Shown here piece by piece: positions 1 through 45,899 of a stretch of DNA of 45,899 bases. How positions within the stretch are numbered: the stretch's first letter is position 1; each line of letters starts with the position of its first letter. The notes beneath the pieces were generated by a model. The model made no database searches and was not told the DNA's origin. It worked only from the letters and a program-made list of their open reading frames with translations. A program made the position numbers and the translations under genes. This DNA is from a virus, in IMG/VR virus record IMGVR_UViG_3300025769_000216, positions 1 to 45,899 of that record. The stretch is one strand, 5' to 3'.

Positions 1-2
1 TA

Positions 3-134
3 GGAATGTTTGAGAAATTAAAAGAACAAACATATCTAGAAATAAAAAAGTTCAACAAAAAACTTTTAGAGAAGTTAGAAGAAAGAGGTATGGATAAAAA
101 TTCATTTCCCTTTGTTATTAGGATGCAGAGGTAG
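3..134 (+). CDS. Hypothetical protein, possibly 5'-truncated by the window edge
   Basis: An open frame runs from the window edge to a TAG at 132-134. It could start at the ATG at 6, giving 42 residues, but the only Shine-Dalgarno-like bases (AGGA) touch that ATG. A longer gene cut by the window edge is therefore as likely. The visible peptide is rich in Lys, Glu and Leu (MFEKLKEQTYLEIKKF...) and would form an amphipathic helix or coiled coil. The next gene begins 2 bases after the stop, as expected in a compact phage operon. I do not recognise a family. Confidence 0.45.
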   Translation, partial: GMFEKLKEQTYLEIKKFNKKLLEKLEERGMDKNSFPFVIRMQR

Positions 135-136
135 TT

Positions 137-403
137 ATGGGTAGATCAACAACAAGAGATATTATTGACAATAGTTATTCAATTGATGATTTACATAGAG
201 CATTACATTTTCATTTAAATACGAACATGTATCCACCACTGCCTCAGCCTGTACAAGACAATATTACAAAGTTGTTTCATAAATTCTGGACGTCGAGTTT
301 TTCCGAGAAAAGATTTATTAAAGAGTGGGAACAAAAAATAGGTAAGAGAGATGCAATACATAAATATTCTTTCGATGAATTTTTAGTGACAGAAAAACTG
401 TAA
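137..403 (+). CDS. Hypothetical protein, 88 aa
   Basis: The ATG lies two bases after the previous stop. The soluble 88-residue product has a His- and Asn-rich middle (LHFHLNTNMYPPLPQPV) and a charged C-terminal half. It has no membrane segment or cysteine motif. It belongs to a run of same-strand short genes (3-658) ending before the first promoter-like element. The family is not recognised. I accept it as a gene because the frame is tightly packed with its neighbours and has plausible composition. Confidence 0.6.
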   Translation: MGRSTTRDIIDNSYSIDDLHRALHFHLNTNMYPPLPQPVQDNITKLFHKFWTSSFSEKRFIKEWEQKIGKRDAIHKYSFDEFLVTEKL

Positions 404-415
404 GGGGGTGAGTAA

Positions 416-658
416 TTGTCTAAAGTAAATTCATATTATCAAGACGCAAAAGAAAATATGGAATATGATTTAGAACGCGTGGAAGACTTCTTAAAGAAGT
501 GTACCGTGTTTGGTGATTATAAAAACATATCAGCGAACGATCTTAATCATAAAGATATTCAATTCTTATGTTTTAACTTTGCCAAAGAAATTATTGATAT
601 GGCAAGAATAAAACGTGAGGAATTAACTGAAGAGATTAAGTCTTTAACAAAAGACTAA
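416..658 (+). CDS. Hypothetical protein, 80 aa, TTG start
   Basis: The start is TTG at 416, chosen because a strong AGGGGGTG Shine-Dalgarno sequence ends about 7 bases upstream and no ATG fits. The product is acidic and helical (MSKVNSYYQDAKENMEYDLERV...), probably a small soluble coiled-coil protein of unknown function. Its stop at 658 is followed directly by CTGCGACAGTTTTAA, which read in frame would spell LRQF and a stop. That matches the C-terminus of the nuclease gene at 1313-1684 and suggests a duplicated relic. Confidence 0.6.
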   Translation: MSKVNSYYQDAKENMEYDLERVEDFLKKCTVFGDYKNISANDLNHKDIQFLCFNFAKEIIDMARIKREELTEEIKSLTKD

Positions 659-676
659 CTGCGACAGTTTTAACCA

Positions 677-705
677 TTTACATTATCCCGTTTATTTGGG
701 ATAAT
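677..705 (+). promoter_or_regulatory. Promoter-like element copy 1
   Basis: TTTACA at 677-682, 17-base spacer, GATAAT at 700-705. The spacer carries TCCC-N8-GGGA, so the -10 flank forms a perfect 10-bp inverted repeat (ACATTATCCC with GGGATAATGT). It is the first of six copies of a CCC-N8-RRGAT element. No coding gene lies immediately downstream; a folded non-coding stretch follows until the ATG at 957. Confidence 0.65.
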
Positions 706-711
706 GTTTTT

Positions 712-926
712 ATTCGTGGCAATCGACGACGGTTGATTGTCGGCTGACTGAACAAGCCTTTGACAGAGGGCTAAGGTACACTAATGTATTTTAAATGCTC
801 AAATGAGTAAGTTTTTACAAAGGTGGTTGTTAGTAGTTCCACATATAAACTCGAGGTTATGTCCTCACTGTATGAGATGTGGTCTGTTAATGAAAGCTTG
901 GGGGTATGAGTCACATCAAATCCCCC
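712..926 (+). ncRNA. Candidate structured RNA or long leader 1
   Basis: About 250 bases between promoter copy 1 and the ATG at 957 hold no plausible gene. They do hold consecutive hairpins: 720-727 with 732-739 (8 bp, one G-U, extendable outward), 755-760 with 765-770, 839-844 with 877-882 enclosing a GAGG/CCTC hairpin, and GGGGG 900-904 with CCCCC 922-926. The element could be a free small RNA or a long structured 5' leader of the gene at 957. It shares the ten bases GGCTAAGGTA with the larger RNA candidate at 1722-2306. No known Rfam class is recognised by eye. Confidence 0.45.
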
Positions 927-956
927 GCCGTTGCGAATACTTAGAGAGGAATAATC

Positions 957-1142
957 ATGAAAAAATTTAACGTACAAGGATTTGAAAAACAGTATTATAT
1001 TAGAACGATCGAAGCAGAAAATGAAGAGGATGCTAGAACAAAAGCATTTCTCGACGTTGAGGAAAACCATTGGACTTTTTGGGAAGAACAAGACGGAGAT
1101 GTAGAAGTGTTTGAAGTTGAAGAGGTAACTGGAGATGATTGA
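957..1142 (+). CDS. Hypothetical protein, 61 aa (weakly DpnD/PcfM-like)
   Basis: The ATG at 957 follows a clear GAGAGGA ribosome site, so this start is good. The product is acidic. Its pattern YYIRTIEAENEEDARTKAF (residues about 13-31) resembles short DpnD/PcfM-type phage and plasmid proteins, where a beta strand is followed by an EA-x-x-EEDA helix. That similarity is remembered, not computed. The last codons overlap the next gene by 8 bases (ATGATTGA), which implies translational coupling. Function unknown. Confidence 0.65.
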   Translation: MKKFNVQGFEKQYYIRTIEAENEEDARTKAFLDVEENHWTFWEEQDGDVEVFEVEEVTGDD

Positions 1143-1326
1143 ATTAAAATTAAACGATCATGAATTAATTTTTTTAACAGGACTAGTTAAAGAAGAGTTG
1201 AAAAAAGAAATAGAAGGAAGAGAAAAAAATAATAAACGCAGAAATCGTGATTGGGAAGAGCGTCTTCAGAATATTGTAAATGCTCTTATAAACTATCAAA
1301 CAGATAAACTTTATGAGCGAGAGTAA
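1135..1326 (+). CDS. Hypothetical coiled-coil protein, 63 aa
   Basis: It starts inside the end of the preceding gene (8-base overlap) and ends inside the following nuclease gene (14-base overlap), so all three genes are likely co-translated. The product is almost entirely helical and charged: KEELKKEIEGREKNNKRR in the middle and a Leu/Ile-spaced C-terminal helix. It has no membrane segment. It may be a small partner of the downstream nuclease, but only gene order suggests this. Confidence 0.6.
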   Translation: MIELKLNDHELIFLTGLVKEELKKEIEGREKNNKRRNRDWEERLQNIVNALINYQTDKLYERE

Positions 1327-1684
1327 CTTTTATAAACAATTAAGAACTAATACACCCGAGGTTCTATGGACTAGAATTGAAAATAGACACGGTGGTGGAA
1401 TTCCAGATTTGAACGGTCTTTACGACGGTCGTGATTTTTGGGTAGAGTTAAAAATTACAACGACTAATAAAGTGCGGTTGTCCCCTACCCAAATTTCATG
1501 GCATTACAATCGAAGTTGCCACGGCGGTAAAAGTTTTATTTTGGTAAAAAATACAAAGACTAAAGAAATTAAATTATTTGATAATTCTACCGTGAGATCA
1601 TTAGCGGGGGACGGATTTCAATCAGATAGTTTAATTACTTTAAAAGCACCATATGATTGGAAAGAATTGGTGCGACAGTTTTGA
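1313..1684 (+). CDS. VRR-NUC-type PD-(D/E)xK nuclease, 123 aa
   Basis: This is a small stand-alone restriction-endonuclease-fold nuclease. The sequence shows the catalytic set in order: G-I-P-D with Asp32, W-V-E-L-K with Glu45 and Lys47, then Gln60 in SPTQISW. This arrangement and the length of about 120 residues fit VRR-NUC or phage Holliday-junction-resolvase-like proteins, which cut DNA with Mg2+. In phages these may resolve replication intermediates or degrade DNA. The ATG at 1313 overlaps the upstream gene. The stop is embedded in TGCGACAGTTTTGA, which continues directly into promoter copy 2. The family call is good; the substrate is unknown. Confidence 0.8.
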   Translation: MSESNFYKQLRTNTPEVLWTRIENRHGGGIPDLNGLYDGRDFWVELKITTTNKVRLSPTQISWHYNRSCHGGKSFILVKNTKTKEIKLFDNSTVRSLAGDGFQSDSLITLKAPYDWKELVRQF

Positions 1685-1687
1685 TCA

Positions 1688-1716
1688 TTGCATTCATCCC
1701 ATTAATTTGAGATGAT
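1688..1716 (+). promoter_or_regulatory. Promoter-like element copy 2
   Basis: TTGCAT at 1688-1693, 17-base spacer containing CCCATTAATTTGA, GATGAT at 1711-1716. It overlaps the end of the nuclease gene. Its upstream 20 bases (GCGACAGTTTT..CATT) match those of copy 1, so the two loci are duplicates. It precedes the large folded RNA candidate. Confidence 0.65.
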
Positions 1717-1721
1717 GTATT

Positions 1722-2306
1722 TAGATCAAGGTATGTGTGGTCCTATCCACATCACTAGCGAGCCCAAGTATAGTGAGAGGAATATCACTTAATCTTTGTT
1801 GCAAGTGGATTATGCGCAAAGTTCCTTGATCGAACAGGGACAACAGACTATGCGTGATTGAGTTTGAGTTTCATATCCTCAAACAATAGACACGTCTATG
1901 GGACTGCCCTGTGGCTAAGGTAGTGCCAAGGTAAAAAGAAGCGAACCTTGTGTTTAAACCTAAAACTACCTACAAGTTTCCCGCGTGGAAATGAGTAGAA
2001 AAGGCAGAAGCCAACGGACTATTGCATTGAGCCAGAGGTATATGTAAGGCAAAAGCAGGCGGTTGGACGTCTACTCATAAAGTTTTATAGCGTGGTACAG
2101 GCGTGAAAAGGAACTACTTAAATCTAGTTTCAGTACGGGAAAAATGTTTAAATCATTCCCGTCCCAACGGAGTTAGCGTTGTGGGTATAAACAAAGCCAC
2201 GATATAAATGTAGCGTTAAATCCAAACACCTACGATCAATATGTTTTATGTCCCGTATTGATCGTACGAGGGTTAGCGGTGTAGGTTAGTGTTTAGTAAA
2301 CCGCTA
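1722..2306 (+). ncRNA. Large structured non-coding RNA candidate (about 585 nt)
   Basis: No credible gene lies between 1685 and 2330, but long perfect helices fill the interval: 1724-1731 with 1824-1831 (8 bp), 1735-1740 with 1747-1752, 1753-1757 with 1771-1775, 1862-1868 with 1878-1884 (7 bp), 1918-1924 with 1965-1971 enclosing 1927-1932 with 1945-1950, 1991-1999 with 2070-2078 (9 bp) enclosing 2011-2015 with 2062-2066, 2084-2095 with 2197-2208 (11 of 12) enclosing 2112-2116/2125-2129, 2135-2141/2156-2162 and 2163-2169/2177-2185, then 2231-2241 with 2256-2266 (11 bp), and 2274-2280 with 2300-2306 (7 bp). These helices nest without conflict into separate multibranched domains. Its own promoter lies just upstream. 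Size, phage context and ornate fold recall GOLLD or ROOL RNAs, but I recognise no class signature. Confidence 0.7.
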
Positions 2307-2330
2307 CGCTATTTAAAGATCGGAGTAATT

Positions 2331-2501
2331 ATGAATGAAGACGAACTAGAAAATTTGAGAGAAAGTGTAAAAGATGAACTAGAGGGAATGTCAATGAATG
2401 ACTTTTCTAACCTAGTAGAAAAATATGATCTAGGCATAGAAATAATTGACGGCATATTTTACGACGTTGTAAATAAAATTGTTGAGGAAAAAAGTAATTA
2501 A
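2331..2501 (+). CDS. Hypothetical acidic protein, 56 aa
   Basis: I place the start at ATG 2331, preceded by CGGAGTAATT. A longer in-frame start at 2289 would lie inside the final hairpins of the RNA candidate and has no ribosome site. The product is acidic and helical (MNEDELENLRESVKDELEGM...) with no cysteines or membrane segment. It probably shares the transcript started at promoter copy 2, since I see no terminator between the RNA candidate and this gene. Promoter copy 3 begins 23 bases after its stop. Function unknown. Confidence 0.6.
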   Translation: MNEDELENLRESVKDELEGMSMNDFSNLVEKYDLGIEIIDGIFYDVVNKIVEEKSN

Positions 2502-2524
2502 TAATCTCAACGTGAAATAATTAG

Positions 2525-2553
2525 TTGACTTATTCCCATTAATTTGAGATACT
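2525..2553 (+). promoter_or_regulatory. Promoter-like element copy 3
   Basis: TTGACT at 2525-2530, 17-base spacer TATTCCCATTAATTTGA, GATACT at 2548-2553. It lies about 30 bases before the DUF932 gene and shares the CCCATTAATTTGAGAT core with copies 2 and 4. The predicted leader contains the GAGG ribosome site at 2574-2577. Confidence 0.75.
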
Positions 2554-2582
2554 TAAAAAAATCATAAAAGAAAGAGGTAATC

Positions 2583-3629
2583 ATGAAAATTGAAAAAAAT
2601 TATGAATGGCAATCTATCCTTGATTTAAGCGGTAAGGGTTTAAAACAATTCAACGCGGTTGATCAAGGTTTAAACGCGACTCAGTTATTAAACAACGCGG
2701 GTTTAGATTGGAATGTGACTATGAAGCCAGTCTTTTTTCAAAATTCAAATAATGTATTTGAAAACAGTGACAAGTTTTTTTCACTGGTAAGAAAAAAAGG
2801 CAATGAGGAAGACGTCCTTGTTAGCGGGTTGACTAGTTCTTATCATGTTAATCAAAATGAAAACATGGCTAAACTAGGTGATCACTTTTCAAGAATTGCG
2901 GGCGTAAAGTTTGAACATGCTTTTGACTACGACGGCGGTAAGCGTGTCACTTTGCTAGCAAAAACCAACGGCGGTTTTAATATTGGTGACGATGTAGTTA
3001 ACAATTATTTAATGTTAAATACAAATCATACAGGGCGCGACGTCAATTCAATCAATACAACAAATATTGATATTTGGTGCTCTAATACTTTCATGCAAGC
3101 TTTGAAAGACAAAGATCAGTTTTTTATAAAACTATCTCACCGCGTTGAATATAATGATCAAGTTGAGTCTATGGTTATTAACAAAGTAAATGAAGCTTTG
3201 AAATTCAATGAGGAATACAAAGAGCAAGCGCAAGCGTTAGACACTAAACAATTGACTGAACGTGAAATGCTAAACTATTTTATTTTAGTATATTCGCCTA
3301 AAGCGTTGAGCTCTTTTTTAACCTCAAAGGGTGATTATCAATCAATGTCTTCACTTGATGCGCCTAACTTAACGCAAGTTAAACGTTGTTATGGTGTTTG
3401 GCATGATGTTATTGAAAGTAATGGCAAAATGCTGAAACTTCAAAACACTGGCAATCATGCGCGCAAAGATACAATGTGGAAGGCGTTTAATTGTATAACT
3501 TACAATGAAGACCATTTAAGAGGCGGGCGTAATTCAGTTGATAACCGTTTAAAAAATACTTTTGTAAATAACGGTATTGACAATATAAAAAATCGCGCAA
3601 TGACTGAAGCGTTGAAGCTTGTAGCTTAA
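2583..3629 (+). CDS. DUF932 family protein, 348 aa
   Basis: Full length and fitting the phage/plasmid DUF932 (TIGR03299-like) family. The diagnostic C-terminal block is present: RKDTMWKAFNCITYNEDH, then RGGRNSVDNRLKN near residues 291-330, ending in ..NRAMTEALKLVA. The N-terminal half has the usual GLDWNVTMKPVFF and WCSNTFMQAL segments. The biochemical role of the family is not established; members are common on phages and plasmids. It has its own promoter (copy 3), a GAGG ribosome site 5 bases before the ATG, and a perfect GC hairpin after the stop, so it is a single-gene unit. Codons are richer in GCG and CGC than in the genes at 137-2501. Confidence 0.85.
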   Translation: MKIEKNYEWQSILDLSGKGLKQFNAVDQGLNATQLLNNAGLDWNVTMKPVFFQNSNNVFENSDKFFSLVRKKGNEEDVLVSGLTSSYHVNQNENMAKLGDHFSRIAGVKFEHAFDYDGGKRVTLLAKTNGGFNIGDDVVNNYLMLNTNHTGRDVNSINTTNIDIWCSNTFMQALKDKDQFFIKLSHRVEYNDQVESMVINKVNEALKFNEEYKEQAQALDTKQLTEREMLNYFILVYSPKALSSFLTSKGDYQSMSSLDAPNLTQVKRCYGVWHDVIESNGKMLKLQNTGNHARKDTMWKAFNCITYNEDHLRGGRNSVDNRLKNTFVNNGIDNIKNRAMTEALKLVA

Positions 3630-3642
3630 TTAAAAATTATTA

Positions 3643-3662
3643 GCGGGGGTTAATTCCCCCGC
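3643..3662 (+). terminator. GC hairpin after the DUF932 gene
   Basis: GCGGGGG (3643-3649), loop TTAATT, CCCCCGC (3656-3662): a perfect 7-bp GC stem 14 bases after the stop. No uridine tract follows, so it may protect the 3' end or act as a weak or factor-dependent terminator rather than a classical intrinsic one. Confidence 0.5.
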
Positions 3663-3675
3663 CGTCAAATTATTC

Positions 3676-3704
3676 TTTACATTTTCCCATTAATTTGAGA
3701 TACT
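3676..3704 (+). promoter_or_regulatory. Promoter-like element copy 4
   Basis: TTTACA at 3676-3681, 17-base spacer TTTTCCCATTAATTTGA, GATACT at 3699-3704. Its core matches copy 3 over CCCATTAATTTGAGATACTTA. It drives the 84-residue gene at 3736. Confidence 0.75.
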
Positions 3705-3735
3705 TATAAAAGATCAAAAAAGAAAGTAGGTATTT

Positions 3736-3990
3736 ATGACAAATTTAAATCCAAGAGAATATACGGTAAACGATGCTAAATTTGATGAGTTGGGTATACA
3801 AGGTATTCAACGGCTTCAAATGTCTACCGCGTTAAATGGTTTAACGCTTGAAATGTCTACGGGCATGAAGTTAACCGCAAAGGCTAACGTCCTTGAAGTT
3901 CTAAGGCGGTTTATAACTGACTTACCGCGAACTAAAAAAACCGCTTTCCGTGGTTTAGTTCAATTCGGATTTTATAAAAAGCGGGTTTAA
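3736..3990 (+). CDS. Hypothetical protein, 84 aa, single-gene unit
   Basis: The ATG at 3736 follows an AAAGTAGG ribosome site and promoter copy 4. The product has an N-terminal ordered part (NPREYTVNDAKFDELGIQGIQRLQ) and a strongly basic C-terminus (LPRTKKTAFRGLVQFGFYKKRV), which could bind nucleic acid; this is inference from charge only. The last codons AAA GCG GGT form the left arm of an intrinsic terminator, so coding and termination signals overlap. GCG and CGG codons are frequent, as in the flanking DUF932 and gp88-like genes. No family recognised. Confidence 0.65.
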   Translation: MTNLNPREYTVNDAKFDELGIQGIQRLQMSTALNGLTLEMSTGMKLTAKANVLEVLRRFITDLPRTKKTAFRGLVQFGFYKKRV

Positions 3991-4007
3991 TTCCCGCTTT
4001 CTTTTTT
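3978..4007 (+). terminator. Intrinsic terminator overlapping a stop codon and the next promoter
   Basis: AAAGCGGG (3978-3985), loop TTTAATT that includes the TAA stop, CCCGCTTT (3993-4000), then CTTTTTT. The U tract is also the -35 region of promoter copy 5, so one transcription unit ends exactly where the next begins. Confidence 0.8.
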
Positions 4008-4026
4008 CCCATAAATATGAGATAAT
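3998..4026 (+). promoter_or_regulatory. Promoter-like element copy 5
   Basis: TTTCTT at 3998-4003 (poor -35), 17-base spacer TTTTCCCATAAATATGA, GATAAT at 4021-4026. Only six bases separate the -10 from the ATG at 4033 and there is no Shine-Dalgarno, so the transcript is predicted to be leaderless. Confidence 0.65.
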
Positions 4027-4032
4027 CATTTC

Positions 4033-4725
4033 ATGATCAAATTAATCAACAATTCAACAAATAGAAAAACGGGCGCTATTGCTACGACGTACAGAGCGGG
4101 CGGGCGTGATGTTTTTTCTACATGTCCCGACACTTGCGCGTTAAAGCCAATTGATAAACATGGTTCAAATAAGATTGATCAAGTTTATTTAAAAGCTTTA
4201 AAAAGCGCGGTAGTTCGGGGCGGTGTTTCGTGGACTTATTCACATTTTAAAGAATTACCAGTGAACAAAGAAAATGAAACAGTCATCAATCAATCTACTG
4301 ACACAATCAAAGAAGCTTTGGAAAGTTTCAACGCGGGGCAAGAAACGGTATACACCGCGCCCGCGTCTATGACTGATAAAGTAGATAATATTGACGGCGT
4401 TAAGCTTGTCCGTTGTCCCGCTGAATACAATGAAAAAATAAATTGTAGAAATTGCGGGAGCGGTAAGCCCCTTTGTGCTAGGCTTAAACGTAATTATATC
4501 ATTAAGTTTGTTGCACACGGTAGCCAAAAAAAGAAAATAGGCGTTCAAGATTTCAAAGGCGGTTGTTATGCTAATTCGGGCCATACGCGGTTCGCATGGC
4601 AAGATACAAGAAAGCGCAACGCTTCAAGTTATTCTGACGCTGAACGCTTAACGGGTTGGGTAAAGACTCTACCGCATGGGACATTTATTAGACACCATAT
4701 TGCGGGGGATATTGGCGATGAGTGA
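4033..4725 (+). CDS. gp88/DUF7227-like cysteine-rich phage protein with permuted motif order, 230 aa
   Basis: Motifs seen in order: CPDTC (Cys31, Cys35), WTYSHF near 67-72, the block CPAEYNEKINCRNC with Cys128, Cys138, Cys141 and Cys148, FVAHGSQKKKIG (159-170), then GGCYANSGHTRFAWQ (176-190) and IRHHIAGDIGDE (219-230). As I recall the related phage/bacterial family (often DUF7227 or gp88-like), GCYA and the H-x-SGD motif normally come before the YTH and C-x-x-C blocks, and the basic AHG-KRK end is C-terminal. Here the GCYA-to-GD segment sits at the C-terminus. The cysteines suggest metal or Fe-S binding; function is unknown. Start ATG 4033 has no ribosome site and probably a leaderless message. 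The next gene overlaps by 8 bases. Confidence 0.65.
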   Translation: MIKLINNSTNRKTGAIATTYRAGGRDVFSTCPDTCALKPIDKHGSNKIDQVYLKALKSAVVRGGVSWTYSHFKELPVNKENETVINQSTDTIKEALESFNAGQETVYTAPASMTDKVDNIDGVKLVRCPAEYNEKINCRNCGSGKPLCARLKRNYIIKFVAHGSQKKKIGVQDFKGGCYANSGHTRFAWQDTRKRNASSYSDAERLTGWVKTLPHGTFIRHHIAGDIGDE

Positions 4726-4852
4726 GAAAGAAATTATAAAATTAATTAGAGAGTGGCTTATATTAAACGTCAGGCATAACGTAGATGCTGATCTAATTGA
4801 AGACAATAAAGCCTTATTAAAAGCGATTAGAGATTGGAAAAATGAGAAATGA
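4718..4852 (+). CDS. Hypothetical protein, 44 aa
   Basis: A short gene starting at ATG 4718 inside the end of the gp88-like gene (overlap GATGAGTGA) and stopping at 4852. Its stop overlaps the ATG of the next tiny gene (ATGA). The product MSEKEIIKLIREWLILNVRH... is one amphipathic helix followed by a charged tail. The coupled overlaps on both sides support real translation. No family recognised. Confidence 0.5.
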   Translation: MSEKEIIKLIREWLILNVRHNVDADLIEDNKALLKAIRDWKNEK

Positions 4853-4920
4853 ATAACTCACTATTACTATTGACTATTTCACTAACGTTTTATCTATTCA
4901 CCATATTCGGGGGGCTTTGA
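4849..4920 (+). CDS. Tiny hydrophobic membrane peptide, 23 aa
   Basis: ATG at 4849 overlaps the previous stop as ATGA. The product MNNSLLLLTISLTFYLFTIF-GGL is essentially one transmembrane helix. It is followed with no gap by a second 23-codon hydrophobic frame. Such peptides in phages can be small holin-like, exclusion or toxin-type membrane proteins; nothing here decides which. Support rests on the coupled overlaps and coherent hydrophobicity. Confidence 0.4.
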   Translation: MNNSLLLLTISLTFYLFTIFGGL

Positions 4921-4992
4921 TTGTTGTTTCTATTCCTTAATCCTTTGGGCGCCGTTCTTTTGGCGCTCTTCATCCTAACATTTATAATATAA
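4921..4992 (+). CDS. Second tiny hydrophobic peptide, TTG start, 23 aa
   Basis: A TTG at 4921 directly after the TGA of the preceding peptide opens a frame to TAA 4990-4992. The product reads (M)LFLFLNPLGAVLLALFILTFII, again a single membrane helix, with a Pro-Leu-Gly kink. The preceding GGGGGG run (about 4909-4914) could serve as ribosome site. The start codon is weak, so this is a tentative gene, but two back-to-back membrane helices of equal length look deliberate. Confidence 0.3.
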   Translation: MLFLFLNPLGAVLLALFILTFII

Positions 4993-5017
4993 ACCTAAAT
5001 TATTGAGATCACATAAG

Positions 5018-5085
5018 ACGGGAAAAACGGGGCTATTTTAAAAAGAAAATAAGCCCCGCCCCCTTGTCCGTGGTCCGTGCTAAAC
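5018..5085 (+). ncRNA. Folded non-coding stretch before promoter copy 6
   Basis: The gap 4993-5098 has no gene. It holds GGGGC (5029-5033) pairing with GCCCC (5053-5057) with an inner ATTTT/AAAAT stem, and outer ACGG/CCGT complementarity. A degraded CCT-N8-GAGAT sequence at about 4994-5009 resembles the six promoter-like elements. It may be a small RNA or a remnant; evidence is weak. Confidence 0.25.
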
Positions 5086-5100
5086 TTTCAGAAAACATTT

Positions 5101-5129
5101 GAATAATTATCCCAATAATATAAGATTTA
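5101..5129 (+). promoter_or_regulatory. Promoter-like element copy 6 (divergent)
   Basis: CCC-N8-AAGAT core at 5111-5126 with GATTTA as -10 position (5124-5129). The -35 is poor (GAATAA, or TTGAAT two bases further upstream). The ATG of the next gene follows within 3 bases and has no Shine-Dalgarno, again suggesting a leaderless message. Confidence 0.5.
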
Positions 5130-5132
5130 ATC

Positions 5133-5591
5133 ATGATCAAAAATACAAATATTCAGCCGTTAAGAATATTATTTAAGGCTGATTTCCTTGACGCCAAAAC
5201 AGGCGCTTTTTTAGGCGCGGGCGTTAAGGTTAAGAGAGCTGAAAAGAGCTATCCCAAAAGCGCGGTTCAGTTATTCATTAAACACAGAAACGCGGACCGC
5301 GGGACAATTGCCAAAGCGTTGCGCGGTGTTCGTACTCGTGTTCCGCGGTTCGTGGTTCAAGATTTTCTTGACTTGTCCCGCCGTGATAAAAAGGACATTT
5401 TAACCCGCGTCCGTTATATTTCAAAATCGGGCGTTGAGCGAATTGTCAATTTTGATTTTGAAATTGGAAAAATTCGCCGTTTATTTTTCCGCGCTTTGAA
5501 TTCGCGCTTTATTTCAAAAGTTTATTTTGAAACTAAACTGGAATATATGAACCGTTGGCGCGATCACTCAAAAATTATCCTAGGACATTAA
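5133..5591 (+). CDS. Hypothetical basic protein, 152 aa
   Basis: It starts ATGATCAAA exactly like the gp88-like gene (both begin Met-Ile-Lys), without a ribosome site and directly after promoter copy 6. The product is strongly basic with many Arg/Lys clusters (IAKALRGVRTRVPRF, LSRRDKKDILTRVRY) and no cysteines or membrane segments; nucleic-acid binding is plausible from charge only. Codon use is rich in GCG and CGC, unlike the AT-rich genes on either side. A strong intrinsic terminator begins 8 bases after the stop, so it is a single-gene unit. Family not recognised. Confidence 0.65.
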   Translation: MIKNTNIQPLRILFKADFLDAKTGAFLGAGVKVKRAEKSYPKSAVQLFIKHRNADRGTIAKALRGVRTRVPRFVVQDFLDLSRRDKKDILTRVRYISKSGVERIVNFDFEIGKIRRLFFRALNSRFISKVYFETKLEYMNRWRDHSKIILGH

Positions 5592-5598
5592 TCCCAAG

Positions 5599-5628
5599 CC
5601 CCGCGCTTCACGGCGCGGGGTTTTTTTT
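5599..5628 (+). terminator. Strong intrinsic terminator
   Basis: CCCCGCGC (5599-5606), loop TTCACG, GCGCGGGG (5613-5620), then eight T. A textbook Rho-independent terminator closing the early-type block. Confidence 0.95.
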
Positions 5629-5685
5629 GTGCCTGACTTTCGGTGCGACGATATACCACACCCCCGCGACGTATTGCATCTTGAC

Positions 5686-5738
5686 ACTATATCTAGTATG
5701 CTTTAACCGTTATTTAATAACCTACTATATGTAGTATG
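5686..5738 (+). repeat. Pair of ACTATATSTAGTATG elements
   Basis: Copies at 5686-5700 and 5724-5738 match at 14 of 15 bases. Each has an inner inverted repeat (ACTA..TAGT). A partial copy ATCTAGTATG is at 5874-5883. Spacing is 38 bases start to start. Likely protein-binding sites. Confidence 0.6.
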
Positions 5739-5761
5739 TGATCCGTGGAACATGGTACTAT

Positions 5762-5841
5762 ATCTTGTGTCAATGTGACATATTGTCGCAGGCAAAGAAA
5801 GATGCATACCACATCTTGTGTCAATGTGACATAATGTCGCA
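5762..5841 (+). repeat. 29-base direct repeat, two copies
   Basis: Copies at 5762-5790 and 5813-5841 match at 28 of 29 bases, beginning ATCTTGTGTCAATGTGACAT and ending TGTCGCA. Each contains the inverted repeat TGTCA..TGACA. A third ATTGTCGCA is at 5922-5930. The start-to-start distance is 51 bases. Confidence 0.8.
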
Positions 5842-5975
5842 CCTAGGGTACCTTGGAGCACGGACAACGCAACATCTAGTATGTCCGAAACCCCCTACCC
5901 CCTAAATATGGGGTGTGGCAAATTGTCGCAGCCTAGCGGCGCATGTTTTAGATATACGATAGGTGCAAAATACTT

Positions 5976-7424
5976 ATGACGTACAAAACAGAACAAGAAC
6001 TACAAGAAGAGCTAATCAGACTCCAACTTGCCAAGCTGAATAAAGCCGAGAAAGAATTTATTCCGTTTGTCAAAACTGTATGGCCCGAGTTTGTCGAGGG
6101 ACCCCACCACATAAAAATCGCAAAGCAGTTTGAAAGGATTGCTACGGGCGAGATAAAAAGATTAATTGTAAACATGCCGCCTCGTCATACGAAATCAGAA
6201 TTTGCTTCGTATCTCTTTCCTGCATGGATGGTGGGCCGTAATCCAAAACTCAAAGTCATTCAAACCACGCACACCGGAGAACTCGCCGTGAGATTTGGTC
6301 GTAAGATGAAAAACCTCATTGACACCGAAGAGTATCGCACGGTCTTTCATGACGTGAGAATTAAATCAGATTCTAAAGCTGCCGGTCGTTGGGAAACGAA
6401 CCATGGTGGCGAATACTACGCTGCCGGTATCGGCGGTGCGATTACAGGTCGTGGTGCGGATCTTTTAATCATTGACGATCCTCACTCCGAACAAGATGCC
6501 TTATCCGAGACCGCCATGGACTCAGCGTATGAATGGTATACCTCCGGTCCTCGTCAGCGTTTACAACCCGGCGCGGCGATCGTTTGTGTCATGACCCGTT
6601 GGAACACGAAAGATTTAACAGGAAGATTGATCAGCGCCCAAGCACAAGATATCAAAGGTGATAAATGGGAAGTCATCGAGTTCCCTGCTATCTTACCCAA
6701 CAACAAACCTGTCTGGCCTCAGTATTGGAAGCTAGAAGAACTCGAAGCAGTCAAAGCCTCTTTGTCGATTGGTAAATGGAATGCACAGTGGCAACAAAAT
6801 CCAACCGCGGAAGAAGGCTCCATTATCAAACGCGAGTGGTGGAAAGTTTGGGAACACGAAGAGAAACCTGATTTGGTTCATATCATTCAAAGTTATGATA
6901 CCGCATTCAGTAAAAAAGAAACGGCTGACTTTTCCGCGATTACCACATGGGGTGTGTTCTACCCCCCTAATAAAGGCCCCCACTTAATTTTACTGGCTGC
7001 CCGAAAGGGACGTTGGGATTTTCCTGAATTAAAAAAAATTGCTTTAGATGAATATAAATACTGGGAACCTGAAACTATCATCATCGAACAAAAAGCATCA
7101 GGGCAACCCCTAACGGACGAATTGCGTACCCTAGGTATCCCTGTTGTCAAATATACCCCCAGTAGAGGAAATGATAAGATGGTGCGCGTCAACTCGGTGG
7201 CACCTATATTTGAATCCGGCAAAGTCTACGCCCCCAATAAAAAATGGGCGGAAGAAGTTATTGAAGAATGTGCGGCTTTCCCGTATGGTGATCATGACGA
7301 TCTTGTGGATAGTACCACTCAAGCAGTGATGCGATTCAGACAAGGTAACTTTGTGACTCTAGAGGATGATTATGATGATCCTCCTCGAGATGATGTTTTT
7401 GTTGATGAAAATCGATATTATTAA
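5976..7424 (+). CDS. terL: Terminase large subunit, 482 aa
   Basis: The ATP-driven DNA packaging motor and nuclease, docking on the portal during head filling. The ATPase half shows a Walker A variant MPPRHTKSE (residues 67-75), Walker B LLIIDDPH (163-170) and the coupling segment MTRWNTKDLTGRL (206-218). The nuclease half shows Asp308 in SYDTAF, Glu371 in IIIEQKASGQPL and the HDDLVDS motif (Asp441/Asp442). Length is normal and both active sites look intact. ATG 5976 has no strong ribosome site, but the N-terminus aligns sensibly. No small terminase gene is recognisable beside it. The repeat cluster immediately upstream may be its recognition region. Confidence 0.95.
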   Translation: MTYKTEQELQEELIRLQLAKLNKAEKEFIPFVKTVWPEFVEGPHHIKIAKQFERIATGEIKRLIVNMPPRHTKSEFASYLFPAWMVGRNPKLKVIQTTHTGELAVRFGRKMKNLIDTEEYRTVFHDVRIKSDSKAAGRWETNHGGEYYAAGIGGAITGRGADLLIIDDPHSEQDALSETAMDSAYEWYTSGPRQRLQPGAAIVCVMTRWNTKDLTGRLISAQAQDIKGDKWEVIEFPAILPNNKPVWPQYWKLEELEAVKASLSIGKWNAQWQQNPTAEEGSIIKREWWKVWEHEEKPDLVHIIQSYDTAFSKKETADFSAITTWGVFYPPNKGPHLILLAARKGRWDFPELKKIALDEYKYWEPETIIIEQKASGQPLTDELRTLGIPVVKYTPSRGNDKMVRVNSVAPIFESGKVYAPNKKWAEEVIEECAAFPYGDHDDLVDSTTQAVMRFRQGNFVTLEDDYDDPPRDDVFVDENRYY

Positions 7425-7439
7425 TGTTATAAAAATCTA

Positions 7440-8612
7440 ATGGCTGGTCAATTTAATAAAAAAGAACTGGAACTCTTAATGGGAGAAATAACTCGTTCCG
7501 AGCCCAATATAACTCCGGATCAATACAGAAACATTAAAGGCATGGAAGAAATGAAACCCGGAAGTTATCCTTTTCGATTTATGAAAGAAGCTCCCAGTGA
7601 AAATCAATTTATGAAATTATTAGAAGCCAGTATTAAAGATACAAAACCCGAAGGTGTGATGACTGCTGGCAATACAAGAATTATAGAATTAAATAGTTTG
7701 ATCGATCCGGATATGGATCCCGGTGATTTAAGAACTATTTATGATGACATGATGAGAGAGTCGGGAGGTAATTACCCCGGTGTTGATTTTGATACTTTCT
7801 TAAAGTCGATTGGAACACGAACCGCGTCCAATGATGAAGCTGTTCGTCAATTAGAAAATTTATTTGAGATGTTCAAAGAACAAGGAATGTCTGATGAAGA
7901 AGCAGCCAAAGCGGCAAGAGAGAGAATGGAAAACGCTCCTGTTAGAAAAGCAGCCGATGGTGGAATCATGTATCTTGCTCCGGGAGGCCCGGTCACTAAA
8001 GGAGGATCCACGTTAGCTCCTTCAACCTATGGATCAAAACCATTTGAAGATTATTTAAAGGATCTTGGTTTTACTAAAGTAGATGAGAAGACAGGAAAAG
8101 TTAGAGGTTCTAAAGGAGCGTGGAACAAGTTCCTTGCAGGGAAAGGAATTAAAATAAATTCAACGCAAGCGACAAATTTATTAAACACTATGTTAAAAGA
8201 TGCAGGCAAGCGTCCTTACATTTCTGTAGATATGTCTCAAAAAGGTTTAGGTCAAGGATTAATTGATGAGATCACAGGAACTGAAGCAGGTAAACCCAAT
8301 GTTCGTGACATTCGACAATCAACAGCTAATAAAATTGAAGAGATTCGATTAGACGCTAATGATAAATTTGGTAGAAACCCAACCAAGAAAAAATATCAAT
8401 TCATCAAAGATCAAATTATAAAGTTCTTTCCTAAAGTTGCCGGGACCACGGCCCTTGCTCAGTTTATTGCAGGTAAAGCTTTGGGATTTGCCGGAGCATT
8501 CATGCCATCTGAGGCGGATGCTGCAACATTATACGACGATGAAGGAAACATGAAAGAGGGGATTATGTCACAAATTGAAGAACAAAATAAAATGAAAGTG
8601 ATTACAGAATAA
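7440..8612 (+). CDS. Hypothetical protein between terminase and portal, 390 aa
   Basis: It starts 15 bases after terL, and its stop shares one base with the portal ATG (TAATG). The product has a charged helical N-terminal half, a UBA-like stretch (FKEQGMSDEEAAKAARERM), then the motif ADGGIMYLAPGGPV near residues 175-190 that also appears in other proteins of this phage. It ends with a hydrophobic segment about 345-365 (GTTALAQFIAGKALGFAGAF). I do not recognise the family. The place between terL and portal suggests a virion or packaging accessory role. Confidence 0.7.
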   Translation: MAGQFNKKELELLMGEITRSEPNITPDQYRNIKGMEEMKPGSYPFRFMKEAPSENQFMKLLEASIKDTKPEGVMTAGNTRIIELNSLIDPDMDPGDLRTIYDDMMRESGGNYPGVDFDTFLKSIGTRTASNDEAVRQLENLFEMFKEQGMSDEEAAKAARERMENAPVRKAADGGIMYLAPGGPVTKGGSTLAPSTYGSKPFEDYLKDLGFTKVDEKTGKVRGSKGAWNKFLAGKGIKINSTQATNLLNTMLKDAGKRPYISVDMSQKGLGQGLIDEITGTEAGKPNVRDIRQSTANKIEEIRLDANDKFGRNPTKKKYQFIKDQIIKFFPKVAGTTALAQFIAGKALGFAGAFMPSEADAATLYDDEGNMKEGIMSQIEEQNKMKVITE

Positions 8613-11023
8613 TGGCAATCGATAAAAGAATTACAGGCGAAGCAGGCGAACTCGAGATCGAAGAGAAGGATATCACCGAGGTCCTTGGTCCAAGCACCAT
8701 GGATCAAGAATCAAACATTGTCGAAATGATGGAAGACGGTTCAGCGATCATCAACCCGGAAGAAGAAGCACCCGAAGTAGAATTCTATGACAACCTCGCG
8801 GAAGCCGTTGATGAGTCCGAACTCCAACGGATATCCAACAAGTTACTCGGCGATTATGAAAACGCCAAAGACTCTCGTAAAGATTGGGAAGATGGTTATG
8901 TTAAAGGATTAGATCTTTTAGGATTTAAATACAGCGAACGTTCACAACCGTTCCAAGGCGCAAGTGGCGTGACGCATCCTTTACTCGCCGAATCCGTCAC
9001 ACAGTTTCAAGCACACGCTTACAAAGAAATGCTACCCGCGGGTGGTCCGGTTCATACACAAGTCGTCGGTGATCAAACACCCGATGTAATGGCGCAAGCC
9101 GAACGTGTCAAAGATTTCATGAACTATGAAATCACCCACACTATGGAAGAGTATGATCAAGAAATGGATCAGATGCTTTTCTATTTACCGCTCGCCGGTT
9201 CCACCTTTAAAAAAGTTTACTATGATGCTTCTCTGGGAAGAGCGGTATCGCGTTTCGTGCCCGCTGAAGATTTAGTTATTCCGTATGAGACCACCGATTT
9301 AGAGACAGCGGAAATGATCGGACAACGTGTTCGGGTGACGGCCAATGATTTGCGCAAGAAACAAGTCATGGGCTTTTACAGAGATATCTCGTTAAAAGCC
9401 GGACAAGAAGAACAAAATCAAATTCAACAAAAATACGATGATTTAGAAGGTACTCATCCTGAAGAAAACGATGATGATATTTTCAATCTCATCGAGTTCC
9501 ATGTCATTTGTGATATCAAAGGCTTTGAAGACAAAGGCATGGATGGTGAGCCCACCGGCATTATGTTGCCTTACATTATTACGATTGATGAGAACTCATC
9601 AGAAGTTTTATCAATTCGAAGAAACTACAAAGAAAATGATCCGTTAAAAAGAAAAGTAGAATACTTTGTTCACTACAAATTCTTACCGGGTCTGGGATTC
9701 TATGGCTTTGGATTGATTCACATGATTGGCGGTCTATCTAGAACTGCCACGGCAGCCCTAAGACAATTACTAGATGCTGGTACTCTTTCGAACTTGCCTG
9801 CCGGCTTTAAGGCAAGAGGGCTACGGATTCGTGATGATGACTCTCCTTTAAAACCCGGCGAGTTTAGAGATGTGGATGCACCGGGCGGAAGTCTAAGAGA
9901 AGGTTTACTTCCACTACCTTATAAAGGTCCTGATCAAGTCTTAATGCAGTTACTGGGTTTTTGTGTGGAAGCCGGAACACGATTTGCAGCCATTGCCGAT
10001 CAGAAGTTAGGCGAAGGTTCTCAAGCCAATCCTGTCGGTACCACCATGGCGATCATGGAGCGTGGTGCGCGGGTCATGTCGGCTATACACAAAAGATTAC
10101 ATCACGCACAACGTAAAGAGTTTAAAATCCTAGCGCGCGTCTTCGCCGAATACTTACCACCGGAATATCCATACAATGTAGCCGGCGGTAATCGTATGAT
10201 TAAGATGCAGGACTTTGATGACAGAGTCGATGTCATTCCTGTATCCGATCCGAACATCTTCTCCATGGCACAACGTATTACGTTGGCCCAAACCGAATTA
10301 CAATTAGCTCAATCGAATCCTCAAATTCATAATTTGTATGAAGCATACAGAAGAATGTATGAAGCATTAGGCGTTCAGAATATTGAATTGATTCTACCCC
10401 CACCCCAACAGCCCACCCCTAAAGATCCGGGTATGGAAAATGCGGCAAGCTTGACCGGACAACCAATGCAGGTATTCCCGGGGCAAGATCATCAAGCCCA
10501 TATTGATGCGCACCGAGCGTTTATGAGTTCATTCTTAGTTAAAAATAACTTACCGGTATTGACTGCATTACAAGCACACGTGTCAGAACACATCGCACTA
10601 CTTGCAAGAGAACAAGTCGAAGCGAAAAATGCTCCTATCATTCAAGAACAGGCACAACAATTCGGCGGTCAATTACCTCCAGAGCTTCTTCAACAGTTCC
10701 AAGCACAAAACGAAAAAGAAATTGCACAAGTTATTGCTCAAATGACCAACGATGCAGTAGCGGAAGAGCAAGAATATTTAGAAAAAACAGGTGAAAGTGA
10801 TCCGTTAATCGATTTAAAACAACAAGATTTACTGTTAAAGCTGAACGAACAGCAAATGAGACAAAAAGAACAAGAAGAAAAGTTTGAAATTGATCGTGAA
10901 AGAATCAAATCTCAAGAAGAACAGACCGATAAACGAGTTCAAACACAGCAAGACATTGCAAATCTAAGAGCACAGACTACAATGGCGAAAGCAATGAGAG
11001 GAAATCGTGGCCCAACTACCTAA
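8612..11023 (+). CDS. Portal protein, P22 gp1-like, 803 aa
   Basis: A large portal of the P22/podovirus type forming the dodecameric DNA gate at one capsid vertex. Support comes from length (about 700-800 residues is typical), position after terL, and the early block DYENAKDSRKDWEDGYVKGL with FQGASGVTHPLLAES, followed by long Gln/Glu-rich C-terminal helices (from about residue 690) like the barrel of long portals. The first 60 residues are acidic and probably flexible. It overlaps the previous gene by one base and the next by 17. There is no sign of damage. Confidence 0.9.
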   Translation: MAIDKRITGEAGELEIEEKDITEVLGPSTMDQESNIVEMMEDGSAIINPEEEAPEVEFYDNLAEAVDESELQRISNKLLGDYENAKDSRKDWEDGYVKGLDLLGFKYSERSQPFQGASGVTHPLLAESVTQFQAHAYKEMLPAGGPVHTQVVGDQTPDVMAQAERVKDFMNYEITHTMEEYDQEMDQMLFYLPLAGSTFKKVYYDASLGRAVSRFVPAEDLVIPYETTDLETAEMIGQRVRVTANDLRKKQVMGFYRDISLKAGQEEQNQIQQKYDDLEGTHPEENDDDIFNLIEFHVICDIKGFEDKGMDGEPTGIMLPYIITIDENSSEVLSIRRNYKENDPLKRKVEYFVHYKFLPGLGFYGFGLIHMIGGLSRTATAALRQLLDAGTLSNLPAGFKARGLRIRDDDSPLKPGEFRDVDAPGGSLREGLLPLPYKGPDQVLMQLLGFCVEAGTRFAAIADQKLGEGSQANPVGTTMAIMERGARVMSAIHKRLHHAQRKEFKILARVFAEYLPPEYPYNVAGGNRMIKMQDFDDRVDVIPVSDPNIFSMAQRITLAQTELQLAQSNPQIHNLYEAYRRMYEALGVQNIELILPPPQQPTPKDPGMENAASLTGQPMQVFPGQDHQAHIDAHRAFMSSFLVKNNLPVLTALQAHVSEHIALLAREQVEAKNAPIIQEQAQQFGGQLPPELLQQFQAQNEKEIAQVIAQMTNDAVAEEQEYLEKTGESDPLIDLKQQDLLLKLNEQQMRQKEQEEKFEIDRERIKSQEEQTDKRVQTQQDIANLRAQTTMAKAMRGNRGPTT

Positions 11024-11219
11024 AAATCTTACCGCTGAGCAAAGAAAAGCGATTATGAAGTTGTTAGCCAAGAAAAAAGGCGTCGACACAAATGAAATTC
11101 GTTCCGAAATAGCTCAAGTATTGAAAGGTGGCGCTAGGGTTCCTACTTATGCAAGCAAAGGTGGTTACATCAAGAAGAAAAAGAAAGGTGCGACAAAAAA
11201 TGCCACTAAAAAAAGGTAG
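11007..11219 (+). CDS. Small basic protein, 70 aa, GTG start
   Basis: GTG at 11007, preceded by GAGAGGA, overlaps the portal end by 17 bases. The product is Lys-rich with a helical N-terminus ([18 protein letters not shown]) and the motif [14 protein letters not shown] before a poly-basic tail. The GG-plus-hydrophobic motif recurs in several unrelated proteins in this window. Function unknown; charge suggests binding to DNA or to the acidic portal and scaffold. Confidence 0.6.
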
Positions 11220-11364
11220 TAGTCAGAAGACAATTAGTGCTAATATAAGAAAATTAAAAAAGGAGGGTCGCCCTCAAAAGCAAGCTATCGCAATTGCGTT
11301 GAGTGAGGCAGGTAAAAGCAATGTCAAAAAACGAAAAAAATCCAAAAAACGAAAGACTGCCTGA
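11200..11364 (+). CDS. Small basic protein, 54 aa ([12 protein letters not shown] type)
   Basis: I choose ATG 11200 because the protein then begins [20 protein letters not shown], a beginning I associate with conserved marine-phage proteins (loosely DUF6496-like, containing [14 protein letters not shown]). A longer in-frame start at 11128 would overlap the previous gene needlessly. The C-terminus is nearly all Lys/Arg. It overlaps both neighbours. Function unknown. Confidence 0.7.
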
Positions 11365-11590
11365 AATCGACGAATCAACCATTGAAATGGTTGTCGGCGA
11401 TGTTGAAAAAATAGTTTCCTTGATGATTATGCAGGGTTATGACGGCATTACAATCTCTAGTGCCTTATTAGGTGTTGGAAAGCGTGTAATGACTGCATCT
11501 TTAGGTGCTATAGACACAAAAAAAGCTATCGAAAGGCTTGCAAAATTTCCAGATTATAGCTTGATTAATGGAAATTATACAATACACTAA
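11321..11590 (+). CDS. Hypothetical protein, 89 aa
   Basis: Start ATG 11321 ([19 protein letters not shown]) is preferred over the in-frame ATG at 11303 because the latter extends deeper into the upstream gene without a better ribosome site. The product has an amphipathic helix and a hydrophobic middle ([23 protein letters not shown]) and looks soluble. It overlaps the previous gene by 44 bases. Family not recognised. Confidence 0.6.
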
Positions 11591-11595
11591 CCCCC

Positions 11596-11754
11596 ATGAA
11601 AAATAATAAGTCAATGGACACAAAATCTCAATATGAGATGACAGGTGACGGCAAGGTGCCTTTCAAGACTGCACCAACTGATCCCTCGAAGTCTAAAACT
11701 CAAGGTCAGAAAGCAATTCAAGTTAAAAAGAAACCATTCAAAGGAGTATTCTAA
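11596..11754 (+). CDS. Hypothetical small protein, 52 aa
   Basis: ATG 11596 to TAA 11752-11754. The product is hydrophilic and low in complexity, rich in Lys, Thr and Gln (MKNNKSMDTKSQYEMTGDGK...), ending KKKPFKGVF. The TAATG overlap with the following membrane peptide indicates coupled translation. No family recognised. It may be a disordered virion or assembly accessory protein. Confidence 0.55.
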   Translation: MKNNKSMDTKSQYEMTGDGKVPFKTAPTDPSKSKTQGQKAIQVKKKPFKGVF

Positions 11755-11852
11755 TGAAAGCATGGATTAAGGATCTTTGGGACAAACACCCAAAGAAAAA
11801 ATGGCTTGTAATCGGTATAGCTATCGGTTGGGCCTTAGCTCAAATCATCTAA
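11754..11852 (+). CDS. Small single-span membrane protein, 32 aa
   Basis: MKAWIKDLWDKHPKKKW precedes a hydrophobic helix (LVIGIAIGWALAQII), giving a basic, cytoplasmic N-terminus and one membrane span. It lies directly before the holin gene and is coupled to the preceding gene by TAATG. A lysis-accessory role (small holin-like or antiholin-like) is an inference from location and topology. Confidence 0.6.
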   Translation: MKAWIKDLWDKHPKKKWLVIGIAIGWALAQII

Positions 11853-11855
11853 TAA

Positions 11856-12269
11856 ATGTTATCTAAAATTTTAGGCGGATCTTTAGTGGATACTGTCGGT
11901 AAAGTTATCGACAGTGTTCACACATCCGAAGAGGAAAAAGGTCAGATTAAAATTAAACTTCAAGAATTAGAGAACGAAATTAATTCCAAACAAATGGATA
12001 TTAACTTAGCGGACGCTCAGTCTACTGCCACAGGTATTGGTGGTATTATGCAACGATCTTGGAGACCATTAATAGGCATGAGTTGTGCTCTTGCCATCTT
12101 TTGGGAATATGTTGCTAAACAATTTATTATGTTTCTTCTTGCTGCTTTTAGCATAGAACATGATCCTCTCCCCGCATTAGATATGGGTGTTTTAATGCCT
12201 TTAGTCATGGCTCTTTTAGGTATGGCAGGTATAAGATCATTTGAAAAAGTTAAGAAAATTACAAAATGA
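11856..12269 (+). CDS. 3-TM holin of the GTA type, 137 aa
   Basis: Holins accumulate in the inner membrane and open it at lysis time. This protein has an N-terminal amphipathic/coiled-coil part (VGKVIDSVHTSEEEKGQIKIKLQELENEI), then the family block SWRPLIGMSCALAIFWEY, a second hydrophobic span (FIMFLLAAF) and the end block LPALDMGVLMPLVMALLGMAGIRSFEKVK, matching the GTA_holin_3TM pattern I know from alphaproteobacterial gene transfer agents and marine phages. Start ATG 11856 lies 4 bases after the previous gene. The stop overlaps the next ATG (ATGA). Confidence 0.85.
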   Translation: MLSKILGGSLVDTVGKVIDSVHTSEEEKGQIKIKLQELENEINSKQMDINLADAQSTATGIGGIMQRSWRPLIGMSCALAIFWEYVAKQFIMFLLAAFSIEHDPLPALDMGVLMPLVMALLGMAGIRSFEKVKKITK

Positions 12270-12361
12270 AGTGCACAAAATGTGGATGTATGTGTCATTG
12301 CGAACAAACATGCATGTGTGAATGCGCTATATGTGAACATGAAGAAGCAAGTAGCAAATAG
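12266..12361 (+). CDS. Tiny cysteine-rich protein, 31 aa, metallothionein-like composition
   Basis: ATG 12266 overlaps the holin stop as ATGA. The 31-residue product has nine cysteines (3, 6, 8, 10, 12, 16, 18, 20, 23), mostly in C-x-C spacing, plus His11 and His25. That is the composition of metallothioneins or small metal clusters. It overlaps the next gene by 23 bases. A chance frame would not be expected to give regular C-x-C spacing, but codon periodicity (TGT GGA TGT ATG TGT) could make it low-complexity. Function unproven. Confidence 0.5.
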   Translation: MKCTKCGCMCHCEQTCMCECAICEHEEASSK

Positions 12362-12476
12362 CACTATTGATCATGTTGTCAAAAAGACTACAATGGGAGA
12401 CGGTAGAATCAGTTGGTCTACTATGAATAAACATAAACGACGTAACTTTAAAAAATATAGGGGTCAGGGAAGATAA
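12339..12476 (+). CDS. Small basic protein, 45 aa (KYRGQG type)
   Basis: Start ATG 12339 is preferred to an upstream in-frame ATG at 12282, which lies fully inside the cysteine-rich gene. The C-terminal block WSTMNKHKRRNFKKYRGQGR resembles a conserved short marine-phage protein ending in KKYRGQG. The stop shares one base with the next ATG (TAATG). Function unknown. Confidence 0.6.
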   Translation: MKKQVANSTIDHVVKKTTMGDGRISWSTMNKHKRRNFKKYRGQGR

Positions 12477-12739
12477 TGGCAAAACTTTGTGCAAAAGGTA
12501 AAGCCGCAGCGAAGCGTAAGTTTGATGTATATCCTTCTGCTTATGCTAATATGTATGCGTCTGCTGTTTGTTCAGGCAAAGTAAAACCCGGCGGTAAAAA
12601 GAAGCCGAAGAAAATGTTTAAAGGTGGAGATGTTAATACTCAATCTCAAATGAGAAAAGATTCTAAAAATCCCAAGAATGTTGCTAGAGGATGTGGTGGT
12701 GTTATGACTAACAGAAGAAAAGTAACATCGTATGCATAA
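12476..12739 (+). CDS. Small basic protein, 87 aa (CAKGKAAAKRKFDVYPSAYAN type)
   Basis: The N-terminus MAKLCAKGKAAAKRKFDVYP with SAYANMYASAVCSGKVKPGG is a block I associate with conserved proteins of marine viruses. Function is not established. The middle has KKMFKGGDVN, another instance of the GG motif. Two cysteines occur near the N-terminal block and one in GCGG near the C-terminus. TAATG junctions on both sides show tight coupling. Confidence 0.75.
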   Translation: MAKLCAKGKAAAKRKFDVYPSAYANMYASAVCSGKVKPGGKKKPKKMFKGGDVNTQSQMRKDSKNPKNVARGCGGVMTNRRKVTSYA

Positions 12740-12999
12740 TGGCAAAGGGTGGATTAAGAAAATGGGTAGAAGAAAAATGGGTGGACATAGGAGCACCTAA
12801 GAAAGACGGGAGGTATCAGCCATGTGGAAGAAAATCAGCGAAGGGTTCAAAGAGGAAATATCCCAAATGCGTTCCCTTAGCCAAAGCAACATCTATGAGC
12901 AAATCTCAGAAAGCGTCCGCCGTGCGAAGGAAGCGTGCCGCTGGAAATACTGGTCCAAAGCCAAAAATGGTTTCAACCTACGCAAAAAAGAAAAAATAG
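12739..12999 (+). CDS. Small basic protein, 86 aa (DUF5872-like)
   Basis: The sequence LRKWVEEKWVDIGAPKKDGRYQPCGR, SKRKYPKCVPLAKA and SQKASAVRRKRAAGNTGPKP follows a conserved small viral family that I recall as DUF5872-like. The role is unknown; conserved Cys and Trp residues suggest a compact fold and high positive charge suggests nucleic-acid contact. It begins at the TAATG overlap with the preceding gene. A second open frame (12822-13034) overlaps its 3' two thirds. Confidence 0.75.
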   Translation: MAKGGLRKWVEEKWVDIGAPKKDGRYQPCGRKSAKGSKRKYPKCVPLAKATSMSKSQKASAVRRKRAAGNTGPKPKMVSTYAKKKK

Positions 13000-13030
13000 A
13001 CGAACACGAAAAACATTGGGGAATAGGATC

Positions 13031-13447
13031 ATGAATTTAGAAGATTTAAAAAATGAGATTAAAAAAGAAGAAGGTTATCGACTAGAAGTTTATATTGACA
13101 CAGAGGGATTTCCTACTGGAGGCTATGGTCATAAAATAATAGACGGTGAGAAAATTCCGACAACTAAAGAAGGTTGGGAAGAATTATTTGAAAAAGATTT
13201 TGCTCGTGCTTGTGAAGGTGGCATGAATATATGTGGTGATTGGAACATTAAAGATGAAGCCAAAGCCATCATTATTCACATGGTTTATCAAATGGGTGAG
13301 GCAGGAGTTCGTAAGTTTAAACGTGCTTTAAGCCATTTAAAAAAGGCAGAATACAAGTATTGTGCGGGCGAAATGATGAATTCGCGGTGGGCAAATCAAA
13401 CTCCCAATCGTGCAAAAAGACTTAGCGATCATATGGCTAATTTATAA
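13031..13447 (+). CDS. Endolysin: T4-lysozyme-type muramidase (GH24), 138 aa
   Basis: It cleaves peptidoglycan at lysis. The T4-type catalytic triad is visible as Glu14 in EEGYRLEVY, Asp23 in YIDTEG and Thr29 in FPTGGYGH, followed by the usual GWEELFEKDFARA helix. Start ATG 13031 is chosen because GGAATAGGA precedes it and the protein then begins like T4 lysozyme. A longer in-frame start at 12935 would run inside the previous gene. No signal peptide is seen, so release needs the nearby holin (11856). Length is slightly short but complete for GH24. Confidence 0.9.
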   Translation: MNLEDLKNEIKKEEGYRLEVYIDTEGFPTGGYGHKIIDGEKIPTTKEGWEELFEKDFARACEGGMNICGDWNIKDEAKAIIIHMVYQMGEAGVRKFKRALSHLKKAEYKYCAGEMMNSRWANQTPNRAKRLSDHMANL

Positions 13448-13449
13448 AC

Positions 13450-13662
13450 GTGGACATAATTCGATTTACAGACCATTTAAAAAAAATAATTAAGACTAGA
13501 CAAAGTGACATTTCGTCTGCTATTAGTAATGGTAATGCAAAATCTTACGACGAGTATAAACAACTCGTCGGTGAGCATTTAGCATATACTAACATTTTAC
13601 AGGAACTCTCGGACCTGCTAAAAAAACAGGAGCTAATAGATGACGAAACTGATAGTGCCTAA
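13450..13662 (+). CDS. Hypothetical helical protein, 70 aa, GTG start
   Basis: GTG 13450 lies three bases after the lysozyme stop. The product (MDIIRFTDHLKKIIKTRQSDISSAI...) is a charged helical protein, probably coiled coil, and resembles short genes found beside portal or head genes in marine podoviruses. It overlaps the GroES-like gene by 23 bases. No ribosome site is strong, so coupling to the upstream gene is likely. Function unknown. Confidence 0.6.
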   Translation: MDIIRFTDHLKKIIKTRQSDISSAISNGNAKSYDEYKQLVGEHLAYTNILQELSDLLKKQELIDDETDSA

Positions 13663-14065
13663 GCACTTAAAAGAAAAGGTAGAAAAACAGAAGGAAGAAT
13701 CCGAAGCTGCAAAGCTACCAAATCCAACTGGCTGGAGACTTTTATTATTACCAGTTAGACTCCAAGAAAAAACAAAAGGCGGTGTTTACTTAACCGACGA
13801 TACAATTAGCATGGCACAAATTGCCGGAAACGTTTGTAAGGTTTTGAAGGTAGGACCTTCTGCTTACAGAGATAAAGATCGTTTCCCAGATGGACCATGG
13901 TGCAAGGAAGGTGATTGGGTAGTCATTACCAAATATGCCGGATCCAGATTGTATATTGACGGTGGGGAATTGCGTGTTGTGAACGATGATGAAATCATTG
14001 CACAAGTCGACGATCCAATGAGTATTCTTCCGTCTAACGTAAAACTAGACAAGGTAGAAAGGTAG
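13640..14065 (+). CDS. GroES-like co-chaperonin, 141 aa
   Basis: The layout follows GroES: NPTGWRLLLLPVRLQEKTKGG (29-49) for the first strand, a mobile-loop region (VYLTDDTISMAQ), GNVCKVLKVGP, KEGDWVVITKYAG and a final DDEIIAQV strand. An insertion after KVGP (AYRDKDRFPDGPW) and a charged N-terminal extension are additions common in phage versions. Phage GroES-like proteins (T4 gp31, cyanophage types) adapt host GroEL to fold capsid protein. The location just before scaffold and capsid supports that use. Confidence 0.85.
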   Translation: MTKLIVPKHLKEKVEKQKEESEAAKLPNPTGWRLLLLPVRLQEKTKGGVYLTDDTISMAQIAGNVCKVLKVGPSAYRDKDRFPDGPWCKEGDWVVITKYAGSRLYIDGGELRVVNDDEIIAQVDDPMSILPSNVKLDKVER

Positions 14066-14071
14066 GTAGCC

Positions 14072-15016
14072 ATGGCAGAAGATAAATCCAAAATGGTAGA
14101 TATCGATACTTCCGGTGATGAAGTGGAAATTGTTTTAGATGAACAACAATCTAAAAATGAAAAAGAAACAAAAGATCACGGTGAAGTAAAAGAAGAAATA
14201 AGCGTTCAAGAAATAAAAGAAGAGAACGCTGAACAAGCACAAGAATCAGATGGTTTAGATGATTATAGTGAATCTGTTAAAAAGAGAATTGCTAATCTCA
14301 CTAAAAAATATCGCGAAGCTGAAAGACAAAGAGAAGAGGCTTTAAAGTATGCTGAAGGATTAAGGAAGCAATACGAAGAAAGTCAAACTAAATACTCTCA
14401 GTTAGATAAAGGATATTTGAGTGAGTTTGAATCTCGAGTAACGACTCAAACTGAAGTTGTCAAAGACAATCTAAAAAGAGCCATACAAGCAAGAGATGCC
14501 GATGCTATTGTTAAAGCACAAGAACAGCTTGCTCAATTGACTCTGGACAATGAACGTCTCAAAGCAACGAAAAAGTTGGAAGAAGAGAAAGCTGCTCAAC
14601 CTCAAACACAAGCAACTACTCAACAGTATCAACAACCACAACCTCAACAACCCGTTCAACCCGATCCAAAAGCGGAAAAATGGGCAAGAGAGAACGCGTG
14701 GTTTGGTCAGGACGAGGCCATGACGTATGCCGCCTTCGGAATTCATAAAAAACTTATTGAAGAAGAAGGATTTGACGCACAGTCAGATGAATACTATAAT
14801 GAAATCAATTCTCGAATGAGAAAAGAGTTTCCTCACAAATTTTCCGGTGAGGCAAATGTCGGAAAGCAATCGAAACCCGTCCAAACGGTTGCTTCTGCTA
14901 AGCGCGTAAATAAAGATGGACGCAGATCTGTAAGGCTCACACCCTCACAGGTAGCAATAGCCAAAAGGCTAGGTGTGCCGTTAGAAGAGTACGCTAGATA
15001 CGTGAAGGAGGCGTAA
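14072..15016 (+). CDS. Scaffolding protein, 314 aa
   Basis: It has an acidic disordered N-terminus, a long coiled coil (about 70-175, KKRIANLTKKYREAERQREEALK...), a Gln/Pro-rich linker (180-200) and a basic C-terminal end (SAKRVNKDGRRSVRLTPSQVAIAKRLGV), the typical build of capsid scaffolds whose basic tail binds coat protein. It is placed after the GroES-like gene and three genes before the major capsid. Named from architecture and position rather than recognised homology. Start ATG 14072 follows GGTAGGTAGCC. Confidence 0.75.
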   Translation: MAEDKSKMVDIDTSGDEVEIVLDEQQSKNEKETKDHGEVKEEISVQEIKEENAEQAQESDGLDDYSESVKKRIANLTKKYREAERQREEALKYAEGLRKQYEESQTKYSQLDKGYLSEFESRVTTQTEVVKDNLKRAIQARDADAIVKAQEQLAQLTLDNERLKATKKLEEEKAAQPQTQATTQQYQQPQPQQPVQPDPKAEKWARENAWFGQDEAMTYAAFGIHKKLIEEEGFDAQSDEYYNEINSRMRKEFPHKFSGEANVGKQSKPVQTVASAKRVNKDGRRSVRLTPSQVAIAKRLGVPLEEYARYVKEA

Positions 15017-15020
15017 CAAT

Positions 15021-15497
15021 ATGGAAAATGAAACTAAACTTAATAAATCTTCACGCAAGTTGGAAACCCGTGAAATGAACGCTCGACCAAAAGCATGGGT
15101 ACCACCTTCATCGCTCGAAGCGCCACAACCTGACGAAGGCTGGCATCATCGATGGGTACGATACGAATATCGTGGAATACCTGACGATAAGAATGTCAAC
15201 GGTAGGTTAAGACAAGGGTATGAATTTGTTAAATCAGATACATACGGCGATCGTCTTGACATACCTGCAATAGCCGACGGAAAGTTCAAAGGCGTCATAG
15301 GAATAGGGGGACTTGTTCTTATGCGGTGTCCAGTTGAGATTAAGAAGCAACGTGATGCGTACTTCAAGTCTCAAACGGAAGGCCAAATGCAGAGTGTTGA
15401 TAACGACTTAATGAAAGACGAGCACCCTAACATGCCAATCCATAGGGAAAGGCAAAGTAGAGTAAGCTTCGGCGGTCCAAAACCCGACGAAGATTAA
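15021..15497 (+). CDS. Conserved hypothetical protein between scaffold and capsid, 158 aa
   Basis: A soluble, tryptophan-rich product with a block ARPKAWVPPSSLEAPQPDE, then GWHHRWVRYEYRG, then GYEFVKSDTYGDRLDIPAI and IGIGGLVLMRCPVEIKKQR. I associate this arrangement with uncharacterised marine-phage head-region proteins. The gene starts 4 bases after the scaffold gene. A head assembly role is inferred from location only. Confidence 0.7.
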   Translation: MENETKLNKSSRKLETREMNARPKAWVPPSSLEAPQPDEGWHHRWVRYEYRGIPDDKNVNGRLRQGYEFVKSDTYGDRLDIPAIADGKFKGVIGIGGLVLMRCPVEIKKQRDAYFKSQTEGQMQSVDNDLMKDEHPNMPIHRERQSRVSFGGPKPDED

Positions 15498-15530
15498 TTA
15501 ACAAAAAAATATACTTAGGAGGTATATACA

Positions 15531-16115
15531 ATGGCAAATAAAAACGCAGCCTTTGGTTTACGCCCATTAGCAAAGCTAGGCGGAAACTATAACGGTGGTG
15601 CTTTCACCACTTATGCGGTTAAGTCAGGTAATACCAGTGGTAATATTTTTGAGGGTGCAGTTGTAAAACTAGGATCTGACGGATACGTTGTCGCAGCAGG
15701 CGACAGTGACACACAAATTTTGGGTGTTGCGGGCGGTGTGGAATACACAGCAGCAGACGGTAAGCCGACATTTTCTAATTACTTTCCAAATACAACAGCA
15801 ACTCAAGGATCCGCTGATATTAGCATAAGAGTATACGACGACCCGAATCAATTATTCTTGGTTCAGGCTGACGGTACTTCTGCTCAGACTTCAATCGGAA
15901 TGAACGCTGATGTTACTGGAAACGCAAACGGTAACACAACAAATGGTATATCAAGCGGAGCATTAGACTCATCTAGTCTATCAACTGCTGATTTAATGTT
16001 AAGAGTGGTTGGTGTAACGGCTGATCCTGATAATAACGACCTAGCTAGCGTCAACGCTAACTTAATCGTTAAAATCAACGATCACTTCTACGCACCGAAC
16101 ACAGCAGGCGTATAG
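15531..16115 (+). CDS. Putative capsid decoration/stabilisation protein, 194 aa
   Basis: A strong TTAGGAGG ribosome site precedes ATG 15531, implying high expression. The product is Gly/Ala/Asn/Thr-rich and beta-predicted (MANKNAAFGLRPLAKLGGNYNG...). Its middle has LFLVQADGTSAQTSIGMNADVTG, resembling marine-phage virion proteins located directly before the major capsid gene. Decoration of the capsid surface is the likely role, inferred from composition, expression signals and position. Confidence 0.7.
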   Translation: MANKNAAFGLRPLAKLGGNYNGGAFTTYAVKSGNTSGNIFEGAVVKLGSDGYVVAAGDSDTQILGVAGGVEYTAADGKPTFSNYFPNTTATQGSADISIRVYDDPNQLFLVQADGTSAQTSIGMNADVTGNANGNTTNGISSGALDSSSLSTADLMLRVVGVTADPDNNDLASVNANLIVKINDHFYAPNTAGV

Positions 16116-16127
16116 GAGGTTTAAACT

Positions 16128-17051
16128 ATGGCTATATCAAGAAGTCAACTCGTTAAAGAGTTAGAACCGGGTCTAAACGCACTGTTTGGCTTGGAATATC
16201 AAAAGTACGAAAACGAACATGCTGAGATTTTTAATCAAGAATCTTCAGACAGAGCTTTTGAAGAAGAAGTAATGTTAACAGGTTTCGGTAACGCTCCTGT
16301 GAAGCAAGAAGGTGCAGCAGTAACATTTGACTCTGCAAACGAAGCTTACACAGCACGTTATTCACATGAAACCGTTGCTTTAGCATTCTCTATCACTGAA
16401 GAAGCTGTGGAAGATAATCTTTATGACAGATTATCAGCACGTTACACAAAAGCATTAGCTAGATCTATGGCACACACAAAACAGATCAAAGCTGCTAACG
16501 TATTAAACAATGCGTTCGCATCTTCTGGCGCAGCCGGTTCAAATCCCGGCGGTGACGGTGTGTCTCTTGTGAACGCTGCTCACCCAACTGTAGGTGGCGG
16601 AGCATTCTCAAATAGAAACTCAACTGATGCAGACCTTAACGAAACATCACTCGAGCAGGCGATGATTGATATTTCTCAATTCATCGATGAGAGAGGACTA
16701 AAGATTGCTGTACAAGCAAGAAAAATGATTGTCCCACCTCAATTAATGTTCGTAGCGGATAGAATCCTAAACTCAACATTGAGAACAGGTACAGCCGACA
16801 ATGACATCAACGCATTAGTGAACATGTCAATGTTGCCTGAAGGTTATAGAGTAAATCACTATCTAACAGATACTGATGCATACTTCATCATGACCGACGC
16901 ACCTAATGGATTCAAACACTTCGTGAGAACTCCATTAGCGACAGCTATGGAAGGTGATTTCGATACAGGTAACGTGAGATACAAAGCTAGAGAGAGATAT
17001 TCTTTCGGTTTCTCAGATCCACGTTGTGTATACGGTTCACAAGGTTCCTAA
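16128..17051 (+). CDS. Major capsid protein, 307 aa
   Basis: The building block of the icosahedral head, HK97 fold expected. Features: MAISRSQLVKELEPGLNALFG N-terminal helix with no long leader peptide, a repeated-contact region SHETVALAFSITEEAVEDNLYDRL, the long helix region SLEQAMIDISQFIDERGLK, VPPQLMFVADRIL, and a C-terminal GNVRYKARERYSFGFSDPRCVYG block characteristic of capsid proteins of this kind. The AGGAGG ribosome site and terminator fit a highly expressed gene. No separate protease gene is visible, in line with a scaffold that is not cleaved. Confidence 0.9.
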   Translation: MAISRSQLVKELEPGLNALFGLEYQKYENEHAEIFNQESSDRAFEEEVMLTGFGNAPVKQEGAAVTFDSANEAYTARYSHETVALAFSITEEAVEDNLYDRLSARYTKALARSMAHTKQIKAANVLNNAFASSGAAGSNPGGDGVSLVNAAHPTVGGGAFSNRNSTDADLNETSLEQAMIDISQFIDERGLKIAVQARKMIVPPQLMFVADRILNSTLRTGTADNDINALVNMSMLPEGYRVNHYLTDTDAYFIMTDAPNGFKHFVRTPLATAMEGDFDTGNVRYKARERYSFGFSDPRCVYGSQGS

Positions 17052-17086
17052 TAGGAACATTTGTTTTTCATAAACAAATCCTTTCG

Positions 17087-17115
17087 AAAAGGGCGGTTTC
17101 ATCCCGCCCTTTTTT
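17087..17115 (+). terminator. Strong intrinsic terminator after the capsid gene
   Basis: AAAAGGGCGG pairs with CCGCCCTTTT around loop TTTCATC, followed by further T. A second AT-rich hairpin (17059-17066 with 17072-17079) precedes it. It ends the packaging/head operon. Confidence 0.95.
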
Positions 17116-17116
17116 A

Positions 17117-17145
17117 TTTACACCGTCAGATTAATTTTTTATATT
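17117..17145 (+). promoter_or_regulatory. Sigma70-like promoter after the capsid terminator
   Basis: TTTACA (17117-17122), 17-base spacer, TATATT (17140-17145). It immediately follows the terminator and lacks the CCC-N8-RRGAT core of the early elements, so it belongs to a different regulatory class. It should drive the connector/tail operon. Confidence 0.75.
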
Positions 17146-17151
17146 AAAGTC

Positions 17152-17236
17152 CTAGCAAAAATAGTTGCATAGACTGGGCTAGCAGACGGTATAGAGACTA
17201 TGTGACGAACGGGCTATACACCAAAGGAGGTTTAAT
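17152..17236 (+). promoter_or_regulatory. Folded 5' leader of the connector/tail operon
   Basis: The predicted leader of about 85 bases has two mutually exclusive helices: CATAG 17168-17172 with CTATG 17198-17202, and GTATAG 17189-17194 with CTATAC 17214-17219. GGGCTA occurs twice. It ends in an AAAGGAGG ribosome site. The competing stems would suit a switch, but nothing identifies a ligand. Confidence 0.4.
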
Positions 17237-17515
17237 ATGGCTAAAACTACATTTGAAGGACCAGTAGTATCTTTAAAAGGATATGTAGCTGGTTCCGATC
17301 CAAACGCAAGTGACACACAACAAGGTGGCACTAATCCATACACAGTAACCAACGTTACTTCTATCACAAACGGTACATTCGTTATTGATGCTACTACATC
17401 CGAAGGTACTTTGTTTTATGTAAATAATGGTGCTAACGGAGCAGCAACACTTTGCTTCTCTGACGGTACAACTTGGTTAAGAGCAGATACTAACGCAAAC
17501 GTATCAACAAGCTAA
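17237..17515 (+). CDS. Putative virion protein, 92 aa
   Basis: First gene of the post-capsid operon, with AAAGGAGG 6 bases before its ATG. The product is beta-rich and Gly/Thr/Asn-rich (MAKTTFEGPVVSLKGYVAGS..., TWLRADTNANVSTS), like small decoration or fibre-attachment proteins in marine phages. No cleavage site or membrane segment. Named by composition and position. Confidence 0.65.
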   Translation: MAKTTFEGPVVSLKGYVAGSDPNASDTQQGGTNPYTVTNVTSITNGTFVIDATTSEGTLFYVNNGANGAATLCFSDGTTWLRADTNANVSTS

Positions 17516-17526
17516 GGAGGTAAATC

Positions 17527-17811
17527 ATGGCCTTCGATAGTGATGTTCTAGTTAAAGGTGCGGCAGCCGGAGCTACAACAGAAATAAATTCTCAAAGATC
17601 ACGTCTTAAGGGATTTGTTATTGGTGTGGGCGCCACAGGCAGTAACGGCACAGTAACTTTTAACGATGGCGGCACTGCTGTATTTAACGTAGCTGTTGTG
17701 GGGGGAACCTCAGACGTTGCAATGAATATTCCTGAACAAGGTGTTTTATTTAAAGCAAACTTGAACGTAACCACTGTTAATTGTACAGTGAATGTATTCT
17801 ACACAGGATAA
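17527..17811 (+). CDS. Putative virion protein, 94 aa
   Basis: Small Gly/Val/Asn-rich beta protein (MAFDSDVLVKGAAAGATTEINSQR..., VNCTVNVFYTG) preceded by AAGGAGG. It is similar in style to the preceding gene and probably part of the virion surface or connector. The stop shares one base with the next ATG (TAATG). No specific family recognised. Confidence 0.65.
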   Translation: MAFDSDVLVKGAAAGATTEINSQRSRLKGFVIGVGATGSNGTVTFNDGGTAVFNVAVVGGTSDVAMNIPEQGVLFKANLNVTTVNCTVNVFYTG

Positions 17812-18086
17812 TGGCAGACAAACAACCACCGAAAACTAAAAAATATTTCCGCTCTACCAAAAGTGGAGCGGGAATGACCAAAGCCGGTGTCGCTCGATAT
17901 CGAAAAGAGAACCCCGGTTCAAAATTAAAAACCGCTGTAACAGGGAAAGTAAAACCCGGCAGTAAAGATGCTAAAAGAAGAAAATCTTATTGTGCTCGTT
18001 CTGCGGGTCAAATGAAACAATTTCCCAAAGCAGCCAAAGACCCCAATTCAAGATTAAGACAAGCACGTAAACGCTGGAGGTGCTAA
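17811..18086 (+). CDS. Small basic protein, 91 aa (DUF6321-like)
   Basis: Start ATG 17811 in TAATG is chosen over an in-frame ATG at 17781 inside the previous gene. The sequence GMTKAGVARYRKENPGSKLKTAVTGKVKPGSKDAKRRKSYCAR is a conserved block I recall as DUF6321, found in marine viruses, function unknown. It is very basic with two Cys near the C-terminal half. Nucleic-acid binding is plausible from charge. Confidence 0.75.
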   Translation: MADKQPPKTKKYFRSTKSGAGMTKAGVARYRKENPGSKLKTAVTGKVKPGSKDAKRRKSYCARSAGQMKQFPKAAKDPNSRLRQARKRWRC

Positions 18087-18503
18087 TTGGAAATAAGTGA
18101 CAAAACGACAGTTGGCATGCCAATTAGAAACTTGGTTTCTATTGTCACTGCCGTGGCACTGGGAGTCTATGCTTATTTCGGAATAGTCGAAACCCTAAAC
18201 CAACATTCTACTCGACTAGAACTAATGGAAAAAGATGTGCAATTAAACACAGAGTTTCGAATTAAATGGCCCAGAGGTTTAATGGGTAATCTACCTGCTG
18301 ATGATGAACAATATATGTTATTAGAATTCCTATCAGGACAAGTTGAGAAACAACAAGCAACCTTAGATGAAAATGCTGATACGAAAATTATGATTAAACA
18401 TTTAGAAGAAATGGTAGATCAGTTAGAAAAAGATGTTGAAAAATTAAAAGATGCAACAAGAGAAATTAAGTTTGCAAACGGTAATGGAAATGGGGGATAC
18501 TGA
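18087..18503 (+). CDS. Membrane-anchored coiled-coil protein, 138 aa, TTG start
   Basis: TTG 18087 immediately follows the previous stop, after GGAGGTGC. The product has one transmembrane segment (about 13-33, IRNLVSIVTAVALGVYAYFGI), a short loop with PRGLMGNLPADDEQ, and a long coiled coil (about 85-128). This topology (short inside, coiled coil outside) fits an inner-membrane spanin-like or membrane-tethered virion factor, but no outer-membrane partner lipoprotein is visible. Confidence 0.65.
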   Translation: MEISDKTTVGMPIRNLVSIVTAVALGVYAYFGIVETLNQHSTRLELMEKDVQLNTEFRIKWPRGLMGNLPADDEQYMLLEFLSGQVEKQQATLDENADTKIMIKHLEEMVDQLEKDVEKLKDATREIKFANGNGNGGY

Positions 18504-18721
18504 TGTGGAAAGTGATTATTGTTCTTTGTTTATTTAGTGGCACGGGTGAATTATTAGAGCACACTTATACAGAAAGTGTTAGTGATTGTTTAGAGAAAAA
18601 ACGTATAATGAAACGTAATATGGGGCCAACCGTATTAATTACTTGTGGTGAAGCAGAGGCGGAGCTAGAAGAAATTCAAGGAAGAATCTTCGTAAAAAGT
18701 ATTCGCAAAATGGAACATTGA
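18503..18721 (+). CDS. Hypothetical exported or membrane-anchored protein, 72 aa
   Basis: ATG 18503 overlaps the preceding stop (TGATG). An N-terminal hydrophobic stretch (MWKVIIVLCLFSGTGE) could be an uncleaved signal anchor; the body contains Cys29 and Cys48, a possible disulphide pair. It lies between two membrane-anchored coiled-coil genes, so the three may act together at the envelope. Family not recognised. Confidence 0.6.
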   Translation: MWKVIIVLCLFSGTGELLEHTYTESVSDCLEKKRIMKRNMGPTVLITCGEAEAELEEIQGRIFVKSIRKMEH

Positions 18722-18735
18722 TGATATAAAAAACT

Positions 18736-18963
18736 ATGCAATTAGATAAACTTAAAGATTGGGGCGGATTAGTAACAAGATGGATGCTATTATTTGCTGC
18801 TGTAATTATAGGTTGGTCTAATTTAGAAAATAGAGTCACTAATTTAGAAGCAGATACAGTAGGAACTCCTGCATTATTACTTGAAATTAAACAGGATTTA
18901 GCTGTTATAAAAAATGATATTTCTTGGTTAAAAGAAAACATGCCCAAGAATGACAATCAGTAG
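18736..18963 (+). CDS. Membrane-anchored coiled-coil protein, 75 aa
   Basis: One transmembrane helix (about 11-27, VTRWMLLFAAVIIGWSN) is followed by a coiled coil (LENRVTNLEADTVG..., LLEIKQDLAVIKNDI). It has the same design as the protein at 18087 but is shorter. Its end overlaps the next tiny basic gene by 14 bases. A lysis or envelope role is likely but not demonstrated. Confidence 0.6.
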   Translation: MQLDKLKDWGGLVTRWMLLFAAVIIGWSNLENRVTNLEADTVGTPALLLEIKQDLAVIKNDISWLKENMPKNDNQ

Positions 18964-19045
18964 ATCTCAAACGGCTAAACAAATAGCCAATCCACCCTCT
19001 AAAAAGATAAGAAAAAAGAAACCAAAAAAGAGAAAAACAAAGTAG
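18950..19045 (+). CDS. Tiny basic protein, 31 aa
   Basis: ATG 18950 to TAG 19043-19045, overlapping the previous gene. MTISRSQTAKQIANPPSKK is followed by an almost pure Lys/Arg tail. The MTISRxQ beginning is one I have seen in short marine-phage proteins. No ribosome site is obvious, so it would depend on coupling. Confidence 0.5.
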   Translation: MTISRSQTAKQIANPPSKKIRKKKPKKRKTK

Positions 19046-19097
19046 AATTTTCTAGAAGGTTTTGATACATTGAGCTTTAAGCACAAAGGAGTGTAAA

Positions 19098-19223
19098 ATG
19101 GTAAATTGTAAGAAAAAAACATACTTGAAGACAGGCGGTAAATCTCCTGTTAAAGGCATGAAAAAAGGTGGCGCAGTCAAAGGTTATATGTATGGCGGTT
19201 CTGTCAATAAAATGAAAAAATAA
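19098..19223 (+). CDS. Tiny basic protein with KKGG/YGG motifs, 41 aa
   Basis: Preceded by AAAGGAGTGTAA, ATG 19098, stop in TAATG shared with the next gene. The sequence is MVNCKKKTYLKTGGKSPVKG followed by MKKGGAVKGYMYGGSVNKMKK. The GG-x-hydrophobic motifs match those in other proteins of this phage. The clear ribosome site supports it being real. Function unknown. Confidence 0.6.
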   Translation: MVNCKKKTYLKTGGKSPVKGMKKGGAVKGYMYGGSVNKMKK

Positions 19224-19891
19224 TGACAACATCTGGAACAACAGACTTTAATCTTAATATAGAAGAAGCAATTCAAGAAGCATACGAGCGTTGTGGCTTG
19301 TCGATGAGAACAGGTTACGATTTACGATCTTCTAGAAGAGTTTTAAATATTATGTTTGCAGAGTGGGCAAATAGAGGAATTAATGTCTGGACCGTGAAAC
19401 AAAGAACGGCCACAGTAGCTCAAAATGATCAAAGCAACACTGCTGATTTTGCTTCTGATATTGTTGATGTATTGGACGTTGTTGTTCGAGACGGCACCAC
19501 AGATTACACCGTGGATAAAATCAGTAGAGCGGAGTATTTAAATACACCTGTTAAATCAACAACAGGTCGACCAACTCAGTTCTTTTTTGACGGTCAGATT
19601 AATCCAGTGATGTATTTCTATCCCGCAGCAGATCAAGCTTATACGATTGTGTATAATGCTTTGACAAGAATTCAAGACGCAGGGGATTATACAAACACAA
19701 CTGATTTACCCTTTCGATTCTATCCTTGTTTAGTAGCTGGTCTGGCTTATTACATCGCAATGAAAAGAGCACCTGAACGTATGGCAGATTTAAAATTTGA
19801 ATACGAAGATGTTTGGAAAAGAGCAGCCGATACAGACGGTGGTAGAGATAGTGTGTTTTTAACACCACAAAATTATTTCATAGGTTCATAA
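19223..19891 (+). CDS. Head-to-tail adaptor protein, P22 gp4-like, 222 aa
   Basis: The helical start NIEEAIQEAYERCGLSMRTGYD with LRSSRRVLNIMFAEWANRGIN, the middle GRPTQFFFDGQINP and YFYPAADQAYTIVYNAL, and the C-terminal helices form the pattern of podovirus connector proteins that sit under the portal (P22 gp4-type). Position after the capsid region and before a second adaptor-like protein agrees. The start overlaps the previous stop by one base. Assigned by remembered family pattern and context. Confidence 0.75.
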   Translation: MTTSGTTDFNLNIEEAIQEAYERCGLSMRTGYDLRSSRRVLNIMFAEWANRGINVWTVKQRTATVAQNDQSNTADFASDIVDVLDVVVRDGTTDYTVDKISRAEYLNTPVKSTTGRPTQFFFDGQINPVMYFYPAADQAYTIVYNALTRIQDAGDYTNTTDLPFRFYPCLVAGLAYYIAMKRAPERMADLKFEYEDVWKRAADTDGGRDSVFLTPQNYFIGS

Positions 19892-20232
19892 TGGCAAGAT
19901 ACGCAACAGGTAAATATTCACAAAGAATATCTGATCGTTCAGGAGCAGCTTTTCCTTATAAAGAAATGGTCAAAGAATGGAACGGTTCCATTGTCCATGT
20001 TTCAGAATTCGAAGCCAAACATCCACAGTTAATTCAAACAAAAAAACAATTAGCGGATCCCGAAGCTTTACAAATGGCGAAGCCTCAAATATCCTCTACA
20101 ACTGTTTATCCCCCCACTGATGGATTAAATGCTAATCAGTTTCAAAGCACAGGTATGAAACCTTCGACTCATGTTAATGCCGATACTCGAATGCAAACAA
20201 TATTAGGAAAGGTTACTGTAAGCACATCATGA
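19891..20232 (+). CDS. Conserved structural protein, 113 aa
   Basis: MARYATGKYSQRISDRSGAAF, then KEMVKEWNGSIVHVSEFEAKHPQL, is a block common to marine tailed phages, always near connector genes. It is basic at the N-terminus and Thr/Gln-rich later. TAATG at its start and a 4-base overlap at its end show coupling to both adaptor genes, so a connector-assembly role is likely. Confidence 0.7.
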   Translation: MARYATGKYSQRISDRSGAAFPYKEMVKEWNGSIVHVSEFEAKHPQLIQTKKQLADPEALQMAKPQISSTTVYPPTDGLNANQFQSTGMKPSTHVNADTRMQTILGKVTVSTS

Positions 20233-20912
20233 ACTATTCTGAATTATTAACCAATGTTAGAGACTACACAGAAGTAGATAGTAGTGTTTTATCTGATTCT
20301 GTTATTAATACATTTCTTATTAATGTTGAAAATAAAATTGATCGAACAGTTGATTCTGACGCACAAAGAAGATATGCGACCACAAGTTGTCAAGTGGACA
20401 ATGCTTTTATTGATTTAACTTCCGCTCCTTCCGGCTTTCGATTTGCCAGAGCTATTCAAATAGTTAAAAGCAACGGAGAAAGAGATTGGATGGAGCAAGT
20501 TGATACGACCTTTATTGATGAATATTCTGTTACTCGAAGTGATGCTAGTAGTTCAACTAACGGTATTCCTAAATTCTGGGCTAATTGGGACCAAAACACT
20601 TTAATTTTGGCTCCTACCCCAGACGAAGCGTATACCTTAGAGATGTGGTATGATGAAACTCCAGAGAGACTTAGCAGTACCAACACTACAACATACATTT
20701 CAAATAATGCACCAGAGGTTTTATTGTATGGAGTGCTCTCTGAAGCATATTCCTACTTGAAAAATCCTCAAGAAATGCAATTATACCAACAGAAGTTTCA
20801 GGCGTCTTTGAGCGATTGGGCTCAAGATCAAATGGGACGTAAACGTAGGGACGAGTACACGGATGGCGTGTTACGAATTCCGTTAAGGTCAGTAGATCCG
20901 GGAGGTAAATAA
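20229..20912 (+). CDS. Second adaptor/tail tubular-like protein, 227 aa
   Basis: Resembles T7 gp11/phage adaptor proteins: helical start MNYSELLTNVRDYTEVDSSV with TFLINVENKIDRTVDSDAQRR, beta middle (PSGFRFARAIQIV, LILAPTPDEAYTLEMWYDETPERLS) and helical C-terminus with the QKFQASLSDWAQDQMGRKRRD block. It likely stacks below the portal/gp4-like ring. ATG 20229 overlaps the upstream stop (ATGA). Confidence 0.7.
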   Translation: MNYSELLTNVRDYTEVDSSVLSDSVINTFLINVENKIDRTVDSDAQRRYATTSCQVDNAFIDLTSAPSGFRFARAIQIVKSNGERDWMEQVDTTFIDEYSVTRSDASSSTNGIPKFWANWDQNTLILAPTPDEAYTLEMWYDETPERLSSTNTTTYISNNAPEVLLYGVLSEAYSYLKNPQEMQLYQQKFQASLSDWAQDQMGRKRRDEYTDGVLRIPLRSVDPGGK

Positions 20913-20914
20913 CT

Positions 20915-21358
20915 ATGGCTATAAACCAAGCAGTATGCGCAACGTTTAAACAGCAGCTTCTAGATGGCGACCATGATATCAGTAATGATACATTAAAGCT
21001 CGCCCTCTACACAGATTCAGCTACTTTAGACGCTAATACAAGTGCCTATTCCGCTTCAAACGAAGTTGGTGACTCAGGCACTTATTCAGCAGGTGGTGGA
21101 ACACTTGCAAATGCAAATGTTAGTTTAACAAAAACCAATGCAACCGCTTCAACAGCTTTTGTTGACTTTGATGATTTATCATTTCAAACTGCAACAATCG
21201 CAGCTCAAGCAGCGTTGATCTATAACACTTCATCTTCAAACACAAACGCAGCGATCGCAGTGTTAGATTTTGGTGGTGTGAAGACATCAACTAACGGAAC
21301 ATTTACAATTCAGTTTCCAACCAACGACGCTACAAACGCAATTCTAAGAATTAGCTAA
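20915..21358 (+). CDS. Putative structural protein, 147 aa
   Basis: Beta-rich and Ala/Thr/Asn-rich, with the phrase ISNDTLKLALYTDSATLDANT and end FTIQFPTNDATNAILRIS, a style common to short tail proteins of marine and cyanobacterial phages. GGGAGG precedes the ATG at 20915. No enzyme motif. Likely virion tail component. Confidence 0.7.
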   Translation: MAINQAVCATFKQQLLDGDHDISNDTLKLALYTDSATLDANTSAYSASNEVGDSGTYSAGGGTLANANVSLTKTNATASTAFVDFDDLSFQTATIAAQAALIYNTSSSNTNAAIAVLDFGGVKTSTNGTFTIQFPTNDATNAILRIS

Positions 21359-21369
21359 GGCATAGTATT

Positions 21370-21392
21370 TACAAACACGAGCGATGTTTGTA
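21370..21392 (+). other. Intergenic hairpin
   Basis: TACAAACA (21370-21377) pairs perfectly with TGTTTGTA (21385-21392) around CGAGCGA. CATAG at 21361-21365 and CTATG at 21400-21404 could extend it, placing the next ATG at its base. No U tract, so probably a translational or processing element rather than a terminator. Confidence 0.4.
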
Positions 21393-21401
21393 GTATAAGC
21401 T

Positions 21402-23111
21402 ATGTCTTTTGCTGATTCACCCTTTTCTAGTGCCCCTTTTGCGGCAACAGGAGAAACTAATGCTGTTGTCGAACTTAGTGGACTTCAACTAAATATTGCA
21501 GAAAACAACTTAACTGTTTCCGCAGGAGGCAGTGTTGTTACGGGATCCGAAGAAAATACAATTGAAACGTTCTTAGGAACGGTTATTGCAGAATCAGAAT
21601 CAATTGTTGATGTAACAGGCGTATCTGCAAAAATTGATTTACCCAATATCACTGATGGCTTAACTATCAACTTCTATCGTACCGCTTTTACATCCTTTAC
21701 CTTAGGCACTATTTTAAGTAGAGACATAACTTGGCAAACTGATAGCTCGGGTATTCTTCTTAAAAGTTCTTACACAGAGGGAGAGATTTGGTGGGAAGTA
21801 GGAGGGACGGGACAAGGTGCTTATTTAGGCATCGCTAAAATAAATAATCAATACTTTATTCGTTTTAGATCAGGAAGTGGATCAACCAGTCATCAAGAGC
21901 AATCTGATTCTAGTGAATTTGCTGTTGTTAATTTAGCCATTACTGATTCCTCTGTATCAAATTTCTTTGATGATCAACGACACATTGTTACTTTTTCTAT
22001 TGATGTTACTAATAATAAACTTCTTGTCTGGATAGATAATATATTAGTTATAGACTATGACGCTACTGCTAATGGTGGAAATGTTCTTCTAAGCGGACAA
22101 TGGGGTGGAACAAATCCAGGAGGATATGGTCAAAGTTTTGGAAGTGCTGTTGCTGGAGGCTCTAGCACTTATGACGGTGGTGCAACTCAATATCAGTATG
22201 TAGTTGCCAGTAGCACCATAGAATCAGGTTCTGTTCTTTTTCAAATCAATAATGAAATACCTAATGCTGAAGAATACCCTGTAGAAGTTAATGGAAATGC
22301 TAATGTCGATGTTACAGGAATAGAGCTATCCACTGAACTAGGTACAGAAACAATCGTAGCAAATTCCAATGTCGATGTTACAGGAGAAGTTTTAAGTACC
22401 GAACTCGGCACTGAAGTTGTCACGGCTAGCGCTCTTGTTCAACCTACAGGACTAGAAATCTCTTTTGCAGAAGGCACTGTTGTAACTACAGGAACAGCTA
22501 ATATTGATGTCATAGGTGAACAGATTGACTCGGCTCTCGGTATCGAAGTTATTGTTGCAGATGCTAATGTTGACGTCATAGGATTAGAAGCTTCGCTTAC
22601 AGACGGCGATGTCGAAGTTATTGCAAATGCAGACGTCACAGTTACAGGTCTTAATATTCAATTTACAGAAGGCACGGCTGAAGTTACAGGAACAGCAATA
22701 GTTGATGTCACGGGAATAGAAGTATCCACCGAACTAGGAACAGAAACAATTGTTGCAGATGCTAATGTTGACATTACTGGATTAGAAATAAATTTCACTG
22801 AAGGAACAGCAACCGTTGAGGCAAACGCCACTGTTGTTCTTACTGGATTAGAAATCAACTTCGCAGAGGGCACAGCAACCGTTGTAGCAAATGCCAATGT
22901 CGACGTCACAGGACTAGAAATTTTATCACAAAGTGGTAATGTTGTTGTTACTGCTGACGCTGATGTCAACGTCACAGGACAAATTATAAATTTTGCGATA
23001 GGACAAGTCACGGTCGTTGATGCATGGCAACCGGTTGATCCATCCGCTAACAACGCTTTTTCAGCGGTGAGCACAGGAGCATCAAATACATGGACAGAAG
23101 TCGCAGCATAG
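21402..23111 (+). CDS. Repeat-rich tail fibre/adhesin protein, 569 aa
   Basis: Residues about 60-280 look like a single beta-sandwich (concanavalin/LamG-like: WWEVGGTGQGAYLGIAKINNQYFIRFRSG... HIVTFSIDVTNNKLLVWIDN). Residues 299-540 are eleven consecutive 22-residue repeats of the form N-A-N-V-D-V-T-G-[IL]-E... G-T-x-x-V-x-A. The C-terminus ends in AWQPVDPSANNAFS. Such beta repeats build long fibrous stalks in tail fibres, with the sandwich as possible sugar-binding head. Named from architecture and position among tail genes. Confidence 0.7.
   Translation: MSFADSPFSSAPFAATGETNAVVELSGLQLNIAENNLTVSAGGSVVTGSEENTIETFLGTVIAESESIVDVTGVSAKIDLPNITDGLTINFYRTAFTSFTLGTILSRDITWQTDSSGILLKSSYTEGEIWWEVGGTGQGAYLGIAKINNQYFIRFRSGSGSTSHQEQSDSSEFAVVNLAITDSSVSNFFDDQRHIVTFSIDVTNNKLLVWIDNILVIDYDATANGGNVLLSGQWGGTNPGGYGQSFGSAVAGGSSTYDGGATQYQYVVASSTIESGSVLFQINNEIPNAEEYPVEVNGNANVDVTGIELSTELGTETIVANSNVDVTGEVLSTELGTEVVTASALVQPTGLEISFAEGTVVTTGTANIDVIGEQIDSALGIEVIVADANVDVIGLEASLTDGDVEVIANADVTVTGLNIQFTEGTAEVTGTAIVDVTGIEVSTELGTETIVADANVDITGLEINFTEGTATVEANATVVLTGLEINFAEGTATVVANANVDVTGLEILSQSGNVVVTADADVNVTGQIINFAIGQVTVVDAWQPVDPSANNAFSAVSTGASNTWTEVAA
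22296..23021 (+). repeat. Eleven tandem 66-base coding repeats
   Basis: Each 66-base unit encodes 22 residues beginning like NANVDVTG. Units vary in DNA but keep the protein pattern, so selection acts on the fibre. Units 1 and 7 are nearly identical (both contain the run STELGTETIVA), suggesting recent copying between units. Confidence 0.8.
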
Positions 23112-23124
23112 GATATAAAAAAGT

Positions 23125-26100
23125 ATGCCACATTTAGGAGTTGGAGATAGAGTCAAAGAGACCACGACCTCGACAGGTACGGGTACAATTAATTTAGACG
23201 GAGCTGTCACAGGCTTTCAAACCTTTGTCGACGGTGTAGGCAATGGCCACGAAACGTATTACGTTATTGTCGATTCAGGCACAGGGGATTATGAAGTAGG
23301 TGTCGGTACAATTACCGATGCTGCGACGGATACCCTCTCTCGTGATACAGTTATCAGTTCTTCTAATGGAGGATCTTTAGTTAATTTTGGAGCAGGCACC
23401 AAAGACGTATTCTGTTCCCTTCCTTCCGAACGAGCGGTTATCATTGATGATGCTTCGAACGTAGAAGTCACTGCTAATATTACCGCAACCTCTTTTGACG
23501 GATCAGGTGCCGCTCTCACAGCTTTAAATGCATCGAATGTTTCTTCAGGTACACTTCCGAACGCAAGACTCGATGCTCAATTACAAGACATCGCAGGGTT
23601 AGCCACAACGAGTGGTAAAATTATTCAAGGAGACGGAGCCAATTTTGTTCTCTCTTCTTACACGATTCCAACTTCCGATGGAACAACAGGACAAGTTTTA
23701 ACAACAAATGGAAGTGGCGCTGTCACTTTCCAAACTCCTACTGTAGGAGATATTACAGCAGTAACTGCGGGTAATGGTTTAACAGGAGGAGGAACATCAG
23801 GTGATGTGACTCTTAATGTGGGAGCAGGCACAGGTGTTACTGTCAATGCTGACGATATTGCCATTGGTCAAGACGTAGCCACATCTGCTTCACCTACTTT
23901 TGCAGGGGGTACATTTACTGCGAACGTCGCCTTTGGTGATTTAGATTTTATCAACATGGGGGCAACAGGTGAGTATCAAATTTATCACGATCATGCCAAT
24001 GGTGTATCCGTTATCAAAGATGTGGATGCGGGTGGTTCGATTAATATTGAAGCCGATTCCATTAGCTTAACAGGTCCTGTCACTGCAACAGCGAACGTCA
24101 GCTTAGGGGATAACGATTATTTAAGATTTGGTGATTCTCAAGACCTACAGATTTATCACGATAGTAGTAATAGTTTTATTCACGATAATGGCACTGGTAA
24201 CCTTTTCATTGATGCTACACAACTACAATTCCGTAATGGTGTACAAAGCGAAACTTACGCAGATTTTGCTAATGGTGGTGCGGCACGACTATATTATGGT
24301 GGTGCAGTAAAACTAGCAACCACATCTACAGGTATTAATGTTACAGGAACAGTAGTTAGTGATGGATTAACAGTAGATACAGATACATTATATGTGGATA
24401 GCACTAACAATAATGTGGGAATAAAAACCTCATCACCTTCAACACAACTTCATATCTCCAATCCATCTGGAACTTTAGGTTTTGCTATTTCAAGAGGTAC
24501 ATATACTACAACTCCAACATATGGAGCAAGAACAGATTCAACAAAAGTAGTTATTGAAAGTTTTGGTGAATACACAATAAGAACATCGGCTATAAGTGGA
24601 AGTCCAATAGAAAGATTTCGTATAGATACTACTGGGAATACAATTATAAATGAAAATGGTTACGACCAAGACTTCCGAGTAGAAAGCGATAACAAAACCC
24701 ACGCATTATTTGTTCAAGGTAGTGATGGAAATATTGGAGTGGGAACAAGTAGTCCATCACATCAACTCACCATTAGTGGAACAAGCACAGGCTTTGTTAA
24801 TGGTGGAGCTGCTTTTTCTATTGGTTCAACGAGTAATCATAACTTAGCTTTTTATACTAACAATCAACCTAGAATGTATGTAGATACGTCTGGTAATGTA
24901 GGGATTGGAAATATTCCAGAAACTTGGTATTCTACTTTTTCAGCATTACAAATAGGTGCAAATAAATCTGCTATTTATGGTAGGTCAGAAAATAATTCAT
25001 TAAGTTTAGCATCAAACAGTTATGTTAATGCTTCTGGAAACAACACTTATATAAACAGTAGTGAAGCAAGTTTATATGAGCAAAACAGTGGCGTACATAA
25101 ATTCTTCACTGCACCTTCTGGAACTGCAGGAAATAGTATTACATTTACAGAACGTATGCGTATAAATAGTTCTGGTAATGTTGGAATAAACACTAGTTCA
25201 CCTTCATCAACTTTAGATGTAAATGGTGTTGTTACTGCTACTAGAATTGACTCTGGTGTTAATTGTAATTTTGATGATAATTTAAATGTAAATGCCACAG
25301 GTGGACTTGGTTTTACACAAGGCAGTATAAAAATTAGTAGTTCAACGATTGATAGTCCATCTGGTCGTGGTCAAGGTGTCTTTATGTTTAATGAAGGTTA
25401 TGACCAAACTTATTATGCTGGTACTCTTTATGGCAACCAAGCATATGGTATTGGCTCTGTGTCAAGCACAGCGTTAAATACAAGTGCTGCTAATCGTGCA
25501 AATTCTTATGTAGAAATTAACTATGGTACTTCTGGAACAGTATTTAATGAGAATAGTGTAGACAGAGATTTCCGAGTAGAGAGTAATAATAACTCTAATA
25601 TGCTCAAAGTAGATGGTGGTACTGATACAGTACTTATGGCTAAAGGTTCTGTTGATAATACAACAGCAGGACACAGATTTAATTCAGATGGTTTTGTTTC
25701 ACACGTAAGAAGTGGTAATGGCGTTATGAGGCTTAACAGATTATCAAATGATGGAAATATATTAGAAATATATAAAGACGGAGCAACAGTAGGCAATATT
25801 GGTACGTATGCAGGGGATATAACTATTGGTACAACCGATACTGGATTACGTTTTGATGATGGTGCTTCTGCATATATACCTTGGAATATATCAACAAATT
25901 CAGCAACAGATGGAACTATAAGTTTAGGTGCTACTACAGTTCAATATAATAACCTCTACCTATCTGGCACTGTAACCAATGATGGCTCTGGTGGTATGTC
26001 TATTGATACCTCTGGAAATGTTACCTTTAATGAGGGTAGCATTGATGCTGACTTCCGAGTAGAGAGTAACAATAATACTCACATGCTATTTGTTGATGGC

Positions 26101-27027
26101 GGTAATAATTGTGTAGGTATAAATACAAGCGTTGGTGATGCAAGTTCTATTTTAGATATTCAAGTTAATAATGGATATTTAAGAGTTAAAAACGGAAGGA
26201 TAGATGCTACTAACAATGTTCGTTTAGAAGCAGGTGGAAGTACAAGTAACTTCTTAGAATATAGAGGTTATCTTGGTCATATTTGGGATGTTAATACCAC
26301 AGAAGTTATGCGTCTTGGTACTTCGGAAGCTGTTATCAATGATGATAGTCTTGATTACGACTTCCGAGTAGAGAGTAACAATAAAGCCTATATGCTCTTT
26401 GTTGATGGTGGAAACGATAGAGTTTCAGTAGGAACTAGTGCACCCTTATATGATTTCCATGTTGCTGGTCAAGGTTATTTTGATTCAACAGCAGAGAAAC
26501 CATTATTTGTTCATCACTCTGACGGAAACAATGTAAAGATTGGTTTTCAAAATAATACATCCAATGCAAACTTTATTGGATTTAATGGAACTTTATTTCA
26601 AGTAGCACCTAACGGAACAAGCAGAATGACTGTTAGTGATACAGGAACAGTAACTGCTACTGCTTTTAGTGGTGATGGTTCTGCATTAACGGGTATTAGT
26701 AGCGGTGCAGGTTCTGTAGAGGCTTGGGCAAACTTTAACGGAATAGGAACTCTCTCTATAAGAGCAAGTGGAAATGTGTCTAGTATTACTGACCAAGCAA
26801 CAGGTAGATTCAGAGTTAATTTTAGCAGTGCTTTAACAGATGCTAACTTTGCTGTTGCTGGTGCAACTGCTATTGATGATGGTGGTGCTACTGGTAGTCC
26901 AAATGGAACAATTACGATACAAAGAAGTAGTACCCCAATGAGTAGTTCATACGTTGATATAACAACATCTGCTTTAAATGCAGTTAATCAAGACCACGAA
27001 TATAGTACAGTAATGATTGTGAGGTAA
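23125..27027 (+). CDS. Large tail fibre/spike protein, 1300 aa
   Basis: The longest gene in the window. The N-terminal part (about 1-250) is Gly/Thr/Ala-rich (MPHLGVGDRVKETTTSTGTGTI...) and probably attaches to the tail. From about residue 320 come repeated blocks: DNDYLRFGDSQDLQIYHDSS, then several copies of D-x-DFRVES-N-N plus MLFVDGG and N-V-G-I-x-T-S-S-P. This is the pattern of marine-phage fibres with beta-helical stalks. The C-terminal ~110 residues (EAWANFNGIGTLSIRASGNV... STVMIVR) form a compact tip. I see no S74 autoprotease motif at the end. Role: host binding. Confidence 0.85.
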   Translation: MPHLGVGDRVKETTTSTGTGTINLDGAVTGFQTFVDGVGNGHETYYVIVDSGTGDYEVGVGTITDAATDTLSRDTVISSSNGGSLVNFGAGTKDVFCSLPSERAVIIDDASNVEVTANITATSFDGSGAALTALNASNVSSGTLPNARLDAQLQDIAGLATTSGKIIQGDGANFVLSSYTIPTSDGTTGQVLTTNGSGAVTFQTPTVGDITAVTAGNGLTGGGTSGDVTLNVGAGTGVTVNADDIAIGQDVATSASPTFAGGTFTANVAFGDLDFINMGATGEYQIYHDHANGVSVIKDVDAGGSINIEADSISLTGPVTATANVSLGDNDYLRFGDSQDLQIYHDSSNSFIHDNGTGNLFIDATQLQFRNGVQSETYADFANGGAARLYYGGAVKLATTSTGINVTGTVVSDGLTVDTDTLYVDSTNNNVGIKTSSPSTQLHISNPSGTLGFAISRGTYTTTPTYGARTDSTKVVIESFGEYTIRTSAISGSPIERFRIDTTGNTIINENGYDQDFRVESDNKTHALFVQGSDGNIGVGTSSPSHQLTISGTSTGFVNGGAAFSIGSTSNHNLAFYTNNQPRMYVDTSGNVGIGNIPETWYSTFSALQIGANKSAIYGRSENNSLSLASNSYVNASGNNTYINSSEASLYEQNSGVHKFFTAPSGTAGNSITFTERMRINSSGNVGINTSSPSSTLDVNGVVTATRIDSGVNCNFDDNLNVNATGGLGFTQGSIKISSSTIDSPSGRGQGVFMFNEGYDQTYYAGTLYGNQAYGIGSVSSTALNTSAANRANSYVEINYGTSGTVFNENSVDRDFRVESNNNSNMLKVDGGTDTVLMAKGSVDNTTAGHRFNSDGFVSHVRSGNGVMRLNRLSNDGNILEIYKDGATVGNIGTYAGDITIGTTDTGLRFDDGASAYIPWNISTNSATDGTISLGATTVQYNNLYLSGTVTNDGSGGMSIDTSGNVTFNEGSIDADFRVESNNNTHMLFVDGGNNCVGINTSVGDASSILDIQVNNGYLRVKNGRIDATNNVRLEAGGSTSNFLEYRGYLGHIWDVNTTEVMRLGTSEAVINDDSLDYDFRVESNNKAYMLFVDGGNDRVSVGTSAPLYDFHVAGQGYFDSTAEKPLFVHHSDGNNVKIGFQNNTSNANFIGFNGTLFQVAPNGTSRMTVSDTGTVTATAFSGDGSALTGISSGAGSVEAWANFNGIGTLSIRASGNVSSITDQATGRFRVNFSSALTDANFAVAGATAIDDGGATGSPNGTITIQRSSTPMSSSYVDITTSALNAVNQDHEYSTVMIVR

Positions 27028-27030
27028 TTT

Positions 27031-27246
27031 ATGGATAAAAGAATAATATATAAAAATACAGACGGAAGTATAGGAATAATCATTCCTGCTGATTGTGGTT
27101 TAACTGTTGAAGAAATCGCAAACAAAGATGTACCAACAGGACTAGCTTATAAAATTGTAGATGTATCTGAAATCTCAAGCGACAGAACATTTAGAAATGC
27201 TTGGACTATTGATGATGCAGAATTAACAGACGGAGTAGGTGACTAA
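27031..27246 (+). CDS. Small tail-region protein, 71 aa
   Basis: Directly follows the big fibre gene. MDKRIIYKNTDGSIGIIIPA begins the product, which continues EEIANKDVPTGLAYKIVDVSEI; it is a compact alpha/beta domain of a type I associate with small proteins behind fibre genes in phages, possibly fibre-assembly factors. The stop shares its last base with the next ATG (TAATG). Confidence 0.65.
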   Translation: MDKRIIYKNTDGSIGIIIPADCGLTVEEIANKDVPTGLAYKIVDVSEISSDRTFRNAWTIDDAELTDGVGD

Positions 27247-27497
27247 TGGCAATTTACATAGACATACCCAAAGCAAAAGATATTTGGAAAGATAAAATTC
27301 GTGAGGCTCGTAAACCAGCACTAGAAAAACTAGATGTGGATTTTATGAGAGCAACAGAACAAGGCACTGATACAACAGCGATTGTAGCAGACAAACAAAC
27401 CCTCAGAGATTTACCAGCAGTGGTAGATACAGCAACAACAACAGATGAAATCAAAGCTGTATGGAACGATATGCTGGGAGATAAACCAACAACATAA
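27246..27497 (+). CDS. Putative tail fibre assembly-type protein, 83 aa
   Basis: Contains IWKDKIREARKPALEKLDVDFMRATEQG, a helical block resembling the C-terminal helix of caudoviral fibre-assembly or short tail-region proteins, and a closing helix TTTDEIKAVWNDMLGD. It is coupled to the previous gene. Function by analogy only: chaperone for the large fibre. Confidence 0.6.
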   Translation: MAIYIDIPKAKDIWKDKIREARKPALEKLDVDFMRATEQGTDTTAIVADKQTLRDLPAVVDTATTTDEIKAVWNDMLGDKPTT

Positions 27498-27554
27498 CTA
27501 GACAAAAGCCATATAATGAGTATGATGAATAAACTTATTAATAAGGAGTAAAAA

Positions 27555-27881
27555 ATGGCAGTAACAACTACATGGAAAGTGCTTGATATGAAACACAATC
27601 CTGCTGATGGTGGTGTTCTGGAAGTCAAGTGGGAGCTTAGAGCTTCTGCGGACACAGGCGAAACCGCAGTAGAAGGTGGTGAACTCAAGATTGATTCTTA
27701 TGATCCTTCTTCTCCTAATTTTATTCCCTTCGCCAACTTAACGGAAGAAACAGTTTTGAATTGGGTATGGGAAGATTTAGGCGATAAAAAAGCAGAGATC
27801 GAACAGGATCGCACTGACAAGGTTAATGCACAGATAGCTAGAAACGCAAGTGAAGCTACTGGTCTACCTTGGTCTAACTAA
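27555..27881 (+). CDS. Conserved tail-region protein, 108 aa (DUF7936-like)
   Basis: AAGGAG precedes ATG 27555. TWKVLDMKHNPADGGVLEVKWELR, then PNFIPFANLTEETVLNWVWEDLG, is a conserved pattern in cyanophage and marine-phage small proteins (I recall DUF7936). Role unknown, always near fibre genes. The 57-base gap before it has TATAAT at 27512-27517 but no good -35. Confidence 0.65.
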   Translation: MAVTTTWKVLDMKHNPADGGVLEVKWELRASADTGETAVEGGELKIDSYDPSSPNFIPFANLTEETVLNWVWEDLGDKKAEIEQDRTDKVNAQIARNASEATGLPWSN

Positions 27882-27901
27882 TAACAATAATAAGGAGTAA
27901 T

Positions 27902-28114
27902 ATGTTTACTTTTGATGATAAAGAGTATGATGAAAATCAACTGAGTGATAAAGGTAAAGTTGCTTTTGTGCAATTACAAAACCTTGCTCAAAGAAGAAAT
28001 CAGTTAAGTTTAGAGTATGATAACTTACAAATTCTCTCTAAGCACTACACTGATCTTCTAAAAGAAGAATTACCGAAAGAAGAAGAGAAAAAGAAAAAAT
28101 CTTCTAAAAAATAA
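27902..28114 (+). CDS. Small hypothetical protein, 70 aa
   Basis: AAGGAG precedes ATG 27902. The start MFTFDDKEYDENQLSDKGKVAF resembles short phage proteins with a beta hairpin then helices (loosely DUF6447-like). It ends in a charged KEEEKKKKSSKK tail. Function unknown; fibre-region accessory by position. Confidence 0.6.
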   Translation: MFTFDDKEYDENQLSDKGKVAFVQLQNLAQRRNQLSLEYDNLQILSKHYTDLLKEELPKEEEKKKKSSKK

Positions 28115-28119
28115 TTTCA

Positions 28120-28935
28120 GTGATTGAGAAAAAAGAATTAAAAGACAAGGGATATAAAGTATTTGTCGGTCTCCCTTGTTATGGGGGAATGATATCGGAA
28201 TCGGTATTTCATTCTATGATGCAGTTGCAGACTTGGGGACAAGGTATTGGAGTCAAGTTTCGAATACAGACCATGGGCAACGAATCGTTAATCACGAGAG
28301 CAAGAAACACCCTTGTTTCGATGATGCTCGATGATAAAGACTTTATTGCTACTCACCTACTTTTTGTAGATGCTGATATCGGTTTTAGTTTTCAAAACAT
28401 TGAAAGATTACTTTGTGCAGACAAAGAGTTAGTTTGTGGTATCTATCCTCGTAAATGTATTCATTGGGATAAAACCATTCAAGCCGTCAAAGAAGATCCA
28501 AACATTCACCCTGATGTCCTGTACGCTAAATCATTAGGCTATAATCTTAACTTTGACGATCCTCAAAACATTAATATGAAAGATGGTTTTTGTAAGGTTC
28601 AAGAAGCAGCCACAGGAATGATGCTCGTGAAGCGTGATGTATTTACCAAAATGAAAAAGAAGTATCCTGAGCGTAAATATAAATCCGATCAAATCATTAA
28701 TGGAAAAGGCTACTCTTCGGATAATTGCTATGATTTCTTTGCCGTGGGTAAGTATCCCGGAATGGATCGATACCTGTCGGAGGACTATTATTTCTCTCGT
28801 TTATGGATAGATTGTGGAGGAGAGATATGGGCTGATGCTTCCATGCCTTTAACACACTTCGGGAATCTGGCTTTCAAAGGACATGTGGGTACATTATTTG
28901 CAAAAAAAGAGGATGAAAAACCTAAAGAAACATGA
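28120..28935 (+). CDS. Glycosyltransferase-like protein, 271 aa, GTG start
   Basis: A GT-A fold nucleotide-sugar transferase is indicated by VFVGLPCYGGMISESVF at the N-terminus, the DxD motif LLFVDADIGF (Asp84, Asp86), the acceptor-side block AATGMMLVKRDVF and the end block LSEDYYFSRLWIDCGGEIWAD. It is a paralogue of the minus-strand gene at 36414-37142 (same PCxGG, VDAD/IDAD, ATGM/PTGF and EDY order). It may decorate phage fibres or host surface sugars. GTG 28120 is chosen by frame and its position five bases after the previous stop. Confidence 0.75.
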   Translation: MIEKKELKDKGYKVFVGLPCYGGMISESVFHSMMQLQTWGQGIGVKFRIQTMGNESLITRARNTLVSMMLDDKDFIATHLLFVDADIGFSFQNIERLLCADKELVCGIYPRKCIHWDKTIQAVKEDPNIHPDVLYAKSLGYNLNFDDPQNINMKDGFCKVQEAATGMMLVKRDVFTKMKKKYPERKYKSDQIINGKGYSSDNCYDFFAVGKYPGMDRYLSEDYYFSRLWIDCGGEIWADASMPLTHFGNLAFKGHVGTLFAKKEDEKPKET

Positions 28936-28947
28936 TAATTAATTACC

Positions 28948-30429
28948 ATGGCTTCCTCATATTCAACTAGCTACTTTTTAGAACTCATGGAAACTGGCGC
29001 TAATGCCAGCACATGGGGCACTAATACTAATAATAATTTAAAAATTGTTGATGCTTACGGTACTCGAGTAACGAACGTTTCTGTAAGTAGTGGTATATCG
29101 AATGTCGCTGCTGCTAATGCTTCAGGTAGTCTTTCTGATGCGGCTGCAAAAGTTTTAAAAGTAGCAGGAACTTTAACAGGGGAAACAACAATAACCATTC
29201 CTAACGTCGAAGGTAACTATTTGATTGATACAACTAACGTTATTTTAGACGGAAATAGTCTTCGTGTGGCTCCTTATGGTCAAACTTCTAATTATGTAGA
29301 ATTAAATGAAAATGCTTATGCGTGGGTGTATGTACTTAATAATCGAACCTATAATGGTTTTAGTAAATTTGGTGATATCACTGTTAGTGGAGACATATCT
29401 AATGTCACGGGAAATGTCACCGTCACAGGAAACACTACCTTAAATGGAAATGTGACTGTTAACGAAAATGTAGCTTTTACTGCCAACGTTTCTTTAGCAG
29501 ATAATGATTATTTAAATATTGGAACAGGGGACGATCTTCAAATTTTCCACGATGCATCAGACTCTTCTATTACAAGTAATACAGGTTCTTTACTTATCGA
29601 TTCCGACAGTTTGAAATTAAGAAGTAAAGACGGAGAAGAATATTTAACAGGTGTCGCTAATGGCGCAGTTACTCTTTATTACGATGATAGCGCTGTCTTT
29701 GCTACAGCTGATGGTGGAGTCACTATTACAGGGAATGCCACTGTATCAGGAAATGTTGCCATAGACACCGATACTTTTTTTGTTGATTCAACAGATAATG
29801 CTGCTGGTTTTTTTACCACCACTCCAGAAGCCAACACAGTAAACATTGTGGGTGGCGGACAACCTTTACGATTTACAGGTACCTCTAGTAGTACTACTGG
29901 TGGAATAAATTTTTACAACGACACTGTTCAAGTAGCACAAATAGATGTTAACGCAGCTAATGGTGCTATCTCTCTTACTTCCGATCCTAATGATACACAA
30001 ACAAATTCAGGGGTTAATATAGAAGTAGATGGAACTCTTGTTGCTGACTTTGGTCCTAACTTACTGAATCTTGATTCTAAATTAACCGTAGCAAATTCTG
30101 CTGTCGCTGAAGCTCATACTTTATCCAATGCTTCTACAACCGTGGCCTTAGATTTATCTGTGGGAAATAATTTTACTTTAACCATGAATAATAATATGAC
30201 CTTATCAAATCCTACCAATGAAACCGTTGGACAATGTGGATTTATTATCCTCCGTCAAGACGCTACAGGAACAAGAGAAATATCTTTTGGAAGTGAATAC
30301 AAGTTTATTGGAGGCTCGGGTGGAGCACCGAACCTCGCATCACGGACCGCTAACCAAGTGGATCGATTGGACTATGTTGTTGTTAGTAGTACCGAAATAC
30401 ATGTTAACGCAACAGGACCTTACAGCTAA
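28948..30429 (+). CDS. Second tail fibre protein, 493 aa
   Basis: The N-terminus (MASSYSTSYFLELMETGANA) with TWGTNTNNNLKIVDAYGTRV is a fibre attachment domain I have seen in marine-phage fibres. The middle shares a module with the 1300-residue fibre: DNDYLNIGTGDDLQIFHDAS, LLIDSDSLKLRS, LYYDDSAVFAT, VDSTDNAAGF. The C-terminus (QCGFIILRQDATGTREISFG) is a compact tip. It is likely a second host-binding fibre. The stop overlaps the adhesin gene start (TAATG). Confidence 0.8.
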   Translation: MASSYSTSYFLELMETGANASTWGTNTNNNLKIVDAYGTRVTNVSVSSGISNVAAANASGSLSDAAAKVLKVAGTLTGETTITIPNVEGNYLIDTTNVILDGNSLRVAPYGQTSNYVELNENAYAWVYVLNNRTYNGFSKFGDITVSGDISNVTGNVTVTGNTTLNGNVTVNENVAFTANVSLADNDYLNIGTGDDLQIFHDASDSSITSNTGSLLIDSDSLKLRSKDGEEYLTGVANGAVTLYYDDSAVFATADGGVTITGNATVSGNVAIDTDTFFVDSTDNAAGFFTTTPEANTVNIVGGGQPLRFTGTSSSTTGGINFYNDTVQVAQIDVNAANGAISLTSDPNDTQTNSGVNIEVDGTLVADFGPNLLNLDSKLTVANSAVAEAHTLSNASTTVALDLSVGNNFTLTMNNNMTLSNPTNETVGQCGFIILRQDATGTREISFGSEYKFIGGSGGAPNLASRTANQVDRLDYVVVSSTEIHVNATGPYS

Positions 30430-31271
30430 TGTTTAGATCAATGGGAGGAGCTGCTTTTGGCTCTCTGTTCAAAGCAACCGACTTCACTACTCAAACCTCA
30501 AACACAACATTAACCGTTCCAAACGGTGCTAATGCGATTCACATTCAAGCAGCTGTAGGTGGAGGTGCTTCAGGTGTTAATGGTTTCTCTTATGATAAAT
30601 CAGGGGGTGAGTCTGCGGGAACCGCAGGTGGCTCAGGCGCTTACGTTTCCGATAAAGTTTTTAGTGTTTCTCAGGGAGAGACTTTAACTCTTACTGTAGG
30701 AGCAGGCGGAACAGGAAACACAGGGGGATACCCTAATCAACAAGGTGTGGATGGAGAGGACACAGTTTTATCTGGTAGTTCAACAGGCTCTATTTTTACT
30801 TTAGGAGCGGGCGAAGCAGGTGGCTCAACAGGGGGCAGTAGTCCTAACGGAAGCGTTCGTACTAATCTTCCTTCTGCTGGAGGCACTGCAACAATCGACG
30901 GAACAACAATTACTTCAGGTACTTTTATTGAAGCCAATGGAGCATCTGTCACTTTTGCTACCGCTACGACTTTAAATCAAGGTCCTGTCGGTACTTTTGA
31001 TCAATCAGGTAACGGTGAAGCGGGTATAACAGGAAATAATTGCTCTGGAGATAATTGCCGTGTCGACGGTAGTGTTGGAGGAGATTCTTATGCTGACAAT
31101 ATTGCTGGTGGAACAGCTGGAACTGCTTCTGGGGCGGGAACGGCAGGAGGAGACGGAACAAGAGGATCTGGTGGTGGTGGAGGAGCTGCTCAAGTTGATG
31201 GTGGCGGATTTACTTTAGGGGGAGATGGAGGAGACGGAGAAATTATCTATCGATTTATAAAAGTTTTATAG
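30429..31271 (+). CDS. Glycine-rich tail tip adhesin, 280 aa
   Basis: It begins MFRSMGGAAFGSLFKATDFT; the rest is dominated by glycine runs (SGGESAGTAGGSGAYVS, SGGGGGAAQVDGGGFTLGGDGG) with variable segments between, as in polyglycine-sandwich adhesins such as T-even gp38. Two Cys (NNCSGDNC) lie in one loop. It ends with an EIIYRFIKVL strand. It should determine host range as a fibre tip; the preceding fibre is its likely carrier. Confidence 0.7.
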   Translation: MFRSMGGAAFGSLFKATDFTTQTSNTTLTVPNGANAIHIQAAVGGGASGVNGFSYDKSGGESAGTAGGSGAYVSDKVFSVSQGETLTLTVGAGGTGNTGGYPNQQGVDGEDTVLSGSSTGSIFTLGAGEAGGSTGGSSPNGSVRTNLPSAGGTATIDGTTITSGTFIEANGASVTFATATTLNQGPVGTFDQSGNGEAGITGNNCSGDNCRVDGSVGGDSYADNIAGGTAGTASGAGTAGGDGTRGSGGGGGAAQVDGGGFTLGGDGGDGEIIYRFIKVL

Positions 31272-31297
31272 TAGACTAAATAAAGAAAGGACTAAGA

Positions 31298-31885
31298 ATG
31301 TATTTACAGAATTATTATTATTATTTTCAAAAAGCTTTAACATCTGAGTTTTGTGATCGAATTATTGAACACGGGAAAAAACAAATTCAAGAAGAGGCTA
31401 AGGTTGCTGATCCCAACTTACAAAAAATTAGAAACTCTTCTATTGCTTGGATGCAGGATTTATGGTTATACGAAGCAATCGAACCTTATATAAAAGAGGC
31501 TAACATAAAAGCAGGGTGGAACTTTGATTTAGTAGCGTCGGAGACTTGTCAATTTACTATGTATAAAGAAAATCAATACTATAACTGGCATCGAGATTCT
31601 TTGAAAGAACCTTACAATAGACCCAATTCACATGAGCATGGAATGATTAGAAAGTTATCCGTCACCGTTTCTTTAGAAGACGGAAATAACTATGAGGGCG
31701 GTAATCTTGAATTTGATTTACGTAATCGAGAAGACAGTCAATCGGTAATCTTATCAGCAGAACAAGCAAGAGCTAAAGGATCAATTATTGTGTTTCCTTC
31801 TTTTGTTTGGCATCGAGTAGCACCTGTTACCAAAGGCACTCGTTATTCATTAGTAATATGGACGATTGGTCCTTCTTTTAAATAA
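31298..31885 (+). CDS. 2OG-Fe(II) oxygenase (PKHD/prolyl-hydroxylase type), 195 aa
   Basis: The jelly-roll dioxygenase signature is complete: His98-x-Asp100 in YNWHRDS, distal His172 in FVWHRV and 2-oxoglutarate-binding Arg182 in KGTRYSL; the strand pair RKLSVTVSLEDGNNYEGGNLEF matches prolyl-hydroxylase-like members. These enzymes hydroxylate protein side chains or nucleobases using Fe(II), O2 and 2OG. Located directly behind the adhesin, it may modify fibre proteins. Start ATG 31298 follows AAAGGACTAAG. Confidence 0.85.
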   Translation: MYLQNYYYYFQKALTSEFCDRIIEHGKKQIQEEAKVADPNLQKIRNSSIAWMQDLWLYEAIEPYIKEANIKAGWNFDLVASETCQFTMYKENQYYNWHRDSLKEPYNRPNSHEHGMIRKLSVTVSLEDGNNYEGGNLEFDLRNREDSQSVILSAEQARAKGSIIVFPSFVWHRVAPVTKGTRYSLVIWTIGPSFK

Positions 31886-31887
31886 TC

Positions 31888-32562
31888 ATGAAATGGGAAA
31901 TAAATAAATGGTTTGGTAATCCTATCTTTATTACTAAGTTAGAAAACCATGAAGAATTAAATAAAGAAGTTTTACAATTAATAAGTAAAGATGTTAAACC
32001 GACTCATTCTTCTTTTGCACGAACCACGGATATTGAATCTTCTTCACAGGGTATCACAGACAATCTACACCGTAATCCTCAGTTTCAGAATTTGTTTGAT
32101 GCTATTCAAAAACAAATCAAGACTTTTTTAGATGCCAATCAATATCGAATGGATGTATTTGATTCCTATATTACAAAGGCTTGGGCTACTTTTTCAGTGA
32201 AAGGTCAACATATTGCTAGTCATAAACACACTGCTAGTCACTTTAGTTTGGTCTATTATGTTAAGGCAGAAGATCAAGGCAATGTTGTTTTTCAACCTGA
32301 AGAAGCTTCAAGAGGAGGGCTTTATATCCCCGCTCGAGATGATTATTATAAAGGGTGGAGTGATATTAATTTTGCTTCTGTTACTTACCCTTCTGAGACA
32401 GGGGGTTTAATTATCTTTCCTAGTCATCTTCTTCATCATACTCAAGAGAATACAAAAGATACACCTAGAATTAGTATATCCGCAGATATTTTATTGACGA
32501 TGAAAGAAGGGATTAAATCCGAGCATTGTTTACCGAGTCCAGATACTTGGAAGAAAATATAG
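31888..32562 (+). CDS. Second 2OG-Fe(II) oxygenase-like protein (TIGR02466 type), 224 aa
   Basis: The N-terminus WFGNPIFITKLENHEELN, the metal site H112-K-H114 in IASHKHTASHFSLVYYV, the distal FPSHLLHHTQ (His183/His184) and Arg194 in TPRISISAD fit the TIGR02466 putative 2OG oxygenases, in which H-x-H replaces H-x-D as I remember. It begins 3 bases after the first oxygenase gene, so the two form a pair. Substrate unknown. Confidence 0.75.
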   Translation: MKWEINKWFGNPIFITKLENHEELNKEVLQLISKDVKPTHSSFARTTDIESSSQGITDNLHRNPQFQNLFDAIQKQIKTFLDANQYRMDVFDSYITKAWATFSVKGQHIASHKHTASHFSLVYYVKAEDQGNVVFQPEEASRGGLYIPARDDYYKGWSDINFASVTYPSETGGLIIFPSHLLHHTQENTKDTPRISISADILLTMKEGIKSEHCLPSPDTWKKI

Positions 32563-32565
32563 AAT

Positions 32566-32585
32566 TATACTAAAATTCTAGTATA
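32566..32585 (+). promoter_or_regulatory. Inverted repeat before the plug protein gene
   Basis: TATACT (32566-32571) and AGTATA (32580-32585) form a perfect 6-bp inverted repeat around AAAATTCT, ten bases before ATG 32595. It could be a regulatory site or -10 region; no matching -35 is clear. Confidence 0.3.
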
Positions 32586-32594
32586 TTACAGGCT

Positions 32595-34787
32595 ATGCCT
32601 TTTCAAAATTTTGTTATAAAACCGGGAATCAATAAAGAAGTCACAGAATACACGGGCCAAGGTCAATGGGTCGATGGTGATAATGTACGTTTTTTCCAAG
32701 GATTACCACAGAAAATAGGAGGTTGGACACGTTTAATTCCTCAAACGATTGTGGGTGTTGCTCGAGATACTCACAGTTTCGTAGGTCTCGATGGACGTAA
32801 ATATCTTGCTATAGGTACGGATAAAAAACTCTACATTTTTGTTGATGACCTTCTTTATGACATTACTCCTATTCGACAAACTAATACGGCGGTCACTAAT
32901 GTTTTTACAACTTTTGCTAATTCTTCTAATGTTGATGTAAAAATTCCAGATCACGGTGCTCGAAAAGGAGACTTTGTCACTTTTTCTGATACAACTTTTT
33001 CTAATGCTAGTTCTGATTTTGATGCTACAACTTTTACAGGGGAATTTGAAATTAAAGCAGTTGTTAATGCTAATACTTTCACGATTAATACAAGTACTGT
33101 CACCGCTAACGGAACAGTTACAACAAATGACGAGGGAGCTACGAGTGTTGCTAATCAAGGATCAACCACTGCCGCCTTTCAAATAACCACGGGTGTTGAT
33201 ATATCGACTTCAGGTTATGGTTGGGGTACAGACACATGGGGATCCGGACAGTGGGGCACACCTTCGAATCAATTAAATCTAAACGGTGCTTTTACTACTA
33301 CTACTGGTTCTAACGTCGTTACGGTTAATGTGGACGGTTTAAATGCTTCTGTTTCTAATGGAGATGCGATCGAATTTAATAACACAGGTAATCTGAGTGC
33401 GAGCACAAGTTTTTCAACAGCAAACTTCAATGATAATATTTTTACAGTTTCTAATGTTGTTCAGAATGTGGATGGAGAAGTCGTTACTTTTGATATTAAT
33501 CAAGTGGGTAATGAAGCAAATGCCGGTATTACTAATACAGGAACAAGTATCTTAGTTTATAAGATTGGATCTCCTGTTACTCTCGAAGCAAGACTTTGGT
33601 CTTTAGATAACTTTGGAGAAGATTTAATTGCTACTCCTTTAAATGGTAGTGTTTATCGTTGGGATACTTCTCAAGGTGTCACGGAAAGAGCAGCCATTGT
33701 TACAAGCGCACCTACTCGTAACCGATTTAGTTTTGTTTCTACTCCTGATCGACACTTAGTTTTATTTGGATCAGAAACCGATGTCGGTAATTCTTCGAGT
33801 CAAGATGATTTATTAATTCGTTTCTCGAGCCAAGAAGATATTAACACCTATCAACCCACTGCCGAAAACACCGCAGGTTCTTTACGTATTGGTGATGGTT
33901 CGAAGATTGTGGGAGCGGTACGATCTAGAGGTGCTATTCTTGTTTGGACTGATACTTCTCTGCATCAAATGCAATTTATTGGTCCTCCTTTTACTTTTGG
34001 TTTACGACAATTGGGCCAGAACTGTGGATTAGTGGGACAACATGCAGGTATTGATATTAATGGTGTTGCTTATTGGATGTCTCAAAATAACTTCCATGTC
34101 TACGATGGTGCCGTGCGTCACTTACCGTGCACCGTGGAACAATTTGTTTTTGATAATCTTAGTTTAACAGCTTCTCAAAACTCTTTTGTGGGACACAACG
34201 AAGAATACAATGAACTAATGTGGTTCTATGCAACTCAAGCCAATAATCAAGTGGACGCGATGGTTGCTTATAATTATTTAGAACGAACTTGGTGGACTGG
34301 TTCTTTATCCAGAACGACTTACATTGATAAAGGAGATTTCCCTAATCCTATTGGAACAAAATACTACGAGAATCTTTATGGTAATACCAGCACTATTTAT
34401 GGTTTAAGTAGTGGAGCTAGTTATATTTATGATCAAGAAGTAGGAACTGATGCTTTAGATGAAAATGGGGATCCTATTGCTTTAAACTCTTATATAAAAT
34501 CAGGTGTCGTGGATTTAGGTGAGGGAGATCAATTTACCTTTATTAAAAGATTTATTCCTGATATTCAAAATCAAACAGGAACAGTGAATATGAACTTTGA
34601 ATTTAAAAGCTATCCTTTTGATTCTAATGGAGTGTCGAAGACTTTTAGTTTCACTGATACCAGTGATAAAGTAGATATGAGAGGTCGAGGAAGACAGTTT
34701 ACAGCAAACGTAATATCAAATACACTAGGAGCAAATTGGCGTTTGGGTACGATTCGTTTTGATATTCAACCCGATGGAATGAGATAA
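32595..34787 (+). CDS. P22 gp10-like/tail tubular B-like plug protein, 730 aa
   Basis: The first residues FQNFVIKPGINKEVTEYTGQ with GQWVDGDNVRFFQGLPQKIGGW match the beginning of podovirus DNA-stabilisation (P22 gp10) proteins. The body carries beta-propeller-like repeats (FVGLDGRKYLAIGTDKKLYIF, FSFVSTPDRHLVLFGS, ILVWTDTSLHQMQFIG) and a later NCGLVGQHAGIDINGVAYWMS. Such proteins close the tail channel after packaging. It lies between the fibre cluster and the internal-protein operon. Length is slightly larger than P22's. Confidence 0.85.
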   Translation: MPFQNFVIKPGINKEVTEYTGQGQWVDGDNVRFFQGLPQKIGGWTRLIPQTIVGVARDTHSFVGLDGRKYLAIGTDKKLYIFVDDLLYDITPIRQTNTAVTNVFTTFANSSNVDVKIPDHGARKGDFVTFSDTTFSNASSDFDATTFTGEFEIKAVVNANTFTINTSTVTANGTVTTNDEGATSVANQGSTTAAFQITTGVDISTSGYGWGTDTWGSGQWGTPSNQLNLNGAFTTTTGSNVVTVNVDGLNASVSNGDAIEFNNTGNLSASTSFSTANFNDNIFTVSNVVQNVDGEVVTFDINQVGNEANAGITNTGTSILVYKIGSPVTLEARLWSLDNFGEDLIATPLNGSVYRWDTSQGVTERAAIVTSAPTRNRFSFVSTPDRHLVLFGSETDVGNSSSQDDLLIRFSSQEDINTYQPTAENTAGSLRIGDGSKIVGAVRSRGAILVWTDTSLHQMQFIGPPFTFGLRQLGQNCGLVGQHAGIDINGVAYWMSQNNFHVYDGAVRHLPCTVEQFVFDNLSLTASQNSFVGHNEEYNELMWFYATQANNQVDAMVAYNYLERTWWTGSLSRTTYIDKGDFPNPIGTKYYENLYGNTSTIYGLSSGASYIYDQEVGTDALDENGDPIALNSYIKSGVVDLGEGDQFTFIKRFIPDIQNQTGTVNMNFEFKSYPFDSNGVSKTFSFTDTSDKVDMRGRGRQFTANVISNTLGANWRLGTIRFDIQPDGMR

Positions 34788-34966
34788 TGGCTAAATTAAC
34801 AATACAACGTTTTCCCGATCCCCCTCAAGAATATGATTTTCAAAACTTCAACGAAGTTATTCGATTGCTAGAACAGTTAGTTCAACAATTAAATGCTTCT
34901 TATACTCAAGATACCTTAGATGAGGCAACTCGTCGAGCTTGGTTTTTTGGAGGAACAAATAGCTAA
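34787..34966 (+). CDS. Small conserved protein, 59 aa
   Basis: ATG 34787 in TAATG to TAA 34964-34966, again TAATG with the next gene. MAKLTIQRFPDPPQEYDFQN is followed by FNEVIRLLEQLVQQLN and the end RRAWFFGGTNS; this P-D-P-P, I-R-L-L-E-Q, WF-x-G pattern recurs in marine podoviruses right after the gp10-like gene. Probably a helical virion accessory. Function unknown. Confidence 0.7.
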   Translation: MAKLTIQRFPDPPQEYDFQNFNEVIRLLEQLVQQLNASYTQDTLDEATRRAWFFGGTNS

Positions 34967-35325
34967 TGACTGACGTTTTTAAAAATTTTACGGGAAATGT
35001 AACTACTTCTTCTCAAGAAATGTTTGCTGTTCCTATTTCGAATGTTGCTAATAATGAGCCTGTTACCACTTATGTGGCTAAATCTATTTATATAGTTCAT
35101 AGTGTACCCTCTCCTTCAAAAACACAATTTACGTTAACTCATTTTGATGCAAGTGCTAATGCCAGTATTTCTTTAGTGGCAGAAAGTAAGACGACGGAAT
35201 CCTTTAATGTATTGGCCCAAGGCCCTTATGTTTTTGAATCGGGAGACACTCTTTCTGTATCCGCTAATAATGCTAATCAATTAGTGTATTCTGTATCCTT
35301 ATTATCCGTAAAACAACAAATCTAA
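34966..35325 (+). CDS. Putative structural protein, 119 aa
   Basis: Beta-rich small protein (MTDVFKNFTGNVTTSSQEMF..., YVAKSIYIVHSVPSPSKTQFTL, YVFESGDTLSVSANNANQLVYSV) with the periodicity of tail-associated jelly-roll-like modules. It is coupled to the preceding gene by TAATG. No enzymatic motif. Virion role by style and position. Confidence 0.65.
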   Translation: MTDVFKNFTGNVTTSSQEMFAVPISNVANNEPVTTYVAKSIYIVHSVPSPSKTQFTLTHFDASANASISLVAESKTTESFNVLAQGPYVFESGDTLSVSANNANQLVYSVSLLSVKQQI

Positions 35326-35340
35326 TGAAAGGTAAACACA

Positions 35341-35595
35341 ATGGCTAAAATCGTAGACGAACCAAAAATCCTTCGATACGAATATAACATCAATGGTGAA
35401 AAGATACCTGTTTACAGTGCAAAGGTAGAAACAACTATCACAAACACAAGAACAGGAGTGGAGTATAATTCAGAAGAGGAAATGAATGCAGACGTTGCAG
35501 ATCCTAACACTGAAACTACAGAAGCCGATATTCGTCGAGATGTAAATGTTTTCGCTCCAAGGTTATTTACAGGCGCTGTAACACCCAAGAAGTAG
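35341..35595 (+). CDS. Hypothetical protein, 84 aa
   Basis: GAAAGG precedes ATG 35341. The product MAKIVDEPKILRYEYNINGE... has a small beta domain with a conserved-looking TNTRTGVEYNSEEEMNADVADP tract and acidic tail; similar proteins occur in marine cyanophages beside structural genes. The end adjoins the sulfotransferase GTG (one-base overlap). Function unknown. Confidence 0.65.
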   Translation: MAKIVDEPKILRYEYNINGEKIPVYSAKVETTITNTRTGVEYNSEEEMNADVADPNTETTEADIRRDVNVFAPRLFTGAVTPKK

Positions 35596-36179
35596 TGAAA
35601 GATATATTTTTTTTACGAACCGCGAAGACGGGTTCGAGTTCTTTATCGCATTGGTGTCAATTACATCAAACGTATATCACCAATAATATGGTACCTTTGG
35701 ATAAAGGAGATAATGCAGGGTTAAAAGAAAAACTAGCAGAGAAGAAGTATTATATATTTACCATTGTCCGTAATCCTTTCACTCGTGCAATTTCTTGTTG
35801 GAAACAAGCCATTCGTATTTGTTGGATTCACAAAGATGTTCCTTTCAAGGATTACCTCGAAATACCTTTTCACAAAATATTAGACCCTCATTACAAAACA
35901 CACAATATTCCTATCGCGGATTACTTAGGAGAGTACTTAAAACAAGTAAACAAGGTTGTTAAACTAGAAAGTATTCAAGAAGATATGGATCAAATCTGTG
36001 ATGAGTTAAATCTAGAAAAAACAAAGATCCGTCATGATCGATTAGGTAAATATGATAAAGAAGAAGAATATAAACTATATAATGACCCAAGCATCGTCGA
36101 TAAAATTAAAGAACTGTATGCTATAGATTTTGAAACGTTTAATTATTCTAAAGATTTTGATACAATTATTTCTTCTTGA
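35595..36179 (+). CDS. Sulfotransferase-family protein, 194 aa, GTG start
   Basis: The PAPS-binding 5' loop is visible as RTAKTGSSSL (8-17) and the 3' phosphate motif as IVRNPFTRAIS (57-67), as in Sulfotransfer_2-type enzymes that move sulfate from PAPS to sugars or proteins. The domain is small but contains both PAPS motifs. It may sulfate host polysaccharide or glycan on the virion. GTG 35595 overlaps the previous stop. The 3' end overlaps a minus-strand gene by 37 bases, so it is at a convergent junction. Confidence 0.75.
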   Translation: MKDIFFLRTAKTGSSSLSHWCQLHQTYITNNMVPLDKGDNAGLKEKLAEKKYYIFTIVRNPFTRAISCWKQAIRICWIHKDVPFKDYLEIPFHKILDPHYKTHNIPIADYLGEYLKQVNKVVKLESIQEDMDQICDELNLEKTKIRHDRLGKYDKEEEYKLYNDPSIVDKIKELYAIDFETFNYSKDFDTIISS

Positions 36180-36439
36180 ATACCAAAGTATTTAATATCT
36201 TTGATCCAACCTTTGGGAATAATGGTTAATCGACCAATCTCACTAGAGATATCTTTTGCAACATCACCAAATAAAACAATTCCATCTTTGCGTTTATACA
36301 TTAAGCCGTAGCTAATACATTCCGAACATTTAACTGTATCTAAGATTTTGGGTTCGAGCCAACCCGATGGTTCTTCATAGGCATCGAGCCACGTCACACG
36401 GACCAAGTCAAGTTTAAGTTTCCTTTTTTCCTTGGACAT
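36143..36439 (-). CDS. Small conserved protein on the minus strand, 98 aa
   Basis: Start ATG at 36439 (MSKEKRKLKLDLVRVTWLDA) overlaps the glycosyltransferase gene's end by 26 bases; the in-frame ATG at 36466 is too far upstream. The pattern VRVTWLDAYEEPSGWLEPK with CISYGLMYKRKDGIVLFGD and TIIPKGWIKDI resembles a small beta-rich family seen widely in phages. Function unknown. Convergent with the sulfotransferase gene. Confidence 0.7.
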   Translation of the reverse strand: MSKEKRKLKLDLVRVTWLDAYEEPSGWLEPKILDTVKCSECISYGLMYKRKDGIVLFGDVAKDISSEIGRLTIIPKGWIKDIKYFGIQEEIIVSKSLE

Positions 36440-37142
36440 TGAATTTATCGATCGCTGCTCCTTCATAGCTATGATTGCCTATATGGGCCATCTTGTCAAT
36501 AAGACTTGCATAAATCCGCCCACCACAAGCTTTCCAGCGGTCACAAAAAGCATAGTCTTCACCTACTCGACCACCATTTTCTGTTTTTCCTAAATCAAAG
36601 AAACCCCATAAATCTCGTTGCTTCATTTCACCATTCATACTACGAAGCATGGTATATTGAAGTTCGGGCATCTTTTCTTTCATTGTTTCAAAGACTTGTC
36701 GTTTAATCATCATAAACCCTGTCGGTGCACGATCGATTTCCATTACACCATCTTCTAAGACAAATTCTTTGGTTGTATCAAACATGGTTTGAAACCAATA
36801 AGCAGAGCTTTCTCCTAGTTCTGGTTTATAGAAATTCCAATGAAACTTCTTACTAGGGTAAGGAACACAGAAAACATCCTTATCTGCTCTTACTGCCCTT
36901 TTAAAAGCACTTAAAGGGAACTCAATATCCGCATCGATAAACAAGAAGTGTGTAGAATCACTCTCTAAAAACATCGCGACAAGCTCGTTTCTAGCCTCGG
37001 TAATGATCGCTGAATTGTTTAAAAAGTTATGATTAATAGCAATATCGTTGTCTATACAATAGTGATGTAGACGTAATAAAGCCTCTGTAGTTCGGGACTC
37101 AATCTTGCCCCCGAAGCATGGAATTGCAACAAATAATCTCAT
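36414..37142 (-). CDS. Glycosyltransferase-like protein on the minus strand, 242 aa
   Basis: Paralogue of the gene at 28120 with the same motif order: LFVAIPCFGGKIESRTTEAL, IDADIEF (Asp70, Asp72), RAPTGFMMIKRQVF, then GEDYAFCDRWKACGGRIYAS. GT-A nucleotide-sugar transferase fold expected; donor and acceptor unknown. It is the first gene of a two-gene minus-strand unit starting at 37142, divergent from the internal virion operon at 37189. Opposite orientation amid structural genes suggests later insertion. Confidence 0.75.
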   Translation of the reverse strand: MRLFVAIPCFGGKIESRTTEALLRLHHYCIDNDIAINHNFLNNSAIITEARNELVAMFLESDSTHFLFIDADIEFPLSAFKRAVRADKDVFCVPYPSKKFHWNFYKPELGESSAYWFQTMFDTTKEFVLEDGVMEIDRAPTGFMMIKRQVFETMKEKMPELQYTMLRSMNGEMKQRDLWGFFDLGKTENGGRVGEDYAFCDRWKACGGRIYASLIDKMAHIGNHSYEGAAIDKFNVQGKKET

Positions 37143-37151
37143 ATATTCTCA

Positions 37152-37180
37152 TTGTTTTATATCACATTTTTGATTATAAA
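37152..37180 (+). promoter_or_regulatory. Promoter candidate for the internal virion operon
   Basis: TTGTTT (37152-37157), 17-base spacer, TATAAA (37175-37180), then another TATACT at 37181-37186. It lies in the 46-base divergent gap between the minus-strand genes and the gene at 37189. The message would have almost no leader. Confidence 0.45.
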
Positions 37181-37188
37181 TATACTAA

Positions 37189-38049
37189 ATGCTGAAGAAG
37201 TTAATTAAAGGCGCTCAAAAGCTTGTAGGAGATATTTTACCCGGCGATACCGAAAAATACTTAGGAACGATTGTAGGTTTAGCAACAGGTAATCCCTTAC
37301 TAGCAGCAGGAGCAGGATATCTTGGCGGTGGCACAAGTGGTGCTATCTCAGGTGGATTATCAGGTATCATGAGTCCGGGTTTAAAAGGTTTTGGTGCAGG
37401 TTTTGGAAGCGTTGGCGGTGATGGTATTATGAGTATGTTAACTGGTGGTGGTAAAGAAGCCGCCGGTAATTTAGGTCAACTATTTTTAGGACAGCAGGGA
37501 GTAGGAGTTTCTTCAGGCGCACAAGGACCAACCTTACCTGAGATAAAAGGAGTTTTAGGAACAGGTGGTTTTGGTAAAGGGTTAGGAACTCTTGATAAAA
37601 TAGGTTTAGGTACACTAGGAACAATCACTCTCTCACAATTAATGGACGAAGAAGAAGACAAAGAATTTACAAGACCAGAAATGGTTACAACAACAAGAAC
37701 CTTAGGTGGAGATGGTGAGTATGCTTTCTCTCGACCTCAAATAATATATCCCGGTGCCCCTCAAAAAAGAGGTGAATTAAGTTTTGATTTTGGTAATATA
37801 CCATACTACGCTGCCGCAGGCGGCACACCTCAGTTCCCAAGAGAGAACGGTATTGGTGCTATAGAGGGTCCGGGGACCGAGACCTCTGATTCAATCCCCG
37901 CTATGTTAAGTGACGGCGAGTTCGTCATGAATGCAAACGCAGTCAAAGGTGCAGGCTACGCAGCCGGTGCTAGAGATGAATATGAAGCTAGGAGATTAGG
38001 CGCACAAAAAATGTATGAAACAATGGATCAATTAGAGGCAGTAGCATAA
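37189..38049 (+). CDS. Putative internal virion protein with DSIPAMLSDGEFVM block, 286 aa
   Basis: The Gly/Leu-rich N-terminal half with helices (LKKLIKGAQKLVG..., GLATGNPLLAAGAGYLGGG) is suited to membrane insertion, as in ejection proteins. The C-terminal part carries YYAAAGGTPQF, GIGAIEGPGTETSD and SIPAMLSDGEFVMNANAVKG, a block recurrent in marine-phage virion proteins. First of six plus-strand genes in this operon. No ribosome site is seen before ATG 37189, in line with a leaderless message. Role inferred. Confidence 0.65.
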   Translation: MLKKLIKGAQKLVGDILPGDTEKYLGTIVGLATGNPLLAAGAGYLGGGTSGAISGGLSGIMSPGLKGFGAGFGSVGGDGIMSMLTGGGKEAAGNLGQLFLGQQGVGVSSGAQGPTLPEIKGVLGTGGFGKGLGTLDKIGLGTLGTITLSQLMDEEEDKEFTRPEMVTTTRTLGGDGEYAFSRPQIIYPGAPQKRGELSFDFGNIPYYAAAGGTPQFPRENGIGAIEGPGTETSDSIPAMLSDGEFVMNANAVKGAGYAAGARDEYEARRLGAQKMYETMDQLEAVA

Positions 38050-39191
38050 TGGCGGACACACAAGAAATTTATAGTTATCAGATGCCTCCTGAATATGTCC
38101 AGACAAGGATGCAGGAATTATTAAATACCTTGTTTGGTGTTCCGGCTCAAGGAGTCGAGGGCGAAGAAGGATATGTTCCGGCTGTCAAAGGTTTATTAGA
38201 AACACCTGTTCCTGTCGTAGGACAACAAGTGGCGGGATTTACCCCCGATCAATTACAAGCATTTCAATTAGCTAGATCAGGTATTGGTAGTTATTTACCT
38301 TACTTACAGGGAGCAACCGCAGCAACTTCAGGAGCATTAGGAGCTATTCCCGGTTTACAAGGCGCTGCTCAAATGGCAGGTCAAGCGGGTCAGGCAACAA
38401 CTCCTTTAGATTTATCTCAAGCATATTCAGCAACAGGCGCAGGCATGGGTCAGTATCGTCCAACGCAAGAAGTCATCAAAGAGTACATGGATCCCTATCA
38501 AAAATCTGTTACAGATGAAGCCTTAAAAGAAATTCGAAGACAAGCTAATATGGCCGCAGGACAACAAAGTGCACAAGCTGTTGGTGCAGGTGCTTTTGGT
38601 GGTGGTCGTGAAGGTGTCGTTCGTGCAGAAACTGAACGAGGTGTTCAAGATATTATGTCACGAAGAATTTTTGAAGATTTATCCAGAAACTATCAAACTG
38701 CTTTAGGAGCAAGTCAAGCGGCTCAAGAAGCAGCTTCTCGTCGTGCTTTACAAGCAGGACAACAATTTGGTCAATTAGGTTTAGGTGAAGCCGGTGTTCG
38801 ACAATCTGATCTTGCTAGACAGTTATCTGCTGCCGGATTAATGGGTAGTTTAGCAGGGCAAGAAGCACAAATTGGTTTAGGAGTGGGCAAACAGTTAGGT
38901 GCACTAGGGACCACGGCTCAGGCACAACAACTACAAGACGTTCAAACAATGTTAGGTATTGGCGGTCAACAACAACAATTAGGTCAAGCAACTCTCGAAG
39001 CCCAAAGACAAAATTTAATGCAACAATATATGGAACCTTACAGAAGATATTCTTTCGGATTGGAAGCCTTAGCGGGATTACCGTTTGGTGGTACAAGTAT
39101 TCAACAACAAACTATACCCACTGCTAATCCTTTCTTACAAGCATTGAGTGGTATTGGTTCTCTGGCGTATGGACTAGGTCAGTTTGCATAG
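38049..39191 (+). CDS. Putative internal virion/ejection protein, 380 aa
   Basis: TAATG junction with the previous gene. The sequence is Gln/Ala/Gly-rich and helical (QAAQEAASRRALQAGQQFGQLGLGEAGV...), with FTPDQLQAFQLARSGIGSYL near the N-terminus and EVIKEYMDPYQKSVTDEALKE in the middle. The low-complexity helical composition fits podovirus ejection proteins that leave the head with DNA. No specific family named. Confidence 0.65.
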   Translation: MADTQEIYSYQMPPEYVQTRMQELLNTLFGVPAQGVEGEEGYVPAVKGLLETPVPVVGQQVAGFTPDQLQAFQLARSGIGSYLPYLQGATAATSGALGAIPGLQGAAQMAGQAGQATTPLDLSQAYSATGAGMGQYRPTQEVIKEYMDPYQKSVTDEALKEIRRQANMAAGQQSAQAVGAGAFGGGREGVVRAETERGVQDIMSRRIFEDLSRNYQTALGASQAAQEAASRRALQAGQQFGQLGLGEAGVRQSDLARQLSAAGLMGSLAGQEAQIGLGVGKQLGALGTTAQAQQLQDVQTMLGIGGQQQQLGQATLEAQRQNLMQQYMEPYRRYSFGLEALAGLPFGGTSIQQQTIPTANPFLQALSGIGSLAYGLGQFA

Positions 39192-39199
39192 GAGGTTAA

Positions 39200-40894
39200 A
39201 TGGTTTTAGATCGTAGAATGTTTCGAAGACCGTCGCAGATAGCTCCTAATAAAGGTCCTTCTTCTCGTGGTGTGGGTATTACTTCGGGTTTAACTCAACC
39301 CGTACAAAAGTTTTCTAAAGGTGATTTTGTAGAGAAGTTTAGAGAAACAAGAGCAGAGCTAGAACCTGTATTAAAAGATATTTACAAAGAACCAAGTTTC
39401 TTTGAGAGAGCAGGCATGAGTCCTTTTCAATTCTTCGCGGCTCTCGGATCACCGATGCAGCCGGGTCAGACTGTTTTAGGTAAGATTGGTGAGGCTGGTC
39501 AATATTTAGATATCAAACCTGCTCCCGATACAGCGGGTGATCTCGCTACAGAACTTGCTTTAAGCGTTGCTTCAAAAACTTTAGATGAAGATGAAGTAGA
39601 TAGAGAAGGTTTTAGTAGTTATGAAAAACCTTTGGGAGATGGTATGTTTCAGAGATACACGTCTTTTGTAGAAAATGGTCAGATAGTAGAGCAAGCTGTA
39701 GGAGATCCCTACACTAAGGAAAAGGATGAACCCACACTCGAAAGAGAAGGTTTTGATAATTATGAAATAAATGTTGGTGGTGGGATGTTTCAAAAAATGA
39801 TTTCTTTTGTTGAAGATGGAAAAGTTAGAAATGAAAAAGTAGGAGCGCCTTTTATGAAAGCACCTACGGAAGAAAAGCCATTTGAATTCAAAGCAAAAAT
39901 TACAGAACTAGGTAATTTGATGGGAGAAGCAAAAGATGCTGAGGGAAATAATTTATATTCAGAGGCTGATATCAACAAAGCAAAAATAGATTTGATAACC
40001 AAACAATCAAACTTAACATTTGATGAGGAAAGAGAACTTATCTATGCTACTCTAGATGCAGAGGGAAAAATAGAATGGGCGACAGGTCAGTTAGAAGAAC
40101 TAAGTATTGATAAAACTATACTTAATCAAAGAGAACAAAACTTAACCACTCGATTAAATGTTTTAGATGCTGCGATCACCGATCCTACACTATATAATAT
40201 AAGAACAAGTGTTGAGAACTTTTTTGAAACTTTCCCCAGTTTAAAAACTACTTTAGGGGAGACTTACACAAAGATCAATGAAGCTATCACAAAAGGTCAA
40301 GCAGTTCCAACACAGGCTTTACAAACTTTAACTAATCAATCTATTTTGGATGTGGCAGCAGGAGGAGCCATTCCCGGTAATTTTAACACAAAAGAATTTG
40401 AGGCTGTGATTGGCGCAGCGGGTCCCGCCTTTTTAAATAAAGACGCTCAAGAATTTATTATTAATCTAAACTTAGCGGACGTTAGAATTCAAAAAGAAGT
40501 TAAGTCAAAATTAGATGAGTTGATGGCAGACCCCGATAAAAGATTATTAGAAGTTGTTGAGGAAGTTAATGCTTACAAAGACAAACTTTACAGTGATTAC
40601 AGAAACTCTAATGAATATGCAGCGGGTATAAACTTATTAACAGGTATTGGTAAGGCTAAAAAACCTAGTTACTTTGAAAATTTAGGAAAGATAACTGTTC
40701 AGGGAGAGGAATTAGACATGACTAAATTATATGAAGCTAATAGAGTAAACTTAGCCGGATATAGTGATTCTGATGGTAATTTCACAACTAAAAAAGGAAA
40801 GGTTTTTGAGGGCATGAATCCAAACCAACCTATTTATGTAGTTGAGATTGAAGACGGTAGACTAAGATACTACGCAGGAGATCAATTACCATAA
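39200..40894 (+). CDS. Putative internal virion protein with tandem 47-residue repeat, 564 aa
   Basis: AGGAGG precedes ATG 39200. A basic N-terminus is followed by FFERAGMSPFQFFAALGSPM and two tandem 47-residue units (REGFSSYEKPLGDGMFQRY... and REGFDNYEINVGGGMFQKM...), then long charged helices to the C-terminus. Position in the ejection-type operon supports a virion role. The stop overlaps the next ATG (TAATG). Confidence 0.65.
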   Translation: MVLDRRMFRRPSQIAPNKGPSSRGVGITSGLTQPVQKFSKGDFVEKFRETRAELEPVLKDIYKEPSFFERAGMSPFQFFAALGSPMQPGQTVLGKIGEAGQYLDIKPAPDTAGDLATELALSVASKTLDEDEVDREGFSSYEKPLGDGMFQRYTSFVENGQIVEQAVGDPYTKEKDEPTLEREGFDNYEINVGGGMFQKMISFVEDGKVRNEKVGAPFMKAPTEEKPFEFKAKITELGNLMGEAKDAEGNNLYSEADINKAKIDLITKQSNLTFDEERELIYATLDAEGKIEWATGQLEELSIDKTILNQREQNLTTRLNVLDAAITDPTLYNIRTSVENFFETFPSLKTTLGETYTKINEAITKGQAVPTQALQTLTNQSILDVAAGGAIPGNFNTKEFEAVIGAAGPAFLNKDAQEFIINLNLADVRIQKEVKSKLDELMADPDKRLLEVVEEVNAYKDKLYSDYRNSNEYAAGINLLTGIGKAKKPSYFENLGKITVQGEELDMTKLYEANRVNLAGYSDSDGNFTTKKGKVFEGMNPNQPIYVVEIEDGRLRYYAGDQLP

Positions 40895-43770
40895 TGGAAG
40901 AAGAGAAAATATTTGAAGAGATAATAGCTCCACAAGAGCGATATAAGTATTTTGATATAGAAAAAGATTTCGAAGTTTCCGATGTTGAAAAAGAAACTTT
41001 ATTAAAAGAAATAAGGGAAACTGAAACAGATGATGCAAAAATTGGTCAAACTTACGTCAAAGGTATAAAAAATTTAGAAGAGGAAAAGTTTCAAAATAAG
41101 ATGAATTATGTTTCGTCTATTGCAGGCGAAACGGTTTCTTCCGATGGCTTAAACTTTAATGTGCTAAACCCAGTTGATTTTGTAAAGAATATCATGCTTA
41201 AATATGATTTAAGCAGAAGTGCTAATTTTGGCAACAGAAAAAAGAAGTTTTTAAATATGTACCCTGAGGGAGAATATACAAGAATTAAAGTTCCTTATAA
41301 TGAAAATGATTCAGAATTTTTAGAGTTATTTAAAATAAACAAGGATGATAAAGAATGGAAAATGATCTCACCTTATGGAAGAGATATAGGAGAGATTCCA
41401 CAGATAACAGGGATGATCTCGCCAGAAGAGATCACTGCGGAACTTGCCGCTTTGTATCAATCTAGAGGAGCCAGTGCCTTAAATAAATTTTTAAGAGTTT
41501 TAATGGGTGCGCGTATTGGTATTGAAGCAAAAGACGTCAACGAAGCTTTAAGAGGCTATGCCGAAAGAGAATACGAAGATGGTTTTCCCGATGCTTGGAC
41601 TTTTACAAAAAATCTTTTTACAGACGGACAACAGAACATCGAAGCCTTATTAGGCGCTGGTTTTTATTCTTTAGGTGATACTATTGCAAAAACCTTAACT
41701 GGAAAATTAAGATTTGGAGAAGTTGAGGGCGCTGATGCAATAGTAGCCGCAGCAGAAAGACTGGGTGTAGAACCTCTTGTATTTGCACAGCTCGCACAAA
41801 ACCCTATTTTAAGAAAAACATTTTTTCAAGCAGGAGACTTTTCAGGTGTTCCGGGATCTAAGACAGCAGGTCAAATAGATAGTTTATTAAATAAATTAGA
41901 TGAAATAGCTAACAAGCAAGATGTTAAGCCCATTGATTTATTATTAGCTAATGAAACAATTGAAAAAGAAATGGCTGCTTTAATTAAAAATGCAGGAACA
42001 GATGAACAAGCGTTGATGAGAATGAATGATCTTCTTCCTGTTTTAGCTCAGAAATACAATGCTAATGTTATTAAAACCAATAAATCATTAACTAATAAAG
42101 CTTTAAGTTTTGCTGACGACGCGTCAATTGATTTAAGCTCTCTGAAAAAAACAAGCTCAAGCATTAAAAATTCACTAACCTCTGGAACTTTTTACACCGG
42201 TAAGGTAGATCCAAACACGGGAACCAAAATCAAGGGAGCCGTAAACGTTGTGCCGCAAAGCGTCGATAGTTTGTTAGCCGACATCAACAAATTACAAGAT
42301 GCTTTAAACTCTGGGGGAAAAGGAAATAAAGCACAGTTTGATAAATCTTTCAAAGCATTACTAAATGTAAGAAACAAAGCATCCGAGATGTTGCGCTCCG
42401 ATGATAAAGCTGAAAACTATGCCGCTAGGGAAATATTAAATAGTATTGATAATATATTTAATAATTTTGGTGGAGATAAGCTTGCGGGCAATGAACAATT
42501 TTTAACTACTTTAACTCTCTTGAAAAATCATTTAGATCAGTCCGATGCTGTTTTAAATACGTCATGGGCTAGAACTCTGATGACAGGAACAGGTGACCCT
42601 GATCAGTGGGTTGATTTAGTAATTAATCCAAACAACAAAATTAAATTAAATGTTTTAAAACAAATGATTGAATCAGAAGACACTCCTAAGGTTGTTTCTG
42701 ATTATGCTTTAAAAACTATTAGAAAATCTTTTGTAACTAAACTTTTAAACAACCCTGAAAATTTAGCAAAAAACTTAGATGAATGGATTACTAAAGATAA
42801 AGATACCTTAATTTATATGTTAGGGGACGATGCTCAGTCTAAAATTGATAAGTTATACAACGTAGCTAAAGTCAATAATCAATTATCAAAGTCTATATTT
42901 AAAGAAGCTTTAGTTAAACAAGGAGAAGATTTTGAAATAATTAATGAAATAATTAAAAAAGGTAAAGGCGGTGGAATTGGTGTTTCTAAAGAATTAGATG
43001 AAATGATTCGAATTGGTGGTGATGACTTTGTTGAATCCGTTAGAGCAGGAATCATTGAAAATATCATGACAACGTCTATTAAAGCAGCAAAAGAAGGTAA
43101 GATCGGTAAAACATTAGATATTGGAATACTTCAAAAACAAATCGAAGACTTACAAAACAATGATTATTTACTAAAGTTTTTTTCAGAACAAGACTTACAA
43201 AACTTTTCTGATATCGGATTATATGTTAGTCGATTGGGTGAAGCCGGCGACGTTGGTGGCCCGATGGCTGCCGGTAGTCTTCGTGCTAAGGTTGCAGAAT
43301 CTATTTTTAATCCCTTTAGTTTAGTGGATGTGGGTTTAACTATTTTAAGATATGACTTATTAGCTAGAATTTTAGCTAGACCAGCAAGCGTGAAAGTTTT
43401 AAGAGATTATCAAGATGATATTTTAAACTCAAAAACACTTGATGGTATTATTTTAAGTATTGGTCAATTAGCTAGAGATACACAAGAAGGAGATACACCT
43501 TTTGTCGCCGAAGAGTTTTTAGATCCAAGAGAACTAGAATCTTCCGCACAAGTCCCTGTCGAAGTTCCAACAACCGCGGTCCCCGGATCAGCGGTCTCTT
43601 CCGCACAAGTCGTAGCTCCTTTACCTACTATGAGTGGAGCAGGACAACCTGTTAATGTAGCTAGAGCTCAACAAGCTTTCCCTTTTGATCCTATCTTTGC
43701 TGCCGGTGGTGGTAGTATCAATAAACAAGGAATTATGAATACATCTCGCGGTCGCCAAATGGTGGTATGA
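40894..43770 (+). CDS. Large internal virion protein, 958 aa
   Basis: A long, mostly helical protein with few aromatic clusters: LLKEIRETETDDAKIGQTYV, GDTIAKTLTGKLRFGEVEGA and a long heptad-like middle (about 340-780). A hydrophobic stretch lies near 845-870. The C-terminal tail ends FAAGGGSINKQGIMNTS before RGRQMVV, again the GG-x-I motif. Size and position at the end of the operon are typical of the largest podovirus ejection protein (gp16-like in function). No lysozyme-type domain is seen. Confidence 0.65.
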   Translation: MEEEKIFEEIIAPQERYKYFDIEKDFEVSDVEKETLLKEIRETETDDAKIGQTYVKGIKNLEEEKFQNKMNYVSSIAGETVSSDGLNFNVLNPVDFVKNIMLKYDLSRSANFGNRKKKFLNMYPEGEYTRIKVPYNENDSEFLELFKINKDDKEWKMISPYGRDIGEIPQITGMISPEEITAELAALYQSRGASALNKFLRVLMGARIGIEAKDVNEALRGYAEREYEDGFPDAWTFTKNLFTDGQQNIEALLGAGFYSLGDTIAKTLTGKLRFGEVEGADAIVAAAERLGVEPLVFAQLAQNPILRKTFFQAGDFSGVPGSKTAGQIDSLLNKLDEIANKQDVKPIDLLLANETIEKEMAALIKNAGTDEQALMRMNDLLPVLAQKYNANVIKTNKSLTNKALSFADDASIDLSSLKKTSSSIKNSLTSGTFYTGKVDPNTGTKIKGAVNVVPQSVDSLLADINKLQDALNSGGKGNKAQFDKSFKALLNVRNKASEMLRSDDKAENYAAREILNSIDNIFNNFGGDKLAGNEQFLTTLTLLKNHLDQSDAVLNTSWARTLMTGTGDPDQWVDLVINPNNKIKLNVLKQMIESEDTPKVVSDYALKTIRKSFVTKLLNNPENLAKNLDEWITKDKDTLIYMLGDDAQSKIDKLYNVAKVNNQLSKSIFKEALVKQGEDFEIINEIIKKGKGGGIGVSKELDEMIRIGGDDFVESVRAGIIENIMTTSIKAAKEGKIGKTLDIGILQKQIEDLQNNDYLLKFFSEQDLQNFSDIGLYVSRLGEAGDVGGPMAAGSLRAKVAESIFNPFSLVDVGLTILRYDLLARILARPASVKVLRDYQDDILNSKTLDGIILSIGQLARDTQEGDTPFVAEEFLDPRELESSAQVPVEVPTTAVPGSAVSSAQVVAPLPTMSGAGQPVNVARAQQAFPFDPIFAAGGGSINKQGIMNTSRGRQMVV

Positions 43771-44138
43771 TCCGACGTAGAAAGGATCTCAAACCTTACG
43801 AAGTTTTAGGATGCATGGTTCGAATTAACCATGACAGTAACTATATGCGTGAGATGATTGTCGAACATTTAGTCCAACATCATTTAACTGCTATTTCTAA
43901 GGATAATTATATGCTCTGGACCAAGGACAATAAACCTCATGCCTATGCCACATGGATCACGGAACCCGAAACACGGGTCTATCACATGGCGGCTCCTTAT
44001 GGTGATGTTCTCAAACTATGTCGAGATTTAAAAGATTATTTAAACCGTGAGAAAAATATCTATAATGTAAGGTTTATTCGACGCAATAAAAATGGTACAG
44101 TTCGTAAAAAAGGTTTTATTAATACAAGGAAACAATAA
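43767..44138 (+). CDS. HlyC-like toxin-activating acyltransferase-type protein, 123 aa
   Basis: The middle NYMLWTKDNKPHAYATW (47-63) and VYHMAAPYGD (71-80) follow the HlyC fold pattern (Y-x-L-x-x-x-x-x-P-x-AY-x-x-W, then APFGD with the catalytic-type Asp80). HlyC enzymes acylate lysines of RTX toxins from acyl-ACP. The N-terminal catalytic His region of HlyC is not clearly conserved here (NHDSN at 21-25 may stand in), so activity is uncertain. ATGA overlap with the previous gene. A role in modifying virion proteins is conjecture. Confidence 0.6.
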   Translation: MIRRRKDLKPYEVLGCMVRINHDSNYMREMIVEHLVQHHLTAISKDNYMLWTKDNKPHAYATWITEPETRVYHMAAPYGDVLKLCRDLKDYLNREKNIYNVRFIRRNKNGTVRKKGFINTRKQ

Positions 44139-45049
44139 TGGGTGACTCATCAGGTAAGGCTAAAAGTTCTGGATCTTCTAAAGCAGGGATGCAAAAGAAG
44201 CAGGGACAAGAAGAGGCTAATCAGGTTTTACAAGACTTAGGTTATCGTACTGAAGGACAAAAGGTTTTCAGTGATAAAGGTCAAGTCGCAGGTGAAGGTT
44301 GGTCTGGTAGTCGAACTGTTGATGCTGTAAGAAATGCCGCTTATCAAGTAGGTTTGGAACCCGGTGGTTTAGGTAAAAGCGTTAGAGGAACAAGAAGTCC
44401 TTTAGAAGTTAGACAGCTTTCTGCTATTACAGGATTGCCGATTGAAGATGTTCGTGCACAGGCTGAAAATGTTTCTGAGATCTATGGACGTCCGGCAGAA
44501 GTTCGTTTAGGAATTGATAAATTTGGTAACCCCATGGCTTACGGAGCAGCGGCTCCTACTCTTAGTGAATTAGGTGGTGATATCAAACGTGCAATTACTG
44601 GTGGTACGTATGGTAGTGTGATGAGAGATGAACCCGCACCAGAAAATTATCAAGGCATTGCAGGTCCATTAGCTAACTTAATATTACCCGGCGGCATGGT
44701 AAGAAATATGCTTTCTAATATTTATGGAGAAGGAAAAGAATTTGTTACAGGTCCTATAGATTATACAAAAAATTTATTTAGTGGAATCTTTTCACCGAGT
44801 GCTACACAGACAGCAGAGATGAATCCACAAACTAGAAACTTCCTTCAAACGTTTCAAGCTCCAGAAACAAACAGAGATTCTGGTGCTGAAAAAATTGTTG
44901 AGGAAATAACAGAAGAGGCACCTGTTACAGAACGGGTTCGTTACTTAGCAGGATATGATCCTAATACTCTTGCACCTATTGTTTATCCAAGCTCAGGGGG
45001 AAATTTAGTTCCTTACGAAGATTTAATTAATAATCGTCTAATCGTTTAA
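44138..45049 (+). CDS. Putative virion protein, 303 aa
   Basis: Last plus-strand gene. The N-terminus is Ser/Gly/Lys-rich and disordered (MGDSSGKAKSSGSSKAGMQK), then LGYRTEGQKVFSDKG, SRTVDAVRNAAYQVGLEPGG, and a Gly/Pro-rich end (NTLAPIVYPSSGGNLVPYEDL). Structural by position in the ejection-type operon; no family recognised. Its stop overlaps the convergent minus-strand stop by 4 bases. No hairpin terminator is visible between them. Confidence 0.6.
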   Translation: MGDSSGKAKSSGSSKAGMQKKQGQEEANQVLQDLGYRTEGQKVFSDKGQVAGEGWSGSRTVDAVRNAAYQVGLEPGGLGKSVRGTRSPLEVRQLSAITGLPIEDVRAQAENVSEIYGRPAEVRLGIDKFGNPMAYGAAAPTLSELGGDIKRAITGGTYGSVMRDEPAPENYQGIAGPLANLILPGGMVRNMLSNIYGEGKEFVTGPIDYTKNLFSGIFSPSATQTAEMNPQTRNFLQTFQAPETNRDSGAEKIVEEITEEAPVTERVRYLAGYDPNTLAPIVYPSSGGNLVPYEDLINNRLIV

Positions 45050-45899
45050 ACCAACCACTCTTTATAATCTTCACCTAATACTTTTGTCGCTAAGTCAATT
45101 TTATTTCGAAGGCTTTTAATAATCTTTTCATCAACAGTTTTCTCTGTGACTAAATCAATATAAGTCACTTTGTTTGTTTGACCAATACGATGTGCGCGAT
45201 CTTCTGATTGTAATCTGATTTCTAGATCATAAGAATTAGAATAATAAATCATATGATGAGCGGCTGTTAAAGTTAAACCAAAACCACCGGTACGAGGATT
45301 ACCCACAAAGAAACGAATAGGATTATTCATATCTTGAAAGTTCTTTACAGCTTCTTGTCGTTCCTCGGCTTTTGTATCACCAAAGAAAGATACAACAGTT
45401 TCAGCACCATACTTCTCGGCTAAAGTTTCTGTAATCTTTTTTATATCATGACGGTACACGGCCCAGATAATAACCTTACCGTCAATCTCTTCTAAACAAT
45501 TTAGTAGTTCACCTATTCTATTATTAGGTATCTCTTTTACTTCACCATCATTAACAATCACACTACCACACACAATCTGATGTAGTTTGACTAACTGTGC
45601 AAGCATCGTGGTCACGGAAGTTTCTTTACCTTCAATCTCAGCAATCGCTTCACGCTTCATGGTTTCATACATCTTCGCTTGTTCAGGTGTCATTTCAACA
45701 ATACGTTTTGTGAAAACTTTATCCGGTAAGTCTAAGCAATCTGATTTCAACACGCGATAAGAATACTGATCAACTTTATGATTTAATTCATCTAATCGCT
45801 GATAGCCTATGATCTGTTTGAAACTATGACTTCCCATATTTCTATTTACTAATTGACAATATCTCGCTTTGAATGTGTAAAAAGAAGAGAAGTCTAAGA
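45046..45899 (-). CDS. SNF2-family helicase, C-terminal part (5' end outside the window)
   Basis: The frame stays open to the window edge (encoding ..LDFSSFYTFKARYCQLVNR before the first internal Met), so the gene is 5'-partial, not a short protein. Visible helicase C motifs: KVIIWAVYRHDIKKI (motif IV region), FFVGNPRTGGFGLTLTAAHHMIYY (motif V), and LEIRLQSEDRAHRIGQTNKVTYIDL (motif VI with the R-x-x-R-x-x-R-x-GQ arginines). This is the RecA2 half of an SNF2/DEAD-like translocase used in phage replication or repair. It is oriented opposite to the structural genes, suggesting a minus-strand replication module beyond the window. Confidence 0.9.
   Translation of the reverse strand, partial: LDFSSFYTFKARYCQLVNRNMGSHSFKQIIGYQRLDELNHKVDQYSYRVLKSDCLDLPDKVFTKRIVEMTPEQAKMYETMKREAIAEIEGKETSVTTMLAQLVKLHQIVCGSVIVNDGEVKEIPNNRIGELLNCLEEIDGKVIIWAVYRHDIKKITETLAEKYGAETVVSFFGDTKAEERQEAVKNFQDMNNPIRFFVGNPRTGGFGLTLTAAHHMIYYSNSYDLEIRLQSEDRAHRIGQTNKVTYIDLVTEKTVDEKIIKSLRNKIDLATKVLGEDYKEWLV

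What the first reader, a model, noticed from the sequence alone, without database searches (positions are those of the whole stretch)
1722..2306. Large ornate structured RNA of about 585 nt with its own promoter
The interval is gene-free yet dense with long, mutually compatible helices: 11 bp perfect at 2231-2241/2256-2266, 11 of 12 at 2084-2095/2197-2208, 9 bp at 1991-1999/2070-2078, 8 bp at 1724-1731/1824-1831, plus nested shorter stems forming multibranched domains. A promoter-like element ends at 1716, so the predicted RNA starts just before the first helix. Known phage giants of this kind are GOLLD and ROOL; I see no signature that assigns it to either, so it may be a new class.
Basis: partly seen in the sequence, partly recalled or inferred. 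Interest (0 to 1): 0.85.

Follow-up and report, generated by a model that had tools for sequence, protein, structure and literature searches.

The report
Swappable RNA-module array in marine phage
The gene-free stretch is not one giant RNA but a row of six small, separately folded RNA modules that marine phages shuffle, lose and gain one at a time, like a tRNA cluster made of unknown RNAs; what these RNAs do is still open.

Summary
The helices exist at the stated coordinates, but the single-RNA reading is wrong. In nine close relatives the interval 1722-2313 breaks at helix ends: it is a head-to-tail array of six autonomous RNA modules, A 1724-1831, B1 1834-1912, B2 1913-1971, C 1977-2079, D 2084-2208 and E 2211-2311. 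Most have their own closing stem; A, B2, D and E contain pseudoknots. Homologues of each module occur in other phage contigs in different company and order: about 20 module kinds, 31 distinct array compositions, all adjacent modules on the same strand, mostly short linkers. Covariation is strong for A, C, D and E. None matches Rfam at the curated threshold; an upstream module (722-934) is a divergent manA RNA. Modules lie between a promoter and a ribosome-binding site, yet the following genes are unrelated, and an array persists where the next gene is lost. Best reading: a polycistronic array of small structured phage RNAs acting individually, probably in trans; generic 5'-UTR elements are the main rival. 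Two isolates on Pelagibacter HTCC7211 carry modules, so this is testable. Function is not shown.

The parts
1688..1716 (+). promoter: -35 TTGCAT 1688-1693, -10 GATGAT 1711-1716, with the repeated element TCCCATTAATTTGAGAT (1697-1713) in the spacer; predicted start about 1722-1724
   Evidence: sequence; the element recurs 5 times in the window against 0.03 expected; other modules occupy the same start position in L003 and L004
1724..1831 (+). module A: closing stem 1724-1731/1824-1831, inner stems and a 5-bp pseudoknot
   Evidence: covariation on 18 sequences, 16 of 26 pairs changed on both sides, 93.6% of cells paired against 37-51% for slid controls; 21 distinct homologues
1834..1912 (+). module B1: ends ACAGGG/CCCTGT, inner long hairpin
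   Evidence: present as a unit in L005, L006, L007 and, diverged, in L204 and L287; its closing stem is not above control
1913..1971 (+). module B2: pseudoknot GGC/GCC with GGTAGT/ACTACC and a variable inner hairpin
   Evidence: 24 distinct homologues; terminal pair of the long stem covaries G-C/A-U/U-A, inner core invariant
1977..2079 (+). module C: 5' mini-hairpin, closing stem 1991-1999/2070-2078, three inner stems
   Evidence: 99.2% of cells paired against 23-35% for slid controls, 7 of 19 pairs changed on both sides
2084..2208 (+). module D: closing stem 2084-2095/2197-2208, pseudoknot, three inner stems
   Evidence: closing stem covaries in dozens of homologues; 14 of 25 pairs changed on both sides; 63 distinct homologues
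2211..2311 (+). module E: closing stem TAGCGT/ACGCTA, hairpin 2231-2241/2256-2266, 6-bp pseudoknot AAACAC/GTGTTT
   Evidence: 98.8% of cells paired against 30-52% for slid controls; closing stem better within than swapped between homologues
2331..2501 (+). 56-aa ORF following the array (RBS GGAG), no known family
   Evidence: the same ORF follows different arrays in relatives and is missing in L009, which keeps an array
722..934 (+). module M: divergent manA-like RNA behind its own copy of the promoter element (686-705)
   Evidence: RF01745 29.5 bits (cut-off 55.2), E 4.7e-6, full model 1-192; conserved in relatives

Best explanation
The interval is a polycistronic array of six autonomous small structured RNAs (about 60-125 nt), transcribed from one promoter whose start coincides with the first closing stem. 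The modules come from a pool of about 20 kinds that marine, partly Pelagibacter, phages exchange as units; a manA-like RNA is one kind. Each module most likely works on its own as a small phage RNA, released from the common transcript or acting within it, and each kind binds a different host target (protein, RNA or metabolite) during infection, much as a phage tRNA cluster is a set of separately useful RNAs. Shown: array, module autonomy, structures, reassortment, common orientation, no link to one following gene. Inferred: transcription, processing, action in trans, host targets. Anatomy about 0.95; action as individual trans-acting RNAs about 0.45.
For: Relatives gain and lose pieces at module ends. 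Modules recur in other phage contigs in 31 compositions. All 82 adjacent pairs on one strand, no kind twice in a locus at the search threshold. Strong covariation of A, C, D, E. 110 following ORFs fall into 55 clusters and one ORF family follows six different arrays, so gene-specific control is unlikely. L009 lost the following gene but keeps an array; in L010 a separate promoter-like element stands between array and next gene.
Against: No expression or processing data. Most modules end 17-30 nt before a start codon, the place of cis leaders. No terminator after E in the window. No known target. Single modules directly before genes (A and D in L217) fit cis action as well.
Confidence: 0.5

Rival explanations
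1. Generic cis-acting 5'-UTR elements: compact, end-closed RNAs at the 5' end of phage transcripts slow mRNA decay or help translation of whatever gene follows, so kinds are interchangeable and can be stacked.
For: Module ends lie typically 17-30 nt before a start codon and following genes are unrelated; the first stem begins at the predicted transcription start.
Against: Strong sequence conservation of loops and pseudoknots within each kind, and stacking of up to six different kinds with hardly any repetition, are more than a generic stem needs; L009 and L010 arrays are not directly followed by a dependent gene.
Confidence: 0.27
2. Ligand-sensing riboswitch-like leaders: each module is an aptamer that controls the following gene in response to a metabolite.
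For: Compact pseudoknotted folds with conserved loops; manA, one of the kinds, was proposed as a riboswitch candidate (PMC2864571); leader position.
Against: Up to six different kinds before one gene of 56 aa, no association with metabolic genes or a fixed gene family, no expression platform seen; tandem riboswitches in the passages read have two to four units, mostly of one class (PMC9481103).
Confidence: 0.1
3. Self-cleaving or mobile RNA elements: the modules are ribozymes or selfish RNA units that insert next to each other.
For: Clean insertion and loss, head-to-tail joints, recurrent AAGTTT at some joints (6 of 44 against 0.7 in random windows), module Q nested in D in some contigs and free in L282.
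Against: No match to known ribozymes even at relaxed thresholds; no kind found in several copies in one locus; no linked mobility gene seen.
Confidence: 0.07
4. One large ornate RNA of about 585 nt.
For: All helices present, better than shuffles, one promoter and no gap between the parts.
Against: The parts are exchanged independently in nine relatives and occur separately elsewhere.
Confidence: 0.02

Closest known systems
manA RNA (RF01745)
   Same: Marine and phage-borne structured RNA in leaders of diverse genes; module M of this window and its relatives match the full model weakly
   Different: All matches are below the curated cut-off (29.5-39.4 against 55.2 bits); the other module kinds are unrelated in sequence and fold
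Phage tRNA clusters, with additional stable RNAs as in T4 (from memory)
   Same: Head-to-tail small structured RNAs on one transcript that are gained and lost as units
   Different: No tRNA in this window or in 30 related loci; about 20 unrelated kinds of unknown function
GOLLD and ROOL
   Same: Phage-encoded, elaborate, non-coding, of unknown function (PMC12286853)
   Different: Those are single large RNAs, often near tRNA islands; here independent modules of 60-125 nt, no Rfam match
Tandem riboswitches
   Same: Consecutive structured domains in a 5' leader
   Different: Two to four units, mostly of one class, tied to a regulated gene (PMC9481103); here up to six unrelated kinds before unrelated genes

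Membership tests
GOLLD, ROOL, HEARO, OLE, raiA (Rfam models) | match to the family covariance model | tested here: not met
   no gathering-level match in the window and none of these among matches up to E 10 in 500-2700
GOLLD / ROOL-like giant RNA | one long RNA conserved as a unit | tested here: not met
   parts exchanged independently
manA RNA (module M only) | score at or above the curated cut-off | tested here: not met
   29.5 bits in the window, 35.5 in L010, 39.4 in L173, cut-off 55.2
manA RNA (module M only) | full-length alignment to the consensus structure with the conserved core | tested here: met
   model 1-192 aligned, conserved CUGAA, UAAGGU and GUAG segments
tRNA / tmRNA cluster | tRNA or tmRNA genes | tested here: not met
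   ARAGORN: none in the window or 30 loci
Riboswitch leader | constant association with a functionally coherent downstream gene | tested here: not met
   55 clusters among 110 following ORFs; nine unrelated ORFs after nine single A modules
Riboswitch leader | ligand binding and change of expression | not testable with these tools
   needs in-line probing and reporters
Array of processed trans-acting RNAs | autonomous units, common orientation, reassortment | tested here: met
Array of processed trans-acting RNAs | discrete RNA species from one precursor | not testable with these tools
   needs RNA-seq or northern blots of infected cells

The most novel reading that the evidence does not exclude
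Marine phages keep a shared, exchangeable armoury of small structured RNAs stored as head-to-tail cassettes, each kind a trans-acting effector against a different host function or defence: an RNA counterpart of protein anti-defence islands.
Probability: 0.25. Interest if true: 0.95.

Novelty: categorically new. Interest (0 to 1): 0.8.

Why it matters
About 20 recurrent RNA kinds, nearly all absent from Rfam and several with strong covariation, reassort as units in marine phages, including phages of the very abundant Pelagibacter. If they act in trans, this is a new class of phage effector; if in cis, it is a modular leader system without a parallel known to me. It also bears on manA RNA, long listed as an orphan riboswitch candidate, by showing its relatives as members of mixed arrays. 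Two cultured Pelagibacter phages carry modules, so both readings can be tested.

Tried and rejected
Single large RNA: rejected by relatives. Known Rfam class: none for A-E. tRNA or tmRNA: none. Coding: no ORF, and nearly all module homologues lie outside ORFs of 100 aa or more. DNA similarity to isolates gave only HTVC115P (D) and HTVC105P (K2), besides one short match in an Enterocloster phage gene. Search for modules in the first 24 kb of HTVC027P and HTVC023P, same terminase lineage, found none that is convincing; 023Pt_psg01 has an M-like match. Genome-collection scans found no bacterial copy of the D or B2 pattern. Closing stems of B1 and R did not exceed control, so their boundaries are less certain. 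MAFFT misplaced closing stem P1 of E and the 3' end of four D sequences; E's P1 was assessed and those D sequences, and they were not counted. Literature searches found no description of such arrays; the library lacks most subscription papers and bioRxiv.

Full report
WHAT IS THERE. The window is a 45.9-kb virus record whose terminase region is 68% identical in DNA to Pelagibacter phage HTVC027P and to phage 023Pt_psg01. The interval 1685-2330 lies between a gene matching PHROG 2165 (1313-1684) and a 56-aa ORF (2331-2501). It has no ORF of 60 aa or more, no tRNA and no Rfam match.

IT IS AN ARRAY, NOT ONE RNA. Nine close relatives with 87-89% identical neighbouring protein were compared. L004 has the promoter followed directly by 2084-2504. 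L006 and L007 keep 1685-1979 and then go straight to the gene. L008 keeps only 1685-1836. L003 has two foreign modules, then 1904-2087. L005 has one foreign module, then 1833-1981, two further foreign modules with a short extra stretch, then 1974-2085. L009 has A, a shortened B2, C, a foreign unit and E. L010 and L096 have K-A-I-C plus further units. The 38 alignment edges inside the interval lie at a median of 1 nt from module ends, random edges at about 34 nt; the boundaries were partly drawn from the same relatives, so this measures sharpness rather than giving an independent test.

THE MODULES RECUR ELSEWHERE. Degenerate-pattern scans of IMG/VR gave 20 (A), 84 (D), 35 (B2), 5 (C) and 12 (E) stretches. 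Iterated profile searches over 307 held sequences gave distinct homologues: A 21, B1 6, B2 24, C 11, D 63, E 12, M (manA-like) 47, plus foreign kinds F to V. Thirty-one distinct array compositions were seen, for example A-B1-B2-C-D-E (window), B2-H-M-T-A, D-U-A-E, I-H-D-E, C-P-B2-E-R, B1-R-S-I-B2 and K-A-I-C-N. All 82 adjacent pairs are on the same strand and no kind occurs twice in a held locus at the search threshold, although by eye L204 holds a second, diverged H-like unit. The D and B2 patterns do not occur in the collection of 84,980 bacterial and archaeal genomes; that test was for exact patterns only.

STRUCTURE AND COVARIATION. Module A: 18 sequences, 93.6% of cells paired against 37-51% for slid controls, 16 of 26 pairs changed on both sides, including two pairs of a 5-bp pseudoknot. 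Module C: 99.2% against 23-35%, 7 of 19 pairs. Module D: closing stems such as AAGACTGG/CCAGTCTT, AGTTTGG/CCAAACT, AGGTTAG/CTAACCT, TACTTGG/CCAAGTA, GTATGG/CCATAC and GCAAGG/CCTTGT lie wholly outside the search pattern; 93.6% of cells paired against 37-42%, 14 of 25 pairs changed on both sides. Module E: 98.8% against 30-52%. B2 is a GGC/GCC plus GGTAGT/ACTACC pseudoknot whose core never varies, partly because the search pattern fixed it; the terminal pair covaries. Closing stems of S, G, H, A, C and E pair better within a sequence than when swapped between homologues; those of B1 and R do not exceed control. No phylogeny-aware test such as R-scape could be run and the shuffles do not correct for relatedness, but the slid controls and the many different pair types make a chance result very unlikely.

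CONTEXT AND MECHANISM. The -10 box ends at 1716, so transcription should start at about 1722-1724, the first base of the first stem; in L004 and L003 other modules occupy exactly that position. Five copies of the element TCCCATTAATTTGAGAT, 0.03 expected, mark promoter-like sites in the first 4 kb. Arrays typically end 17-30 nt before a start codon, which is a leader position. Yet 110 following ORFs fall into 55 clusters; single A modules precede nine unrelated ORFs in nine cases, single D modules at least 18 clusters, and the p2331 family follows six different arrays. In L009 p2331 is gone but an array stays; in L010 a promoter-like element stands between array and next gene. This argues against gene-specific control. 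Two readings remain: individually acting small RNAs carried in a convenient leader slot (preferred), or generic 5'-UTR elements. High conservation of loops and pseudoknots within a kind, and the stacking of different kinds with hardly any repetition, favour a distinct target for each kind. That step is inference.

COMPARISON WITH THE KNOWN. manA RNA is the only known class met in the arrays: module M scores 29.5-39.4 bits, below the 55.2 cut-off, but over the full model. It was described as a marine and cyanophage riboswitch candidate in possible 5' UTRs of diverse genes (PMC2864571), which fits a member of this pool. GOLLD and ROOL are single large RNAs, often near tRNA islands (PMC12286853), and do not fit. 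In the passages read, tandem riboswitches have two to four units, mostly of one class (PMC9481103). Phage tRNA clusters with extra stable RNAs are the nearest analogy in organisation (from memory). I found no paper describing such arrays; the library is incomplete.

ISOLATES. HTVC115P carries D between gp07 and gp08; HTVC105P carries K2 followed by another closed unit. Both infect Ca. Pelagibacter HTCC7211. HTVC027P, of the window's own terminase lineage, carries a gene-free GC-rich stretch with several closed stems and an Rfam Flavobacterium-1 RNA, possibly another array of the same design.

LIMITS. Most loci are contig fragments, so counts per genome are lower bounds. Kinds F, G, J, N, P, Q, T, U and V rest on few sequences. 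There are no expression data here; transcription, processing, action in trans and targets are unproven.

Noticed in passing
window 686-705, 1697-1716, 2534-2553, 3685-3704, 4007-4026: Element TCCCATTAATTTGAGAT (TCCC-N8-GRGA, partly palindromic) sits in the spacer of five promoter-like sites; probably an operator for a phage or host regulator.
   Followed up: partly
window 722-934: Divergent manA-like RNA below the Rfam cut-off, behind its own copy of the promoter element.
   Followed up: yes
window 5592-5975: Gene-free stretch before the terminase gene with a terminator-like hairpin and repeats CATCTTGTGTCAATGTGACATA(A/T)TGTCGCA; might be a replication origin or packaging site.
   Followed up: no
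L308 (HTVC027P) 17671-18218, minus strand: Gene-free GC-rich stretch with several closed stems and an Rfam Flavobacterium-1 RNA (RF02976, 90 bits, 17753-17873); possibly another RNA array, in a cultured phage.
   Followed up: partly
L310 (023Pt_psg01) 10223-10363 minus strand and 16153-16477: An M (manA-like) match and a second structured gene-free stretch between a promoter and a gene.
   Followed up: partly
L235, L236, L250, L269 (inside module D) and L282 530-567: A small unit Q (GGCGAAAAGCAT.. CYATGTTGAG) is nested in a loop of D in some contigs and stands before B2 in L282: modules within modules.
   Followed up: partly
array junctions in many loci: AAGTTT recurs at module joints, 6 of 44 against 0.7 in random windows; may be a recombination or RNA cleavage site.
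   Followed up: partly
L287 1891-1976, L006 2518-2606, L010 87-177: Module S contains GGACGCAAAGCCTC, which recalls the c-di-GMP-I riboswitch motif from memory, but Rfam gives no such match in L287 or L010.
   Followed up: partly
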